NCBI GenBank assembly: GCA_040755755.1
Contig: JBFLZW010000035.1
Coordinates: 6,957 to 70,956 of the forward strand
DNA length: 64,000 nt
Origin: a bacterium
GTDB taxonomy: Bacteria; SZUA-182; DTGQ01
Reading direction: 5' to 3'
The number at the start of each line of letters is the position of its first letter. Position 1 is the stretch's first letter. Position numbers and translations under genes: made by a program. Shown here piece by piece: positions 1-64,000 of this stretch. Under the pieces are notes generated by a model. The model did no database searches, was not told the origin of the DNA, and worked only from the letters and a program-made list of their open reading frames with translations.

Positions 1-1
1 C

Positions 2-889
2 TCTGTCCATGGGCAGGGAGATCTTAAATATTATATCTTTGAACCGCATGGACCGAAACCCGAGATTGCGCCGCTCATTGTTTTCGCTCATGGATGGGGT
101 GGCATAAATCCTACCGACTATGGCAGTTGGATCAACCATCTGGTCAGAAACGGGAATATTGTGGTTTATCCCGTGTATCAGACATATCGAGACATGTTCA
201 CGGGATTCTCAGCATATACCGCACATTGCATGACAGCCATCCAGGATGCCCTGGAAGAGCTCCGGAGGCCAGGGCATGTAACACCGGAGCTTGATAAATT
301 CGCAACGGTAGGACACTCTCTTGGAGGGCTTCTGGCGGCTAATATTGCTTCCTCCTGTGCAGCCGCAAGAGCGGCAGGGCGGGCTGATCTGCCTGTCGCC
401 AAAGCGGTTATGTCGGTCGAGCCGGGCGGAACGCCGGTTTTGCCGCTCGAGGATTTATCCCCGATTCCCGCTGATACGCTTTTGCTTACCGTGGTAGGCG
501 ATCAGGACAAAATCGTCGGCAGTTTTGATGCCAGGAAAATTTTTTCCCGCACCTCGCAAATCCCGCTTGAGAACAAGGATTTCATCACTCTGGTGTCTGA
601 CTATCATGGACAGCCTGCCCTGGTTGCAGACCATTTTGCCCCAACGTGCGAATCACCTCTGGGCAGCAGCCTGATGCCCAGCTTGAGCGATGTGTTCGGT
701 GGTCAGAAATACGCCTCTAATGCCCTTGATTTTTATGGCACCTGGAAATTATTCGATGCGCTCACCGATGCCGCCTTTTATGGGAAAAACCGGGAATATG
801 CTCTTGGCAACACTCCGCAGCAGCGCTATATGGGCACATGGAGTGATGGCAGGCCGGTAAAAGAGATGGAAGTCACCGATACGCCGTAG
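2..889 (+). CDS. Secreted-type alpha/beta-hydrolase (5' end outside window)
   Basis: The frame is open from the first bases, so the start and any signal peptide lie upstream of the window; about 295 codons remain. HGWGG (about residue 30 of the visible part) is the oxyanion-hole loop, GHSLGG carries the nucleophile Ser (about 106), GDQD holds the probable acid Asp (about 169) and ADHFAP the probable catalytic His (about 211). The lipase/esterase/chlorophyllase-like fold is clear; the substrate is not. It is a close paralogue of the complete gene at 8730-9734, with nearly identical C-termini (ALGNTPQQRYMG in both), and that copy has a signal peptide, so this one is probably exported too. It ends in TAG just before a terminator that serves the opposing gene. 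Confidence 0.85.
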   Translation, partial: SVHGQGDLKYYIFEPHGPKPEIAPLIVFAHGWGGINPTDYGSWINHLVRNGNIVVYPVYQTYRDMFTGFSAYTAHCMTAIQDALEELRRPGHVTPELDKFATVGHSLGGLLAANIASSCAAARAAGRADLPVAKAVMSVEPGGTPVLPLEDLSPIPADTLLLTVVGDQDKIVGSFDARKIFSRTSQIPLENKDFITLVSDYHGQPALVADHFAPTCESPLGSSLMPSLSDVFGGQKYASNALDFYGTWKLFDALTDAAFYGKNREYALGNTPQQRYMGTWSDGRPVKEMEVTDTP

Positions 890-924
890 CAGTTGTCCCG
901 GTTATATGCCTGAAGTATTTCGGA

Positions 925-968
925 TAAAATATAAAACCCGGCCGATGCTCTCCTCGTCATCGGCCGGG
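925..968 (-). terminator. Rho-independent terminator of the DUF333 gene
   Basis: An 11-bp perfect stem (CCCGGCCGATG at 937-947, CATCGGCCGGG at 958-968) has a 10-nt loop. Read on the minus strand it is followed by a T-rich tract (TTTTATATTTTAT), so it should end transcripts from the leftward gene 1043-2422. It may also act weakly on the rightward hydrolase, although no T tract follows on that strand. Confidence 0.75.
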
Positions 969-1042
969 CAACCATAAAGGATGTAATTTTGCAGTGTGGG
1001 AAGCCTGCCAGGGGTTTCCCCCGGCAGGGTGCCTTTATGGCT

Positions 1043-2422
1043 TTAAGGCTGGCACTCACCCCTGAAGTAAGCCCACTCTTCACATTCAGTCTTGTCGCTG
1101 AAGATGCAGACTCCGTACTGGCTCCCATCTGCATCGGTTCTGATTTCACTGATTCCGCCATTTTCTTTGCAGTAGGCCGAAGCAGGATTGCCTATGCCGA
1201 CACTTCCTGTCTGGCCGCCGAGTTGAGGAGCTATCTCAGGACCGCCGTAAAATTCGGGGCCTTCGTAAGACGACTGGCACTCACCCCTGAAGAAAGCCCA
1301 GGCATCGCATTCGGTCCCGTCACTGAAGATGCAGACTCCATTCTGAGAGCCGTCTTCAGCGGTTCTGATTTCATAGATGCCGCCATTTTGTTCGCAGTTG
1401 ACCGCTGAAGGATTGGGTATGCCGGTATTTCCCGTATTTCCATCATAGCGGGGTGCCACGGGCTCCGGCCTGGACGTGGTGTCTTCACAAGACTGGCACT
1501 CGCCCTTGAAGTACAGAGAATCGGGGCATTCACATCCATCACCATAGATGCAGACCCCGCGCTGGCTGCCGTCTTCATCGGTTATGATTTTGTAAGTTCC
1601 GCCATGTTCCTTGCAGAAGGTTGCAGCAGGATTGGCTAAGCCGATATCGTTTGTATGGTCATTGGAACCGGCAAGTATGCCGCTGAAGTTGTAATTAAAC
1701 GGACCGAAGCTGCTGTTAAAAGGATTGGCCGACCAGCTCGATGTACCATAGGTACCGAAAGAATTCCTGGACCAGTCAACCGGATTGGAACCGGCAGCAG
1801 TAGAGGGGAGCCCAAAGAGGCTGGAATTGCTGATGGAGAAAGAATTATTGAACCCGAACAGGTTAGAGCTGCTGGTCGAATTGCTGCCGCTCCAGCCAAA
1901 ATTGAAGGCATTGGCAGGATAGCTGGACCAGACCGGGGCTGCATTGAAGGTGTTGCCATAAGAATTTCCGAAAGAGGCAGCGGTCCTGCTGTATCCGCCA
2001 AGGTCGGCAAACGGGCTGTAGCTGGTGAGTCTGCCGAAGCTATAAGAGCTTGCTGGTGCGATCAGAACCGGCTTGGCAAAGAGCAGCGAGGGCTGCGGCG
2101 ATATCAGGTATTTGTCAAATATTGGCTCGGGAACTTCTTTACCGGGGCCGATCGATACTATTCCAACTTCCGCATATGGGTCATCCGGGGCTACGAGATT
2201 ATCCGGGATATTATTGCCTTCAGATACCCCCTTGCCAATGCCGATCGATACTATTCCGACTTCCGCGTGCGGATCATCCGGGGCTGCGACAACGATTTTT
2301 TCTTCCCTCGAAAACCCTTTGTCAATCTTCCTTTGGGCAATCGACGGGGTAGTAAAAAAGCATACTAAAGCCAATGAGGTTACTGCAAAGAAGAGTTTGT
2401 TGAATCCAGTCTTGCGTTTCAT
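1043..2422 (-). CDS. Secreted protein with three C-terminal DUF333 domains
   Basis: This is a 459-residue exported protein. Residues 1-29 form a signal peptide (KRK start, hydrophobic core, SIAQ end). Residues about 47-98 hold two copies of an APDDPxAEVGIVSIG segment. Residues about 120-260 are low-complexity and rich in Ser, Asn, Phe, Gly and Tyr. Three DUF333 (putative hemolysin, PF03891) domains follow at about 262-310, 336-382 and 410-459, each with NPxxxxC, EDGSQ/DADGSQ, GVCIF/GVCIY and a final GEC. DUF333 usually occurs once or twice in small secreted proteins; its function is unknown and the hemolysin label is unproven. AAAGGAG lies about 8 nt before the ATG. It stands alone with its own terminator. 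Confidence 0.85.
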   Translation of the reverse strand: MKRKTGFNKLFFAVTSLALVCFFTTPSIAQRKIDKGFSREEKIVVAAPDDPHAEVGIVSIGIGKGVSEGNNIPDNLVAPDDPYAEVGIVSIGPGKEVPEPIFDKYLISPQPSLLFAKPVLIAPASSYSFGRLTSYSPFADLGGYSRTAASFGNSYGNTFNAAPVWSSYPANAFNFGWSGSNSTSSSNLFGFNNSFSISNSSLFGLPSTAAGSNPVDWSRNSFGTYGTSSWSANPFNSSFGPFNYNFSGILAGSNDHTNDIGLANPAATFCKEHGGTYKIITDEDGSQRGVCIYGDGCECPDSLYFKGECQSCEDTTSRPEPVAPRYDGNTGNTGIPNPSAVNCEQNGGIYEIRTAEDGSQNGVCIFSDGTECDAWAFFRGECQSSYEGPEFYGGPEIAPQLGGQTGSVGIGNPASAYCKENGGISEIRTDADGSQYGVCIFSDKTECEEWAYFRGECQP

Positions 2423-2815
2423 GATTGATGCTCCTTTCGATATTCCTCTGTTAGAAACTATCTTACTTAACCTATACTGAAGAAGAGAGATTGGAAAATC
2501 TTATAATAATATGCAGCTACTTTACCCTTAAATTTATCTGAACCTGAATTCTGCAATAGGAGTAATGCAAGGGTCATGCCAGGACAATTTCTCTTGAATT
2601 TTCTGGATACAGGATCAGGAGAGCGGCAGAGGACTGGCAAAAGGCCCAAAACTTCTGGCTGGTTTGGGGATCGAGGGCATAACGTGGAGGGGATACCTGT
2701 GCGCAGGTATCAGATTTCTGAGAAACCACACTCAAAACCGGGAAATTTTATATCAAAAATCTGAGAGTTTCTTTCAGAAATTTGATGATAGCTGAAAACC
2801 CCATGAAAAAGCTGC
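2423..2815. other. Intergenic region with palindromes, no gene seen
   Basis: No convincing coding frame is present in this stretch. A perfect 8-bp palindrome (GATACCTG, loop TGCG, CAGGTATC) lies at 2692-2711. An imperfect inverted repeat follows (CAGATTTCTGAGAAAC near 2710 and its degenerate complement near 2770-2785). These may mark the 3' end of the leftward barrel gene. The right-hand part of the DUF333 promoter region lies at 2423-2550 and is A+T-rich; no clear -35/-10 pair could be called. Confidence 0.4.
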
Positions 2816-3862
2816 TTAAAACAAATAGCTCACCGTCGCGGAGTATGATTGCTTCTGATATTTCTCTGATGATGAGGAAGGGTCTGTCCGGGAGAGCAGG
2901 TACTTCATTTCCAGAGAATAATTATCTCGAATATCCTTCGAGAGACTCAATACCAGGACATTATTCGATTGTTCAATGGTATCATCATCCGGCACCGAGG
3001 ATATGGTGGGCTCCTGAGAATCGTATTTACAAAGCTGCAATTGCCCGTAGCATTGCAGGGTCACCTCCCAGCACAGCGGCAATGCAGTGAGAATTGAGAA
3101 CTGATGGGCGTTGAACGAGTATTCTGCGTGGTCTGAAGTGTTCCTTTGAAGAGCATAGGCTGGGTTGATAAGAAGGCCATGAATCCACTGACAGCCGAAA
3201 GAAAGCTCATAGAAGGTGTCGGCATGTTCCTGAACAAGGGTTCCCCGATGTTTTTCGAACCGGAAGATCTCCACCTTGGCGCTGAGGCAGCCGGTCAGGG
3301 TGCTGGTGAAAAGGGCATTGGTCATGAATTGGATCTGGTGATTTTTTGAATCAAGAAATTCCCGGTCCACGTAGTTCCGGTGATGGTATAAGTATCTGAT
3401 GCCACTATCAAAAGCGTTTTCACAGTATTTCAATACTACCCCACTGTTCCAATACCGATATCCATATTCGCCCTGAATGGGCACATCTTCAGCGCGAGAG
3501 ATGCTCTTGTATTTTACCTTGCCGAGGACCTCAGAGGAGACTTTTGGTGAGATAAGGAGGGAAAGTCCCAGGTCAGCCTGATTGAGGAGAATATTTTCAT
3601 CCTCGCTTACCATCACCCTGGAACCATTTTGGAAACGAAATACACCTCCAAGGCGTTTGGAATGAGGGAATAATGAAATCCTGGAATCCAGGTGGACACT
3701 GGGAAACAAATGATTTGTCTTTGATGCGGCCTGGGTGAGCACGATATTATCATATCCCAGGGATAATCTGCCCGTAACTTTGCCGTTCTCAGTTCCCGGA
3801 GCGGAACGAGGGCAGGAAAATGTTCCGATAAGTGCAAGCAATAAAATGATAATCCTTCTCAC
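2816..3862 (-). CDS. Outer-membrane beta-barrel protein
   Basis: This 348-residue protein has an N-terminal hydrophobic signal segment (residues 4-20) and then alternating polar/hydrophobic beta-strand sequence with many Tyr and Phe to the end. The last residues are SATVSYLF; a C-terminal aromatic residue is the usual beta-signal of barrels inserted by the BAM complex. No family was recognised beyond that. The start is GTG with only a weak ribosome site. It lies 26 nt after the coiled-coil gene, so the two are probably cotranscribed and may form an envelope assembly downstream of the two-component genes. A Cys near residue 17 does not make a good lipobox. Confidence 0.7.
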   Translation of the reverse strand: MRRIIILLLALIGTFSCPRSAPGTENGKVTGRLSLGYDNIVLTQAASKTNHLFPSVHLDSRISLFPHSKRLGGVFRFQNGSRVMVSEDENILLNQADLGLSLLISPKVSSEVLGKVKYKSISRAEDVPIQGEYGYRYWNSGVVLKYCENAFDSGIRYLYHHRNYVDREFLDSKNHQIQFMTNALFTSTLTGCLSAKVEIFRFEKHRGTLVQEHADTFYELSFGCQWIHGLLINPAYALQRNTSDHAEYSFNAHQFSILTALPLCWEVTLQCYGQLQLCKYDSQEPTISSVPDDDTIEQSNNVLVLSLSKDIRDNYSLEMKYLLSRTDPSSSSEKYQKQSYSATVSYLF

Positions 3863-3888
3863 TGACCCGTAACTTCTTGAGCCCCTGG

Positions 3889-5013
<1,125 letters not shown>

Positions 5014-5053
5014 GGTATTTTTGCCTCGTTGTATCATGCTGCTCTATAGAAGA

Positions 5054-6433
<1,380 letters not shown>

Positions 6434-6487
6434 GCAACTTCTCTCCTTCCTGCAATACCTCGACGATACATCCATGAAGAGTCCCGG

Positions 6488-7930
6488 CTAAACCGGGATC
6501 CGGATCGCGGCCGTGGTCAGTCCGCCTTCCCGGCTTTGAATCTCGATACTCGCCCCATGATCGGACAGGATTTTCTGCACAATAGCCAGCCCCAATCCCG
6601 CCCCCTTCTCCCTGGTCGTAAAAAAGGGCTCAAACAGCCGTGACAGGTTGTCATGCGGAATCCCCGGCCCATTGTCACTGACCACAACTTCCATCAGGCC
6701 ATCCTTTTTTTCCGCCCGGACAGTTATTTTCCCCTGGGGAATGCCACCCTGTTGTATCGCTTGCAGTGAATTTTTTAAGATATTTATGAATACCCGCTTG
6801 AATTGCTCCGGGTCAACGGAGACTTTCAGGCGAGGTTCGATCTCGGACCGGAACTCGATGCTGGCTCCTTCAAATTCCAGGGCCAGCATCGAATAAGCCG
6901 CCTGGATCAGCTCCTCCAGGTAAATTTCAACCTTCTGAGGCGGTTTGGGCTTGGCGAAATCCAGAAACTCGGTAATGATCTGGTTCAGTTTCTTCACCTC
7001 TCTGGTGATTTTTTCAAGATGCTCCTTTGCAGGAATAGCAGCCATAGCGGAGCTTTGTCCATCCTCCGCCTGCCCAAGCTCCTCTGCCAGAATGCCGGCG
7101 AACAGCTCGATGCCGCCCAAAGGATTTCGGATCTCATGAGCCACATTGGCAAGCATCAGTTTCATCTGGGCATCCCTCTTTAAGATAGAAAGGCGCATCT
7201 GCTCAATGGTTCTTCCCAAAAACCCTATCTCGTCATTGGCCCGGATTTTGATTTCAGTTTTGAAATCCCCGGATCCGATATTCTCGATAGCGGCCACTAA
7301 TTTGTGAATCGGATTGGTAATCGTCTTCGAGACAATATAGCCGATAGCCAGACTTATCAGAATACATGCCAATCCGAAGGTCATGACGTTGCGTTGAAAT
7401 TTTTGTAAAATTTCCAGAAAGACCGCACTGGCATCTACTCCTACTATTGCAATAACCTTGCCATCGAGCAGCACCGGCGCATACCCTGACTTATAATAAT
7501 TCCCATCCTCACCTAAAAACAGGACCGAAGCCATGCCCTTCTTCTGCCAGACACTTTCAAGCTCGAGCTGATCAAACTTCAGTTTCAGATACTCGGTTCC
7601 GATCGCGATTGCAGGCTGAGTATCGAGCAGGCTGCGGTTATTTTTATCGAAAACGTAAATCCGATTGGCTGCGGTCGCCTGCCTGATCTGGTCCAGCTGC
7701 ACAATCAGATTCCGGTAAGTCAGACCGGACTCATTGCCGGGGGTGAGCTGTTTGACGATATCTCCATCCAGGTGAAGAGCAATGGTCCGGGCGATATCGA
7801 TCAGACGCTGGCCAAGCTCCTGGTCGAGATAGTGCCGCGTATACCCGTAAAAGTACCATCCACAGGCAAGAACCGATAAAAAAATCAATACGCCGAAGAT
7901 TATAGCCAGTTTATTGCTGATTTTATACAT
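6488..7930 (-). CDS. Membrane sensor histidine kinase
   Basis: The 480-residue kinase has a transmembrane helix at about 8-28, a periplasmic single-Cache-like sensor (about 30-180), a second helix at about 183-201, HAMP (202-255), HisKA with AHEIRNPLGG (phospho-acceptor His265) and a HATPase domain with N box (NILKNSLQAI), G1 (DNGPGIP) and G2 (GAGLGLAIV). The gene ends 54 nt before the regulator gene and begins 2 nt after the stop of a Phd-like antitoxin gene, with no good ribosome site of its own, so translation is probably coupled to that gene. It most likely phosphorylates D52 of the adjacent NtrC-type regulator; the signal is unknown. Confidence 0.92.
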   Translation of the reverse strand: MYKISNKLAIIFGVLIFLSVLACGWYFYGYTRHYLDQELGQRLIDIARTIALHLDGDIVKQLTPGNESGLTYRNLIVQLDQIRQATAANRIYVFDKNNRSLLDTQPAIAIGTEYLKLKFDQLELESVWQKKGMASVLFLGEDGNYYKSGYAPVLLDGKVIAIVGVDASAVFLEILQKFQRNVMTFGLACILISLAIGYIVSKTITNPIHKLVAAIENIGSGDFKTEIKIRANDEIGFLGRTIEQMRLSILKRDAQMKLMLANVAHEIRNPLGGIELFAGILAEELGQAEDGQSSAMAAIPAKEHLEKITREVKKLNQIITEFLDFAKPKPPQKVEIYLEELIQAAYSMLALEFEGASIEFRSEIEPRLKVSVDPEQFKRVFINILKNSLQAIQQGGIPQGKITVRAEKKDGLMEVVVSDNGPGIPHDNLSRLFEPFFTTREKGAGLGLAIVQKILSDHGASIEIQSREGGLTTAAIRIPV

Positions 7931-7932
7931 TC

Positions 7933-8211
7933 TTAATGTAAGGAGCGGTCCTCGACCACGATATTCGATACAGGCATCTCTGGTTTGAGATTTTTTACAC
8001 TCCTGACCTGTCCGATTTTTCCTGTACCACCGCCTAAAATATGCTTATCCTTCAGGCGATCCAGGACTTCCTGCTCAAAGTTATAGTGTATGGGTCGCAG
8101 TTCTACGATATCCTTCCCACGACGACATACTCTTACAATCTCCCCGTGCTCAACCTTTTTCAGAATAGCGCTCAGATTATCTCTGAGCTGCTTGACCCCT
8201 ACGGTTTCCAT
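7933..8211 (-). CDS. Phd/YefM-family antitoxin-like protein without a toxin gene
   Basis: The ATG at 8211 with GAGGAG upstream gives 92 residues; a longer frame to 8256 is less likely. The N-terminus (METVGVKQLRDNLSAILKKV) is the Phd/YefM fold that dimerises and binds DNA, followed by GEIVRVCRRGKDIVEL, which is also typical. The C-terminal toxin-binding part (about 55-92) is unrecognised. A toxin gene (Doc, RelE or PIN type) would normally follow, but here a histidine kinase starts 2 nt after the stop. It may have been recruited as an autoregulator of the two-component operon, or it may be an orphan after toxin loss. Confidence 0.75.
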   Translation of the reverse strand: METVGVKQLRDNLSAILKKVEHGEIVRVCRRGKDIVELRPIHYNFEQEVLDRLKDKHILGGGTGKIGQVRSVKNLKPEMPVSNIVVEDRSLH

Positions 8212-8729
8212 ATCATTCTCCTCATCGGCAATCATTTGCTTTACAATAATAGCCACATTTTTCGGCTTCTGTCAATTCACCGGCAGTATCGAGTATGCAG
8301 CCTGTGTCTCTCTTCTGATTCTCTGGCATATACTGTCACTTTCCCCCTTATTCAGCAATGAGTTATTTCATCCTGCACGAAATAAATATATTAAACAAGT
8401 AAATTTATCATAAAATTACTGCAAAACAAGATAAAAAAAGCGTGACAAATTGAAACTTATATCGTATGATACCGCGCATTCGTTACTAACCTATCAGTAA
8501 TCTTTATTATCATATTTTATAACCTATTTACTTATAAACCTAATATACCAAGAAAGGAGGAATGTTCTCGGAAATATCGTGTCTTACCCTGCAAATTGAG
8601 GCTCATGAGGTATCGATTCCATTTGGTTCAGGAGACAGCATAGAATTCAAAGATTACCGGAACAGCAAAAAATAACAGCAATGCTCGAACCTTACCGTTA
8701 TTAATTTTAGCCTGAAATAGGAGATTGTA
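8212..8729. other. Divergent intergenic region
   Basis: This region lies between the leftward Phd/kinase operon and the rightward hydrolase gene and should hold promoters for both. It is A+T-rich from about 8340 to 8560. No coding frame with a ribosome site was found, and no riboswitch fold or sigma-54 motif was recognised. AAAGGAGGAATG at about 8555 resembles a ribosome site, but only a short frame follows it. Confidence 0.4.
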
Positions 8730-9734
8730 GTGTCATTACGGCGTCAAACCATAAGCAATACTGTCATGAGCGGTATGTTCTCGAAAATTGTGCAAGCATT
8801 TCTCATTTTATTGTGTACAGGTCTTGTTTCCACTTCCACTGCTACTGCTCTGGCTGCCTCATTGCCAGCACAGCCATCAACCGGGCCTGGGAGTACGGAT
8901 TATGCCCACAGCCAGATTATCAGCAGCAGTCATGGTGCAGGTACCCTGCAATACTATATTTATGAACCGGACTCGCCAAAGCCGAGCCGTGCACCCCTGA
9001 TTGTCTTCCTGCATGGATGGGGAGGAATGGATCCGAGTAATTATGAAGCATGGATCCGCCATATTGTTAGAATGGGCAATATAGTTGTTTATCCTGTATA
9101 TCAGACCATGGCCACTACATCCACGCACTATAATTCCAATTCTCTTGAAGCAGTGAGGAACTCTCTGGAAACACTGCACAGCGGAGGGCATGTAGTGCCT
9201 GATCTTGGCAGATTTGCCATAGTAGGTCACTCAGTCGGCGGGATACTCGCCGCCAATATGGCTGCTTTGGCCGAAGCTGCCGGACTGCCTGCTCCCAAGG
9301 CAGTCATGTCTGTTGAGCCGGGCATCAGCACCATGTTTAATCTGGAAGACCTTTCGACCATTCCTTCCGATGCCCTGCTTCTCAGTGTAGCTGGCGACCG
9401 TGATAGCGTTGTCGGTGATTCGGACGCCAAAAGCATTTTCCGGAATACCCCGCAGATTCCTCCTGAAAATAAAGATTATATCACCATGGTTTCGGATAAC
9501 TACGGCTCTCCCTCCCTGCTGGCTGACCATTTTGCCCCCTGTTGTTCAAATTCCAATAATGTAGACCCCCTTGACTATTACTGCCTCTGGAAACTGTTCG
9601 ACGCTCTGACCGATGCGGCTTTTTATGGGAGAAACCGGGAGTATGCCCTCGGTAATACACCGCAGCAGCGGTACATGGGCAAATGGAGCGACGGGACCCC
9701 CGTGAGGGAGTTGATCGTTACCGATAATCCCTAG
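8730..9734 (+). CDS. Exported alpha/beta-hydrolase
   Basis: The GTG start has ATAGGAG 6 nt upstream; the protein has 334 residues. An n-region with several Arg and a hydrophobic core (about 18-43, LAAS end) form a signal peptide. HGWGG at 95-99 is the oxyanion loop, GHSVGG has nucleophile Ser168, AGDRD near 221-225 has the acid Asp, and ADHFAP has His267. Several Cys near the C-terminal part (HFAPCCS) may form disulfides. It is a paralogue of the gene at the window start, colinear over the whole visible length. The substrate is unknown; an esterase or lipase acting outside the cytoplasm is the best guess. A terminator follows at 9783. Confidence 0.88.
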   Translation: MSLRRQTISNTVMSGMFSKIVQAFLILLCTGLVSTSTATALAASLPAQPSTGPGSTDYAHSQIISSSHGAGTLQYYIYEPDSPKPSRAPLIVFLHGWGGMDPSNYEAWIRHIVRMGNIVVYPVYQTMATTSTHYNSNSLEAVRNSLETLHSGGHVVPDLGRFAIVGHSVGGILAANMAALAEAAGLPAPKAVMSVEPGISTMFNLEDLSTIPSDALLLSVAGDRDSVVGDSDAKSIFRNTPQIPPENKDYITMVSDNYGSPSLLADHFAPCCSNSNNVDPLDYYCLWKLFDALTDAAFYGRNREYALGNTPQQRYMGKWSDGTPVRELIVTDNP

Positions 9735-9782
9735 CCAGGAGAGGGATTATCAATACCCTCGCCGGGTAGAGAAACCAGATAA

Positions 9783-9817
9783 AGAGCGGGGAGGAGCTAT
9801 TCCTCCCTGCTCTTTTT
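9783..9817 (+). terminator. Rho-independent terminator of the hydrolase gene
   Basis: A G+C-rich stem (AGAGCGGGGAGGA pairing with TCCTCCCTGCTCT, one mismatch) with a short GCTAT loop is followed by TTTTT. It lies 49 nt after the stop of the hydrolase at 8730-9734. Confidence 0.85.
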
Positions 9818-9843
9818 GCATAACTGACGCCAGTCCAAAGAAA

Positions 9844-10793
9844 TCACAACAGGTAGCTCGCCAGAACGTCCACATGGCTGATAGCCGAAGATATGGTTGA
9901 AGACATCGCATATCCCCCGCCATGAACAGAGAGAACCGGACAGGATACCCGCTTTGCCAGATCGAGCACGTATCTGGTCAATAGCCGGTAATCCTGCACA
10001 GACCAATCGGTAATGCCCCTGCCGCAATCATCCCGGTGCGAATCATAACCGGAGAAGATGAGAATCAGCTCTGGAGTCCAGGGTATGTGCTCTACAGCGG
10101 ACTGAAAAGCAGGCAGGCTTTCAGGGGCACGATAAAACCTGCCAGGCAGACCTGTTCTTTCGATAAAATCATCCTTATAGAATTCGTCCAAAAGAGGAAT
10201 GTTACACTGTCCAACCGCCTCAGCCGCTGTGGTTGTACCCTGCTCCACGACCCGCATCGTCATCATGTAAAGGTCTAATGCGCTGTGGATGCTGATGCAG
10301 TAAACGCTCTGGTCATTGGCGAAGATGGATTGAGTGCCGTCCCCATGATGGATATCCCAGTCTACAATCACCACTCTTGTAAAACCCTGGGCTTGGGCAT
10401 AGCGGGCTGCGGCTGCCAGAGGATTCAAAAGACAGTATCCATGTCCCCAATCCACATAGGCATGCTGCCCGCCCAGACTCCAAGTCCGTACAGATATCCC
10501 GGCAGGCAGTATTCAAGCCCCGTACATTCAAGGCTTAACCTGGGCAATTCTACTCCAGGTTCACCGCAGGCCATCATTCTGAGCCTATTGAGATAGGATT
10601 CGGCATGCACCCGAAGATAATCCCGATCTTCGGCCTGTCTTATGACAAGTGCAGGATAGTGTGCCAATTCCTTTGCCAATTCTTCTCTGATCCGGCTAAA
10701 GTGAGGATAGGAGTGGCCGATAAACCTGATCTGCTCGGCAGGCTTTGATAGATAACAGGTATGGAGATGGAGATAGGTGGCAAATCCTGACAT
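9844..10793 (-). pseudogene. HDAC/acetoin-utilisation family deacetylase, frameshifted
   Basis: Two frames together make one histone-deacetylase-superfamily protein of about 315 residues. The upstream part (10793 to about 10470) ends LPGYLYGLGV. The family sequence then continues in another frame as GGQHAYVDWGHGYCLLN and runs to 9844. The downstream part has DWDIHHGDGT (zinc ligands Asp and His), FSGYDSHRDD (second Asp ligand) and VHGGGY near the C-terminus. The shift falls in the run GGGCGGG near 10466-10480 (plus strand CCCGCCC) and needs one inserted base to repair. It is either a real inactivating mutation or an assembly or sequencing error; the catalytic half is otherwise intact. These enzymes remove acetyl groups from lysine, polyamines or small amides. 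Confidence 0.8.
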
Positions 10794-10825
10794 TGGTATA
10801 TTATAGCAGTTTTCGCTTGAATAAA

Positions 10826-11092
10826 CTACAGTAATAGGAAAGTGCCGATAAGTATTGACCCTACGATAGCCCGGAGGAAAGAAACTAACAGGCCGTCCTT
10901 CACCCCATACAGAACGATGACCACCATGATGATGATATTGGCCAGTCCCAGCCTCAGCCAGGGCACAGGATTGGGAATGGCCGACTCGACAATGAAAAAG
11001 ATGACGGCCAGGCTCGACAGCAGGGAAAGGAATACGGTGCGGTTGATTTTCTTCCGATTGCTGTGATCTTCAATCCTTTCCAGCCAATCTAA
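10826..11092 (-). pseudogene. Gx transporter family (heptaprenyl-PP synthase subunit I-like) fragment
   Basis: A frame without an ATG reads LDWLERIEDHSNRKKI, then two hydrophobic helices with VESAIPNPVPWLRLGLAN, followed by LYGVKDGLLVSF and GSILIGTF. This is the start of the Gx-transporter/HepT membrane family (PF07456), which is normally about 160-180 residues long. Here it stops at a TAG after about 88 residues, so the C-terminal half is missing. An AAGGGGG ribosome-site-like sequence lies near 11105, 3' of the amine-oxidase stop. It sits between the frameshifted HDAC gene and the amine-oxidase gene, so this short stretch holds two damaged genes. Confidence 0.7.
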
Positions 11093-11117
11093 AGCGGGAA
11101 AAACCCCCTTGAAGCAG

Positions 11118-12479
11118 TTAGAAGTATGTTTCTACGAGCTTTTTAGAGTATCTCAATACTCTTTCGGTGCCTTCGAGGCACATAATTCCTCCTGCATAGT
11201 AAGTACCATTTTTCCCCTGGGAAGCCTCTATTCTGTCGTAGAAGCCATCATGCAGGGTCTGGGTCTTGACATGAGGGAAGAAGCTCCACTGTTTTTGTAT
11301 GATTATGCTTTCAACCTGTCCGCCTAATTGCTTCACGTCTTCTTTAACGAAGCTTATGAGCTCGTCAGAAGGAGTTCCCCAGGGAGCTATTTGGTACGAT
11401 TTCCAGACTCCTGGAGAATCCTCTCGATTGAGAAGGCCTAAAACATGTCCATTCCTTTCCGGCACATTATTGGCCATGAGTACCACCAGGCTTCCATTCC
11501 TATAGTTTATGCCATGAGCGTGAAAAAAATGGACATCATAGTTATAACTTTGCACCTGGGAAAAAAGTTCCTGTTCCTCTTCGGTAGCATCGAGGAATTT
11601 TAAAGATTCTTTAAGGTCACAGGTAATAATGATGCGGTCGAAGGTCTCTGTAACTCCATTGGCGGTTACTTCGATCGACACTGAATTGCTGTCACTCTGC
11701 CGCTTCACTTTTTCTACGGTGTGGTTGAGACGAACATCATCCAGGTCTTCCGCAATCTTCTCCCACAACCTTTGATAACCGTCCGGGACCCTGTGGAGCG
11801 TAATGAAAACAGAGTCGAGATCCCTCATAGCAGGCATCAGGGCTTTGAGAACGTACAGAGCAGGCACTTCGTTATAATAACCAAATCCGCCGTTTGTCCA
11901 CCATGTTTTAAAGCCATAGGCAATCGGCTCGATCTGATACTTCTGGGAAAATTTATCAAAGGTCATGAAAAGTTCCGGATCTGCCCCTGCGAAACCTGTC
12001 TTATTGAGGCTTCTGAATTTTATTTGAATCTTCTGGAAATTGGCCAATGCTGCGTTGGTTTCAGATGAACCATACTTTGCAATAACATATTCCTGTGCAC
12101 TTTTATAATTCGTGTTATTGGCGTCGCGAAAAATAAAATCAGCTTCATCCAGTTGCAAATCGATATCATATTTGAAGGCCAATCCGTAAATATTACGATA
12201 GTATTCTTCGATCCACATGGCCCCGAGTTCATGGGTATGACCATCGTACGTAAAGGAATGAACCTTGCCTCCAACCTGGGGCTCCTTTTCATAAACGGTG
12301 ACATTTTCGTAACCTGTATCTTTCAGATAATATGCCGCAGACAGCCCGGCAACTCCGGCTCCTACGATCGCTATGCGCAGATCCTTTGGTTGTTTTGTTT
12401 CGGCTTCCGCTATGCCCCCAGTTACAGGCTGGATAGTAATAACTAAAAGTAATGTGATTAAGTATGCTATCTTCCTCAT
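11118..12479 (-). CDS. Exported FAD-dependent amine-oxidase-like protein
   Basis: This is a 453-residue protein. Residues 1-27 form a signal peptide (MRKIAYLITLLL... GIAEAE). The Rossmann FAD motif GAGVAGLSAAYYL then ends with an acidic residue in VTVYEKE at about residue 67. GGKVHSF and ELGAMWI match the conserved second motif of the flavin amine oxidase/protoporphyrinogen oxidase/phytoene desaturase superfamily. YYAGGIMCLEG near the C-terminus is the usual FAD-contacting end. The substrate is unknown. Export of such a flavoprotein, perhaps by Sec, is less common than cytoplasmic forms. AGAAGG lies upstream of the ATG. Confidence 0.8.
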   Translation of the reverse strand: MRKIAYLITLLLVITIQPVTGGIAEAETKQPKDLRIAIVGAGVAGLSAAYYLKDTGYENVTVYEKEPQVGGKVHSFTYDGHTHELGAMWIEEYYRNIYGLAFKYDIDLQLDEADFIFRDANNTNYKSAQEYVIAKYGSSETNAALANFQKIQIKFRSLNKTGFAGADPELFMTFDKFSQKYQIEPIAYGFKTWWTNGGFGYYNEVPALYVLKALMPAMRDLDSVFITLHRVPDGYQRLWEKIAEDLDDVRLNHTVEKVKRQSDSNSVSIEVTANGVTETFDRIIITCDLKESLKFLDATEEEQELFSQVQSYNYDVHFFHAHGINYRNGSLVVLMANNVPERNGHVLGLLNREDSPGVWKSYQIAPWGTPSDELISFVKEDVKQLGGQVESIIIQKQWSFFPHVKTQTLHDGFYDRIEASQGKNGTYYAGGIMCLEGTERVLRYSKKLVETYF

Positions 12480-13046
12480 ATTAATGTGCCTTCTACTGTT
12501 ATTATCTATAGATTAAAATAATATAATATATATCATATTTAGCTTATATTATATTCTATTCAGTTTGACATACATGTCAATCGGTGCAGTTGCCTCCATG
12601 CAACTACCATGATCAAGCAGCTCCGGCATTTTCAACAGACTGAAATGAAAAACCCGGCCAATGCAAGCTGCCCATTTTCACTATTCCACCCCCCTGTTTA
12701 AATTAATAGACAGTGCTAGCCATTGATTTTTTTGCTGATCATTCAAAAAACATACCTCCTTCCGGGCAAAGTGTGGTAGTTTTATCACAAAAATAGCAGC
12801 CATCTTTTTAACCATAACCTAACATAATGATTTATCGAAAGAAAATTACTCCAGCCATACTGGCACGCAAAATGCATTCCTATCAGTGGATAGAGTATTC
12901 AGCAAGCTCCTGAACTAAACCGAGAACCCAGTAACAGAACCAGGATTCTTTGACCGAGTACGAGAACAGGTTAAAAGATAGCGAGTTGGGAAGATTGGAA
13001 GATCACAATTTCAAGCCAACTCGGGCGAAAGAGGCAGGGCACGAGA
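12480..13046. other. Divergent intergenic region before lpxC
   Basis: The left part (12490-12560) is very A+T-rich and probably holds the leftward promoter of the amine-oxidase-like gene. An inverted repeat AGTTGC/GCAACT lies near 12586-12603. The right part holds the sigma-54-type promoter at 12861-12876 and about 160 nt of likely 5' untranslated leader for lpxC. No gene was seen. Confidence 0.5.
12861..12876 (+). promoter_or_regulatory. Sigma-54 (-24/-12) promoter upstream of lpxC
   Basis: TGGCACGCAAAATGCA matches the sigma-54 consensus TGGCACG-N4-TTGCA/T at all but one position, with the required spacing between GG and GC. It points toward lpxC, whose ATG is 170 nt downstream. Two sigma-54 activator genes lie in this window. 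Confidence 0.65.
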
Positions 13047-14003
13047 ATGATTTCTTACCAGAGAACAATCAGAGAGAGAATCAGTTGTACCGGCATCGGC
13101 CTTCATTCCGGAAAAAAATCAAAAATGACGCTCGTTCCGGCTGAGCCTGACAGCGGAATTCGATTTCAGCGTACCGATGTGCCGGGAAAGGGTTGTTTGA
13201 TCGAGGCATCATACCGGAATCTGGCAACCGTGAACTATGCAACTACATTATCAAAAGACGGGCAGAGCGTTCAGACAGTTGAGCACCTGCTGGCTGCTGT
13301 GGCTGGCGTGGGTATCGACAATCTGCTCATCGAAATCGATTCAGAAGAAGTGCCGATCATGGACGGTAGTTCGGCACCATTTGTCTTCCTGCTGCAGGAA
13401 GCGGGAATTTTAGAGCAGCCGGCGCCTAAAAAATATCTCAAGATCAAAAAAGCCATTCAGGTAGGTGCGGACGATAAATTTATCAGAATTCTCCCCGCGA
13501 AAGAGCTGGAAGTTACCTACACCATCAATTTTAATCATCCGCTCATTAATACCCAGCAGGCACATTACGTCATTACCGAATCCTCCTTTATCAAGAAAAT
13601 ATCCCGCGCCCGTACATTCGGCTTTCTCCACGAAGCCAAACAGCTCCGGGAAGCGGGATTGATCAAGGGAGGATCTCTGGACAATGCGATTGTGGTCGGT
13701 GATTATCACATTCTGAATGGAAGCTTGCGGTTTGAGGATGAGTTTGTCTGCCATAAGATCATCGATTTCATTGGCGACCTCTATCTGCTTGGACGCCCGA
13801 TAATCGGCCATGTCATTGCTTATAAGGCGGGGCACGGGCTTCATTCCCTGCTGGTTAAGGAAATCGCCCAATATATCCATACATGGGAGTTTATTCCTGA
13901 GCTTGAAGAGACAACCAGCCTTCCTGAAACGATTATATCTCCTCAGGAGATCGTTTACTCCTGCTCCACCAAGCCAAGCCTGGCAGCTACAACAGCCTCC
14001 TGA
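13047..14003 (+). CDS. lpxC: UDP-3-O-acyl-N-acetylglucosamine deacetylase
   Basis: LpxC catalyses the committed, zinc-dependent deacetylation step of lipid A synthesis in the cytoplasm. The 318-residue protein starts with the family pattern RTIRERISCTGIGLHSG. Zinc and catalytic residues are visible: TVEHLLAA (His80), FVCHKIIDFIGDLYLLG (His and Asp ligands near 237-241) and AYKAGHGLH (general His near 265). IMDGSSAPFV is also typical. The length is normal for the family. It is not in a cell-division or lpx cluster but stands alone behind a sigma-54-type promoter, which is unusual for an essential enzyme. GAGGCAGGG about 10 nt upstream is the likely ribosome site. Confidence 0.96.
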   Translation: MISYQRTIRERISCTGIGLHSGKKSKMTLVPAEPDSGIRFQRTDVPGKGCLIEASYRNLATVNYATTLSKDGQSVQTVEHLLAAVAGVGIDNLLIEIDSEEVPIMDGSSAPFVFLLQEAGILEQPAPKKYLKIKKAIQVGADDKFIRILPAKELEVTYTINFNHPLINTQQAHYVITESSFIKKISRARTFGFLHEAKQLREAGLIKGGSLDNAIVVGDYHILNGSLRFEDEFVCHKIIDFIGDLYLLGRPIIGHVIAYKAGHGLHSLLVKEIAQYIHTWEFIPELEETTSLPETIISPQEIVYSCSTKPSLAATTAS

Positions 14004-14066
14004 GGTCAAAAGGGAACCGCACGAGGCTGTATCATCCGGCCAAGGGAAATCTCAAAATTGAGACAG

Positions 14067-14939
14067 TCAGGAGGAAGCGAAGTACAGCAGCAGGGCTTCC
14101 CGGATAATTTTGGCTGCCACAATACTGCTCACCTGATGAGGGGTCTGATACGGCAGAAGCTCTACCACATCCATACCAACCACCCGTGCGGCACGAAAAA
14201 TGGATAAGACCTGCATCAATTGATGAAAACTGAGCCCGCCGGGCTCAGGTGTACCGGTTCCCGGCAGGGCCGAAGGGTCCAGGACGTCTAAATCAAGACT
14301 GATGTAGACAGGCTGCGCCTGAATTTTTCGCTCTATGATCTCAAGGTCGGCCTGAGAAGTTTTATGGTGAGTTTTATATTCACCGCCAATCCGGCGGGCA
14401 ATCAGAAACTCCTCCTGGCATCCTGACCGGATGCCCACCTGAATCAAACGGGAGTCTCCGATCATCTCCAGAACTCTGCGCATAACCGTGCTGTGCGACA
14501 GCCGCTCTCCCAGATATTCATCCCGCAAGTCTGCATGAGCATCGAGGTGAATCACCAAAAGGTCAGGATAATGCTTCCGAAAGGCCGTAATGACAGGCAG
14601 ACTGATCAGATGCTCTCCTCCCAGGGTGATGGGAACTTTATGGTCGTTGAGCACCTGATCGATGGCCTGATTGATGAGGTCAAGGGCCCGCTGGGTATTC
14701 CCGAACGGCAATTCCAGATCGCCGAGGTCACAGAAGGCGACTTGCGACAGGTTCCTGTTTAAATCCGGGCTGTAACTTTCCACGGCCCAGGATGCTTCGC
14801 GGATAGCATTGGGTGCGAATCGTGATCCGGGCTGATAGGTTGAAGTGCCATCAAAAGGGCAGCCGAGAAGCACCAGAGAAGCATCGGCATATTCTGCGTT
14901 GGCATCGAGAAAGTGCAGGCGGTTAAAGCGAGCTTCCAT
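14067..14939 (-). CDS. speB: Agmatinase
   Basis: Agmatinase hydrolyses agmatine to putrescine and urea using two Mn ions. The 290-residue protein has all ureohydrolase motifs: GGEHLISLP, HLDAHADLRDEY and SLDLDVLDPSALPGTGTPEPGGL, containing the metal-binding His and Asp residues. It is the last gene of the leftward polyamine operon and overlaps the end of speE by 17 nt, so translation is coupled. Together with pdaD, speE and speD it gives a full route from arginine to spermidine. Confidence 0.95.
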   Translation of the reverse strand: MEARFNRLHFLDANAEYADASLVLLGCPFDGTSTYQPGSRFAPNAIREASWAVESYSPDLNRNLSQVAFCDLGDLELPFGNTQRALDLINQAIDQVLNDHKVPITLGGEHLISLPVITAFRKHYPDLLVIHLDAHADLRDEYLGERLSHSTVMRRVLEMIGDSRLIQVGIRSGCQEEFLIARRIGGEYKTHHKTSQADLEIIERKIQAQPVYISLDLDVLDPSALPGTGTPEPGGLSFHQLMQVLSIFRAARVVGMDVVELLPYQTPHQVSSIVAAKIIREALLLYFASS

Positions 14940-15777
14940 TCGGCAGCATTTCCCTTATGAAATTCGGCAGGCTGAAGGATGCGCGGTGAATCTGCGGATT
15001 ATAATACCTGGGTCTGGGCTGGAGCTTCTCATACCGCTCTCCATCGGGGTGCTCGCTGTTATCGGTCCCCTTCGAACACCAGGCAAAGCTCCAGCAACCG
15101 GCCGGGTAGGTAGGGATAAAGGCCAGGTACATTCTGGAAACCGGGAAGACATGCCTGAGTTTCTGATGCATGGGGCGGATTATCTTCTCATGCAGGAACG
15201 GTGATTCCGACTGGGCTGCCATAATACCGTCCTCCCGGAGTGCATGAGAAATATCCCGATAGAAAGACTCGGTAAAGAGACCCTCTCCCGGACCGATAGG
15301 GTCGGTCGAGTCAATGATAATCACGTCATACTCGGGCCGGGAATCTTTAACGAATTGTATCCCATCGGCTACATGAATGGTAACCTTCGGGGAACTTAAT
15401 AATCCCTGGCTGAGGCCAGGGAAATACTCCTTACATTTTTCAATAACCATTTCGTCGATTTCAACCAGGTCAATGTGCTCAACACCGGGGTGCTTCAGGG
15501 CTTCGCGGACAGTTCCCCCATCGCCCCCTCCGATAATCAGAATCTTCCGGGGGTCGGGATGAGAAAGCAGGGGAACATGAGCGATCATCTCATGGTAGAC
15601 AAATTCATCCCGCTCGGTTACCATGACCAGACCATCCAGCAGGAGGATTTTCCCGTAGTGCGGTGTCTGAAGAATCGCGATGTCCTGATATCTGGTTCTT
15701 CCCTGAAACAGGCAGTCGGTAACCTTAATTGTAATTCCGGTATTCTCGGTATGTTTTTCCGTATACCAAAGTTCCAT
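14923..15777 (-). CDS. speE: Spermidine synthase
   Basis: It transfers the aminopropyl group of decarboxylated S-adenosylmethionine to putrescine. The ATG at 15777 (GAGGAG about 9 nt upstream) gives the family start MELWYTEKHT and 284 residues; a TTG two codons earlier is closer to the ribosome site and less likely. ILIIGGGDGGTVREAL binds the cofactor, LVEIDEMVI follows, and DVIIIDSTDPIGPGEGLFT holds the substrate-site Asp and gate-keeping residues. It lies 13 nt after the arginine decarboxylase gene in the same operon. Confidence 0.95.
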   Translation of the reverse strand: MELWYTEKHTENTGITIKVTDCLFQGRTRYQDIAILQTPHYGKILLLDGLVMVTERDEFVYHEMIAHVPLLSHPDPRKILIIGGGDGGTVREALKHPGVEHIDLVEIDEMVIEKCKEYFPGLSQGLLSSPKVTIHVADGIQFVKDSRPEYDVIIIDSTDPIGPGEGLFTESFYRDISHALREDGIMAAQSESPFLHEKIIRPMHQKLRHVFPVSRMYLAFIPTYPAGCWSFAWCSKGTDNSEHPDGERYEKLQPRPRYYNPQIHRASFSLPNFIREMLPNGSSL

Positions 15778-15790
15778 AGTCAACAGCTCC

Positions 15791-16258
15791 TCAATCCCAT
15801 AAGACTACTGCGGCAAACGCAGCCCCGATCTTTTTAACCTGATATTCAATGGAAATACTCTGGATTTCTCTGATGTCCTGCCGCCGAAGCTTCATTCCCT
15901 GCTCAGCCATATGCCGGACAATGATTTCAATATCATGCTTCCTCCCTTGAGCGGAGTACTCCATGATCAGGCCGGGATAATCCGGGTCGGCAGGGAAAGC
16001 GGCAGCTACAGCAGCGGAGATAAACTCATCCTGCATATCGCTGCTGATCGAGGCATAGGCCACGGGGACGAGTGAGCCAGCCGGAATGGAACAGGGGGGA
16101 ATCTTCACGCACCTTGGAGGAACGATGCTGCTCATTTTCACCAGGTTCAGATTCCCGATACCGGCGTCCAGGAGAGCACCGTCAAAGGCATTCAGGGGAG
16201 TATATCCTTCAGATGCTCCGGCAACGAAAAAATATTTGGTCGGTGTTTTAATGATCAT
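15791..16258 (-). CDS. pdaD: Pyruvoyl-dependent arginine decarboxylase
   Basis: This enzyme converts arginine to agmatine with a pyruvoyl group instead of pyridoxal phosphate. The 155-residue proenzyme has [18 protein letters not shown], in which cleavage before the second Ser of MSS would create the beta chain and the pyruvoyl-blocked alpha chain. [18 protein letters not shown] and the C-terminal [10 protein letters not shown] are also typical. This small family is common in archaea, Chlamydia and some deltaproteobacteria. It sits between speD and speE, so the operon uses two different self-processing pyruvoyl enzymes. Confidence 0.93.
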
Positions 16259-16266
16259 CCTACTCT

Positions 16267-16686
16267 CTAACCTTGCTTATTGCCAGATGAATTAAGGGTT
16301 TCTACCAATGGCTTGTAAGGGAGATGCTGATTGGGTAAATCGAGCTGTCCTCTTTTCATTTCCATTGTAGTAGCATAGGAAGCTTTGAGCTTCGTTTTCA
16401 AAAATTCAAAGGCTTTCCATGGATCTACCGTATCGCCGCAGGTGAATATATCAACCGCTGCATAGCCATACTCCGGCCAGGTATGAATGGCCAGATGCGA
16501 CTCGGCAATAACGACTACTCCGCTGATTCCATGCGGATTAAATAAATGAAACACACTTTTCACGATGGTGGCGTTGCAAGCCTCGGCAGCGCTTTCCATG
16601 TATTTCTGAATAAGGTTACAGCTATTCAATATGCTATGATCACAGTCATAGTATTCAGCAAGTATTTGGCGGCCTAGCGCTATCAT
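16267..16686 (-). CDS. speD: S-adenosylmethionine decarboxylase proenzyme
   Basis: It makes the aminopropyl donor for spermidine synthase. The 139-residue protein is the short prokaryotic class: [29 protein letters not shown] contains the Ser (in ESH) that becomes the pyruvoyl group, the catalytic His in IHTWPE and the conserved Cys in FTCGD. GGAGGG precedes the ATG. It is the first gene of the leftward polyamine operon and has a good sigma-70-type promoter at 16759-16787. Confidence 0.95.
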
Positions 16687-16758
16687 AAGCTACCCTCCTT
16701 CTTTGCCCATTATACCTCCCTTGCTCATTAATAAGCAGTCCACAAAAAGAAGAGGACT

Positions 16759-16787
16759 ATTCTACCCTATTTAATGCGGAATGTAAA
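16759..16787 (-). promoter_or_regulatory. Sigma-70-type promoter of the polyamine operon
   Basis: On the minus strand, TTTACA (16782-16787) and TAGAAT (16759-16764) are separated by exactly 17 nt. Transcription would start near 16752, about 65 nt before the speD ATG. Confidence 0.65.
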
Positions 16788-16943
16788 GAATTATTTTTCC
16801 AAAAAAACATTTGCTATGTGCATGATTTTATGGTAATTTTAACTGAACAGGCAGAAGTTGAAAGAGAATAGGGAAGGTCCGAAATCATCATAAGGTGAAA
16901 TTACACCGCAGAAAGCTGCCAGCATGCAGTCTGGAAAATCATA

Positions 16944-16972
16944 TTGACAATCGGTTTGATTTATGAGATTCT
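16944..16972 (+). promoter_or_regulatory. Possible promoter of the NFU gene
   Basis: A perfect TTGACA (16944-16949) is followed after 17 nt by GATTCT, a poor -10 box. It lies about 80 nt before the NFU ATG. The rest of 16687-17050 shows no gene. Confidence 0.3.
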
Positions 16973-17050
16973 GTCTGCTGATAAGTATCTCTAAGATATT
17001 TAAATTTAATCGATTTTTTATTACAATCTCAGTTTCAAGGAGAAGAGAAA

Positions 17051-17269
17051 ATGTTTGACGAGGTAAAAAAAGCCCTGGAAGAAATTCGCCCCATATTGCA
17101 GGCCGATGGAGGGGATGTGGAACTGATAGGGGTTTCCGATGGTGTGGTCAGGCTGAAGCTGATCGGGGCCTGCTCCGGATGCGCCATGGCTAAAATGACC
17201 CTGAAGATGGGTATCGAGAGAAAATTGAGAGAAAAGGTGCCTCAGATCAAGGGAGTGGAAGAGGTATAG
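17051..17269 (+). CDS. NifU C-terminal (NFU) iron-sulfur scaffold protein
   Basis: This 72-residue protein is a stand-alone NFU domain. It starts MFDEVKKALEEIRPILQADGGDVEL and has GACSGCAMAKMTLK, whose CxxC pair bridges a 4Fe-4S cluster between two subunits for delivery to apo-proteins. CAAGGAG lies 8 nt before the ATG. It is monocistronic or leads the RNase G gene, from which it is separated by 209 nt with a separate promoter. Confidence 0.93.
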   Translation: MFDEVKKALEEIRPILQADGGDVELIGVSDGVVRLKLIGACSGCAMAKMTLKMGIERKLREKVPQIKGVEEV

Positions 17270-17378
17270 GTGTGGCAGGGAAGGGAATGATCCGGTGGTA
17301 TCAGTTCTGAGGCGGCCGGTTGGAAATTGAACCGTCAAGGCCGTACCGATTAAAATTATCATTGCCGCGATAAAATAA

Positions 17379-17407
17379 TTGACAAGTACGCCTTTTTTTC
17401 ATAGAGT
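17379..17407 (+). promoter_or_regulatory. Sigma-70-type promoter of the rng-rplU-rpmA-obg run
   Basis: A perfect TTGACA (17379-17384), a 17-nt spacer and TAGAGT (17402-17407) precede the RNase G start by about 70 nt. The rest of 17270-17478 shows no gene. Confidence 0.55.
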
Positions 17408-17478
17408 AATATACTTCGCTCTGCTTTGTTGTCTGCGGATCACGGAAACTATCAAAATTCTAATTCGGGTATACGAAT

Positions 17479-19002
17479 TTGAAAGAGATTATTATAAATG
17501 CTAATCCTTACGAAAAACGAGTCGCTTTACTGGAGAACCGCCTCTTAACGGAAATTTATATTGAACGACGAAGAAGCAAAAGGATAAATGGTAATATCTA
17601 TAAGGGAAGAGTAGCCCGGGTTCTACCCGGAATGCAGGCGGCTTTCGTTGATATTGGCATTGGACGGGATGCTTTTTTATATGTAGTGGATGTTACCGAT
17701 CCATCACTGGACTATGATAAGGTCATGCTGCCTGACGATGTCGATGCCCTTGACACTGCCGAAGATATCATCGAAGAAAAAAGCCCTTCTCACTACAACG
17801 GCGCAGCCATTGAAGATTTGCTGAAAGAGGGGCAGGAGGTGCTGGTCCAGGTTTCCAAGGAGCCTCTGGGAACAAAGGGAGCACGGGTTACAACCAATAT
17901 TACCCTTCCCGGCCGGTATCTGGTGTTTATGCCGACCGTGGACCATATCGGGATTTCCCGGAGGATTGAGGATAAAACCGAGCGGTCCAGGCTGCGGGAT
18001 TTAATTACCCGGCTGAAAAAGCCCAATGTCGGCTATATTGTCCGGACCGTAGGTGAAGGAAAAGATGAAAAGCACTTCCGGGCTGACATGGATTATTTAT
18101 CGAAGCTCTGGGAAAATATCCTTATTAAAAGCAATAGCTGCTCCGCTCCCTGCCTGGTTCACCGGGAATTGGATATCCTGCTGAAGACCTTACGCGATAT
18201 TTTCAATAATGACGTTGACCAGTTGGTTATCGACTCCCGAGAAGAATATGACCGGTGCAACGAATTCCTCGAATCATTTCTTCCCAGTCTGACTGACCGG
18301 GTTAAATTCTATGCCAAGCCGAAGCCCATCTTTGATGAATACGATATCGACCGCCAGATCGAGGATGCCCTCTCGCCAAAAGTCTGGCTCAAATCCGGCG
18401 GGTACATCGTTATTGACGAGACCGAGGCATTGATTGCCATTGATGTCAATACCGGAAAGTTTGTCGGTGAAACGAGCCTTGAGGAAACCATCTTCAAGAT
18501 CAATATGGAGGCCATTCAGGAAATCGTCCGCCAGGTGCGGCTCAGAGATCTGGGGGGAATTATTGTTATCGATTTCATCGACATGGAAAGTGAGGAAAAC
18601 CGCTCCAGAGTCCTTCAGGCCCTGGAAGAGGAATTGAAGCGCGACCGCATGCGAACCAAGGTCCTTCAACTGACCGAACTGGGACTGGTTGAAATGACCC
18701 GCAAAAGAATCAAGCAGAGCCTGTCGAACATCCTCACTACCCCCTGCCCCTATTGCAAGGGAACCGGGCGGGTAAAATCGGTTCTCACCATCTGCCGGAC
18801 CATCCAGCGGGAAATCGACCGGCTGGCACCATCCTGTAAAGGAGATGAAATTCTCATTAAAGCCCATCCCAGCATCGCCGCTTTCTTCTATAAGCAGGAG
18901 GATGCCCTCCTGGAATATCTGGAAGGAAAATATAACAAACGGATTACCGTGCGGAGTGATCCGGAACTTCATTATGAACAGTATGACATCGTTGTCTTGT
19001 AA
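17479..19002 (+). CDS. rng: Ribonuclease G/E family protein
   Basis: This 507-residue endoribonuclease matures rRNA and mRNA. The TTG start is inferred from the family N-terminus (KEIIINANPYEKRVALLENRLL); no strong ribosome site is present. An S1 domain lies at about 35-125 (GNIYKGRVARVLPGMQAAFVDIG). The catalytic domain has IAIDVNTGKFVG and IVIDFIDM with the two Mg-binding Asp residues, and CPYCKGTG near 405-412 is the zinc-link. The length fits RNase G (no long C-terminal degradosome region as in RNase E). It leads the rplU-rpmA-obg cluster, an order common in Deltaproteobacteria. Confidence 0.94.
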   Translation: MKEIIINANPYEKRVALLENRLLTEIYIERRRSKRINGNIYKGRVARVLPGMQAAFVDIGIGRDAFLYVVDVTDPSLDYDKVMLPDDVDALDTAEDIIEEKSPSHYNGAAIEDLLKEGQEVLVQVSKEPLGTKGARVTTNITLPGRYLVFMPTVDHIGISRRIEDKTERSRLRDLITRLKKPNVGYIVRTVGEGKDEKHFRADMDYLSKLWENILIKSNSCSAPCLVHRELDILLKTLRDIFNNDVDQLVIDSREEYDRCNEFLESFLPSLTDRVKFYAKPKPIFDEYDIDRQIEDALSPKVWLKSGGYIVIDETEALIAIDVNTGKFVGETSLEETIFKINMEAIQEIVRQVRLRDLGGIIVIDFIDMESEENRSRVLQALEEELKRDRMRTKVLQLTELGLVEMTRKRIKQSLSNILTTPCPYCKGTGRVKSVLTICRTIQREIDRLAPSCKGDEILIKAHPSIAAFFYKQEDALLEYLEGKYNKRITVRSDPELHYEQYDIVVL

Positions 19003-19025
19003 CCTTCGAGGAGGTGTAAGCGTTA

Positions 19026-19343
19026 ATGTATGCAGTGATTGAGACAGGGGGGAAACAATATAAAATTTCCCCGGGCGATACTATCGCCGTTGAAAAACTT
19101 GACGGAGAAAATGGCACCCAGGTAGAGTTCGATCAGGTGCATCTGATTGCCGACAATGAGAAAATCTGGTGCGGGCAGGGAGTAAAAGGTGCCAGGGTGC
19201 GGGGGACGATCATGGGCGAGAAAAAAGGGAAAAAAGTGATCGCCTTCAAGTATAAAAGAAGGAAAAGTTCCCGGAAAAAAATCGGACACCGGCAGCATTA
19301 TACCAGCATCCGGGTGGATGAGATTCTGCCTGCGGCGGTTTAG
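19026..19343 (+). CDS. rplU: 50S ribosomal protein bL21
   Basis: The 105-residue protein is typical bL21: [18 protein letters not shown] at the N-terminus and [21 protein letters not shown] near the C-terminus, which contact 23S rRNA. GAGGAGGTG lies about 9 nt before the ATG. It is followed after 26 nt by rpmA, its usual partner. Confidence 0.97.
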
Positions 19344-19369
19344 CTGAACGGGAGAAAGGAGGTGCGATC

Positions 19370-20658
<1,289 letters not shown>

Positions 20659-20677
20659 TGCGACCAAAAACAATTTG

Positions 20678-20747
20678 AACCACGAAATACACGAAACACA
20701 CGAAAAATACAAAAAATACTTTCGTGTATTTCGTGTATTTCGTGGTT
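20678..20747. repeat. Palindromic AACCACGAAATACACGAAA repeat
   Basis: A 28-nt arm starting AACCACGAAATACACGAAAC (20678-20705) is mirrored by an inverted arm ending TTTCGTGTATTTCGTGGTT (to 20747), with an A-rich centre. It could form a long hairpin in the obg-proB spacer. This simple-sequence type of dispersed repeat occurs in many environmental bacterial genomes. Confidence 0.8.
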
Positions 20748-20777
20748 AATATTCTTTTCTCAGAGGTAAAAAAACCT

Positions 20778-21932
20778 ATGGACACAGATCAGGAGCAACT
20801 TGAGCGCAAGCGGAAAATTCTGGAAAATGCCAGGCGGATCGTCGTCAAGGTGGGCAGTGCGGTTCTGGCTGAAAATGGTTTTGCCTTAAATCGCCAGGCT
20901 GTTGCCGACCTGGCCGGTGAAATTTCGGCCCTCACGCAGAATTCTCACGAGGTAGTCCTGGTTTCCTCCGGAGCCGTTCTGGCCGGGATGGAGCGGCTCG
21001 GCATGAAAACCCGGCCGCGGGTTATCCCCCACAAGCAGGCCATTGCGGCCATCGGGCAAAGCTCTCTGATGCGGGCCTACGAAGAGTGCTTTGGGGAAAA
21101 CAACCGCACCGTGGCCCAGATTCTGCTGACTACCGATGATATCAACCACCGGCAAAGGTACCTGAATGCCCGGAATACGATTTTCACCCTGTTCCGCTAT
21201 GGAGTAATCCCCATCGTCAACGAGAATGACACCGTAGTGACCAATGAGATAAAATTCGGTGACAATGACCGGTTGTCCGGTCTGGTTGCAAGCCTGATCG
21301 GTGCGGACCTGTTGATTATCCTCTCCCACGTCGAAGGGCTCTACACCAGTGATCCGACAGAGCAGCCTGCCGGCGAGCTTATTCCTTTCGTGGAGAAAGT
21401 CACCGAGAAAATCAGGGGGCTGGCCAGAGGCAAAACCTCGTTCATCGGCACCGGCGGCATGCAGACGAAAATTCTCACGGCATATGAGGCGGCCAAATCC
21501 GGCATCGCCACCTGGATAGTCAATGGCAAGTCTCCGCATATCCTTTCCCGGATTTTGCAGCACCCCGACCGGAAAATCGGAACCTTTTTCTTCCCGGAAA
21601 AAGATAAACTGGCCAGCCGAAAAATCTGGATCGGCTATGCCCTGCGGCCCAAGGGAAAAGTGGTGGTCGATGATGGAGCCCGGCATAAGCTGATCGTCGA
21701 GAAGAAGAGCCTTTTATCGAGCGGAATCGTGCAGATCGAAGGGACTTTCGGAGCTGGAGATCTGGTGCAGTGCGTGGGGCTCGATGGCCGGGAATTTGCC
21801 CGTGGGCTGGTAAATTACAACTGTGAGGAGCTGCAAACCATCAAGGGGAAAAAAACCGGGGAAATCGAAAACCTTCTCGGCTATAAGTATTACGATGAAG
21901 TGATTCACCGGGATGATCTGGTAATTCTTTAG
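20778..21932 (+). CDS. proB: Glutamate 5-kinase with PUA domain
   Basis: It phosphorylates glutamate in the first step of proline synthesis. The ATG at 20778 (AGAGGT upstream) is chosen because the earlier frame runs through the palindromic repeat; 384 residues result. The amino-acid kinase domain has RRIVVKVGSAVLAENG, VSSGAVLAGMERLG, NENDTVVTNEIKFGDND and GTGGMQTKILTA. The C-terminal PUA domain (about 290-384, starting RKIWIGYALRPKG) is the usual feedback/RNA-like module. proA follows after 92 nt. Confidence 0.96.
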   Translation: MDTDQEQLERKRKILENARRIVVKVGSAVLAENGFALNRQAVADLAGEISALTQNSHEVVLVSSGAVLAGMERLGMKTRPRVIPHKQAIAAIGQSSLMRAYEECFGENNRTVAQILLTTDDINHRQRYLNARNTIFTLFRYGVIPIVNENDTVVTNEIKFGDNDRLSGLVASLIGADLLIILSHVEGLYTSDPTEQPAGELIPFVEKVTEKIRGLARGKTSFIGTGGMQTKILTAYEAAKSGIATWIVNGKSPHILSRILQHPDRKIGTFFFPEKDKLASRKIWIGYALRPKGKVVVDDGARHKLIVEKKSLLSSGIVQIEGTFGAGDLVQCVGLDGREFARGLVNYNCEELQTIKGKKTGEIENLLGYKYYDEVIHRDDLVIL

Positions 21933-21955
21933 GAGCCATTCATGAATAACTTGAT

Positions 21956-21993
21956 GCTTTTCTCTGTGCCTCTGTGTCTCTGTGGTGTCATTT
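21956..21993. repeat. CACAGAGACACAGAG-type repeat (inverted copy)
   Basis: On the minus strand it reads CCACAGAGACACAGAGG followed by CACAGAGAAAAGCA. A nearly identical copy in the other orientation lies at 24427-24460, so the two form a widely spaced inverted pair around proA-nadD-rsfS. It lies in the proB-proA spacer. Confidence 0.7.
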
Positions 21994-22024
21994 GTCTTTT
22001 TCTTTTAATGAGGGAGGAACCATT

Positions 22025-23281
22025 ATGGACATCAAGCAGGCAGTCTTAGCCCAGGCCAGGCTGGCCAGACAGTCAGCCCGGAAGCTGGCCACGCTGTCTT
22101 CGTCGGTTAAGGATCAGGCACTGTTATTAATGGCTGCCAGGATCGAGGGGCAGATGGAGGATATTCTGAGTGCAAACCGCAAGGATGTCGAGGCGGGAGA
22201 GCAGAAAGGGCTTTCCAGAGCCATGATTGACCGGCTGACCCTGACCCCTGCACGAATTGCGGCTATGGCCAGGGGCCTGCGTGAGATCGCCGCTCAACCG
22301 GACCCGGTCGGTGCGGTTGACCGGATGTGGAAGCGGCCGAACGGGCTTGAAATCGGGCGGCTTCGGGTTCCCATCGGGGTGATTGCCATTATTTACGAGG
22401 CCCGGCCCAATGTGACCTCCGATGCGGCAGGACTCTGTCTGAAGGCTGGCAACGCGGTAATTCTGCGGGGCGGATCGGAGGCCATTCATTCCAATCTGGC
22501 CATTGGCGAAATCATCGGCCAGGCGCTCGTGCAGTCAGGTCTTCCCAAAGAAAGCGTTCAGTTGATATCGCTCACTGACCGGCAGGCTGTCCTGGAGCTT
22601 TTGACGCTCGATGATTATATCGATGTGGTCATCCCCCGCGGAGGGGAAACCCTGATCAGGACCGTTGTCGAAAACTCAACGGTTCCGGTTATCAAACACT
22701 ATAAGGGGGTATGCCATACCTATGTTGATGATCAGGCAGATCTTGCCATGGCCAGCCGGATTGTCATGAATGCCAAGGTGCAGCGACCGGGTGTGTGCAA
22801 CGCCATGGAAACCCTGCTGGTGCACAGAGATATAGCCGCCCAATTCCTGCCGCCGATGATCGCCGAGCTTCGCCAGGCGGGGGTCGAGATTCGCGGCTGT
22901 CCAAAGACAAAGCTTCTTGTTCCCGATGTGATTCCGGCTACCGAAGATGACTGGTATACCGAGTATCTGGACCTGATTCTCGCTGTCCGGGTGGTGGATG
23001 ACCTGGAGGCGGCGATCGATCACATCGCCCAGTATGGATCCATGCACTCGGATGCCATTGTTACCCGGGATTACAGCCGGGCGCGGAAGTTTTTGCACGA
23101 GGTTGATTCGGCAGCCGTTTATGTCAACGCTTCAACCCGGTTTACCGATGGTGGAGAATTCGGCCTTGGTGCCGAGATCGGTATCAGCACGCAGAAGCTC
23201 CATTCCAGGGGGCCAATGGGAGCGGAAGACCTGACCACCACCAAATACATCATCTTCGGTGACGGCCAGATTCGCGAGTAA
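22025..23281 (+). CDS. proA: Gamma-glutamyl phosphate reductase
   Basis: It reduces gamma-glutamyl phosphate to the semialdehyde in proline synthesis. The ATG at 22025 with GGGAGGA 8 nt upstream gives 418 residues, the usual length. [17 protein letters not shown] holds the catalytic Cys, [18 protein letters not shown] the NADPH-site loop, and [27 protein letters not shown] is the C-terminal family signature. It is paired with proB and followed 11 nt later by nadD. Confidence 0.97.
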
Positions 23282-23292
23282 GAGGAGCGGCT

Positions 23293-23982
23293 GTGCTGAA
23301 ATTTGCCCTCTACGGGGGAACTTTTAATCCTGTGCATTATGGTCATCTGACTATTGCGGAAGAGATCCGGCAGCGGTTCCAGCTTGACCGGATATACTTC
23401 ATCCCCTCGGCTCTTCCGCCCCATAAGAGCACCGAGCGGGTTGCTTCCCCGTTTGACCGCCTGGTGATGGTGACTCTGGCTACGATATCAAACCCCGCTT
23501 TTTTTGCTTCCTCCGTAGAGATAGACCGGGGGGGGAAATCGTACTCCATTGAAACGGTGCAGCAATTTCGGCAGCAGTTTGGTCAGGAAGCGCAGATTTA
23601 CTTCCTCATGGGCCTCGATGCCTTCTGGGAAATTTCGAGCTGGAAAAATTTCGGCGACCTCCTGACATCCTGCAAACTGATCGTTACCAGCCGACCGGGC
23701 CTTGATCTGCAAGCTGCGGTGAAAAATTTACCGAAGATTCTGGTAAACCGGGATCGAGGGTTACGCTTTTCTCTCTGGGAGATGAAAGCTCCACGGGAGA
23801 TAACACCGGTGGTGGATACCGGAGAAGAGCTTTTTTTTGTTGAGGTTACCGGAATCGGTATCTCATCCACCATGGTCCGCAATCGGGCGTCTCGGGGTCA
23901 GTCTTTACGCTATCTGGTCCCTCAGGCGGTGGAGGACTATATCAGGAAACACAGCCTTTATAATTACAGCAAAGGAGAGTAA
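23293..23982 (+). CDS. nadD: Nicotinate-nucleotide adenylyltransferase
   Basis: It adenylates nicotinate mononucleotide in NAD synthesis. The start is GTG with AGAGGAG upstream; 229 residues. GGTFNPVHYGHL is the HxGH nucleotidyl-transferase motif and GISSTMVRNRASRGQSLRYLVP the C-terminal ISSTxxR motif. The position between proA and rsfS is the usual one in deltaproteobacterial genomes. Confidence 0.96.
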   Translation: MLKFALYGGTFNPVHYGHLTIAEEIRQRFQLDRIYFIPSALPPHKSTERVASPFDRLVMVTLATISNPAFFASSVEIDRGGKSYSIETVQQFRQQFGQEAQIYFLMGLDAFWEISSWKNFGDLLTSCKLIVTSRPGLDLQAAVKNLPKILVNRDRGLRFSLWEMKAPREITPVVDTGEELFFVEVTGIGISSTMVRNRASRGQSLRYLVPQAVEDYIRKHSLYNYSKGE

Positions 23983-23988
23983 CGTTAC

Positions 23989-24375
23989 ATGCACCGTCCC
24001 AGTGCTGAAGAAAAGGCATTACAGGGGAGCCGGGCGGCACTTGAAAAGAAAGCTTCAGACCTCGTGGCCTTCGATCTGCGGGGAATCTCCGACATGGCCG
24101 ATTTTTTTCTCATTTGTACCGGAACAACCGACAGGCACGTGAGGGCCATCGCCGATGCCATCGAGGAGGCTCTGTTGCAGATCGGCGTCAGAATGGACCA
24201 TCGGGAAGGGTACCTGGAGTCAACGTGGATTCTTCTGGATTATGGAGACCTGGTGGTTCACATCTTCACCGAAGAAAAAAGGCGCTACTACGATCTTGAG
24301 CGCCTGTGGGGAGATGCACCCAGACTGGACCTGTCCGTGAAGCCCCAACCTCCCTGGATGCCCAAGCTTAATTGA
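23989..24375 (+). CDS. rsfS: Ribosomal silencing factor
   Basis: RsfS (Iojap/YbeB) binds protein uL14 and blocks subunit joining in starvation. The 128-residue protein has ALEKKASDLVAFDLRGISDMADFF, GTTDRHVRAIADAIEE and GDLVVHIFTEEKRRYYDLERLWGDA, all typical. It starts 7 nt after the nadD stop. Confidence 0.96.
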   Translation: MHRPSAEEKALQGSRAALEKKASDLVAFDLRGISDMADFFLICTGTTDRHVRAIADAIEEALLQIGVRMDHREGYLESTWILLDYGDLVVHIFTEEKRRYYDLERLWGDAPRLDLSVKPQPPWMPKLN

Positions 24376-24426
24376 GGATGAGTGATCGACCGCAGGGGGA
24401 ATGATGACAAGAACCTCAAAGCAAAG

Positions 24427-24460
24427 AAACCACAGAGACACAGAGACACAGAGAAAAGCT
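24427..24460. repeat. CACAGAGACACAGAG-type repeat
   Basis: ACCACAGAGACACAGAGACA followed by CAGAGAAAAGC lies in the rsfS-rlmH spacer. It is the inverted partner of the copy at 21956-21993. Confidence 0.7.
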
Positions 24461-24514
24461 CAGGAGAGCGGTCTTTGTTCTTTTGTTCCTTGAGTGGTTA
24501 TCCTTCACCTTGGG

Positions 24515-24949
24515 ATGCGGATCAAGGTCATTTGTATTGGAAAAACCGAAGAGTCCTACCTTCGGGAGGGAATTCAGAAGTTCCTGAAAAGAATTTCTTT
24601 TTTCGTCAATGCAGAAATAATTGAATTAAGGCCGGAGAAAAACCGGGATCTTGCCGAAAAGATAAAGAAGATTTCCAAGGGGTATAAAATTCTGCTGGAT
24701 GTCGGAGGCAAGGAGCTCAGCTCGGAAGAGTTTGCAGCTCTGATCCAGGATGGAATGAATCGAGGATATCCTGAAATCGATTTCCTGGTAGGAGGGCCTT
24801 CCGGATTTCCTCTTCCGTCAGAAGCGGTGGCCGATCTGTCAATCTCTCTGTCACGCTGCACTTTCACTCATCAAATGATCCGATTACTCCTGCTCGAACA
24901 GATATACCGGGCCTTCACTATTCTGAAAGGGCATCCCTATCATAAATAA
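24515..24949 (+). CDS. rlmH: 23S rRNA (pseudouridine1915-N3)-methyltransferase
   Basis: RlmH methylates pseudouridine 1915 of 23S rRNA on the assembled ribosome. The ATG at 24515 gives the family start MRIKVICIGK and 144 residues; a frame start 21 nt earlier is possible, and the ribosome site is weak in either case. LLDVGGKELSSEEFAALI, FLVGGPSGFP and TFTHQMIRLLLLEQIYRAFTILKGHPYHK (the SPOUT knot and C-terminal signature) are clear. The usual SLS context is SISLSRCTF. Confidence 0.95.
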   Translation: MRIKVICIGKTEESYLREGIQKFLKRISFFVNAEIIELRPEKNRDLAEKIKKISKGYKILLDVGGKELSSEEFAALIQDGMNRGYPEIDFLVGGPSGFPLPSEAVADLSISLSRCTFTHQMIRLLLLEQIYRAFTILKGHPYHK

Positions 24950-24998
24950 CCTTTGCAGTAAAAAAAAACAGGCTTTCGGAAAGGGGTTAATTGAGGAT

Positions 24999-26201
24999 AT
25001 GAGTAAGGATCTTATAAAGGATTTGGCTATCACATCCAATTCCAAAATCGTTCTGATTGTCTTTGACGGGTTGGGAGGATTGCCCCGGAACGCCGGAGAA
25101 AAGACGGAGCTTGAAACAGCCTATACACCTAATCTTGACGCTCTGGCTGCCCGGTCAATCTGTGGTCTTATGGATCCCATTGCGCCGGGCATAACACCAG
25201 GCAGCGGGCCGGCCCATCTGGGGCTGTTCGGGTATGATCCGGTCCAGTATGAGATTGGCCGGGGCATTCTGTCAGCCCTTGGTGTGGACTTTGATCTTCA
25301 GCCAAGTGACGTGGCGGCACGGGCAAATTTTGCCCAGATCGATGCCCGCGGCAATGTGATTGACCGCAGGGCAGGGAGAATTTCGACTGACAAGAACCGG
25401 GAGCTGTGCGGCCTTCTCTCCCAGATCAAGGTTCCGGGAGTTGAAATTTTCATCCGGACAGAAAAAGAGCACCGGGCGGCTATCGTTTTCCGGGGCCAGG
25501 GCTTATCGGGTCGCCTGAGTGACACGGATCCGCAAAAGGTTGGCGTTCCTCCACTCAAAGTGGAACCCCTGGCCGAAGAGGCCCGCAAGACCGCTGACAT
25601 TGTTAATCAGTTTGTGGATCAGGCAAAAGAGTTGCTTTCCCGCGAGGAGCGGGCCAATATGCTTCTTTTGCGGGGTTTTGACAAATACGAGGCCCTGCCA
25701 AGCTATGCACAGCGCTACCGGCTGAATGCGGCGGCCATTGCCAACTATCCCATGTATCGGGGAGTGGCCCGGTTACTCGGCATGACCATTTTGCCCACCG
25801 GAGATACAATTCAGAGCGAATTCGAAACCCTGGCCAGTCATTTTCAGGACTTCGATTTCTTTTTCCTGCACATCAAAAAGACGGACAGCATGGGTGAGGA
25901 TGGAAATTTCGAGGGGAAGGTCAAGATCATCGAAGAGGCTGACCGATCATTTCCCACGCTGCTGAATCTGCAGCCTGATGTCGTAGTCGTGACCGGGGAT
26001 CATTCGACTCCGGCAGTGCTGAAGGCTCACAGTTGGCATCCGAATCCGGTATTGCTCTTTTCGAAGTATTGCCGGCCAGACCAGGTAAGGGCCTTTTCCG
26101 AATCCGACTGCCTGCATGGCGGCCTTGGGCGATTTGAGGCTGTACATCTCATGACCCTGATGATGGCCAATGCCCTGAAGCTGAATAAATATGGGGCCTG
26201 A
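24999..26201 (+). CDS. apgM: 2,3-bisphosphoglycerate-independent phosphoglycerate mutase, archaeal type
   Basis: It interconverts 3- and 2-phosphoglycerate in glycolysis. The 400-residue protein is the shorter ApgM type of the alkaline-phosphatase superfamily, not the roughly 510-residue GpmI. IVLIVFDGLGGLP holds the first metal Asp, TPGSGPAHLGLFGYDP the region of the phospho-acceptor, and VVTGDHSTPAVLKAHSWHP the second metal site. GAGG lies a few bases before the ATG. It stands where gpmI often stands in deltaproteobacteria and lies close to gap-pgk-tpiA. Confidence 0.93.
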   Translation: MSKDLIKDLAITSNSKIVLIVFDGLGGLPRNAGEKTELETAYTPNLDALAARSICGLMDPIAPGITPGSGPAHLGLFGYDPVQYEIGRGILSALGVDFDLQPSDVAARANFAQIDARGNVIDRRAGRISTDKNRELCGLLSQIKVPGVEIFIRTEKEHRAAIVFRGQGLSGRLSDTDPQKVGVPPLKVEPLAEEARKTADIVNQFVDQAKELLSREERANMLLLRGFDKYEALPSYAQRYRLNAAAIANYPMYRGVARLLGMTILPTGDTIQSEFETLASHFQDFDFFFLHIKKTDSMGEDGNFEGKVKIIEEADRSFPTLLNLQPDVVVVTGDHSTPAVLKAHSWHPNPVLLFSKYCRPDQVRAFSESDCLHGGLGRFEAVHLMTLMMANALKLNKYGA

Positions 26202-26218
26202 CCGGAGGGTATTCAGCA

Positions 26219-27004
26219 ATGGGGATTGCCAGCCGAGAAGAAATACTCCTTAATCCGATCAGGCTGCTGCGCGACCTTGGCCTTTCGATTCTCTTTCCGG
26301 CAACCTGCGCAATCTGCGGCTCACATCTGGGGTGGCGGAGCGAGAATCCGGTTTGTGCAACCTGCTGGGAGGAAGTGCGCCTGATTCAGCAGCCGATCTG
26401 TCCGATCTGCGGGCAGCCTTTTTCCGATGAAGCCGGCACAGATGTATCCAAAAAGACCTATTGTAACTCCTGTCAAGAGTGCTCCCCGGCATTTATCCAG
26501 GCCAGATCGATCTTCTTTTATGAAGGGGCGATCCGCCACCTGATTCATGAGTTCAAATACCAGGGAAATATACGAATCGGAAAATTCCTGGCCCGGTCGA
26601 TGGTGAGCTGCTGGGACAGCAGTGAAGCCGATATTTCCTCCGTGGACTGCATCGTCCCGGTGCCGATCGGAAGAAAAAAACTCCGGCAGCGGGAATTCAA
26701 CCAGTCCTTGATTCTGGCCAGGCAGATCGGAAAGAAGCTGAAAGTGCCGGTATATCCCTTTGGCCTGGAAAGAGTGAAGGAAGTAGCTCCCCAAATGAAA
26801 TTATCCCGACTGGAAAGAATGCGGAATATCCAAAATTCCTTCCGGGTGAGAGATGGCCGTAAGGTTTGCGGCCGGAAGGTCCTTCTGGTAGATGATGTGT
26901 TTACCACCGGAGCCACCGCCCGTGAATGCAGCCGGGTTCTCCGCTATTCCGGCGCGGAAGAGGTCCGGGTATTGACGCTGGCCAGAAGCGTTCGGACCCG
27001 GTGA
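26219..27004 (+). CDS. ComF-family phosphoribosyltransferase-like protein
   Basis: The 261-residue protein has an N-terminal zinc ribbon (CAICGSH, CATCWEE, CPICGQP and CNSCQE, about residues 24-85) and a phosphoribosyltransferase domain with PVPIGRKKLRQREFNQ and the PRPP loop VLLVDDVFTTGATARE. Homologues are ComF of Bacillus (DNA uptake) and E. coli GntX; the reaction is not established. It begins 17 nt after apgM and is probably in the same operon. Confidence 0.92.
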   Translation: MGIASREEILLNPIRLLRDLGLSILFPATCAICGSHLGWRSENPVCATCWEEVRLIQQPICPICGQPFSDEAGTDVSKKTYCNSCQECSPAFIQARSIFFYEGAIRHLIHEFKYQGNIRIGKFLARSMVSCWDSSEADISSVDCIVPVPIGRKKLRQREFNQSLILARQIGKKLKVPVYPFGLERVKEVAPQMKLSRLERMRNIQNSFRVRDGRKVCGRKVLLVDDVFTTGATARECSRVLRYSGAEEVRVLTLARSVRTR

Positions 27005-27126
27005 GCAAGCGGGAGTGAGATTGAGATATTGAATGCCTGTTTCAGGAGATAGAGGCTCCCTCATTTTCCTGCGGAAAGATGCGGGGAGCATGGGGTTTAT
27101 CTTTTCTAACCGAGAGAGGGGGATAA

Positions 27127-28137
<1,011 letters not shown>

Positions 28138-28182
28138 TCACGGGATAATAATCCTGGAATCGGAAGCAGGGGAGGGTTGGTC

Positions 28183-29376
28183 GTGAATAAATTATTCGTT
28201 GATCAAGTCAATGTCAAGAATAAGAGGGTTCTGGTCCGGACGGACTTCAATGTCCCTCTCGACAGCATGGGGGAAATCAGCGATGACACCCGGATCCGGT
28301 CGGTATTGCCGACCATAAATTATCTGCTGGACGAGGGTGCCAAGGTCATTTTGATGTCCCACATGGGAAGGCCGAAGGGGAAAAGAGACTCCAAGCTGAG
28401 CTTGTCCATTGTGGCCAGGCGGCTGCAGCGGCTGCTTCAGAAGGATGTCCTGTTCGTAAATGACTGCATCGGCAATGAAGTTAAAGCCGCTGTCCAGAGA
28501 ATGCGCAGCGGCGATGTGATCCTGCTGGAAAACCTTCGCTTCTATATTGAAGAAGAGAAGAACGATGAAAACTTTTCCCGCCAGCTCGCCGAGCACGGCG
28601 AGGTATTTGTCAACGATGCCTTTGCCACTGCCCATCGGGCGCACGCCTCCAATGTCGGGGTGACGAAATTTATCTCTCCCTGTGTCGGGGGATTCCTGAT
28701 GAAAAAGGAGATCACCTATTTTCAAAGCGCCATGGAAACTCCGATTCGTCCCCTGGCGGCCATTTTCGGCGGGGCCAAGGTTTCCGGTAAAATCGAGGCT
28801 TTGAAAAATCTGATCGATAAGGTAGATAAAATCGTTATCGGCGGCGGCATGGCCTTTACCTTTCTCAAGGCCAATGGATTCGAAGTCGGCAAATCCATGG
28901 TTGAGGAAAACATGATCGAGGTGGCTCTGGATATCATGAAGTCAGCCAAAAAACAGGGGGTAAAGCTCTACCTGCCGGTCGACGTGGTCATTGCCGAGGA
29001 GGTTGATCCCCGGGCTGTCACTAAAGTCGTACCGATTCAGGATATCCCGGCCAACTGGATGGGGCTGGATATTGGCCCGGCCACGACATCACTTTTTGCC
29101 GAAGCCCTTGAAAACGCCAAAACCATTGTCTGGAACGGGCCGATGGGAGTGTTTGAAATCGATGCTTTCAGCCGCGGCACCTTTGCCATGGTCAATACGG
29201 TAGCCAATTCCTACGCCATGACCATTGTCGGCGGCGGCGATACCGATGTCGCCGTCCACCGGGTCGGTGAATCCTATAAGATATCCTATATCTCGACCGG
29301 AGGCGGGGCATTCCTGGAATTGCTCGAAGGAAAGGAATTGCCGGGTATTGCCGCCCTGACTTCCAAGGAAGATTAG
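28183..29376 (+). CDS. pgk: Phosphoglycerate kinase
   Basis: The GTG at 28183 is chosen because GGGGAGGG ends 7 nt before it; a TTG two codons earlier overlaps this site. About 397 residues. VRTDFNVPLD, LMSHMGRPKG and LLENLRFYIEEE belong to the substrate domain, and GPMGVFEIDAF and IVGGGDTDVAVHRVG to the nucleotide domain. It lies between gap and tpiA. Confidence 0.98.
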   Translation: MNKLFVDQVNVKNKRVLVRTDFNVPLDSMGEISDDTRIRSVLPTINYLLDEGAKVILMSHMGRPKGKRDSKLSLSIVARRLQRLLQKDVLFVNDCIGNEVKAAVQRMRSGDVILLENLRFYIEEEKNDENFSRQLAEHGEVFVNDAFATAHRAHASNVGVTKFISPCVGGFLMKKEITYFQSAMETPIRPLAAIFGGAKVSGKIEALKNLIDKVDKIVIGGGMAFTFLKANGFEVGKSMVEENMIEVALDIMKSAKKQGVKLYLPVDVVIAEEVDPRAVTKVVPIQDIPANWMGLDIGPATTSLFAEALENAKTIVWNGPMGVFEIDAFSRGTFAMVNTVANSYAMTIVGGGDTDVAVHRVGESYKISYISTGGGAFLELLEGKELPGIAALTSKED

Positions 29377-29423
29377 GGGTTCCAGTTAACCGGGGCCTTC
29401 GGTTGAAGTTAAGGGGAGAACGT

Positions 29424-30200
29424 ATGCGAAAACTTATCATTGCCGGAAATTGGAAGATGTACAAAACCGTGGCCGAGTCTGTGGACCTGGTAACCAGGCT
29501 GAAAGCTTCTCTTGCGGAAGTGTCTCCCCTGGATATCGATGTCGTGGTAGCGCCGGTCTACACCTCTTTGTATGCAGTTTCCGGAGTATTGCGCGGCCAC
29601 TGGATCGGCTTGAGTGCCCAGGATGTCTTCTGGGAAAAGGAGGGTGCCTATACCGGAGAAGTTTCTCCAGCCATGCTCAAGGATTGCGGCTGCAGCTACA
29701 CCATCATCGGCCACTCGGAAAGGCGGCAGTATTTTGGCGAGACTGATGAAACCGTGAATAAAAAGCTGCACGCTTGCCTGCAGGCCGGGCTGTACCCCAT
29801 TGTCTGCGTCGGAGAAACACTCTCCGAACGCGAGCAGGGGGAAACCTTTCAGGTCGTGGACAGGCAGATCAGAAGGTGTCTTATGGAGATCAGTCCTGCT
29901 ATGATGCACAAGGTCATTATCGCCTATGAGCCGGTCTGGGCCATAGGAACGGGAAAGACAGCAACCCCTGAGCAGGCGAATGAAGTCCATGCCTTCATCC
30001 GGGACCTGGTGTTCCGGCTCTATGGCACGCAGACTGCCGATGAGCTTCGCATTCAGTACGGCGGAAGCGTCAAGCCCGCCAATACGAAGGGATTAATGGA
30101 ACAACCGGATATCGACGGCGCCCTGGTCGGCGGGGCCAGCCTGGAAGCGGATTCCTTTACCGCTATTGTCACGGGAGCCCTGGCTGCAGCCAGAGGGTGA
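29424..30200 (+). CDS. tpiA: Triosephosphate isomerase
   Basis: The ATG at 29424 (AAGGGGAG upstream) gives the family start MRKLIIAGNWKMYKT and 258 residues. GHSERRQYF has the catalytic His, AYEPVWAIGTGK the catalytic Glu and phosphate loop, and QYGGSVKPAN the second phosphate loop. It is the last gene of the glycolytic operon; a strong hairpin follows. secG, which often comes next in related genomes, is not here; transposon debris follows instead. Confidence 0.98.
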   Translation: MRKLIIAGNWKMYKTVAESVDLVTRLKASLAEVSPLDIDVVVAPVYTSLYAVSGVLRGHWIGLSAQDVFWEKEGAYTGEVSPAMLKDCGCSYTIIGHSERRQYFGETDETVNKKLHACLQAGLYPIVCVGETLSEREQGETFQVVDRQIRRCLMEISPAMMHKVIIAYEPVWAIGTGKTATPEQANEVHAFIRDLVFRLYGTQTADELRIQYGGSVKPANTKGLMEQPDIDGALVGGASLEADSFTAIVTGALAAARG

Positions 30201-30234
30201 TGAAGCTGCCTGCTGATAAGCAGCAATCTGGCGG

Positions 30235-30263
30235 GGCAGGCAGGATGCTCCTGCCTGCCTTTG
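30235..30263 (+). terminator. Hairpin terminator after tpiA
   Basis: A perfect 11-bp stem (GGCAGGCAGGA, loop TGC, TCCTGCCTGCC at 30235-30259) is followed by TTTGCCTT. The U tract is weak, so it may need other factors. Confidence 0.55.
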
Positions 30264-30421
30264 CCTTGATATCGTCTGAAGGCGTAGTTTTGCGCAGGTT
30301 ATTTTGCGTGTATAGTAAGTCCAAGTTTGATTTTTCAGGGCATATAAATTGCATGAGTTACATTAAATACTTTCTGATACTTCTTATGGCTTATAACTAC
30401 CTCTACGAATGGGACTGGACT

Positions 30422-31067
30422 ATGGATATAGCAAGCTACCAATTTCAAAGTGATGAAATCCAAATGCTCAACAGATACCGAGATGAACAACAGGACGTTT
30501 TCCTTAAGGTACGCTCTATTGCCCTGCCCATGCTCGCCCAAGGGGTTAGGTGTTGAGATCATTGCCTCTTCAATTGGCAAGTCAGTGAGAACCATTGAGA
30601 ACTGGTTTCAGCAATATAGAGTGAAAGGAATCGACAGCTTAAATTCTTTCAGCTACAAGCCCAAGCAAGCATTTCTTAATAAAGAGCAAATCGAACAGTT
30701 AACCACATGGGTAAAAAGAGAAAACCCTGCAAAGGTTAAGCAAATCAAAGCCTATATCAAAGAGCACTTTGGTGTAGACTATAGTGTTGAAGCCGTAAGG
30801 CAATCGCTCCATAAGCATGGACTGGAATTACTCCGCCCTAAACTTATCCCTGGCGATCCTCCCAGTGAGGAGGAGCAGAGAGAATTTATTGAAAAATATC
30901 ACACTATGAAGTCCTCCAGCGAATCCGGAACCGTGACCTTATTTATCGATGGCATGCATTTGATTCATCAGCTCATTGCCGGTCTTTGCTGGGGAGATCC
31001 CCTTGATCCACCAGTGATGGAAACCAATACTGGTCGCAAGAGACTGAATATCTTAGGGGCTGTCTGA
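30422..31067 (+). pseudogene. IS630-family transposase, frameshifted and truncated
   Basis: The first 40 residues (MDIASYQFQSDEIQMLNRYR... MLAQG) lie in one frame. The helix-turn-helix part then continues in another frame (LGVEIIASSIGKSVRTIENWFQQYRVKGIDSL), followed by a second winged-helix segment and the first DDE Asp region (TLFIDGMHLIHQLIAG). The shift falls at the G run AAGGGG near 30543. The frame stops at about residue 205 after the first third of the catalytic domain, and the last codons run into a GGCTGTCTGAAAAATA repeat end. It cannot make an active transposase. Confidence 0.8.
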
Positions 31068-31237
31068 AAAATACCAGGGCTTGATTGTCTAATTTTACTA
31101 ACCGGCTATAGCAAAGAGTTCCTTCTATCTTTTTTTATATTTTATATCCCACAAAATTTTCATGTCTTACACCTTATTTCGGAGCAGTCCTACTTATAAA
31201 TCACCTCAAGATACTCCCACTTATTTTTCAGACAGCC
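31058..31237. mobile_element. Small MITE-like element with 16-bp terminal inverted repeats
   Basis: GGCTGTCTGAAAAATA at 31058-31073 is mirrored exactly by TATTTTTCAGACAGCC at 31222-31237, giving a 180-bp non-coding element next to the broken transposase gene. The right part is also one arm of the larger inverted repeat (31166-31240 and 32489-32564). Confidence 0.65.
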
Positions 31238-31240
31238 TCT
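31166..31240. repeat. Left arm of a 75-bp inverted repeat
   Basis: This arm, starting CTTACACCTTATTTCGGAGC, is the reverse complement of 32489-32564 with about three differences (two substitutions and one base indel). Both arms end outward or inward in GGCTGTCTGAAAAATAAGTG, an IS-end-like motif. They bracket the barrel gene and the chain of small ORFs. Confidence 0.85.
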
Positions 31241-31336
31241 AACAGGTTGGTTTTCAGGTATGAAAGCAGAGGGAAAAAGATCGGGGGAGTTTCGTGTGTT
31301 CATGATCTCTCCTCCCCCTATCTTATTCCTGATATT

Positions 31337-31939
31337 TTACATATGGACAGCAAAACCGATCATCAGAGAAAGATTGGTATAATCCGCATCATCCCCGTCA
31401 AAGCTAAACTTGCCCATGGTATACCGGAGTTCCGGATTGATGGAAACGCTGTCGGCAAGGAAGTAATCCAAGCCTGCCTGGGCTCCATATAAAAATGTGG
31501 AATCGTCAGTTGAATATCTGACCGGCTGTTCATATTCGTATTCCCGGTTAGCGAAAGCCAGATTTGCTCCGATATAGGGGCATACCTTGCCGGTGGGATT
31601 AAAATGTGCATTGACCCTTGCACCGAGCGCATAATCAGTGAACTTCGCTTCATCATGACCACCATTACTGGTCTCTATCTTAGATTGTCCATAAGAGATT
31701 TCAGGGCCAACCTCAAACATACCGCCCATAAAAAAACCAGCTCCACCCAGTATATCGTATCCGGTAAGTTTTAACTCACCACCAGAATCATAATCAAACT
31801 TTTCATTAGCCACATCAACCTGCATATTTATCCTCAGCTTCCGGGTAGCCGGAGCTTGAGCCAGTGATGGCATGGAGAAAAAAATGATCATCACTACAGA
31901 TAAAATACCTGCTCCCAACACCTTCAAAATTCCTTTCAT
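31337..31939 (-). CDS. Outer-membrane beta-barrel protein
   Basis: The ATG at 31939 with AAGGAGGTAACC directly upstream gives 200 residues and a signal peptide (MKGILKVLGAG... SMPSLAQA, cleavage near residue 29). The rest alternates as short beta strands with many Tyr/Phe and Gly (YDILGGAGFFMGGMFEVGPEISYG, YIGANLAFANREYEY, ALGARVNAHFN), as in 8-stranded OmpA/OmpX/Opa-like porins. It ends MIGFAVHM and so lacks a terminal Phe. An in-frame ATG at 31987 with its own GGAGGAGG site would add 16 residues ahead of the signal peptide. It lies within an inverted-repeat-bracketed cassette. Confidence 0.75.
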   Translation of the reverse strand: MKGILKVLGAGILSVVMIIFFSMPSLAQAPATRKLRINMQVDVANEKFDYDSGGELKLTGYDILGGAGFFMGGMFEVGPEISYGQSKIETSNGGHDEAKFTDYALGARVNAHFNPTGKVCPYIGANLAFANREYEYEQPVRYSTDDSTFLYGAQAGLDYFLADSVSINPELRYTMGKFSFDGDDADYTNLSLMIGFAVHM

Positions 31940-32015
31940 GGTTACCTCCTTAGAGTACAAGGTCCTCGATAATAAAAGAATATCCATAACCAAATCTCCT
32001 CCTCCCTGGTCTCAA

Positions 32016-32069
32016 TCAAAGATCGATAGGAGGCAGTTCAAACAGGATATCTGCCCCTTTTCTTTTCAT
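32016..32069 (-). CDS. Very small ORF (17 residues) with strong ribosome site
   Basis: ATG at 32069, preceded by AAGGAGGAAATTAC, encodes MKRKGADILFELPPIDL and stops with TGA. Its ATG overlaps the stop of the upstream small ORF in the arrangement ATGA, a usual sign of coupled translation. No family is recognised. It may be a leader peptide or a residue of a decayed gene. Confidence 0.35.
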   Translation of the reverse strand: MKRKGADILFELPPIDL

Positions 32070-32230
32070 GTAATTTCCTCCTTATTTTTGGGTATCCATC
32101 GGAAGTAATCCAAACCACATGGAAAAGGGCAATCCCTCACCACCTCCTCATTGAGTAAATGAATAATTGACCGCCGTATATACTCGGCCATAGTGACTCT
32201 CTCCTTGAGCCTATTTTCCGCAATAATCAT
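32066..32230 (-). CDS. Small ORF (54 or 41 residues) upstream of the barrel gene
   Basis: Two in-frame starts both have ribosome sites: ATG 32230 (AAAGGAAACGG) and ATG 32191 (AAGGAG, 9-nt spacing). The peptide has the central part EYIRRSIIHLLNEEVVRDC and PFPCGLDYFRW, with two Cys four residues apart. It stops at TGA overlapping the next ATG. It is not recognised; a secreted-peptide precursor or leader is possible, but no export signal is visible. Confidence 0.4.
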   Translation of the reverse strand: MIIAENRLKERVTMAEYIRRSIIHLLNEEVVRDCPFPCGLDYFRWIPKNKEEIT

Positions 32231-32813
32231 CCGTTTCCTTTATGTATGGGAAAGTCCCTTCTCAAGCTAATCCGACCAAAACCAGGTCCCGCACCTTGGG
32301 CGAGGTTATTAATATATCGTGGTTTTTCTGTATTATCTAGTAGGAGGGAAATAATTTTATTCAAGGAAATGAGGATTCAATTCCCTCTCCCCAGAGAGGC
32401 GAGGGAGAAGAGGTGCCCTCAGAGAGGGCAAGGAAGGCAAGTGGTACTCTCCCTCAAGGGGAGAATTCACAACCTGTAACATTTCCTGAGAGGCTGTCTG
32501 AAAAATAAGTGGGGGTATCTTTGAGGTGATTTATGAGTAGGACTGCTCCGAAATAAGGTGTAAGAGCCTGTTTGAAAAACAGGCTCTGAATTTTTAAGCT
32601 GGAAGGTCTCCTGTTTAAAGGTTGATTAACATATTATAGTATGCTATATTCCGAAAGCAGGTGTTTTTCACCTGATAGACTTTTTTCTCAATTTACTATG
32701 ACTTCATGATCAAAAAGCCTTACCTGGATAAGGACGTGAAAACAATTCGTTAAGTTCATACATAACAGATTTTCATGCTCAGCTTAACCTGGCGGTAAAC
32801 TAAAAACTTCTCG
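32231..32813. other. Non-coding stretch with repeats before the kinase gene
   Basis: It contains the right arm of the inverted repeat (32489-32564) and a perfect hairpin AGAGCCTGTTT/AAACAGGCTCT at 32563-32586. A CTCTCCCC/GGGGAGA-type inverted simple repeat lies around 32384-32465. The last 200 nt hold the probable promoter of the kinase at 32814. No gene was seen. Confidence 0.5.
32489..32564. repeat. Right arm of the 75-bp inverted repeat
   Basis: It starts AGAGGCTGTCTGAAAAATAA and is the reverse complement of 31166-31240 apart from about three differences. An AGAGCCTG hairpin overlaps its right end. Confidence 0.85.
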
Positions 32814-35165
32814 ATGAAGCAATCCCCAACCATCCCCTGGCGGGATAAGATCAAAAATAAACTTATCGTTTCCCTCTCCACCGTTCTTATCCTCTCCCTT
32901 GTCCTCTTTGGCCTGATTTGCACTTTCTCCTTCAAAAACCAGGTAATTCAGCAGATTGGAAGCAAAAATGTACAATTGGCAACCAGTATTCAAGAAGATG
33001 CGCAAAGCTTTCTCTCGGTGATCATGAATGACCTCTCCTCCCTGGCCGGCAGCCTGGGAGAGGGCGGGGAATTGATAAGCCAGCAGGAAATGATGGACCG
33101 CTATTTACACAAGATACCTGATGTCCATCGACTGGCTCTTCTTGACAATTACGGTAAGGAATATCTGGTTGTGATCAAGCAGCCCGCTGACCTCGGCGGT
33201 GGCCGATCAGCCAACAGCCAGCATGGTCAGAATAAAGTTTCCTTTCGTGAAAACCTGTTTGTCAGCCCGGTATATCCATCCTACCAGGCTGTACCGATGG
33301 TTGATATTTCGATTCCCATCGGGAATTTTTCTGATAATAACGTCAGCGGGACTATCAAGGCCGGGGTATCACTTTCCGGGCTCTGGTCAAAAATTTCGGC
33401 CATCAAACTGAGGCCGGAAACAACGGTCTATCTGATAGATAAAAATGGGAAATTGATTGCCCATTCCGATATCGGATTGGTTTCGGCTGCCATTGATTTC
33501 AGTCACATCAGAAAGGTACGGCAGTTTATTTTCGGGGCCAAAGAGAGCGACCTCCAGATACCGTTGATCTATGTCGGTAATAAAAACACCAAGGTCATTG
33601 GCGTGGCGGCTTCGATCGAGAAGGTAAAATGGGGAATCGTGATCGAAGAGTCGGTGGATTCGGCTTTAGCTTCTTACCGTCATACTCAGGGTATTGTCTT
33701 ATTCTCTCTGGCCGGACTTATTATTCTGGCAGGCATTACCCTTGGCTGCTGTGTCACCCGGCTCACCCGGTCGATCGATGCCATCACCAGACAGGCAGAG
33801 GCCCTGAATGGCGAAGAGCATGCCCCAATGATTCAGGTGGATTCAAAGGATGAAATCGCTCATCTGGCCGGAATCATCAACCGGATGCAAAAACAGCTTT
33901 TTGAGAAAAATGAAAACCTGAAGCGCCGGTACAAGGAACTGGAATCCATCCATGACGAATTCCGGGAATCATATGAAGAACTGGAAGAGGTCAGCGAAAA
34001 ACTGCAAGCATCGCAATCCGAGCTGAACAAGCAGAAGGAATTCGAGAAGCAGCTTATCGAAACGGCCAATGTCCTGATTGTGGTTTTAAACCGTAATGGC
34101 GAAGTTATCCTCTCAAATAAAAAATGTGAGGAAATAACCGGATACAGCAAAAATTTTATCCTTGGCAAAAGCTGGCTCCAATTGATGACCCCCGCGGAAG
34201 TGAGAGAGGAGTATACCAGCCGGTTTACTGCCTCTCTCAGCAGCAAAACTCCTTCTTCCTGCGAGTGCCCGATAGTAACTCACGATGGGGCCATCAGGAT
34301 AATATCCTGGCATAGTACCCCTGTGATCGATCAGACCGGCAATATCATTGGTATCATCAATGTCGGAGAGGATATCACCGAAGAAAAAAACCTCCAGCAG
34401 GAGCTGGAAGCCAAAAACAAAGCCCTGGAAGAGAAAAATGAGGAGTTGCAAAACTTTGTTTCCATTGTCTCCCATGATTTGAAATCCCCGCTCTATATTC
34501 TGCAGGACTTTACGGCTATCCTGCTGAATGATCATAAAAATGAATTCGGTGAGGATGTGATTTACTATCTTGAGCGAATCAGGAAAAATGCGGAGAATAT
34601 GGAAAAGTTAATCATCGATATCCTGGAATTCTCGAAAATCGGAACCACGGAGGGAGACTACCAGAGCTTTCCCATCACCCAGATCGTTCAAAGAGCTGTC
34701 GATGAATTGAAACCCAAAATCGATGAGAAAAATATCCGGGTGACTATCAGCAGCGAATTTCCAACCCTTTTATGTGACCCAGGCAGGATATTGCAGGTCT
34801 TCACCAACCTTATCTCAAATTCGGTCAAATTCATGAACCCGGATGAAGCGGCCCCGATGATCGAAATCGGATGTCGTGCGCGAGAGGGGGAATATGAATT
34901 TTTCGTTAAAGATAACGGCATCGGAATTGAAAAAGAATATCACGAGAAGGTTTTCAAAATTTTTCAACGGCTGAAGGAATTAAAGCACGTGGAAGGAACC
35001 GGCGTAGGTCTGGCCATTGTTAAAAAGATCATTGAAAATCACGGTGGAAAGGTTTGGGTTGATTCCGCAAAGGGAAAAGGGGCAACCTTCCATTTTACTC
35101 TGCCAGCATCAAAACCAGCCCCCACCGGCAGAAAGCCGCTGATTTCCTGTCAGAATTCAGAATAA
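32814..35165 (+). CDS. Membrane sensor histidine kinase with PAS domain
   Basis: This is a 783-residue kinase. A transmembrane helix lies at about 17-38, followed by a double-Cache-like periplasmic sensor (about 40-285, with VHRLALLDNYGKEYLV and VYLIDKNGKLIAHSD), then a second helix (about 293-313), HAMP and a coiled coil rich in Glu/Lys. A PAS domain (about 415-525) ends GIINVGEDITEEKN. HisKA has SIVSHDLKSPLYILQDF (phospho-acceptor His near 556) and the HATPase domain has N box (NLISNSVKFM), DNGIGIE and GTGVGLAIVKKIIENHGG. The start has no clear ribosome site. It converges on the sigma-54 regulator gene at 35199, which may be a partner. Confidence 0.93.
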   Translation: MKQSPTIPWRDKIKNKLIVSLSTVLILSLVLFGLICTFSFKNQVIQQIGSKNVQLATSIQEDAQSFLSVIMNDLSSLAGSLGEGGELISQQEMMDRYLHKIPDVHRLALLDNYGKEYLVVIKQPADLGGGRSANSQHGQNKVSFRENLFVSPVYPSYQAVPMVDISIPIGNFSDNNVSGTIKAGVSLSGLWSKISAIKLRPETTVYLIDKNGKLIAHSDIGLVSAAIDFSHIRKVRQFIFGAKESDLQIPLIYVGNKNTKVIGVAASIEKVKWGIVIEESVDSALASYRHTQGIVLFSLAGLIILAGITLGCCVTRLTRSIDAITRQAEALNGEEHAPMIQVDSKDEIAHLAGIINRMQKQLFEKNENLKRRYKELESIHDEFRESYEELEEVSEKLQASQSELNKQKEFEKQLIETANVLIVVLNRNGEVILSNKKCEEITGYSKNFILGKSWLQLMTPAEVREEYTSRFTASLSSKTPSSCECPIVTHDGAIRIISWHSTPVIDQTGNIIGIINVGEDITEEKNLQQELEAKNKALEEKNEELQNFVSIVSHDLKSPLYILQDFTAILLNDHKNEFGEDVIYYLERIRKNAENMEKLIIDILEFSKIGTTEGDYQSFPITQIVQRAVDELKPKIDEKNIRVTISSEFPTLLCDPGRILQVFTNLISNSVKFMNPDEAAPMIEIGCRAREGEYEFFVKDNGIGIEKEYHEKVFKIFQRLKELKHVEGTGVGLAIVKKIIENHGGKVWVDSAKGKGATFHFTLPASKPAPTGRKPLISCQNSE

Positions 35166-35198
35166 CCGCTTTTCCTCCCCCAGGCTCCCACCCTAAGC

Positions 35199-36632
35199 TC
35201 AAGCCAAGCCGATGTCTCGGTGTTGTTTCAGGAGTGCATACAGGCGGGACCGGGAGAGACCGGACATGCGGCAGGCATCTCTGATATTACCTCTGGAGAA
35301 TGACATAAGATCGTGGAGATAGCGGCGTTCTGCTTCGGCCAGCATGGCGGCGCGAAAATCTCCCAGCTTGGGAAACTCTCCGGTAAAACTGCTTCCTGTC
35401 CCTTCCGCTTTCTCCTCCCCGGCCTGAACCTCCTCGCCGGTCCGGGCCTCCTTTCCGATTGCAGCCCGGGCTGCATGGACTCGGATATAGGTTGGCAGAT
35501 GTTTAGGGAACAGAAAGCGGTCGTGGCCTGCTGCGGCCAGGGTTCTCTCCAGTGTATTGACCAGCTCCCGGACATTTCCTGGCCAGGGGTAGGTGTCCAG
35601 AACATCGAAAAATTCCGGAGAGAGCTCCTTTATGGCCATCCCGTAGCGGTTGCAGAGCCTGTCGAGATGATACCGAACCAGCTCTCTGATGTCTCCGGAG
35701 CGGTCCCTGAGAGGAGGGAGCTCGATTACGAAAGAGCGAAGCCGAAAGAGAAGATCCTTCCGGAACTGCCCATTCTGGACCATCTGGTCGAGATCCCGAT
35801 TGGTCGCGGCCACCAGTCTGAAATCACTCGCTATCTCCTGTTTGCCGCCCAGCGGGCGAAAATGGTGTTCCTGCAGAACCCGCAGAAAGGTTTTCTGCAG
35901 GGAGAGCGGAAGCTCACCGACCTCATCGAGAAAGAGCGTACCTCCATCGGCCTGTCTGATCAGACCGTCCCTGGTCTTATCCGCTCCGGTAAAAGCCCCC
36001 TTCTCATACCCAAACAGCACGCTTTCCACCAGGGTTTCCGGGAGTGCGGTACAATCGACCACCACGAAATTGTTCTGGGCTCTTCTGCTGTTCTCATGAA
36101 TGGCGCGGGCGAAAAGCTCTTTACCGGTGCCGGTTTCACCGATAATCAGGATGCCTGCTTCACTGCCCGCTGCCTGGGCCAGAAGATCGAAACAGGCCCT
36201 CATCTGCGGGCTGTTTCCGATAATACCTTCCAGTTTCAGTGCTGCCGCAGGCTTTGCGGCCTTCTTCTCCTGCCGGTATTGGAGGGCACGAAAAAGCGGG
36301 GCAGTTATGGTATTGATCGCGGAAGGCTTTTCAAGGTAATCCCAGGCACCGCATTTAATGGCCAGCTCAGCTCCATCAGGATCACCTGCTCCGGTAATGA
36401 CAATGACCTCGGGAGAGGAGGGTGTCGCCCGAAGCTTGGGCAGCACATCCAGCCCGTTGCCATCGGGCATCTGGACATCGAGAAAGGCCACGTCAATCGC
36501 TTCGGATGCGGCCTTTTTCAAACCATCCTCAAGGGTATTGGCGCAGGTGACCTTACACCCTTTGCGCCTGACCACGCAGGAGAGCATCTCACAAATCTTC
36601 TGGTCATCATCAATGATCAGCACCTTAGCCAT
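35199..36632 (-). CDS. Sigma-54-dependent response regulator, NtrC family
   Basis: The 477-residue regulator has a receiver (D8-D10, phospho-acceptor D52 in AFLDVQMPDG, Lys in EKPS). Its AAA+ domain has Walker A GETGTGKE, an intact GAFTGA loop and LFLDEVGELP, and a C-terminal Fis-type helix-turn-helix (GNIRDACRMSGLSRSRLYALLKQH) follows. A Glu/Ala-rich linker separates the AAA+ and DNA-binding parts. It starts 9 nt after the PocR-receiver gene and is the last gene of a three-gene leftward signalling operon. Confidence 0.94.
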   Translation of the reverse strand: MAKVLIIDDDQKICEMLSCVVRRKGCKVTCANTLEDGLKKAASEAIDVAFLDVQMPDGNGLDVLPKLRATPSSPEVIVITGAGDPDGAELAIKCGAWDYLEKPSAINTITAPLFRALQYRQEKKAAKPAAALKLEGIIGNSPQMRACFDLLAQAAGSEAGILIIGETGTGKELFARAIHENSRRAQNNFVVVDCTALPETLVESVLFGYEKGAFTGADKTRDGLIRQADGGTLFLDEVGELPLSLQKTFLRVLQEHHFRPLGGKQEIASDFRLVAATNRDLDQMVQNGQFRKDLLFRLRSFVIELPPLRDRSGDIRELVRYHLDRLCNRYGMAIKELSPEFFDVLDTYPWPGNVRELVNTLERTLAAAGHDRFLFPKHLPTYIRVHAARAAIGKEARTGEEVQAGEEKAEGTGSSFTGEFPKLGDFRAAMLAEAERRYLHDLMSFSRGNIRDACRMSGLSRSRLYALLKQHRDIGLA

Positions 36633-36641
36633 GAAGATTTC

Positions 36642-37946
36642 TCATCCCCTTTCCGATAATACGGTCCGGATAGTCCGAGCCACCTCCTGCATATCGATCG
36701 GCTTGATGATCAGATCCCTGATGCCGAAATCCCTGATCCTTTGCCGTGATGCATCCTTATGGAATCCGGTGCACAGGATGATCGGGATATCAGGCCGTAT
36801 GGCTATGAGCTCCCTGGCCAGTTCCGTACCGGTCATGTTCGGCATGGACTGGTCAACAATGACCAGATCAAATTGCTGCGGCTGAGCACGGAAGGCTTCC
36901 AAAGCCTCAAGGCTGCTCGTTCTCGAAAAGACCTTGTAGCCGAGATGACTCAGTATCTTCTGCCCGACGAAGATGACCGCTTCCTCATCGTCAACAAGGA
37001 GGATGCTTTCCTCTCCCCGGAGAAAGGGAGCGGACCACCCGCCCTTCGGCTTCATTGGTTCCTGCTCCTGCCCCTTCTGAACATTGCAGTCAAGAGCCTG
37101 CCTGAGCAGCTCCCTGGCCTGCTGAATAGCTTTGAGCATGGCATGAAGGTGGGACAGGGCCGGATTTTTCTCGGATAGGCCATCGATTATCTGCTCTGCA
37201 TAGCCCATCATGGATGCCAGGATATTATTTAAATCATGGACAGTCCGCTCGGCCAGAGCATGATCAGCCTTCCGCAAAGCTTCTTCGGTCAGCCTGCATT
37301 TGACGATTTCCCCGATCAGACCGGCTGAAATACCCAGATAACGCTTGACAAGATCAATCAGAAGGGGAGACCAGTTGCTGGACGAAGATACCTGCAGGGC
37401 GAGACAGTCGGCTTCAAGACCATACTTTTCGGCAATTTTCCGAAGCCTCTCACGGGACCGGGGCGGATTTCCATACCCCAGGCTGATGCTCCCGGCGATT
37501 TCCCCTCCCGCCAGGATCGGAACTGCAAACAGGTGAATGCCACCCTGACAATTGCTGTCAACCGGACGGCCTGTTTCCATGGCCTGTTTTGCAGCTTCCC
37601 AGCACGATTCATGACAGTGCCACCTGCCGCTCTTCAGTGCTTCTTTATTGTCGTCGGTATTGCAGAGATTGCGGGATGCCTGGTCAAGCAGGCGACACCA
37701 GCCCGAAGAGAAAATACCCAGAACATAATCTCCATTTTTTTCGTAGATGGCTACTGAAGCTCCAATCAAGTCAAAGAAAGGATTTACAATATCAAAAAGC
37801 AGGTCCTCTCCTACCGAATCCGCCAGCAGTCGGCAGGTATTGAGCTCTCCGAGGTTACCATAGGGCGGTTCGTAAATTCCCCTGTGCTTTCTCCGCTGAG
37901 ATGATTCGGGCTCTCCTTGTATGGCTGATATCACTTGATCTTCCAC
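36642..37946 (-). CDS. PocR sensor - histidine phosphotransfer-like - receiver protein lacking an ATPase domain
   Basis: The GTG at 37946 with AAGGAG 7 nt upstream gives about 434 residues; the open frame extends to 37979 (TTG). An N-terminal PocR ligand-binding domain (about 30-210: CNTDDN, WHCHESCWEAA, CQGGIHLFAVPI) is followed by a HisKA-like dimerisation helix with TVHDLNNILASMMGYAEQI. A receiver then begins at ILLVDDEEAV with phospho-acceptor in LVIVDQSMPNMTG and Lys in IIKPID. The HATPase domain that normally lies between these two parts is missing; only about 45 linker residues are there. The first 92 nt overlap the end of the PAS-PAS gene in another frame, so the two may once have been one protein. 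Confidence 0.75.
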   Translation of the reverse strand: MEDQVISAIQGEPESSQRRKHRGIYEPPYGNLGELNTCRLLADSVGEDLLFDIVNPFFDLIGASVAIYEKNGDYVLGIFSSGWCRLLDQASRNLCNTDDNKEALKSGRWHCHESCWEAAKQAMETGRPVDSNCQGGIHLFAVPILAGGEIAGSISLGYGNPPRSRERLRKIAEKYGLEADCLALQVSSSSNWSPLLIDLVKRYLGISAGLIGEIVKCRLTEEALRKADHALAERTVHDLNNILASMMGYAEQIIDGLSEKNPALSHLHAMLKAIQQARELLRQALDCNVQKGQEQEPMKPKGGWSAPFLRGEESILLVDDEEAVIFVGQKILSHLGYKVFSRTSSLEALEAFRAQPQQFDLVIVDQSMPNMTGTELARELIAIRPDIPIILCTGFHKDASRQRIRDFGIRDLIIKPIDMQEVARTIRTVLSERG

Positions 37947-38889
37947 ATCGCGTCTCCTTATGCTGCTCCACTTCAGCAATCTCTATCCACCGACCGATAA
38001 TTTCCTGCGGTCTGCTGTCACTGTCTCTCATCAATCCAAGCACATTATGCACCAGGTGATAGGTGCCATCCTTATGTCGAAACCTGTAACTGAAGGTATA
38101 ATATTCCTTTTCTGCCAGACGGGTCAGGAGGGTGAGGATGCGGGTAACATCCTCCGGATGAACATGATCGATCCAGAACCCCGGATCGCTCAGGAATTCC
38201 GCTGGTTCATAGCCGAAAAGAGCCTTTACTTTCCGGCTTACAAAGGTAAAGGGATAACCACCTGTCGGCTGGCAGGCGTATATAACCGGCGAGCTGATAA
38301 GGGGAAGACATTTTGATCGCCTTCGGCCACCCCTGTTTACCTGCCGCACCTTCCGGCATTCATTACTGATATCAGTAATAAATGCATAATAATACTGGAT
38401 ATTCCCTTCAAAATCACAAACCGGATGAATGAACACCTCTACGATAACTCTCGATCCGTCCTGGCGGATACACTCTTTCTCGTAGAGCTGCGGCTGGCCC
38501 GTAAGGTGCAGATATTCCAAGGCCCTGGTTTCCGTTTCCCGCCACTCGGAGGGTGTAAGATCCATAGCCCAGTCCATACTTCGTAATTCCCGTTCAGGGT
38601 AGCCAAGAAGCTCACAGCACGGGCGGTTGAAAGCGATTATACGTCCATCAAGATAACCCACCCAAAAAGGTTGTGAGGTACGCCTGCTGATATCAGCCAG
38701 ATACCGTAACCGTTCCTGATCATCTTCCTCCCGATCGGGGGACCAGATTGGCAGCCTCTTTTTTTCATTTTGCATTTCAGATTGCATTTTAGATGGTTCA
38801 CACTTCACAACATTCACCTGCCATGGATCAGGTTTTCTATCATCTGTTTGAGAAAGGCTCTGTGATGGCTCCATTATCGTTATCGGCAT
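37855..38889 (-). CDS. Cytoplasmic protein with two PAS domains
   Basis: This 344-residue protein has two PAS/PAC units: about 65-185 (FWVGYLDGRIIAFNRPCCELLGYPE, ending AFITDISNECR) and about 200-310 (FVSRKVKALFGYEPAEFL, FSYRFRHKDGTYHLVHNVLG, ending GRWIEIAEVEQHK). There is no output domain and no membrane segment. The last 35 residues (after EVEQHKE) look random and overlap the PocR gene, so either a long overlap or a frameshift that split a PAS-PAS-PocR-HisKA-receiver protein is likely. Start choice is uncertain (ATG at 38889 or 38874). Confidence 0.7.
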   Translation of the reverse strand: MPITIMEPSQSLSQTDDRKPDPWQVNVVKCEPSKMQSEMQNEKKRLPIWSPDREEDDQERLRYLADISRRTSQPFWVGYLDGRIIAFNRPCCELLGYPERELRSMDWAMDLTPSEWRETETRALEYLHLTGQPQLYEKECIRQDGSRVIVEVFIHPVCDFEGNIQYYYAFITDISNECRKVRQVNRGGRRRSKCLPLISSPVIYACQPTGGYPFTFVSRKVKALFGYEPAEFLSDPGFWIDHVHPEDVTRILTLLTRLAEKEYYTFSYRFRHKDGTYHLVHNVLGLMRDSDSRPQEIIGRWIEIAEVEQHKETRCGRSSDISHTRRARIISAEKAQGNLRTALW

Positions 38890-38996
38890 GGTGGGCGGTT
38901 AAATTTGGATAATGAGGGGAGTGAGTGGGAATTGGAAACTTATTCAGGCACACAGGGACAAAGGCACAAAGGGATAAAGAAGATACAATAGTTGGT

Positions 38997-41900
38997 TTAT
39001 GATTCCCGCTCCCCTCTTCCTTCCGCCCCCGTCGCCGCCTTTTCCAGAACCTGGAAAAAATCCTGGACCTCCCGCATCAGGGCTTCTCCATGGGTATTGG
39101 CTACGGTCATCGAGAGGTCGCCGGGGGGAGAGAGGCGCAAGACTTTGCCGTTCTTCTGGACAAGCTGAATCAACGCCGGCGGAGAAATCGGGGTTCTCTC
39201 GTCAAAGGTAAAGCTGACCTGATCCCCGGCCCGGTGGACGGCTTTTACCTTCCATTTCTGGCAGAGCAGGCGCAGTTGCAGGTGCTGGAAGAAGAGCCTG
39301 GCCGCATCCGGCAGAGCGCCGTATCGGTCTTCCAGCTCCTCTTTCCATGACTTGAGGGCTTCATCATTTTCGAGCAGGGAGGCCCGCTTGTAGAGGTTCA
39401 GCCGCTGATTGGTGTCCGGCACATAAAAGTCGGGCAGATGGGCTTCGACCTGAAGATCGATGGTAATATCGAGGCTGGTTTCTACCGGCTCACCCTGCAT
39501 TTCCTGAACAGCCTGGCGGATCAGGTCGCAGTAGAGATCAAAGCCTACGGCTGCAATCTGGCCATGCTGCTCTGCTCCCAGGAGATTACCCGCACCCCGG
39601 ATTTCCATGTCTCTGGCTGCCAGGCGAAACCCCGATCCCAGTTCGCTCAGTTCCTGGATAGCCACCATCCGCTTCCGGGCCTCCTCGGTGAGGGCATCCT
39701 CGCCCGGAATGATCAGGTAGGCAAAGGCCCTTCGGCTCGACCGGCCAACCCTTCCCCGGAGCTGGTACAACTGGGCCAGCCCGTAGCGGTGGGCCTGGTT
39801 GATGATAATCGTATTGGCTGCCGGAATATCCAGCCCCGATTCGACAATGGTGGTGCAGACCAGGATATCATACTTGTGCTGCACAAAATCCAGCATGATC
39901 TTCTCAAGCTGCCGCTCTTCCATCTGGCCGTGAGCAACGGCGATTCTGGCCGATGGAACGAGGCCGCGGACATAATCGGCGATCTTTTCGATATTTTCCA
40001 CCCGGTTATGGACGAAAAAGACCTGCCCTTCCCGCTCCATTTCCCGGATAATGGCCTGGGTGATAATATCCGGATCGAATTTGATGATATGGGTCTGGAT
40101 AGCCAGCCGGTCCGCAGGGGGGGTGTCGATAACGCTGAGATCCCGGACACCGGTCAGGGCCATGTTCAGGGTCCGGGGGATAGGGGTGGCGGTAAGGGTC
40201 AGGACATCCACCGAGCTTCGCAGGGTTTTCAGCCGCTCCTTGTGGGCCACGCCAAAGCGCTGCTCCTCGTCGATGATGACCAGGCCAAGATTGCGAAATT
40301 CGATGTCTTTTTGCAGCAGCCGATGAGTGCCGATCACCACATCCACCGTACCGTCCCGAAGGCCCTGAATCGTCTCCTGCTGCTGCCTGCGGGAGCGAAA
40401 GCGGCTGAGCATCTCGACCTTCACCGGATAGGGGGAGAGTCGCTGGGAAAATTTCTGGAAATGCTGCTCCACCAGAATGGTGGTCGGAGCAACCAGGGCG
40501 ACCTGCCTGTTGCCGGTGATGGCCTTGAAAGCCGCCCGCAGGGCCACTTCGGTCTTCCCGTAGCCCACATCCCCGCAGACCAGCCTGTCCATGGGCCGTG
40601 GCTGCTCCATGTCCTCCTTGACATCCCGGATGGCCCTGGCCTGGTCCGGGGTCTCCTCATATTCAAAGGATGCCTCAAACTCCCGCTGCCAGGGTGTGTC
40701 GGCGGGAGCGGCAAAGCCGCTGGCAATCGAGCGGGCTGCATAGAGCTTCAGCAGATCCTCGGCCATTTTTTTCACCGAATTCTTCACCCGCGCCTTGGTT
40801 TTGCCCCAACTGGTGCCGCCCAGTTTGTCCAGCTTGGGAATGGCACCGCCCGAACCCGAATACTTCTGGACCATGTTCAGTTTTTCCGGCGGGATATAGA
40901 GCTTGTCGCCATCACAATATTCCACCAGCATGAAATCCTTGCGGATGTCCCCGACAGCCAGCTTCTTCAGCCCCAGGTAGCGGCCAATGCCGTGCTCCAC
41001 GTGCACCACATAATCCCCTTCTTTCAGGTCGCGGAAGGTAGAGATAACCGCAGCCGGGCGACGGCCTTTGAATGCAGGAATTTTTTTCCGCTCACCGAAA
41101 ATCTCCTGGTCCGTGATCAGTACCAGCGACAGGCCGGGCAGGTAGAATCCGTGTGAAACCTCTCCCAGACAGATCAGGGGAGGCAATACTGCTTCATCCC
41201 CTGCCGACAGGAGCGGGACCGCATCCTCCTCACCCAGACGCCGTACACCCAATTCATATTCCCGGAACAGTTCCTCGAGCCGCTCGGCCTGGCTTTCACT
41301 GCCGCAAACCAGAACAATCAATTGATGCTTCCGGTGCCAGGATTTGATCTCCGAAGTCAGATTCTCAAGGTACGAGGTGCGGTCCCGGCCCATGATTTTC
41401 GATTTTCCAACCAGGCCGCTGACCGATTTTACCGTAAAGGAAACAGTATCCGGGGCTGATTCCCCGATTTCAGCCAGGGTCGCTGTCTTCAGGGCGCGCA
41501 GGGAAAAAACCTGCCGTCCGGGGAAATATTCCTGCTGAATGTCCGTCCACTGCCGGTACCCTTCCCTGGGAGGGGGATAGGGGAGATTTTCCCGGTGCAC
41601 CTGGTGGTATCTTCGTTCGACTTCGTTCTGAAAGTCCTCGGCAGCCCGCTGTACGGCACCGGGTTCGGAGAGAAAAATATGGCCGTCTGCGGGCAAATAC
41701 TGAAAGAGGGTATCCGTGCGGGAGTAAAGGTAGGGGATATAATGCACCAGACCCGGAAAAGGAACTGCCTGGTCCAGTTGGGCCTGGAGCAGCTCGATCT
41801 TCGACTGGTACAAATACGAATCCCCAAACTCCTGCCTGAGCCTGAGGGAAAGATGGTGGCAGTGCTCCCGGTTGAGAATGGCCTCCGTCACCGGCAGGAC

Positions 41901-42578
41901 GATCACTTCCTCCAGGAATTTCTCGGACCGCTGGGTCGAAGGATTAAATTGCCGGATCGATTCGATGGTATCGCCGAAAAACTCCAGGCGTACGGGCGAT
42001 GAATGACCCGGCGGGAAAATGTCCAGCACCCCACCCCGGACGCTGTAATCGCCAGGATCTTCCACCAGGTCCACCATCCGGTATCCTCCCCGCACCAGCA
42101 GGCCGATGATTTCCTCCCGCTCGATGGTCTCTCCGGCCCCAAAAAATCCTACCGTGCTGTTAAACACCCTCTTGGGCATAAGGTTTTGCAGGGCAGCCTC
42201 AACCGGAGCCACCACCATGCCTGCCGGGTGGTTGAGCAGGGCATAGAGTGATTCGATCCGGCGGCTGACCACTTCAGGCAGCGGCGACTGGGCCTCATAG
42301 GGGAGGATTTCCCAGGCGGGAAACAGGTGAACGGAATACCCGGCTGCCTGCGGATGGATCATGCGGACAAAAAACTGCAGATCCTGGTAGAGCTTTTCAG
42401 CCAGCTCGCAAGAGGGTGCCAGGATGAGAAAATTCCCGGTCAACTGCCCCCGCAGGAGAGCGATGAGGAGCTCTTTACTGGTTTCCCACAGTCCCTCGAG
42501 ATGAATATGTTTTTCTCCCTTCTCCAGGGCTTTTAAAACCGGAGCAAGGAAGGTATCGAGATTGCTGTTATTTGGCAT
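38997..42578 (-). CDS. mfd: Transcription-repair coupling factor
   Basis: Mfd removes stalled RNA polymerase at lesions and recruits UvrA. The ATG at 42578 gives the start [18 protein letters not shown] and about 1193 residues, normal for the family; the frame runs further upstream over the previous gene. Domains in order: UvrB-like N-terminus, RNA-polymerase-interaction domain ([19 protein letters not shown]), helicase domain 1 with [16 protein letters not shown] and IDEEQRFGV, helicase domain 2 with [15 protein letters not shown], and the C-terminal TRCF domain. It overlaps the heptose adenylyltransferase gene by 11 nt. Confidence 0.97.
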
Positions 42579-43095
42579 TTCCCTGCAAAGTGCGCTCGCC
42601 ATTTCCTCCAAAACGACTTCGGATGAGGTTGATAATGGTGGTGGTCGAAACATCGGGAACCAGCGGGATGCGGACAACCCTGCCTCCCCCCGCTTCCACC
42701 ACCTCACGCCCGATGATCTGATCATATCCCCAATCGGCCCCTTTGACTAAAATGTCCGGCTGCACCAGGGAGATGAGCCTGAGCGGGTCAGGCTCATCGA
42801 AGACAACCACCAGGTCCACACATTCGAGGGCAGCCAGAACCTCCGCCCGCTGCTCCTGGGGGAGAATCGGACGGCTCTCCCCCTTGATGAGCCGGATAGA
42901 GCGGTCACTGTTCAATCCGATCAGGAGACAATCGCCGCAGGCTCTGGCTTCCTGGAGATAGCGGGTATGCCCTACGTGGAGAAGATCGAAGCAGCCATTG
43001 GTGAAAACGATCTTCTCTCCTTTTGCCTTTCGCCCGGTGACGATATCCTGAATCCTGTCAATCGGCTGAATTTTCAGCCTGGGATCTACGAGCAC
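42568..43095 (-). CDS. rfaE2: D-glycero-beta-D-manno-heptose 1-phosphate adenylyltransferase
   Basis: It makes ADP-heptose for the LPS inner core and corresponds to the C-terminal half of HldE. The GTG at 43095 with AAAGGAG upstream gives about 175 residues. [19 protein letters not shown] is the nucleotidyl-transferase HxGH motif, and [28 protein letters not shown] and [13 protein letters not shown] are family marks. The kinase half is not encoded here and must be elsewhere. It overlaps the start of mfd by 11 nt. Confidence 0.93.
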
Positions 43096-43160
43096 TTCAC
43101 TCCTTTCCTTATCTATACTTAAAGCGGACCGACAACCTCCTGCCAACTGCAGATGTCTTT

Positions 43161-43180
43161 ACTGGCCACTGGCCACTGAG
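43161..43180. repeat. Short CTGGCCACTGGCCA tandem repeat
   Basis: ACTGGCCACTGGCCACTGAG lies between ugd and rfaE2. Similar CAGTGGCCAGTGGTCAG sequence lies at 49549-49582 upstream of a glycosyltransferase gene. Confidence 0.6.
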
Positions 43181-43190
43181 CACTCCTTCC

Positions 43191-44504
43191 TCACGGTCTG
43201 CCGATGCCGTAGTAGATAAATCCCCTCTCGCGCATCAGTTTGGGGTCATAGAGGTTGCGGCCATCGAAAATAACCGGGGTCCGCATGAGTTGCTTGATCC
43301 GGTCAAAGTTCGGGCGGCGGAATTCGTTCCATTCGGTGATTACCAGCAGGCCGTCAGCTCCTTCGAGGCACTCGTAATTACGGGAGCAGAGCTGAATTTT
43401 ATCCTTGAAAATCTCCCTGGCCCGGTCCATAGCCGCAGGATCGTAAGCCCGGATACTGGCCCCTTCAGCCAGCAAGTGGTTGATAATATTCAAGGATGCA
43501 GCCTCACGCATATCATCGGTCTGGGATTTGAAAGCCAGTCCCCACAGGGCCAGGAGCTTTCCCTTCACTCCTTCCTGACCACAGTTCCTGAAATGCTCAC
43601 ATACTTTGAGTCCGAGAAGGTTTTTCTGACAGTTATTGACCTTTTCCACAGCCCTTAAGATTTCCATGGGATACTGGTACTTTTCAGCGGTACGGATAAT
43701 GGCCTTGACATCTTTGGGAAAGCACGATCCGCCATAGCCGACGCCGGGGAAAAGGAACGAGTGGCCGATCCGGGAATCGGTACTGATGCCCATCCGCACC
43801 ATGTCAATATCCGCGCCCACCCGCTCGCACAGGTTAGCCAGCTCGTTCATGAAGGAAATCCGGGTGGCCAGCATGGCATTGGCGGCGTATTTGGTCATTT
43901 CCGCAGATTTGATGTCCATGATAATGATAGGGTTTCCGGTCCTGACAAAGGGGGAATAAAGCTCCCTCATGATATCGGCTACCTTGGGACTATCACAGCC
44001 GATAATGACCCGGTCCGGCTTCATGAAGTCCGCGACAGCCGCCCCTTCCTTCAAAAATTCGGGGTTGGACACTACATCAAACTCAATTGGGGTTTCCCTG
44101 GCTATTGTCTGGCGTACCAGTTCGGCTGTGCCGACCGGGACAGTGCTTTTATCCACAATGATCTTGTAGGAATCCATGATCTGACCGATGGACCTGGCTA
44201 CAGCCAGCACATGCTGCAAGTCTGCTGACCCGTCCTCGTCCGGAGGAGTGCCTACGGCAATGATATTGATCAGAGATTCCCTGACCCCTTCAGCCAGATC
44301 GGTGGTGAACTGAAGCCGCCCTTCGCGGCTGTTTCGCTGCACCAGATCCTCCAGGCCAGGTTCGTAGATGGGGATTTTGCCCTGCCTGAGGCCGGCGATC
44401 TTTTGCTCGTCAATGTCCACACAAATTACATCACTGCCATTTTCAGCAAAACAGGCACCGGTTACCAGCCCTACATAACCAGTTCCTATGACACAGATAT
44501 TCAT
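43191..44504 (-). CDS. ugd: UDP-glucose 6-dehydrogenase
   Basis: It oxidises UDP-glucose to UDP-glucuronate for capsule, LPS or other glycans. The 437-residue protein has the NAD motif [21 protein letters not shown], the catalytic Cys in [18 protein letters not shown], and [26 protein letters not shown] lies before the ATG. It is adjacent to the glycan genes, which supports a role in surface polysaccharide formation. Confidence 0.96.
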
Positions 44505-44632
44505 CAGGTATCTCCTTCTGTATCTCTTATGAGTTATTTCCGGGTTCGGATCCGTTCGTTCGTTGACGCTGGTCCAAACGTGTCAGATAAGTGATGATGC
44601 AGACCTTGCTCTCCCTTAACCTCCTTCCAAGA

Positions 44633-44929
44633 TCAGTAAGCTGTGTGAGGTCCCTGAGCTTCATAGAGAACTTTTTCTTTTTTCTCTATATATCGTGTGA
44701 AGCGGGTTGCCGGGCTCAGTGGAACGATGTCAACAGGAGTATGCAGCTCTTCCTCTAACATGGCTCCGAATTCAAAAATCTTCCACCCTTCCAGGCCATC
44801 ACAGGCCAGGTCCAAATCATGAGCCTTTTCCAGCTCTTCCAGGGCGCTTCCAAAAAGAACCAGCTTTCTTACACCATATTTTTTGGCTAAAGTTATGCAA
44901 AGCTCTAACTGATTTTGATTAATCCCCAT
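44633..44929 (-). CDS. MNT-type nucleotidyltransferase antitoxin (second pair)
   Basis: This 98-residue minimal nucleotidyltransferase has the motif LVLFGSALEELEKAHDLDLAC (GS-x9-DxD; the first residues of the active site) and a third acidic residue in TPVDIVPLS. In characterised HepT-MntA pairs this enzyme adds AMP to the HEPN toxin to block it. It starts 10 nt after the HEPN gene at 44940-45389, the usual toxin-first order. Confidence 0.82.
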   Translation of the reverse strand: MGINQNQLELCITLAKKYGVRKLVLFGSALEELEKAHDLDLACDGLEGWKIFEFGAMLEEELHTPVDIVPLSPATRFTRYIEKKEKVLYEAQGPHTAY

Positions 44930-44939
44930 AAGACATCGG

Positions 44940-45389
44940 CTATTTCACCGCCTTAATCCCGGCATCCTCAAGATATTTTTCTATTCTCCCAAGGCTCTCG
45001 AAAATCGTCCGGGATTTATTGACGATTTCGTTATAGATATCTTCCAACTGCTCCGGCAGGTAGACATGGGCTATCTTATTTCGCAGCAGTCTTGCCTCCA
45101 GCCAGAATCCGATATCGTCGATGAGTCCCATTTTCTGCATCATCAGCAACCGGTCCCTGAGCGTGTCGCTGCTTTTGGCATTGATGAAAATTTCCAATCC
45201 CTTAAAGAAGCCGAGAATCAGTTCAACGCTTTTTTCAAATCTGAACGAAAGGGAGTCGTAATATTCAAGCTCAGGAGGAGTATACAGTTTTTCCGGGTCA
45301 TAGGGGGAAAACCTCTCTATGGAGGCTTTCAACAGGTTGCATCCTTTTTTGAGATTCTTAAATTCGTTCAATATCAAGCCGCTGCGCAC
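44940..45389 (-). CDS. HEPN toxin (HepT-like), second pair
   Basis: The 149-residue protein is all-helical and has ARLLRNKIAHVYLPE, which contains the RNase motif RX4H and the following Tyr (RX4HXY, here R-NKIA-H-V-Y) that MNT partners modify with AMP. The start is GTG at 45389, overlapping the end of the first-pair MNT gene by 32 nt; a TTG 12 nt later is possible. The helix SVELILGFFKGLEIFIN fits the HEPN core. It is probably an mRNA or tRNA endonuclease. Confidence 0.82.
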   Translation of the reverse strand: MRSGLILNEFKNLKKGCNLLKASIERFSPYDPEKLYTPPELEYYDSLSFRFEKSVELILGFFKGLEIFINAKSSDTLRDRLLMMQKMGLIDDIGFWLEARLLRNKIAHVYLPEQLEDIYNEIVNKSRTIFESLGRIEKYLEDAGIKAVK

Positions 45390-45648
45390 CTTTGATTATC
45401 TCCTGGCAAAACGGGTCATCCTCCTTGTATATCACAACATCAAGCTGCTGCTCGCATATCGAAAAGAATTTGGCTTGGATGCGTAAAGAGAGTTGTAAGG
45501 GATTACCCTCTGTCTCTGGCACGAGGAGAATATCGATGTCCCCGCCTTTTTTCGTATCGTCAAGCCTTGAGCCGAAAAGGTAAACATCACCCTGAAAATC
45601 CGCCAGACAGTATTTGAGAGCCCTTTGTTCACACTCGTCTAGTCGCAT
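45358..45648 (-). CDS. MNT-type nucleotidyltransferase antitoxin (first pair)
   Basis: The 96-residue protein has VYLFGSRLDDTKKGGDIDIL (GS-x9-DxD) and the third acidic residue in QQLDVVIYKE. It overlaps the end of the upstream HEPN gene by 10 nt and the start of the second HEPN gene by 32 nt, so all four genes are translationally linked. Confidence 0.85.
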   Translation of the reverse strand: MRLDECEQRALKYCLADFQGDVYLFGSRLDDTKKGGDIDILLVPETEGNPLQLSLRIQAKFFSICEQQLDVVIYKEDDPFCQEIIKGAQRLDIERI

Positions 45649-46139
45649 GACGGGCGATCGATCTCCTTTTCTACGGTATCCAGGAATTGGGCAATATCTT
45701 TCTGATAAAGCCCTTTGAGCCTCCTGGCACTGTCGAGTGGTATTTTCACCTTTTCATAGCGAAGCTCATAGGAGTATGCATGCCGGAAAAAGTACCGGAA
45801 GGCACGAAGCTCATCGAGCTCTCGGTAAGCTTCATTCGAGATCAAGGGGGGCCGTAAGCCCTCCACGGAGAGGGTTATCCTGCGCAACAGCACCTTACAC
45901 TGAGTGCTATCCTTGGACAGCATCCCCAGGATACGATTCTCAAAGCAGCAGGCTACTATCTTAAAGAGATACTCAAATGCGCAGTACAGATTGTGCAATT
46001 GGTAGCCAAGACTTTCAAGCTTTGCCTTACTTGCTTGTGCTCCTCTTTCTCTATCTTCCACTTCGTTATAAATTCTCTCTATCTCTTTAACTTGAGCCTC
46101 TATTTCGGCTTTGAGAAGGTTGAATTCTATCATCTCCAT
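45639..46139 (-). CDS. HEPN toxin (HepT-like), first pair
   Basis: The ATG at 46139 gives MEMIEFNLLKAEIEAQVKEI and about 166 residues; an in-frame extension to 46235 is Arg-rich and unlikely. AFRYFFRHAYSYEL contains RX4HXY (R-YFFR-H-A-Y), the catalytic and AMP-accepting motif of HepT toxins. The rest is helical (YQLHNLYCAFEYLFKIVA). It is the first gene of a four-gene toxin-antitoxin block inserted between ugd and the glycosyltransferases. Confidence 0.82.
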   Translation of the reverse strand: MEMIEFNLLKAEIEAQVKEIERIYNEVEDRERGAQASKAKLESLGYQLHNLYCAFEYLFKIVACCFENRILGMLSKDSTQCKVLLRRITLSVEGLRPPLISNEAYRELDELRAFRYFFRHAYSYELRYEKVKIPLDSARRLKGLYQKDIAQFLDTVEKEIDRPSCD

Positions 46140-46269
46140 TTTCGTCTCTCTGCTGCCAGGTAAAGGTAACTGCCCATAACGCCTGGTCCTTCTCCTCCAT
46201 ACCTGCATTCTAAAGCCAAAAGGGACCATTGTCAAGGATCAGCAAGGCAAGAGATTCTCCCACTTACCT

Positions 46270-47277
46270 TTAAGACAAAAGGCGTGAGGAAAGCTCATCG
46301 GCAAGTTTCTTCCCGACAGCGGGAATGGAAAAATGCTCCTCCACCTTCCGGCGGGCATTGGCGCCCATTTCCTTTCTCAGCCCGGCATCGGTGATGAGGG
46401 TATTCAGGGTCTGATAAAACCCCCCGGGTGATGAAACCACAAATCCCTCACGGCCATGCTCGACAATGTCGCGGTTACTGCCAACATCGGAGCAGACAGC
46501 AGGGACTGCAGCAGCCATGTATTGCAGGATCTTGTATCCGCATTTGCCCTGCGTCCACTGGTTATCGGGCAGCGGCATCACCCCGATATCGAACCGGGCT
46601 ACCTCCTGGTCCTGGATCTCGAGTGTCCAGGGAATGTGCCTGACCGTGACTCCGGGAATATCGATTGCGGCATCACAGACAACATTGACCTGAATATTAT
46701 GACTGCGCGCCAGAGACTGAAATACCGGAGACAGCATCTTCAGATGGTGCAGGTTGCCTTTCCCCCCCACCCAGCCGATAATGACCCTGACAGGATCACC
46801 GGTACCGGCATCGTTTTGGTAGCATTTCTGCGGTATATTGCGGGTTTCCACTGCCGACGGGACTACGGTCACGTTGTGGTTGAATTGACCGGCATAATCA
46901 GCCAGAATCCGGTTTCCGGCAACCACAAGGTCAACGCTGCGGACAAGGCATTGAAATTTCAGGCTCCTTGTTCTGCTTTCCGCCTGTGCATGCCGGTCAT
47001 CATGGTAATAGATGGCATCATCGAAATCAAAGACCAACTGTTTGGCATTGTGCCTGAAAAGCCGGGCCTCAAGCGGCGTAAGCAGCTTCTTTTGCAGGTA
47101 AATGATATCAAAATGTCCAAGCTGCCGGAGAATTTTGATCTTTTCAGGAATTGTTTTTGGATAGGGGACGGCAACCGGATCAATTCCCCGGTTGCGTATT
47201 TCCGGTACCAGGTTCAAAACCCTGATCCGGCTGCTTGGCAGCTTCTCGTCCTGATAGATAAACAAAATCCTGTTCAT
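46270..47277 (-). CDS. Glycosyltransferase, GT-B (family 4-like)
   Basis: The ATG at 47277 overlaps the previous stop as ATGA. About 335 residues. MNRILFIYQDEKLPSSRIRVLNLVPEI is the start of the N-terminal Rossmann domain and VVPSAVETRN the inter-domain turn. IGWVGGKGNLHHL, GVMPLPDNQWTQGKCGYKILQYMAAAVPAV and GSNRDIVEHGREGFVV form the donor-binding C-terminal domain. It lacks a clear EX7E motif (KCGYKILQYMA replaces it). It probably acts in surface-glycan assembly with its two upstream neighbours. Confidence 0.85.
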   Translation of the reverse strand: MNRILFIYQDEKLPSSRIRVLNLVPEIRNRGIDPVAVPYPKTIPEKIKILRQLGHFDIIYLQKKLLTPLEARLFRHNAKQLVFDFDDAIYYHDDRHAQAESRTRSLKFQCLVRSVDLVVAGNRILADYAGQFNHNVTVVPSAVETRNIPQKCYQNDAGTGDPVRVIIGWVGGKGNLHHLKMLSPVFQSLARSHNIQVNVVCDAAIDIPGVTVRHIPWTLEIQDQEVARFDIGVMPLPDNQWTQGKCGYKILQYMAAAVPAVCSDVGSNRDIVEHGREGFVVSSPGGFYQTLNTLITDAGLRKEMGANARRKVEEHFSIPAVGKKLADELSSRLLS

Positions 47278-48284
47278 GTCCTTGATTTCCCCTGACCGTG
47301 CGGCCTGCTGCCGCACCATAATCTCTCCCTCAGACAGCCGCCCCCCGGAGGCAACCTTCCCGCTTTTCCCGTGATCCCGTGGAACGCTCCCAGGGCTATG
47401 GCATACACCTTGAGCATCTTCCGGTCTTCAAAAAGAAGGATTCGGGCGATATCCTTGCGGCTTTTTTTGAGCACCCGGACCGTACCCCGGATTTTGCCAT
47501 ACTGCTCGCGTGCCAATATGAGGCGATTCCGGGTCATGTAATACCGCCTGAGCGGGTTGTGGTGCGATGTCTCCAGAGTCTGCCAGAGAAACTTATGACT
47601 TCTCCGGGCACCCACCGGATGGAGCATGCCGAGAGGGAGCGAGAGAAGTATCCTGTACCCGAAGTTGCGGAGTCTCAGACAATACTCATGATCAATCTGG
47701 TCAATGAATAACTCTTCGCGGAAAGGACCGACTCTGTCAAAAGCCGCAATGGACAACAGGCTGCCGGAGGTAATCAGGGTTTTTTCTTCTACCCATGATA
47801 GCGCAGGCTCACCCGCAACCCTGGCACAGAGCGGTTGCCGGTAAACATATCCATTGTTCGGGTCCTGATAATTAGTTCCTATCATGCCTGTTTCTTCCCG
47901 GAAGGGGCAGTCCTGATAGGCAGCGGCCAGATTGTCTACCATACTTTCCAAAGGTATAGTATCCTGATCGAGCGTTAAAGCCCAGAGGCACCCTTGCGCC
48001 CTGGCCCACCGCACACCCTGGTTAAGCGCAGCGGCAACGCCCAGGTTATCGGCGTTGAGAATCAGGTGAGCGTTCAGGGAGGGAGCAGCTTTATTCAACA
48101 TGGCAACCGCCGGACTGGAGGAGTGGTTATCGACAATAACCATACGGCCGGCCTGTTTTGCTGCCTTTATTGCGCGTTCAGGGAAACCGGCATCGGGATG
48201 ATAGGTAACGATGATGGCACAAATATTCTCCTTCCTGGGGCCGACAGCCTCTTGCATGGTTTTATCAGCAGTATGATCTCCCAT
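47274..48284 (-). CDS. Glycosyltransferase family 2 (rhamnosyltransferase-like)
   Basis: The 336-residue protein starts its GT-A domain at ICAIIVTYHPDAGFPERAI, with VDNHSSSP, NLGVAAALNQGVRWA and the metal motif LTLDQDT (DxD). DHEYCLRLRNFGYRILL and the MLHPVGARRSH region follow, as in WbbL/RfbN rhamnosyltransferases of O-antigen synthesis. AAGGACA lies before the ATG. It overlaps the upstream gene by 20 nt and the downstream one by 4 nt. Confidence 0.88.
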   Translation of the reverse strand: MGDHTADKTMQEAVGPRKENICAIIVTYHPDAGFPERAIKAAKQAGRMVIVDNHSSSPAVAMLNKAAPSLNAHLILNADNLGVAAALNQGVRWARAQGCLWALTLDQDTIPLESMVDNLAAAYQDCPFREETGMIGTNYQDPNNGYVYRQPLCARVAGEPALSWVEEKTLITSGSLLSIAAFDRVGPFREELFIDQIDHEYCLRLRNFGYRILLSLPLGMLHPVGARRSHKFLWQTLETSHHNPLRRYYMTRNRLILAREQYGKIRGTVRVLKKSRKDIARILLFEDRKMLKVYAIALGAFHGITGKAGRLPPGGGCLRERLWCGSRPHGQGKSRT

Positions 48285-49524
48285 TGTCCTTATCTTTCAT
48301 CTTCCCTGCATCCTCATTATCATTGCGGTCTGGTTCCCTTTCCGAAATCTTGGGTTTCGGCAGGTCAGATTTCAGCACATCGGAAACGATGCTTCTCAAA
48401 TTTTCAGCAAAATCAAGGTACTGAACGCTGTCTCGAATCTGCTTTCGATACAGGGGATTTGCTGCCCGTTGCATTACCTGGGTAAAATCCTCGACACTCT
48501 TTCTGAGCTGATCGCTCCGGACCGGGAATGACAGAATAACGCCGGTATTGCCTGGCTGAATGACCTCGGCGCAACCGTTGCGGTCGGTGGTCAATACCGG
48601 GACTCCTGCTGCCAATGCCTCCAGAGAGGCGTTGCTGAAGGGATCGTATCTGGTCGGCAGGATAAATCCATCAGCCAGGGCTAAATACCGGGAAGCTTCT
48701 TCCTGCGGTCCCAAAAAATGAATCCGCTCCGAGATAAAAAGCCTGCCGGCCATTTTCCGGTAAGGCCCCGTCTCACCCTTGCCGACAATGAGCAGATGGA
48801 AGTCCGGCGGCAGATGCTGCATCCCTTCGATTGCATATTCCAGCCCTTTCCTCTCAAAGCCGGTGCCGGTAAAGAGGAGAAATCGTGAACCTGCCGGAAG
48901 CTGGTGCCGTGCCAGAAGCTCTCCCTTTATCTCGTCCTTATGATGAAAGAGATATTCAAAAGATTTCCACTCCACCCCGTTATGCACGACCTTGATTTTC
49001 TGTGGAGAGATACGGTAACGGGCTGCTATTTCCTGCTTCACCATTTCCGAGTTGCAGTAGAGCCTCTGTAACCGGGGGCTCTCAATGGCTTTTTTTTCAT
49101 AGGTCAGCTTCAGCCGGTGAAACATACTGGCAGAGCGAAGTATCCGGGCGGGAATACTCCTGGTTTCATCCCGATATTCGAGAAAAGACCGGTGAGTTCC
49201 TCCCCCTGCCCGCATATGGGTCTGGCCGTCCGTGTAATCGATACCGAACACTACATCATAAGAATGCAGTCGCACATGGCGGCTTACCGCTGTCTGAAAG
49301 GCGATGAGCCGTCCGGCCCTCCCCAGGTTTTGATGCCCCAGCGGGGTTATGGCAAGCCGATCACGATTATGGTCCGGCCAGTCGTCCGGCCATTTTTGTC
49401 CCGGCAGCGTAAGGAGGTTGACCGAGCAGCCAGCCTCAAGAAAAGCGTGGATAAGCCGGACTGAGTATTTTTCAGCTCCACCCGGTGTTTTATACGTAGC
49501 CTTGACGAAAGCTACCTGCTTCAT
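48265..49524 (-). CDS. Glycosyltransferase family 4 (WaaG-like)
   Basis: The ATG at 49524 (AGGGAACC upstream) gives MKQVAFVKATYKTPGGAEKY and 419 residues; the frame further up runs through a repeat and is not used. KVVHNGVEWKSF joins the domains; LLFTGTGFERKGLEYAIEGM and FILPTRYDPFSNASLEALAAGVPVLTTDRNG (EX7E-type donor site) are typical of WaaG, the LPS core alpha-glucosyltransferase. The C-terminal 40 residues are charged. The acceptor is not known. Confidence 0.88.
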   Translation of the reverse strand: MKQVAFVKATYKTPGGAEKYSVRLIHAFLEAGCSVNLLTLPGQKWPDDWPDHNRDRLAITPLGHQNLGRAGRLIAFQTAVSRHVRLHSYDVVFGIDYTDGQTHMRAGGGTHRSFLEYRDETRSIPARILRSASMFHRLKLTYEKKAIESPRLQRLYCNSEMVKQEIAARYRISPQKIKVVHNGVEWKSFEYLFHHKDEIKGELLARHQLPAGSRFLLFTGTGFERKGLEYAIEGMQHLPPDFHLLIVGKGETGPYRKMAGRLFISERIHFLGPQEEASRYLALADGFILPTRYDPFSNASLEALAAGVPVLTTDRNGCAEVIQPGNTGVILSFPVRSDQLRKSVEDFTQVMQRAANPLYRKQIRDSVQYLDFAENLRSIVSDVLKSDLPKPKISEREPDRNDNEDAGKMKDKDNGRSYC

Positions 49525-49548
49525 GGTTCCCTGTGATTCTCCCCGCCA

Positions 49549-49627
49549 TTCAGTGATCAGTGGCCAGTGGTCAGTGATCAGTAAAAAACTGGAAATTGGA
49601 AACTGATGTTTGGCAACTGACAACTGG
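49549..49627. repeat. Degenerate CAGTGATCAGTGGCCAGTGG repeat
   Basis: Short imperfect units of CAGTGATCAG/CAGTGGCCAG are followed by ACTGGAAATTGGAAACTGA and CAACTGACAACTGG units. It lies just upstream of the family 4 glycosyltransferase start; if read through it would encode ITDHWPLIT. It is related in type to the repeats at 43161-43180. Confidence 0.65.
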
Positions 49628-49949
49628 TATTTCTTTCCCTGAATTATATGGGGATTCGATTCCCTGATGCAAGCGAATTGTTATTGATAAGGCTTATAAT
49701 AAAACCAGGAAATGACGGTTCAGGCGATTGTAAAATATTCCTTGCACATCGGAACGGAGATGCTATAAAATATAAGCTTATGATTTTGAGAATTTGTTGG
49801 GTTAAGATATTCATCAACAGGGAATTTCTTTATGATTGCATGCCTCCGCTGCCGCTCAAACCTCTTAATACCCACTCCAAGCAGTGATTTTCTTGAACAC
49901 CAACCGAATATCTTCTCGTACAAATCAAAAATTTTTAAGGGCTAACTAA
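49628..49949. other. Divergent intergenic region in the glycan locus
   Basis: It separates leftward and rightward glycosyltransferase operons, is A+T-rich and must contain both promoters. TATAAT occurs near 49696 on the plus strand, but without a -35 box at a proper distance. No gene was seen. Confidence 0.35.
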
Positions 49950-51629
49950 ATGCCGAAGATAAGAGACTATCCAGCAGTAGTCGCCAATTTCACCAGGGAT
50001 CTTGCCAGGGGAGATTTCCGGGCCATCTGGAACAGGCTGTTCGGTTACTTCCTGTATAAGCTCCACAAAAACTTGAAGGATGACAGCCCTATCAGATATT
50101 CGCTCTGGAAATATTATCATTCCAGGAGACGATGTGAAAGCGATAGCTCTGCACAGGTAAGGTTTGCCATTATCTACTTCTTTGACGGAAAACTGGACAG
50201 GTCGGCTTATCACAAGATAACGAAACGGTTGCAGAACCAAAACTACAAGAATTACAGTCTCTTAGTAGCTGGCCCAGACAGTAATATCGATCAGCTTATC
50301 CATGAGCTTGACAGGGGACAGGGAGTGGAGCAGGCAACTGAACATGTATTTATTTGCTTCATTGAGCAGGGGGATATGATAGCCCGGCACGCTCTGAGCA
50401 GTGTAGCCAAGGCATTTCAGGATGACAGCAGCAGGGAATTATTTTACAGTGATGAAGATGTCATCAATAAATATGGCATACGGGTGAATCCCTATTTCAA
50501 GCCGCAGTATGCTCCCCTGATGCTCATGAGTCATAACTACCTGAATGCCTTTCTCTGTATTCGGTTAACCGACCAGGTTATGCAGGGAATCAGGACTATC
50601 GGAAAAATCAATCAGGCTTCACTCTACCGGCTGGTGTTAAAGCTGACCAGAGGCCGGATAAGGATATCGAGAATCGCTGATGTCTTATACCACCGGCACT
50701 GGCAGAATGCCATCAGGCTGGAGACTGTTTCAACCCGGCATATAGTTCAGGATGAGATCATGGCCCGCTCGCTCAAGGCAAGGGTTTTGAGCTATGATCC
50801 TGCGGGATTTACTGTTCTGAAATTTTATCCTGAAGGAAATCCCAGAGTATCGATTATCATCCCCTTCAAAGATAAAATACCGCTCCTAGCCACCTGTATC
50901 CAAAGCATTGAGGCAAAATCAACCTATCGCAATTATGAGATTATTCTCATTGATAATAGAAGCATTGAAAAAGCAACGCTCGATTATCTCCGAAATACCC
51001 GGCACCGGATAATCACGGCGGACATAGACTTCAACTACGCGAAATTAAATAACATGGGAGTCCAGGCAACCGAGGGCGAATATATAATCCTTCTGAACAA
51101 CGATACTGAAATAATCACTCCTGACTGGATAGAAAGTATGCTTGGTCTGGCCCAGCTTCCCGAAGTGGGAGCAGTCGGGGCCAAGCTTCTCTTCCCCGAC
51201 AACACTATTCAGCATGCCGGTGTGGTCATGGGCTGCCGTCACATAAATAGATTCCTCGGGGCATATGAAGGCGGTTACAAGCATTATAACAACCTGATAC
51301 GGGAATATGGCTGTGTTACGGGGGCCTGTTTGATGATCTCCAAAAACAAATACCTTGAGGTGGGTGGGCTTACCGAATCCCTGGCTGTTGAAGGCAATGA
51401 CGTCGATTTCTGTTTCAAACTGGCCAGGGCAGGGTATTACAATGTCTATAATCCTCATTGTGTCCTTTACCACTATGAATCGGTATCGAGAAAAGGCAAG
51501 TTTCAGGCTGCCGTCCAGAAGGAACGTATCTATATGCAGCAAAACTGGAAAGAATTCATGGTCAATGACCGGTTTTATAATCCGAATTTCGCCCCTAACC
51601 GACGTGATTACTGTATCAGGATAGATTAA
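49950..51629 (+). CDS. Glycosyltransferase family 2, long form
   Basis: This is a 559-residue protein. The N-terminal half (about 65-290) resembles a degenerate GT-A domain with FYSDEDVIN and FKPQYAPLMLMSHNYL. The C-terminal half (about 290-550) is a full GT2 domain with VSIIIPFKDKIPLLATCIQSI, IILIDNRS, YIILLNNDTEI (DxD-like) and the acceptor region GNDVDFCFKLARAGY. This two-domain type is common in O-antigen and capsule loci. It starts the rightward glycan operon; the ribosome site is weak. Confidence 0.87.
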   Translation: MPKIRDYPAVVANFTRDLARGDFRAIWNRLFGYFLYKLHKNLKDDSPIRYSLWKYYHSRRRCESDSSAQVRFAIIYFFDGKLDRSAYHKITKRLQNQNYKNYSLLVAGPDSNIDQLIHELDRGQGVEQATEHVFICFIEQGDMIARHALSSVAKAFQDDSSRELFYSDEDVINKYGIRVNPYFKPQYAPLMLMSHNYLNAFLCIRLTDQVMQGIRTIGKINQASLYRLVLKLTRGRIRISRIADVLYHRHWQNAIRLETVSTRHIVQDEIMARSLKARVLSYDPAGFTVLKFYPEGNPRVSIIIPFKDKIPLLATCIQSIEAKSTYRNYEIILIDNRSIEKATLDYLRNTRHRIITADIDFNYAKLNNMGVQATEGEYIILLNNDTEIITPDWIESMLGLAQLPEVGAVGAKLLFPDNTIQHAGVVMGCRHINRFLGAYEGGYKHYNNLIREYGCVTGACLMISKNKYLEVGGLTESLAVEGNDVDFCFKLARAGYYNVYNPHCVLYHYESVSRKGKFQAAVQKERIYMQQNWKEFMVNDRFYNPNFAPNRRDYCIRID

Positions 51630-51656
51630 GCCTGATAATTACCCGAGGACTGCACG

Positions 51657-52187
51657 ATGCTCATGCTTCATATCGGTTGCGGAAATGTATACTTCGATAA
51701 TTGGATAAATATCGACCTTGAGGCAGAGAAAGTGGATTTGCTGCATGATCTCAGGAATCCATTGCCCTTCGAGGATAACTCTGTCGATTTTATCTACAAT
51801 GAGCATTTTATTGAGCACTTGACTGTAGATGAAGGCTTGAGAGTGATGGCCGATTTCTATAGAGTCTTAAAGAAGAATGGCGTACTCAGGATAGCTACCC
51901 CCGATCTTGATTACCTGATCTTCCGGTATCTTTTCTTCTGGAAGCATCAGGAATGGATAAGGAAATACGGATACCGATGGCTGAAAACAAAAGCTGAAAT
52001 GCTTAACTTATGCTTTAGAGAGTGGGGACATCAATATTTATACAACCGCCAAGAGCTTAAGCGCCGCCTTCAAGAGGCGGGTTTTCAAAAAATTTATCCA
52101 CAAAAGCTGCACAGGAGTAAGTACCAGGAATTGAGGAATAAAGAGACAAGGAAGGATTCAAAGTTAATTTTCGAGGCTGTCAAGTAG
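51657..52187 (+). CDS. Class I SAM-dependent methyltransferase
   Basis: The 176-residue protein has LMLHIGCGNVYFDNWINIDL (SAM-binding motif I and following acidic residue), PFEDNSVDFIYNEHFIEHL and FYRVLKKNGVLRIATPDL, typical of methyltransferase type 11/predicted SAM-dependent family. It may methylate a sugar or lipid carrier in the glycan pathway. It lies 27 nt after the long glycosyltransferase. Confidence 0.85.
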   Translation: MLMLHIGCGNVYFDNWINIDLEAEKVDLLHDLRNPLPFEDNSVDFIYNEHFIEHLTVDEGLRVMADFYRVLKKNGVLRIATPDLDYLIFRYLFFWKHQEWIRKYGYRWLKTKAEMLNLCFREWGHQYLYNRQELKRRLQEAGFQKIYPQKLHRSKYQELRNKETRKDSKLIFEAVK

Positions 52188-52260
52188 CAGACTTGATGAG
52201 GGACCATCCATGGGAAAGTGCTCGATATGATTGGAAAATGCCGAGGGGTAGAAACAGCTT

Positions 52261-52800
52261 ATGAATAAATACCATATTCCCGGAGTTAAAACTTTTGAGT
52301 ATACGAAAATCATCGGGCTGGAAAATATCGAGTTTGGCCGGAATGTCATAATTGATGATTTTGTCCTGATCTATGCTAAAAGTAAAATAAAGATAGGGAG
52401 CTATGTTCATATAGCCTGCTTTACCTCGATAACCGGAGGTGAAAAATTTGAGATGGGTGATTTTTCCGGAATATCCCAGGGATGCAGAATCCTGACCGGC
52501 ACGGAAGATTTTAAATCCTGGGGGTTCGGAAATCCAACCATCGATGAAAAGTACCGGAACACCGAACGAGCACCCGTTTATATGGGCAGGTTTTGCCTTG
52601 TTGGCGCTAATAGTGTTATCCTGCCCGGAGTCACGATCGGAGAAGGAGCGGTTGTCGGAGCCGGTTCTGTAGTATCCAAAGATTTGCAGCCCTGGGGGAT
52701 ATACCTTGGAAACAGGAAAACAGGAGAGCGTGACAGAGAGAATGTCCTGAAAACCCATGACCGGTTTTTCCATGACCATGCCGGGAAAAGCAATGGTTAA
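52261..52800 (+). CDS. Acyltransferase with left-handed beta-helix (hexapeptide repeats)
   Basis: The 179-residue protein has several [LIV]Gxxxx hexapeptide units: IGLENIEFGRNVIIDDFVLI, IGSYVHIACFTSITGGEKFEM and the C-terminal VGANSVILPGVTIGEGAVVGAGSVVSKDL. The family acetylates sugars (WbbJ/NodL/MAA type), often 4-amino sugars together with a neighbouring aminotransferase. It overlaps that aminotransferase by 8 nt. Confidence 0.88.
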   Translation: MNKYHIPGVKTFEYTKIIGLENIEFGRNVIIDDFVLIYAKSKIKIGSYVHIACFTSITGGEKFEMGDFSGISQGCRILTGTEDFKSWGFGNPTIDEKYRNTERAPVYMGRFCLVGANSVILPGVTIGEGAVVGAGSVVSKDLQPWGIYLGNRKTGERDRENVLKTHDRFFHDHAGKSNG

Positions 52801-53938
52801 AAAGCCTGAACCATTTGCACAGCCGATTTACGTGACCCGGCCACTGTTACCTGATTTAGAGGAACTGACTGAAAAGCTGAAAGAAGTGTGGGAATCGAAG
52901 TGGCTTACCAATAACGGCCCTCAGCATCAACAGCTTGAGAAAAAGCTGCAAGAGCTGCTGAAAGTCCCCTTTCTTTCGTTGTTTAATAATGGAACCATTG
53001 CTCTCATCACAGCCTGTCAGAGCCTGCGCCTTTCCGGTGACGTTATCACCACTCCCTTTACCTTTCCCGCTACCCCTCACGTCTTGAGCTGGAATAATAT
53101 CAAGCCGGTCTTTTGCGATCTCGATCCGGTCACGATGAATATCGATGCCGATAAGATTGAGTCGATGATTACCCCGCAGACAACGGGCATCCTGGCGGTC
53201 CACGTTTTTGGCACCCCCTGCGATGTAAGGAAAATTCAGGAGATAGCAGACCGCTATGGCCTGAAGGTTATCTATGATGCAGCCCATGCTTTCGGTGTCG
53301 AAATCGGAGGCACAGGGATCAGTAATTTTGGGGACATCTCGATGATGAGTTTCCATGCCACCAAGCTGTTTCATACGGCAGAGGGGGGGGCTCTGACCTT
53401 TCAGGACAAGAACCTCAAGGCCAGGATCGATCTTTTGAAAAACTTTGGCATCAAGAATGAAGAAGAAGTTGTCATGCCGGGAATCAATGGCAAAATGAAT
53501 GAGCTGCAGGCTATACTCGGGCTGATAAATTTACGCTACATAGATAAAGAACGAGCAAAAAGAAAACTTCTCACCGACACATACCGGGAATGTTTACAGG
53601 ATGTCGAAGGAGTCAGCTTTCTCAAGGACAGTCCCGGAGTAAAAAACAGCTACCAGTATTTTGTTATCCGCATCCGGGAAAAGGCCTTTGGGCGAAGCAG
53701 AGATACGGTATACGATGAATTCAAGCGCTATAATGTTTTTACCCGGAAATATTTTTATCCGCTCTGCAGTGACTATACCTGCTACCGGCATCTGCCATCT
53801 TCCTCGCCGATGAATCTGCCCGTTGCCCGTGAAGTTGTTCAGGAGGTTTTATCACTGCCGCTCTATGGTGAGCTTACGCTCAGTGATGTGGAAAAAATCT
53901 GTGACATTTTAAAGAGTTTCAGGGGAAACTCTCGATAA
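52793..53938 (+). CDS. DegT/DnrJ/EryC1/StrS sugar aminotransferase
   Basis: The ATG at 52793 gives MVKKPEPFAQPIYVTRPLLP and about 381 residues. It is a pyridoxal-phosphate enzyme that transfers an amino group to a nucleotide keto-sugar. SFHATKLFHTAEGGAL contains the Lys that binds the cofactor, and VIYDAAHAFGVEIGG the conserved Asp/His pair. FTFPATPHVLSW and NGKMNELQAILGLINL are also typical. Next to an acyltransferase it suggests synthesis of an N-acylated amino sugar such as Qui4NAc or a related sugar. Confidence 0.92.
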   Translation: MVKKPEPFAQPIYVTRPLLPDLEELTEKLKEVWESKWLTNNGPQHQQLEKKLQELLKVPFLSLFNNGTIALITACQSLRLSGDVITTPFTFPATPHVLSWNNIKPVFCDLDPVTMNIDADKIESMITPQTTGILAVHVFGTPCDVRKIQEIADRYGLKVIYDAAHAFGVEIGGTGISNFGDISMMSFHATKLFHTAEGGALTFQDKNLKARIDLLKNFGIKNEEEVVMPGINGKMNELQAILGLINLRYIDKERAKRKLLTDTYRECLQDVEGVSFLKDSPGVKNSYQYFVIRIREKAFGRSRDTVYDEFKRYNVFTRKYFYPLCSDYTCYRHLPSSSPMNLPVAREVVQEVLSLPLYGELTLSDVEKICDILKSFRGNSR

Positions 53939-53969
53939 AGGGCAAAGCCTTGCCGAAGGACCGAGAACC

Positions 53970-55073
53970 ATGCCACGGGTGAGTGTTGTCATGGCCTCAT
54001 ATAACCACGAGAAATACATCGCCGAAGCCCTGCAAAGCGTGCTTGACCAGACGTATCAGGATTTTGAAATCATTATTACCGACGACGGATCTACTGACGA
54101 GACTGCTGATCAAATAAGAAAATTCAAGGATCCGCGGATCGATCTATCCTGTTTTGAAAAAAATCAGGGTGCCTGTGTTGCTACCCGGATTAGCCTTGAG
54201 AAAGCCAGGGGAGAGTATATTGCTATCCTGAATTCCGATGATGCCTATTTACCTGACAGGCTTGAAAAACAGGTCCGCTTTCTGGATAATCATCCTGATA
54301 TCGGTGCAGTCTTCAGCCAGGCACAGATTATTGATGAGCAGGGTAACGATTTTACCGATGTCAATCATTTCTACTACACTATCTTCCAGCAGGACAACAA
54401 GTCCCGTTTTGCATGGCTCAACCACTTTTTCTATAACCGCAACTGCCTCTGCCACCCCAGTATCCTGATCCGGAGGAAATGTTACGAAACAATAGGATAC
54501 TATGATGAACGCTATGCTCAACTGCCTGATTTTGACTTCTGGATACGCCTGTGCCTGAAATATGAAATTCATGTACTCCCGGAAAAGCTCATCAAATTCA
54601 GGATCAGGACAGGAGAGGCCAATGCAAGCGGGAACAGGCCCGAAGTCAGAATACGGGATAACTGGGAATTCAGCCAGATCCTTAAAAACTATCTGACGAT
54701 CAGGACATCCGAGGATTTATTGAAGATATTTCCGGAAGCGGGTATATACCCGGAAATTGAGGATGATCTGATTCCTTTTTACCTTGCCATGCTCGCCCTT
54801 AAGGTCCATCACCCCGTTTACCAGTCCTTTGCGGTTAACACGCTCCATGAGCTGATCGGCAACCGGGAAACCGCTGCAAAACTTGCAGGCAAGTACAACT
54901 TCAGGTACATCGACTTTATCAGATTGACGGGAAAGTACGATGTATTTAACCTGGAAGGGTGGAATGGAATAACAAAGGAAGAGGAAAAGGGGCAGGAAAA
55001 GAACAGGGGAAAGAGGGGAATAGTGCAGATTATTTCCAATGCTCTCAATTTTCAACGGAAGAACGCAAAGTAA
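53970..55073 (+). CDS. Glycosyltransferase family 2
   Basis: The 367-residue protein starts with MPRVSVVMASYNHEKYIAEALQSVLDQTY, followed by IIITDDGSTDET, YIAILNSDDAYLPDRL (DxD-like) and DFDFWIRLCLKYEIH. The C-terminal part (about 250-367) has no recognised domain and ends in a Lys/Glu-rich tail. It is the last gene of the rightward glycan operon; a MITE lies 14 nt downstream. Confidence 0.9.
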   Translation: MPRVSVVMASYNHEKYIAEALQSVLDQTYQDFEIIITDDGSTDETADQIRKFKDPRIDLSCFEKNQGACVATRISLEKARGEYIAILNSDDAYLPDRLEKQVRFLDNHPDIGAVFSQAQIIDEQGNDFTDVNHFYYTIFQQDNKSRFAWLNHFFYNRNCLCHPSILIRRKCYETIGYYDERYAQLPDFDFWIRLCLKYEIHVLPEKLIKFRIRTGEANASGNRPEVRIRDNWEFSQILKNYLTIRTSEDLLKIFPEAGIYPEIEDDLIPFYLAMLALKVHHPVYQSFAVNTLHELIGNRETAAKLAGKYNFRYIDFIRLTGKYDVFNLEGWNGITKEEEKGQEKNRGKRGIVQIISNALNFQRKNAK

Positions 55074-55087
55074 AAAGATATTATATT

Positions 55088-55354
55088 GAATGGCACTTAC
55101 ATAAGCCAAGCTTATAATATAGAGAGGACACAAAGCACACAGGGAAAAAAGATCTCCCGCAGAAGACGCAGAGAACAACCAATCCGGCAAGGTCCTGATG
55201 AAAGTCGGGATATATCGATGTGTCAACGGCCTGGAAGCAAGCAAAAAGTAAAAAGGCACAAGGAGGAACTTGTTTTACTTTTACTTTTCAATGATATCCT
55301 CTGCGTCTCAGCGTCTCTGCGGGAGAATTACTAATTCTTATGTAAGTGCCATTC
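55088..55354. mobile_element. MITE copy 1 (267 bp)
   Basis: GAATGGCACTTACATAAG (55088-55105) is mirrored exactly by CTTATGTAAGTGCCATTC (55337-55354). The interior is non-coding and contains CTCTGCGTCTCAGCGTCTCT-type units and a Lys/poly-A/T-rich centre. It is colinear with 61243-61507, and its right part is inverted at 63875-64000. No target duplication was seen. Confidence 0.88.
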
Positions 55355-55357
55355 TAT

Positions 55358-55680
55358 CTAAAGGAGAAACTCTGTTCCTGCAAGGGATATTCCTCACCGG
55401 AGAGGACCCCGCTGGACCGGTAAACCTGGCCATGACCTGGAAAGAGGGGGAGGATGATCCCTGGTATATTGTCACTGACCAGGCGGCTAATCAGGGCACA
55501 CTGACTGATTATTAAGGTAAGGATGTGGGGATAGAAGAGATACACGGTGATATAAAGGGGCTTGGACTGCATATTGATCAGAATCATCTGCGTGAGTCTT
55601 CTCGAATCTCTCGCCTCTTTTTAGCTTTGAGCATTCTCATCGCCGTGATATCAGTATATTCCATATCGGCTAGCGCTGGC
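55358..55680 (+). pseudogene. IS4-family transposase C-terminal remnant
   Basis: Directly after the MITE one frame reads NLAMTWKEGEDDPWYIVTDQ, ends TLTDY at TAA (55513-55515), and continues in the same frame as GIEEIHGDIKGLGLHIDQNH followed by LRESSRISRLFLALSILIAV. This matches the C-terminal DDE region of IS4-type transposases (the D in YIVTD and the E/K of the EExHGDIK helix). The stop codon and missing N-terminus make it inactive. The same frame runs on into the NHL gene, so an uncritical start would fuse the two. Confidence 0.7.
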
Positions 55681-55926
55681 TCCGCCGGCAACTTGCCCAG
55701 GCACTCCCTCTCCACAGAGGAATCGTTGACAAGGCACGAGTACCCTGGTAACTTTATCTGTGAGGGAGAAGAGTCATTAACCCACCACACAACCTGGAGC
55801 CGCAAGGCTCACAGAGCCTGTGGCTGCATCACCTTTTGTGCACTTCAAGCGGGCGCTGCATGCGCTGTGCGCCACTTTTCTCTAACTATCAAGCAGGGAT
55901 TGAAAACGTACTCGTCAGGAGGAGGA

Positions 55927-58305
55927 GTGAAAAGCCGTTTTTTTTCAATTCGCCAGAGCATGGCATGGTTTCTTTTGCTCTGCATTTCAGGCTTGTATGG
56001 ACTATCTCTCAAAGAGGCAGCCGCTATAGAGCTTCCCCCTCAATTTGCCTGGATGGTTCCTTTGCCTGGTCCCTGGTGTTTCAACTACCTTACCGGAATA
56101 GCGATGGACAAGAGCGGACATATCTATCTGGTTGATTCAGATGACAATTGTATCAGGAAGTTTACCCTGGACGGCGCTTTTCTGGCCGAATGGGGAACGA
56201 AAGGTGCCGGGGATGGACAATTTGACCGGCCTTCCGGCATAGCGCTGGATGGAGACGGCTTTATCTATGTTGTGGATACCTATAACCATCGTCTGCAAAA
56301 ATTTAACCCTGCCGGAGCATTCCTGGCCAAATGGGGAAGTAAAGGTACAAAGGACGGACAGTTCAATGGTCCATGGGGAATATGCGTGGACAGCAACAAT
56401 AATATCTATGTTGCAGATGCATGGAATAACCGCATCCAGAAGTTTACTGCAGCTGGCACCTTCCTGACAAAATGGGGCAAGCAGGGCCAGGAGGATGGAC
56501 AATTCAACTTCCCTACCGGTGTAGCTGTGGATGGCAGAGGGAATGTCTATGTGATTGATACGGATAATGACCGCATTCAGAAGTTTACCTCGCATGGCAC
56601 ATTTTTAGCCAAATGGGGAAGTCATGGCTCAAATGACGGCCAATTTTATCATGTTACCGGAATAGCCATAGATAGCGGCGGAAATGTCTATCTTGCTGAT
56701 AAATATAATCATCGCATCCAGAAGTTTGATTCTTTCGGGAACTTCCTCGCCGCATGGGGAGGGCAGGGCAGAGAAGATGGACAGTTCAATGCCCCTGCCA
56801 GGATAGCCATAGCCAGCGATGGCTCTGTCTATGTTACCGATTCCGATAACCGTCGCATCCAAAAATTCAGCTCCGCCGGCACCTTTTTGGCCACCTGGGG
56901 AGTGGGAAGCGATAGCACAGTGGATGGACAATTTAATTTTCCTTCCGGAATAGCTGCTGATAGCGGCGGGAATGTCTATGTTGCTGATAAGTATAATAAC
57001 CGCATTCAAAAATTCAGCTCCGGCGGGGCCTTCCTGGCCAAATGGGGAAGCATGGGCTCGAAGGATGGGCAATTCCGCAGTCCTTCACGAGTAGCTGTTG
57101 ATGGCAATGGGAATGTCTCTGTGACCGATACGGGCAATAGCCGCATCCAGAAGTTTAGCCCGGATGGAACCTTTCTATCCACCTGGGGAAGTAATGGCTC
57201 AGGGCCTGGGCAGTTTCAATTTCTTACCGGAATAGCCATAGACAGCAGCGGGAATGTCTATGTTGCTGATACCGATAACCACCGTATTCAAAAATTCAGC
57301 TCCAGCGGCACATTTTGGGCCGCCTGGGGAAGCAATGGCTCAGAGCATGGACAATTTATCTCCCCTCGCGGAATAGCCGCAGATGGCAGTGGAAATATCT
57401 ATATTGCCGATACCGGCAATCACCGCATTCAAAAATTGGGCCCGGATGGTACTTTTCTGGCCAGTTGGGGTGAAAAGGGCACGGAGGATGGACAATTCAA
57501 CAGCCCCTATGGAATAACCGTGGATGCTGGCGGAGATGTCTCTGTTGTTGATACGGCAAACCACCGCATTCAAAAATTCGATTCTGACGGCACGTTTTTG
57601 ACCAAATGGGGAAGTCATGGTACAGGGGCTGGACAATTCAACGACCCCTGCGGCATAGCCGTTGATGACAGTGGGAATGTCTATATTGCCGATACGGGTA
57701 ACAGCCGCATTCAGAAATTTACCTATGGGCCTGCACAAGGCAGCGAGCCAGCTCAGGTTCAGGTTATACGGCCTGGTTTAAATTTTCTCTATCTTCCCTG
57801 CGGAATCGATAAATTTTATTCTGCGGCTTCGTCGCTCTGGAGCTATCTGATAAATCAAAATGTGCAGCTTGTAAAAATCCAATCCTACCGCCATACCGAG
57901 CTTCCCGGATGGGCAACCTTTCGGAGATTATCCACAAAATTGTATCAGGGAGATTTTCCCATTGCCTCCGGAATGGGTTTATTAGTATACACGAACCAGG
58001 CTGAGGGGAAAACGGTAACTCTGGACTTTTCAACCACGATCCCTGATCCGCCGCTCAATCAGGTACAGGTACCCTCCTTCTCTCCAGGACTTAATCTGGT
58101 AAGCTTGCATCCTTTGCCGGATGTGACCACTCCTGATGAAAACCACCTCCAATGGCCACCGGAGGATAAAGCTGTAACCTGCATAATAAGATATGATTCT
58201 CATCACGGCAAATGGCAGGCGCACTATTCTTTTTTCGGCCAGACAGCCGAACCTGAATCAGGGGAAAAGAACAAAGAAGGATACCTTGCCTATATTCAGG
58301 AATAA
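55927..58305 (+). CDS. Exported NHL-repeat beta-propeller protein (12 repeats)
   Basis: The GTG at 55927 after AGGAGG gives VKSRFFSIRQSMAWFLLLCI, a signal peptide ending LKEAAA, and about 792 residues; the open frame upstream is transposon debris. Twelve NHL repeats of about 47 residues (GIAxDxxGNVYVADxxNxRIQKFxxxGxFLxxWG) cover about residues 50-610, enough for two six-bladed propellers. The C-terminal 180 residues (from VQVIRPGLNFLYLPCGID) are a separate, unrecognised module. Such proteins bind ligands or act outside the cytoplasm; the function here is unknown. Codon use and repeats suggest expansion by duplication. Confidence 0.85.
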   Translation: MKSRFFSIRQSMAWFLLLCISGLYGLSLKEAAAIELPPQFAWMVPLPGPWCFNYLTGIAMDKSGHIYLVDSDDNCIRKFTLDGAFLAEWGTKGAGDGQFDRPSGIALDGDGFIYVVDTYNHRLQKFNPAGAFLAKWGSKGTKDGQFNGPWGICVDSNNNIYVADAWNNRIQKFTAAGTFLTKWGKQGQEDGQFNFPTGVAVDGRGNVYVIDTDNDRIQKFTSHGTFLAKWGSHGSNDGQFYHVTGIAIDSGGNVYLADKYNHRIQKFDSFGNFLAAWGGQGREDGQFNAPARIAIASDGSVYVTDSDNRRIQKFSSAGTFLATWGVGSDSTVDGQFNFPSGIAADSGGNVYVADKYNNRIQKFSSGGAFLAKWGSMGSKDGQFRSPSRVAVDGNGNVSVTDTGNSRIQKFSPDGTFLSTWGSNGSGPGQFQFLTGIAIDSSGNVYVADTDNHRIQKFSSSGTFWAAWGSNGSEHGQFISPRGIAADGSGNIYIADTGNHRIQKLGPDGTFLASWGEKGTEDGQFNSPYGITVDAGGDVSVVDTANHRIQKFDSDGTFLTKWGSHGTGAGQFNDPCGIAVDDSGNVYIADTGNSRIQKFTYGPAQGSEPAQVQVIRPGLNFLYLPCGIDKFYSAASSLWSYLINQNVQLVKIQSYRHTELPGWATFRRLSTKLYQGDFPIASGMGLLVYTNQAEGKTVTLDFSTTIPDPPLNQVQVPSFSPGLNLVSLHPLPDVTTPDENHLQWPPEDKAVTCIIRYDSHHGKWQAHYSFFGQTAEPESGEKNKEGYLAYIQE

Positions 58306-58393
58306 ATGATGCGTTGAGGTTTCGGTAGCTGATTCCCGCACCTGGATTGTGCACGAGTGCCGATGAGCCTGCATTTTCCTGCTGTATGGGATA

Positions 58394-59890
58394 TCAAGGA
58401 TAGCGTATGAGATTCATCTCCGCATTCTTGACCATACCACTCTTTTTAAAGGTCTCGATCCAGTGTTGTTCAGTTCCTGCAGGAACCGTTACTACACCCC
58501 ATTTCTGGGGCATATTGAGCGAGCTGATTTCGAGATTTTCAAAGGAACCAATCAATTCCTGAGCGGCTTTTACCGTTGCTCCGGTATTAAATTGGATTAA
58601 AATATAGCTGGCTCCTTCTTCGCCCGATGGATTTCCCCTGCGTTCTGCCCAGGCAACAATATCTTCTTTTTCCAATTCATCAATGCAGTCAGCCGGAGAG
58701 CCGTTCAACACCTTAACCCAGTAAGAGAACATGGCTGGAAAGTTCGATCGCCAGCTTAAACTATGGGATTTCACTAAATTATCCGCATCTTCCTCAGTCG
58801 CATCTTCAATAAACACAACAATTATTTCTCCGGGAACGGCCTGTGGCCTGTCAGGTGGCGGAGGGGGAATTACCGGGTCCGTGATAACGGGTAGAGAACC
58901 GCTGGCGTCGCGGAAGGGAATATCCTCGACTGTATGGCTCTCATCCAGCCCTAACGTGGGATGGGATAGGTTATCTATGATCGTGTCAAATATGTCTGCA
59001 TGATTCGGATCATAGTAGTGCTTTTGAGGACCGGCAATACTATCAGAAAGGCTGCATACTATTTCATCCGGCGTTTTTCCAAAAAGCGTTCTCGAATAGC
59101 TCCAATCAGCACAGTTACCCTCCCGGCTGTGGAAGACCATCGCTCCGTCGATGACATACAATTTGTTTTCTCTGTCAGCGCAGGGAGAATTATTTGCCAG
59201 TTGTATGAACTCATCAATATTAATATATGAACCCTGGCTGGTTATGAAGTTGAGAACCTTGTGCTTATTATCATACAACAGCCTGAGGTTATTTTGATTG
59301 ATTTCAAAGGAACAAACGGTCGAGAGGGCTGCAAGATACTGCATCTCCTGTTCCATGACCCCCTGAGGAGACAAACAGTACATCTTGGTGCAGCCGATAC
59401 CACGAATCGATAAGGCACCCTCGTCCGAGGGGGTATGCGTCCCAAAATAGTGGTTACATCCGGCGGTCCCCTCGCATGTATTGTCTTTGCTGAACTGGAT
59501 CGTAATCTGGGAACCGGCTAACAGAGGTTTTTCCTCTCCCGTTACTCCGAAGGATTGCAGTTTCCATTGCTTATCGAATAAGCTCCGCAAATCCAGGCAG
59601 GAAGTCAGTCCCAGGTATTTTCGAAACAAACAGAGAGCATCCGCTGGAGTAATTCCGCCATCCTGATTTATGTCGGCACATTCAGCACATTCACTGGCAA
59701 AGTAGCATTTAAAGGCAATGAGAGCATCTGCCGGTGTAATATCTCCATCATTATTGAGGTCCCCATTGCAAACTGCCGAGCCTGTTCCTGCTGCCCTGGC
59801 AGAAGGAATATAAGCTGTGAGCGCTATCAATATGGTTGCGAGCCCATAAACTGCCCCATAAACTGCTGTTGAAACGAACCTTTTTTTCAT
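58394..59890 (-). CDS. Exported protein with dockerin, META/HslJ and protease-propeptide-like regions
   Basis: This 498-residue protein has a signal peptide at 1-33 (ending ARAAG). A type I dockerin-like pair of calcium loops follows at about 42-95 (DLNNDGDITPADALIAFKCYF and DINQDGGITPADALCLFRKYL). A META/HslJ domain lies at about 105-217 (WKLQSFGV, GTAGCNHYFG, MEQEMQYLAALS). A Cys-containing middle region and a Pro-rich linker (PPPPPDRP) lead to a C-terminal region starting GEIIVVFIEDATEEDADNLV that resembles subtilase propeptide or inhibitor I9 modules, although no protease domain is present. It may be a secreted scaffold-bound or inhibitor protein. Confidence 0.72.
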   Translation of the reverse strand: MKKRFVSTAVYGAVYGLATILIALTAYIPSARAAGTGSAVCNGDLNNDGDITPADALIAFKCYFASECAECADINQDGGITPADALCLFRKYLGLTSCLDLRSLFDKQWKLQSFGVTGEEKPLLAGSQITIQFSKDNTCEGTAGCNHYFGTHTPSDEGALSIRGIGCTKMYCLSPQGVMEQEMQYLAALSTVCSFEINQNNLRLLYDNKHKVLNFITSQGSYINIDEFIQLANNSPCADRENKLYVIDGAMVFHSREGNCADWSYSRTLFGKTPDEIVCSLSDSIAGPQKHYYDPNHADIFDTIIDNLSHPTLGLDESHTVEDIPFRDASGSLPVITDPVIPPPPPDRPQAVPGEIIVVFIEDATEEDADNLVKSHSLSWRSNFPAMFSYWVKVLNGSPADCIDELEKEDIVAWAERRGNPSGEEGASYILIQFNTGATVKAAQELIGSFENLEISSLNMPQKWGVVTVPAGTEQHWIETFKKSGMVKNAEMNLIRYP

Positions 59891-60687
59891 GACTTCCCCC
59901 TATCCTGCCTGTTTCAAGTTTGGTTGACTCCGCTACCAGATTCTCGTGTTTGATTGAGTAAAGGTACGACCAAAATATGAAGAGCCATACGAGAAGAACG
60001 GTGCGAATAATTACCTGGGAACTGGTTATCGCTCTATGGTAAAATTTAACAAGTCTGAATATCCATTGTCAAATACAACTACTCAGACCGGATGTTCCCC
60101 ATCTTGTGAGTAAGTCCCTCTCCCCCCAAATTCAGGGGCGGACAGTTTTATTTTACCCGTTTTATTTTACCCGTGGCTTCCCAGCCGATATAGTCATAGT
60201 GGAAGCGTCACCCTGGCGCTTACTTAAGCGGCTGGAAGCCGCTTCCACTATAACTGCGGCTGCCGCCCGCATTCCAAAGTCCGCTTCCCCAAATTCAAAA
60301 GTGTCCGCCCCTGAAGGGGAGAGGGCTGGGATGTGGGGGCGACGGTCGCCGGTGATCCTTAAGTTGTATAACATTGTCCCTGTTGAGGGGAAGGTTAGGT
60401 GGGGGTGAACAAAAACAACATCTTCCTCTCCCCGCAGGGACAATATCGTCAACTGAGGCCCTTCTCCCCCACAATATAGCTGTCCAGGAAAGTAATGTCT
60501 AAAAGAAATATCTGCAATAATTTTAATTTATTAACTGCTTGCTCCCTCCTCTCTCTCTGAGGTAAAATAAATACCGGGCAATTTAGGGGGGAAGTTAAGC
60601 AGCAAAGAAGTCGAAGTGAAACCACCAGGGAGTCGAATTTTACCAAGGAACATGAAAATACTGTGATACAAGGAGCATCAAAACATC
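59891..60687. other. Long non-coding stretch with repeats
   Basis: No gene was seen in this roughly 800-nt stretch. It contains the palindromic element 60131-60315 and, at about 60373-60437, an inverted pair ATTGTCCCTG/CAGGGACAAT with G-rich arms between. The last 150 nt hold the leader of the HD gene. The left 200 nt hold the promoter of the dockerin gene. Confidence 0.5.
60131..60315. mobile_element. Palindromic 185-bp element (REP/MITE-like)
   Basis: TTCAGGGGCGGACA (60131-60144) is mirrored perfectly by TGTCCGCCCCTGAA (60302-60315). Inside there are a 14-bp tandem repeat TTTTATTTTACCCG (x2), an inverted pair ATAGTGGAAGCG/CGCTTCCACTAT (60196-60207, 60240-60251) and a hairpin AAGCGGCT-GGA-AGCCGCTT (60226-60244). 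Such nested structures are typical of elements moved by REP-associated or IS transposases. Confidence 0.7.
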
Positions 60688-61239
60688 ATGAATAGAGATC
60701 AGGCCCTGTCCCTTATCCGGGTGGGGGTAAAAAATGAGAATCTGGTAAAGCACATGCTGGCCACCGAGGCCATTATGCGTACTCTGGCTGAGCATTTTGG
60801 CGAGGATAACGACCTTTGGGGACTGGCTGGCCTGGTTCACGATCTTGACTATGACCAGACTCTGAAAGAGCCAAAGCAGCATGGACGTCTTGGTGCCGGG
60901 GCGCTGGAGGCAGCCGGGGCGGACCCTCTCATCTGCCAGGCAGTAGTAGCCCACAGCCCGCACTATGACCAGCCGCGAAAGACGCGGCTTGAAAAAGCCC
61001 TGTTTGCCGCCGATCCCCTCTCCGGTCTGATCGTGGCCGCAGCCCTGGTCCATCCGGACAAAAGACTGGCCAGTCTGGATACTCCTTTTATCCTCAAGCG
61101 GTTTCAGGAAAAATGGTTTGCCAAAGGGGCCAGCCGGGAGCAGATCCGCGCCTGTCAAGAGCTTGCGCTCAGCCTTGAGGAATTCATCGGTCTTGGCCTG
61201 AAAGCCATGCAGGGGATTTCGGAGGAGCTGGGGCTTTAG
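60688..61239 (+). CDS. HD-domain phosphohydrolase
   Basis: The 183-residue protein has MNRDQALSLIRVGVKNENLV with an early His (KHMLATE, about 22), the HD pair in GLAGLVHDLDYDQ (His51/Asp52), a further His in KQHGRLGA and VVAHSPHYDQ (His89). These are the metal ligands of HD/HDIG hydrolases that act on nucleotides or small phosphate esters. The substrate is unknown. AAGGAG lies about 10 nt before the ATG. The stop TAG is inside the target duplication of the MITE that follows. Confidence 0.86.
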   Translation: MNRDQALSLIRVGVKNENLVKHMLATEAIMRTLAEHFGEDNDLWGLAGLVHDLDYDQTLKEPKQHGRLGAGALEAAGADPLICQAVVAHSPHYDQPRKTRLEKALFAADPLSGLIVAAALVHPDKRLASLDTPFILKRFQEKWFAKGASREQIRACQELALSLEEFIGLGLKAMQGISEELGL

Positions 61240-61547
61240 CCTGAATGGCACTTCCATAAGCCAAGCTTATAAATAGAGAGAACACAAAGCGCACAGGGGA
61301 AAACGATCTCCCGCAGAGGCGCAGAGAGCAACCAATCCGGCAAGGGCCTGATGAAAGTCAGGATATCTCGATGTGTCAGCGGCCTGAAAGCAGGCCAAAA
61401 GTAAAAAAGCACCAGGAGGAACTTATTTTACTTTTACTTTTCAATGATATCCTCTGCGTCTCAGCGTCTCTGCGGGAAAATTACTGATTCTTAGGTAAGT
61501 GTCATTCATACTAACTCGGCTTCTGTAAGTGCCATTCGCTTTAGCCT
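61233..61547. mobile_element. MITE copy 2 with 10-bp target duplication
   Basis: The element runs from GAATGGCACTTCCATAAG (61243) to CTTCTGTAAGTGCCATTC (ends 61537). It is flanked by perfect direct repeats GCTTTAGCCT (61233-61242 and 61538-61547). An inner, degenerate copy of the right terminus lies at 61490-61507. The interior is colinear with copy 1. The insertion is directly at the stop codon of the HD gene (TAG in GCTTTAGCCT) without changing its product. Confidence 0.88.
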
Positions 61548-61588
61548 GGATAAGTAAAGACTGACAAGGAGCGATACTATCTCCCATA

Positions 61589-61771
61589 CTATCTGCCACT
61601 ATGCGATGCCTGATGTTTGGCAATGAGCTCACGGATAACAGGCACCAACTCGGTGGGAACCTCCATAACGGTGGAGGTCCGGTTTTCAAAAGACAATTCG
61701 TCTTCTGCTACCGCTTCCTCTTCCGTCTGCCCTTCATAAATGTGCCAATACCTTCTGGACTCGCTTTTCAT
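61589..61771 (-). CDS. Small antitoxin-like protein (60 residues)
   Basis: The peptide is acidic in the middle (EGQTEEEAVAEDELSFENR) and ends in VMEVPTELVPVIRELIAKHQ, a pattern seen in small antitoxin or RHH-like proteins; this similarity is only a guess. GGAGGGG stands immediately before the ATG. It has its own promoter with an embedded palindrome (61862-61890), a set-up typical of autoregulated antitoxins. No toxin gene is adjacent: metG lies upstream on the same strand and a MITE follows. Confidence 0.5.
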   Translation of the reverse strand: MKSESRRYWHIYEGQTEEEAVAEDELSFENRTSTVMEVPTELVPVIRELIAKHQASHSGR

Positions 61772-61861
61772 CCCCTCCAGGTGGGAATTTACTCTGTTCC
61801 ATCTTTCAGTCTCCTGGGGTTACGCCGCCGGTATGCAGTTAAGGCTTGCCTTTCAATTCAT

Positions 61862-61890
61862 TCTATAATGATACTATATCATTATTGCAA
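61862..61890 (-). promoter_or_regulatory. Promoter with palindromic operator for the small antitoxin-like gene
   Basis: On the minus strand TTGCAA (61885-61890) and TATAGA (61862-61867) are separated by 17 nt. A perfect palindrome with 9-bp arms (ATAATGATA, centre CTA, TATCATTAT; 61865-61885) fills the space between and overlaps both boxes. A protein bound there would block RNA polymerase. Confidence 0.6.
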
Positions 61891-61991
61891 TCGTTACCCC
61901 TTGTATTGGAGAGGCAATATTGCACAATTGTTCCTATACTTCAACACTGGAATTCAGGCATTACAATCATTAATAGGCTCAGATGATGGGC

Positions 61992-63656
61992 TCAGATTCC
62001 CTTGACAATCAGGTTCAGGTTATCGATCCGCTGAACCAGGGGCTGGGGGGTGCCGATGACGTGACCGGCCAGGCTCTTTCCAAGGTCACCGAAAGTCATA
62101 TCTGGCAGGTTGAGCTGCTGCTCCAGTTCCCGGCAGATCGAGGGGATGACCGGTTTGAGCAGGATAGCCAGGTCCCGCACCCAGTGAACGCAGGTCGAGA
62201 CGATGCGGTCAGCTTCATCTTTCGATTCCTTGATTACTTTCCAGGGCTCCCGACGCTGAAAGTATTTATTGGCAGAGTCACTCAGTTCGAGAATGCCGCG
62301 GATGGCGGAGCGGAATTCAAAATTGCAAAAGCCCTCCATGATGGAGGGAATTTTTTGCCCCGTCAGGGAGCGGTATTCTTCCTCGTCCGGAGGGGCAATT
62401 CTTCCCTCCAGCTTGTTTTTCAGAAAATTCAGGCTCCGGTTGGCCAGATTGGCCACATTGCCCAGGAGCTCACTGTTGATCCGGTCCTTAAAGTCGTTGA
62501 TATCGAAATCGATATCCGTAATACTTCTGGACAGGTTAGCGGCAAGGTAAAACCGCAGGTAGCTTGGATCGGCCTTCTGCCAGTATTCCCTGGCAGTGAT
62601 AAAGGTGCCCCTCGATTTACTCATCCTCTCTTTGTTGACCGTCAGGAAGCCGTGAACAACGATATTGTCAGGCAGGCGAAATCCGCTGCCCATAAGTATG
62701 GCAGGCCAGAAGAGGAAATGGAAGTAAATGATGTCCTTGCCGATGAAATGCATAATCCTGCCGGTTTCCTTCACCCAGTAGCTGTCGAAGTCGTCACCGT
62801 GAGTCTGACAATAATGCTTGGTACTGGCCATATAGCCAATTGGCGCATCCAGCCAGACATAGTAATACTTGGTCGGATCATCCAGTATCTGAAAGCCGAA
62901 GTAGGGAGCATCACGGGTGATGTCCCAGTCTTTCAGCCCGGCATCGACCCAGTTCAGGATATAATTCTTGATTTCATCCTGCAGGTTGGTATTTCCGGTC
63001 AGCCAGGCGCGCAGCCGGTCCGAGTAGCTGCTCAGGCGGAAAAAGTAGTGCTCAGACTCCCTGCGGACGGGCGCGGTTTTGCAAATCGCGCAGTATGCGC
63101 CGATAAGGTCGGTAGTGGCATAGGTGGCGTTGCAGGCTTCGCAGTTATCCCCGTATTGATCGGGCGCTCCACACCGCGGGCAGGTACCCTTGACGTAGCG
63201 GTCCGGCAGGAAGCGCTGGCACTTGGGACAGTAGCTCAATTCAACGACTTTGCGGTAGATATCCCCCCGCTCCCGCAGGCGCGAGAAGATGAGATCGCTG
63301 AACTCTTTGTTCTCCGGAGAATTGGTCGAGTAGTAGGAATCAAAGCTGATCTGAAATTTGTCGAAGTCCTCGGTATGCTCCTGGTAGGATCGGGCAATAA
63401 GCTCTTCCGGCGAGATCCCAAGCTTATAAGCGTTGATTTCGATGGGTGCGCCGTGGGTGTCATCCGCACAGCAGTAGATGACCTGCTCCCCGGCAAGCCG
63501 CAGGAACCGGACATAGACATCGGTCTGGATGTACTCCACCAGATGCCCCAGGTGAATCGGCCCGTTGGCATAGGGAAGAGCACTGGTTATGACCAGCTTT
63601 GGGACATCTTTCACTTTTGGGATATTTTCGCTGTTTTGCATATTTTCTTGGCTCAT
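61992..63656 (-). CDS. metG: Methionyl-tRNA synthetase
   Basis: It charges tRNA-Met with methionine. The ATG at 63656 gives about 554 residues; a TTG two codons earlier is also open. LVITSALPYANGPIHLGHLV contains the HxGH motif, KERMSKSRGTF the KMSKS loop, and CPKC/CPRC/CEAC/CAIC a double zinc knuckle as in the E. coli-type enzyme. The C-terminal tRNA-binding OB domain found in many MetRS is missing; the protein ends after the anticodon-binding helical domain, as in many bacteria. Confidence 0.96.
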   Translation of the reverse strand: MSQENMQNSENIPKVKDVPKLVITSALPYANGPIHLGHLVEYIQTDVYVRFLRLAGEQVIYCCADDTHGAPIEINAYKLGISPEELIARSYQEHTEDFDKFQISFDSYYSTNSPENKEFSDLIFSRLRERGDIYRKVVELSYCPKCQRFLPDRYVKGTCPRCGAPDQYGDNCEACNATYATTDLIGAYCAICKTAPVRRESEHYFFRLSSYSDRLRAWLTGNTNLQDEIKNYILNWVDAGLKDWDITRDAPYFGFQILDDPTKYYYVWLDAPIGYMASTKHYCQTHGDDFDSYWVKETGRIMHFIGKDIIYFHFLFWPAILMGSGFRLPDNIVVHGFLTVNKERMSKSRGTFITAREYWQKADPSYLRFYLAANLSRSITDIDFDINDFKDRINSELLGNVANLANRSLNFLKNKLEGRIAPPDEEEYRSLTGQKIPSIMEGFCNFEFRSAIRGILELSDSANKYFQRREPWKVIKESKDEADRIVSTCVHWVRDLAILLKPVIPSICRELEQQLNLPDMTFGDLGKSLAGHVIGTPQPLVQRIDNLNLIVKGI

Positions 63657-63712
63657 GGGCAAAGTTTATATCATATTCCGGCCGATAAGTCAAAATGCAA
63701 TGTAACTGCCGC

Positions 63713-63874
63713 TCATCCCGCCATAATTGGCACCTGGCTCCGTTTAGCCGCCGCTACCAAACCCTTATCCAGGGTAGCAAGAGGGAGTCCTTTCCTCATG
63801 GCAAGGTCTAAGTATGAGGCATCATAGGTTGAGAGGTGATGCTCTCTTGCCAAGGCCAGGATTTCACCTAACAT
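63713..63874 (-). pseudogene. VapC-type PIN toxin, C-terminal fragment cut by a MITE
   Basis: The frame reads GEILALAREHHLSTYDASYLDLAMRKG and then LPLATLDKGLVAAAKRSQVPI before TGA (63713-63715). This is the C-terminal third of a PIN-domain toxin: the YDASYLDLA helix and LATLDK hold conserved acidic residues. Upstream the frame runs into the MITE copy that starts at 63875, so about two thirds of the gene are lost or lie beyond the window. An ATG formed at the junction is probably not used. Confidence 0.8.
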
Positions 63875-64000
63875 GAATGGCACTTACATAAGAATTAGTA
63901 ATTCTCCCGCAGAGACGCTGAGACGCAGAGGATATCATTGAAAAGTAAAAGTAAAACAAGTTCCTCCTTGTGCCTTTTTACTTTTTGCTTGCTTCCAGGC
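63875..64000. mobile_element. MITE copy 3 (inverted, cut by window end)
   Basis: It starts GAATGGCACTTACATAAG and continues with sequence that is the reverse complement of the right part of copy 1 (55229-55354), including the CGCAGAGACGCTGAGACGCA units. It lies directly at the broken end of the vapC fragment. Confidence 0.88.

Follow-up and report, generated by a model that had tools for sequence, protein, structure and literature searches.

The 64,000-bp stretch of DNA analyzed here (the window) includes, towards its right end, a gene encoding an HD-domain protein, and the stop codon of that gene is the target of a 295 bp insertion. The insertion has no open reading frame of its own. It starts with GAATGGCACTT, finishes with AAGTGCCATTC, and is flanked exactly by two copies of the decamer GCTTTAGCCT. 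The initial annotation had claimed perfect direct repeats around an element at this position, and the decamers agree with that claim to the base. The inverted repeat of the element spans 23 nt at 87% identity (61243–61265 with 61515–61537). The right end is present twice, and the window holds two further copies of the same family (Table 1).

Table 1. Features of the element, its target and the other family copies in the window.
Feature	Coordinates	Strand	Remarks
HD-domain protein gene, 183 aa	60688–61239	+	host gene; stop codon is the insertion target
Left target-duplication decamer	61233–61242	.	GCTTTAGCCT; the upstream HD-domain gene ends within it (TAG stop)
MITE copy, 295 bp	61243–61537	+	no own ORF; from the used left end to the used (outer) right end
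Left terminal inverted repeat	61243–61265	+	GAATGGCACTTCCATAAGCCAAG; matches the IS4-subgroup pattern -AATR--------WTW----
Interior hairpin, left arm	61309–61327	+	CCCGCAGAG..; octamer NCGCAGAG units
Interior hairpin, right arm	61459–61477	-	
Inner right end	61490–61507	-	GAATGACACTTACCTAAG (inward reading); terminus of the other 27 two-ended copies
Decamer 3′ of the inner end	61508–61517	.	ATACTAACTC, immediately adjacent; fits NNNYTARNNN
30-bp tail	61508–61537	.	missing from the other 27 two-ended copies
Outer right end	61520–61537	-	GAATGGCACTTACAGAAG (inward reading); end used in the last transposition
Right target-duplication decamer	61538–61547	.	GCTTTAGCCT
Second copy of the same MITE family	55088–55354	+	two-ended, without a duplication (flanked by ATATTATATT and TATCTAAAGG)
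Third MITE copy	63875–64000	+	truncated by the contig end

The arms of the interior hairpin are inverted octamer repeats (NCGCARAG units with a CGCAGAG core), and the hairpin of the window copy is short by one octamer. The element has a strong predicted fold (z −5.9), as inverted ends plus a hairpin would yield. An RNA function was considered and set aside: the element has no Rfam match up to E=1, and a two-sided change was found in 1 of 71 predicted pairs, with a covariation term of −0.37. A promoter or terminator role was likewise rejected, there being one weak match of each, near chance level.

Copies in the host genome and the target rule

The host assembly (5.26 Mb in 88 contigs) contains about 30 near-complete copies that are 88–92% identical to the window copy, along with many half copies at contig ends. 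The end GAATGGCACTT occurs 123 times in the host genome versus 4 times for its reversed control. The initial annotation had proposed that the genome be searched for the 18-bp termini and that the repeats flanking each copy be listed. The search, allowing up to three mismatches, returned about 134 sites versus 6 for the reversed control. Both ends are readable in 28 copies, and in 24 of these they are bordered by a 10-bp duplication, perfect in 23 and with one mismatch in the other. The claim of transposition with a 10-bp target site is thus borne out. The probability that identical decamers occupy two given flanks by chance is about 1e-6 for one copy. With such decamers recurring in 24 of 28 copies, and with the excess of 18-mer ends over the control, the chance that the repeats and ends are a coincidence or an artefact of sequence composition is vanishingly small.

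In the remaining four of the 28, including the copy at 55088–55354, the flanks are unrelated or match only in part. The suspected cause is recombination or misassembly; recombination between copies, or misjoined contigs, is expected to leave a few copies lacking duplications. The right flank of one copy (L014) recurs at the end of another contig, C5. IS copies without target-site duplications are the subject of PMC11708052.

All 24 duplications fit NNNYTADNNN. Positions 4–6 read YTA in every case, i.e., C or T, then T, then A. Position 7 is A or G in 21 duplications, giving YTAR, and T in the other three. Every target is thus centred on TA, even though 10 bp are duplicated. The earlier suggestion that a 10-bp duplication points away from TA-targeting families therefore stands for the length of the duplication and fails for the target sequence. 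The families in question, of the IS630/Tc1-mariner type, duplicate TA only, and they are rejected because here 10 bp are duplicated and TA is merely the centre. The family shows the features by which bacterial MITEs are recognized: a length of 265–295 bp, no transposase, terminal inverted repeats of at least 18 bp, 10-bp duplications and dozens of copies. The element in the window is a genuine small gene-less mobile element, a MITE, and one of dozens of near-identical copies.

Most copies are 0–3 substitutions from the consensus over about 270 bp, and four have none; it follows that the family spread recently, in a burst. The window copy is the most diverged of the set, with 20 substitutions. 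A genome search of a relative in the same genus (G001) found none of these ends. There, the HD gene, 85% identical, faces the same convergent metG-like gene across a short spacer from which the element is absent. The spacers of the two genomes are too diverged for alignment, so the relative shows the orthologous locus free of the element but does not define the empty site to the base.

The insertion had been placed at a stop codon, and the TAG of the 183-codon HD-domain gene does lie inside the left GCTTTAGCCT. Duplication of the entire decamer left the gene with its stop. Among the 24 inserts, 6 have a long ORF whose stop falls within the duplication, in identical register each time. This is far above the 4% of all YTAR sites that lie at stops. 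Outside gene interiors, 14% of YTAR sites lie at stops, and a special preference for stop codons was rejected on that basis, 6 of 24 being only about twofold higher (p ~0.07). The stop-codon location largely follows from the target motif plus the avoidance of gene interiors, as follows. YTAR includes TAA or TAG on each strand, so some inserts would hit stops. Insertion would be tolerated mainly outside gene interiors, and, where a stop codon is hit, the duplicated decamer would restore it. The 10-bp YTAR rule thereby helps to explain how inserts can sit on stop codons without harm to the gene.

The doubled right end and the hairpin core

The initial annotation had described the right end as duplicated. 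The two right ends are indeed 83% identical over 18 bp and lie only 30 bp apart. The other 27 two-ended copies lack this doubling, and their terminus corresponds to position 61507, i.e., to the inner end of the window copy, which differs at two positions from the family end GAATGGCACTTACATAAG. The order in the window copy is the inner end, then ATACTAACTC, then the rest of a tail that finishes in the used end. A decamer at that given position would fit the YTAR motif by chance in about 0.4% of cases. Of its 30 positions, the 30-bp tail shares 26 with the end of another MITE subfamily (C13:21261) and 24 with its own family's left end.

These features suggest that ATACTAACTC is a relic of an earlier target duplication and that the window copy is probably a composite, produced by a nested insertion followed by mobilization from the outer end. 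A normal copy would have inserted about 20 bp inside the end of another element, leaving ATACTAACTC beside the inner end. A later jump would have used the copy's own left end together with the outer right end, and this jump would have created the GCTTTAGCCT duplication seen today. As reconstructed, the nesting would have been an insertion near the end of a GAATGGCACTTACAGAAGCC element; the basis for this origin is one decamer and the 26/30 match, to be read against 24/30 for the own-family left end.

A rival account would have the element's own right terminus duplicated locally, during or after insertion, with no nesting. The similarity and closeness of the two right ends favor it, as does the C31:7350/7364 locus, which also has two ends 14 bp apart. 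However, the tail beyond the 18-bp end is unlike the family right end (9 mismatches in 12), resembles other end types (3–5 mismatches in 12), and begins with a decamer that fits the target motif. We therefore regard local duplication as unlikely, though it deserves some weight, and prefer the nested origin as the simplest history. The double-ended copy also hints at a way in which elements of this kind may acquire new ends.

Two other loci bear on end-to-end arrangements. The C31 locus just mentioned (L069, positions 7350 and 7364) carries tandem GAATGGCACTTA ends and is a second doubled-end case. At L004 (C87:81479–81524), a MITE copy and the end of another element stand back to back with only the 10-bp duplication GTCTTAGACA between them, an arrangement that would result if one of the two had used the other's target duplication as its insertion site.

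The hairpin in the interior of the element is not confined to this family. A 24-base pattern representing it occurs about 200 times in the host genome, many times outside the MITE family. The same hairpin lies at the centre of another host family, which has GCTCWTAT ends, a length of 172–182 bp and 8-bp duplications and shares with the MITE stretches as long as 42 bp that are 98% identical. In a genome outside the host class (G068), a related octamer hairpin makes up the core of a 136-bp family with GTAACTGTTCACA ends and, again, 8-bp duplications, and in a genome of the same class (G005) the octamer hairpin stands alone. We tentatively raise the possibility, which we hold to be somewhat less than even, that the inverted (NCGCARAG)n hairpin is a module which transposons with unrelated ends have acquired independently of one another. 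If so, the core would either benefit its carrier or be itself mobile, and, were the module confirmed, the question would become what the core does for unrelated transposons.

The transposase and its relatives

The IS4 subgroup of the IS4 family is defined by ends of the form -AATR--------WTW----, a YREK signature, duplications of 10–13 bp and a size of 1400–1650 bp (De Palmenaer et al. 2008, PMC2266710). The family ends GAATGGCACTTACATAAG fit the end pattern, as does the window copy's left end, GAATGGCACTTCCATAAG, while its outer right end misses one of the three W/T/W positions. The 10-bp duplications found in 24 of the 28 two-ended copies fall in the published range. Having no ORF, the MITE shows none of the transposase features, i.e., the YREK motif and the single ORF in an element of 1400–1650 bp, and it is therefore filed as a non-autonomous derivative rather than an IS.

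The same 13-bp ends border complete ISs, each about 1.5 kb long, in five places: an unrelated genome (G065), Halomonas, Paraburkholderia madseniana and two gammaproteobacterial MAGs. Their duplications are mostly 10–11 bp. The G065 IS has GAATGGCACTTACTTAAG at both ends and 11-bp duplications, and its transposase is a DDE_Tnp_1 protein by Pfam; in the full IS of P. madseniana (L188), 10 bp are duplicated around a central CTAG. Four of the transposases, those of G065, both MAGs and Paraburkholderia, score 221–236 bits with NF033592 (IS4 family transposase; cut-off 115 bits), and all four carry the YREK motif, Y-x2-R-x3-E-x6-K. The initial annotation had attributed the element to an IS4-like enzyme, and these complete IS4-family elements with the same termini uphold that attribution.

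A scan for GAATGGCACTTACNTAAG across 84,980 species, excluding the window's own records, found at least 118 stretches, most of them in Gamma- and Betaproteobacteria. Of the 80 loci listed, 16 pair a matching second end with perfect duplications, which measure 11 bp in twelve cases, 10 bp in three and 12 bp in one. A 966-bp element in Calothrix sp. PCC 7103 (L184, 5903–6868) has the same ends and perfect 12-bp duplications, and it holds a remnant of the C-terminus of an IS4-type transposase, part of which is masked. In the host itself, other MITE subfamilies have the same GAATGGCACTTAC ends and different interiors; these are L080 (C13:21261–21404) and L081 (C22:211041–211185), of 144–145 bp, and L082 (C24:10596–10715), of 120 bp.

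Taken together, the ends, the duplications and the complete elements make it very probable that the MITE depends for its movement on a DDE transposase of the IS4 subgroup, acting in trans with a 10-bp stagger at YTAR sites. The enzyme would recognize GAATGGCACTTAC-type ends, excise the element and join it to the target with a 10-bp stagger, which would generate 10-bp duplications at TA-centred YTAR sites. Both the mobilization in trans and the cut-and-paste chemistry are deduced from sequence.

The initial annotation had advised looking for a full IS with the same termini; such elements exist in other lineages, and the search of the host genome yielded none. A protein search of the host assembly with the G065 transposase found no IS4-subgroup transposase, intact or partial. 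A profile built from four transposase sequences likewise gave no match there, the positive control, G065, scoring 888 bits. Matches to PF01609 (DDE_Tnp_1) in the assembly are short fragments, with no intact gene among them. These fragments were rejected as a local partner: they belong to other or degraded elements, and some are interrupted by the very ends discussed here.

Several contigs, including the window's own at 63875–64000, break inside MITE copies, about 125 bp from the element end, a pattern consistent with repeat collapse in assembly. Because contigs end in this way, a multicopy 1.5-kb IS could be missing through assembly or binning; alternatively, the partner was lost from the genome. 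Most known ISs and MITEs that carry these ends duplicate 11 bp at GGGTCNGACCC-like sites, so that none is a proven partner. The 10-bp YTAR rule is unlike that common rule, and the partner is therefore probably an undescribed member of the IS4 subgroup.

The lack of an IS4-subgroup transposase in the assembly, and the mismatch between the 10-bp YTAR rule and the 11-bp, GGGTCNGACCC-like targets that most external elements with such ends use, would also suit a relic moved by an enzyme of another kind (e.g., ISAs1-, ISL3- or IS66-like, with 8–10-bp duplications), its IS4-like ends having arisen by convergence. We consider this improbable. Convergence would have to account for end identity of at least 13 bp with five complete IS4-type elements and for agreement with both the published end pattern and the published duplication range. 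Moreover, the full IS at L188 duplicates 10 bp around CTAG, as the MITE does. An enzyme of the IS4 subgroup remains the preferred reading.

A literature search found no IS4-linked MITE with these ends, and a search for the end sequence and the hairpin octamers returned nothing relevant to bacterial transposons. The family is a clean case of an IS4-type MITE that was active recently, and its intact copies are numerous enough for the target rule to be read from sequence alone.

The likeness to known systems can be stated as follows. With the IS4 subgroup (PMC2266710), the MITE shares the end pattern and a duplication within 10–13 bp, and the complete elements with identical 13-bp ends share in addition the 1.5-kb size, the one transposase ORF and YREK. 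The MITE differs from the subgroup in having no transposase and a length of about 265–295 bp, and, unlike most of the external elements sampled, which duplicate 11 bp at GGGTCNGACCC-like sites, it has a 10-bp YTAR target. The full ISs at G065:C453 (L112) and L188, compared with the MITE by their ends, are alike in the termini (GAATGGCACTTACTTAAG versus GAATGGCACTTACATAAG) and, at L188, in the 10-bp duplication; they have NF033592 transposases, and they are unlike the MITE in being autonomous, about 1.5 kb long and resident in other lineages. With bacterial MITEs at large (reviewed in PMC10969869), the family shares its shortness, the lack of an ORF, the terminal inverted repeats, the target duplication, the many near-identical copies, a hairpin-forming interior and a location mostly outside genes; it is unlike them in its probable partner family, IS4.
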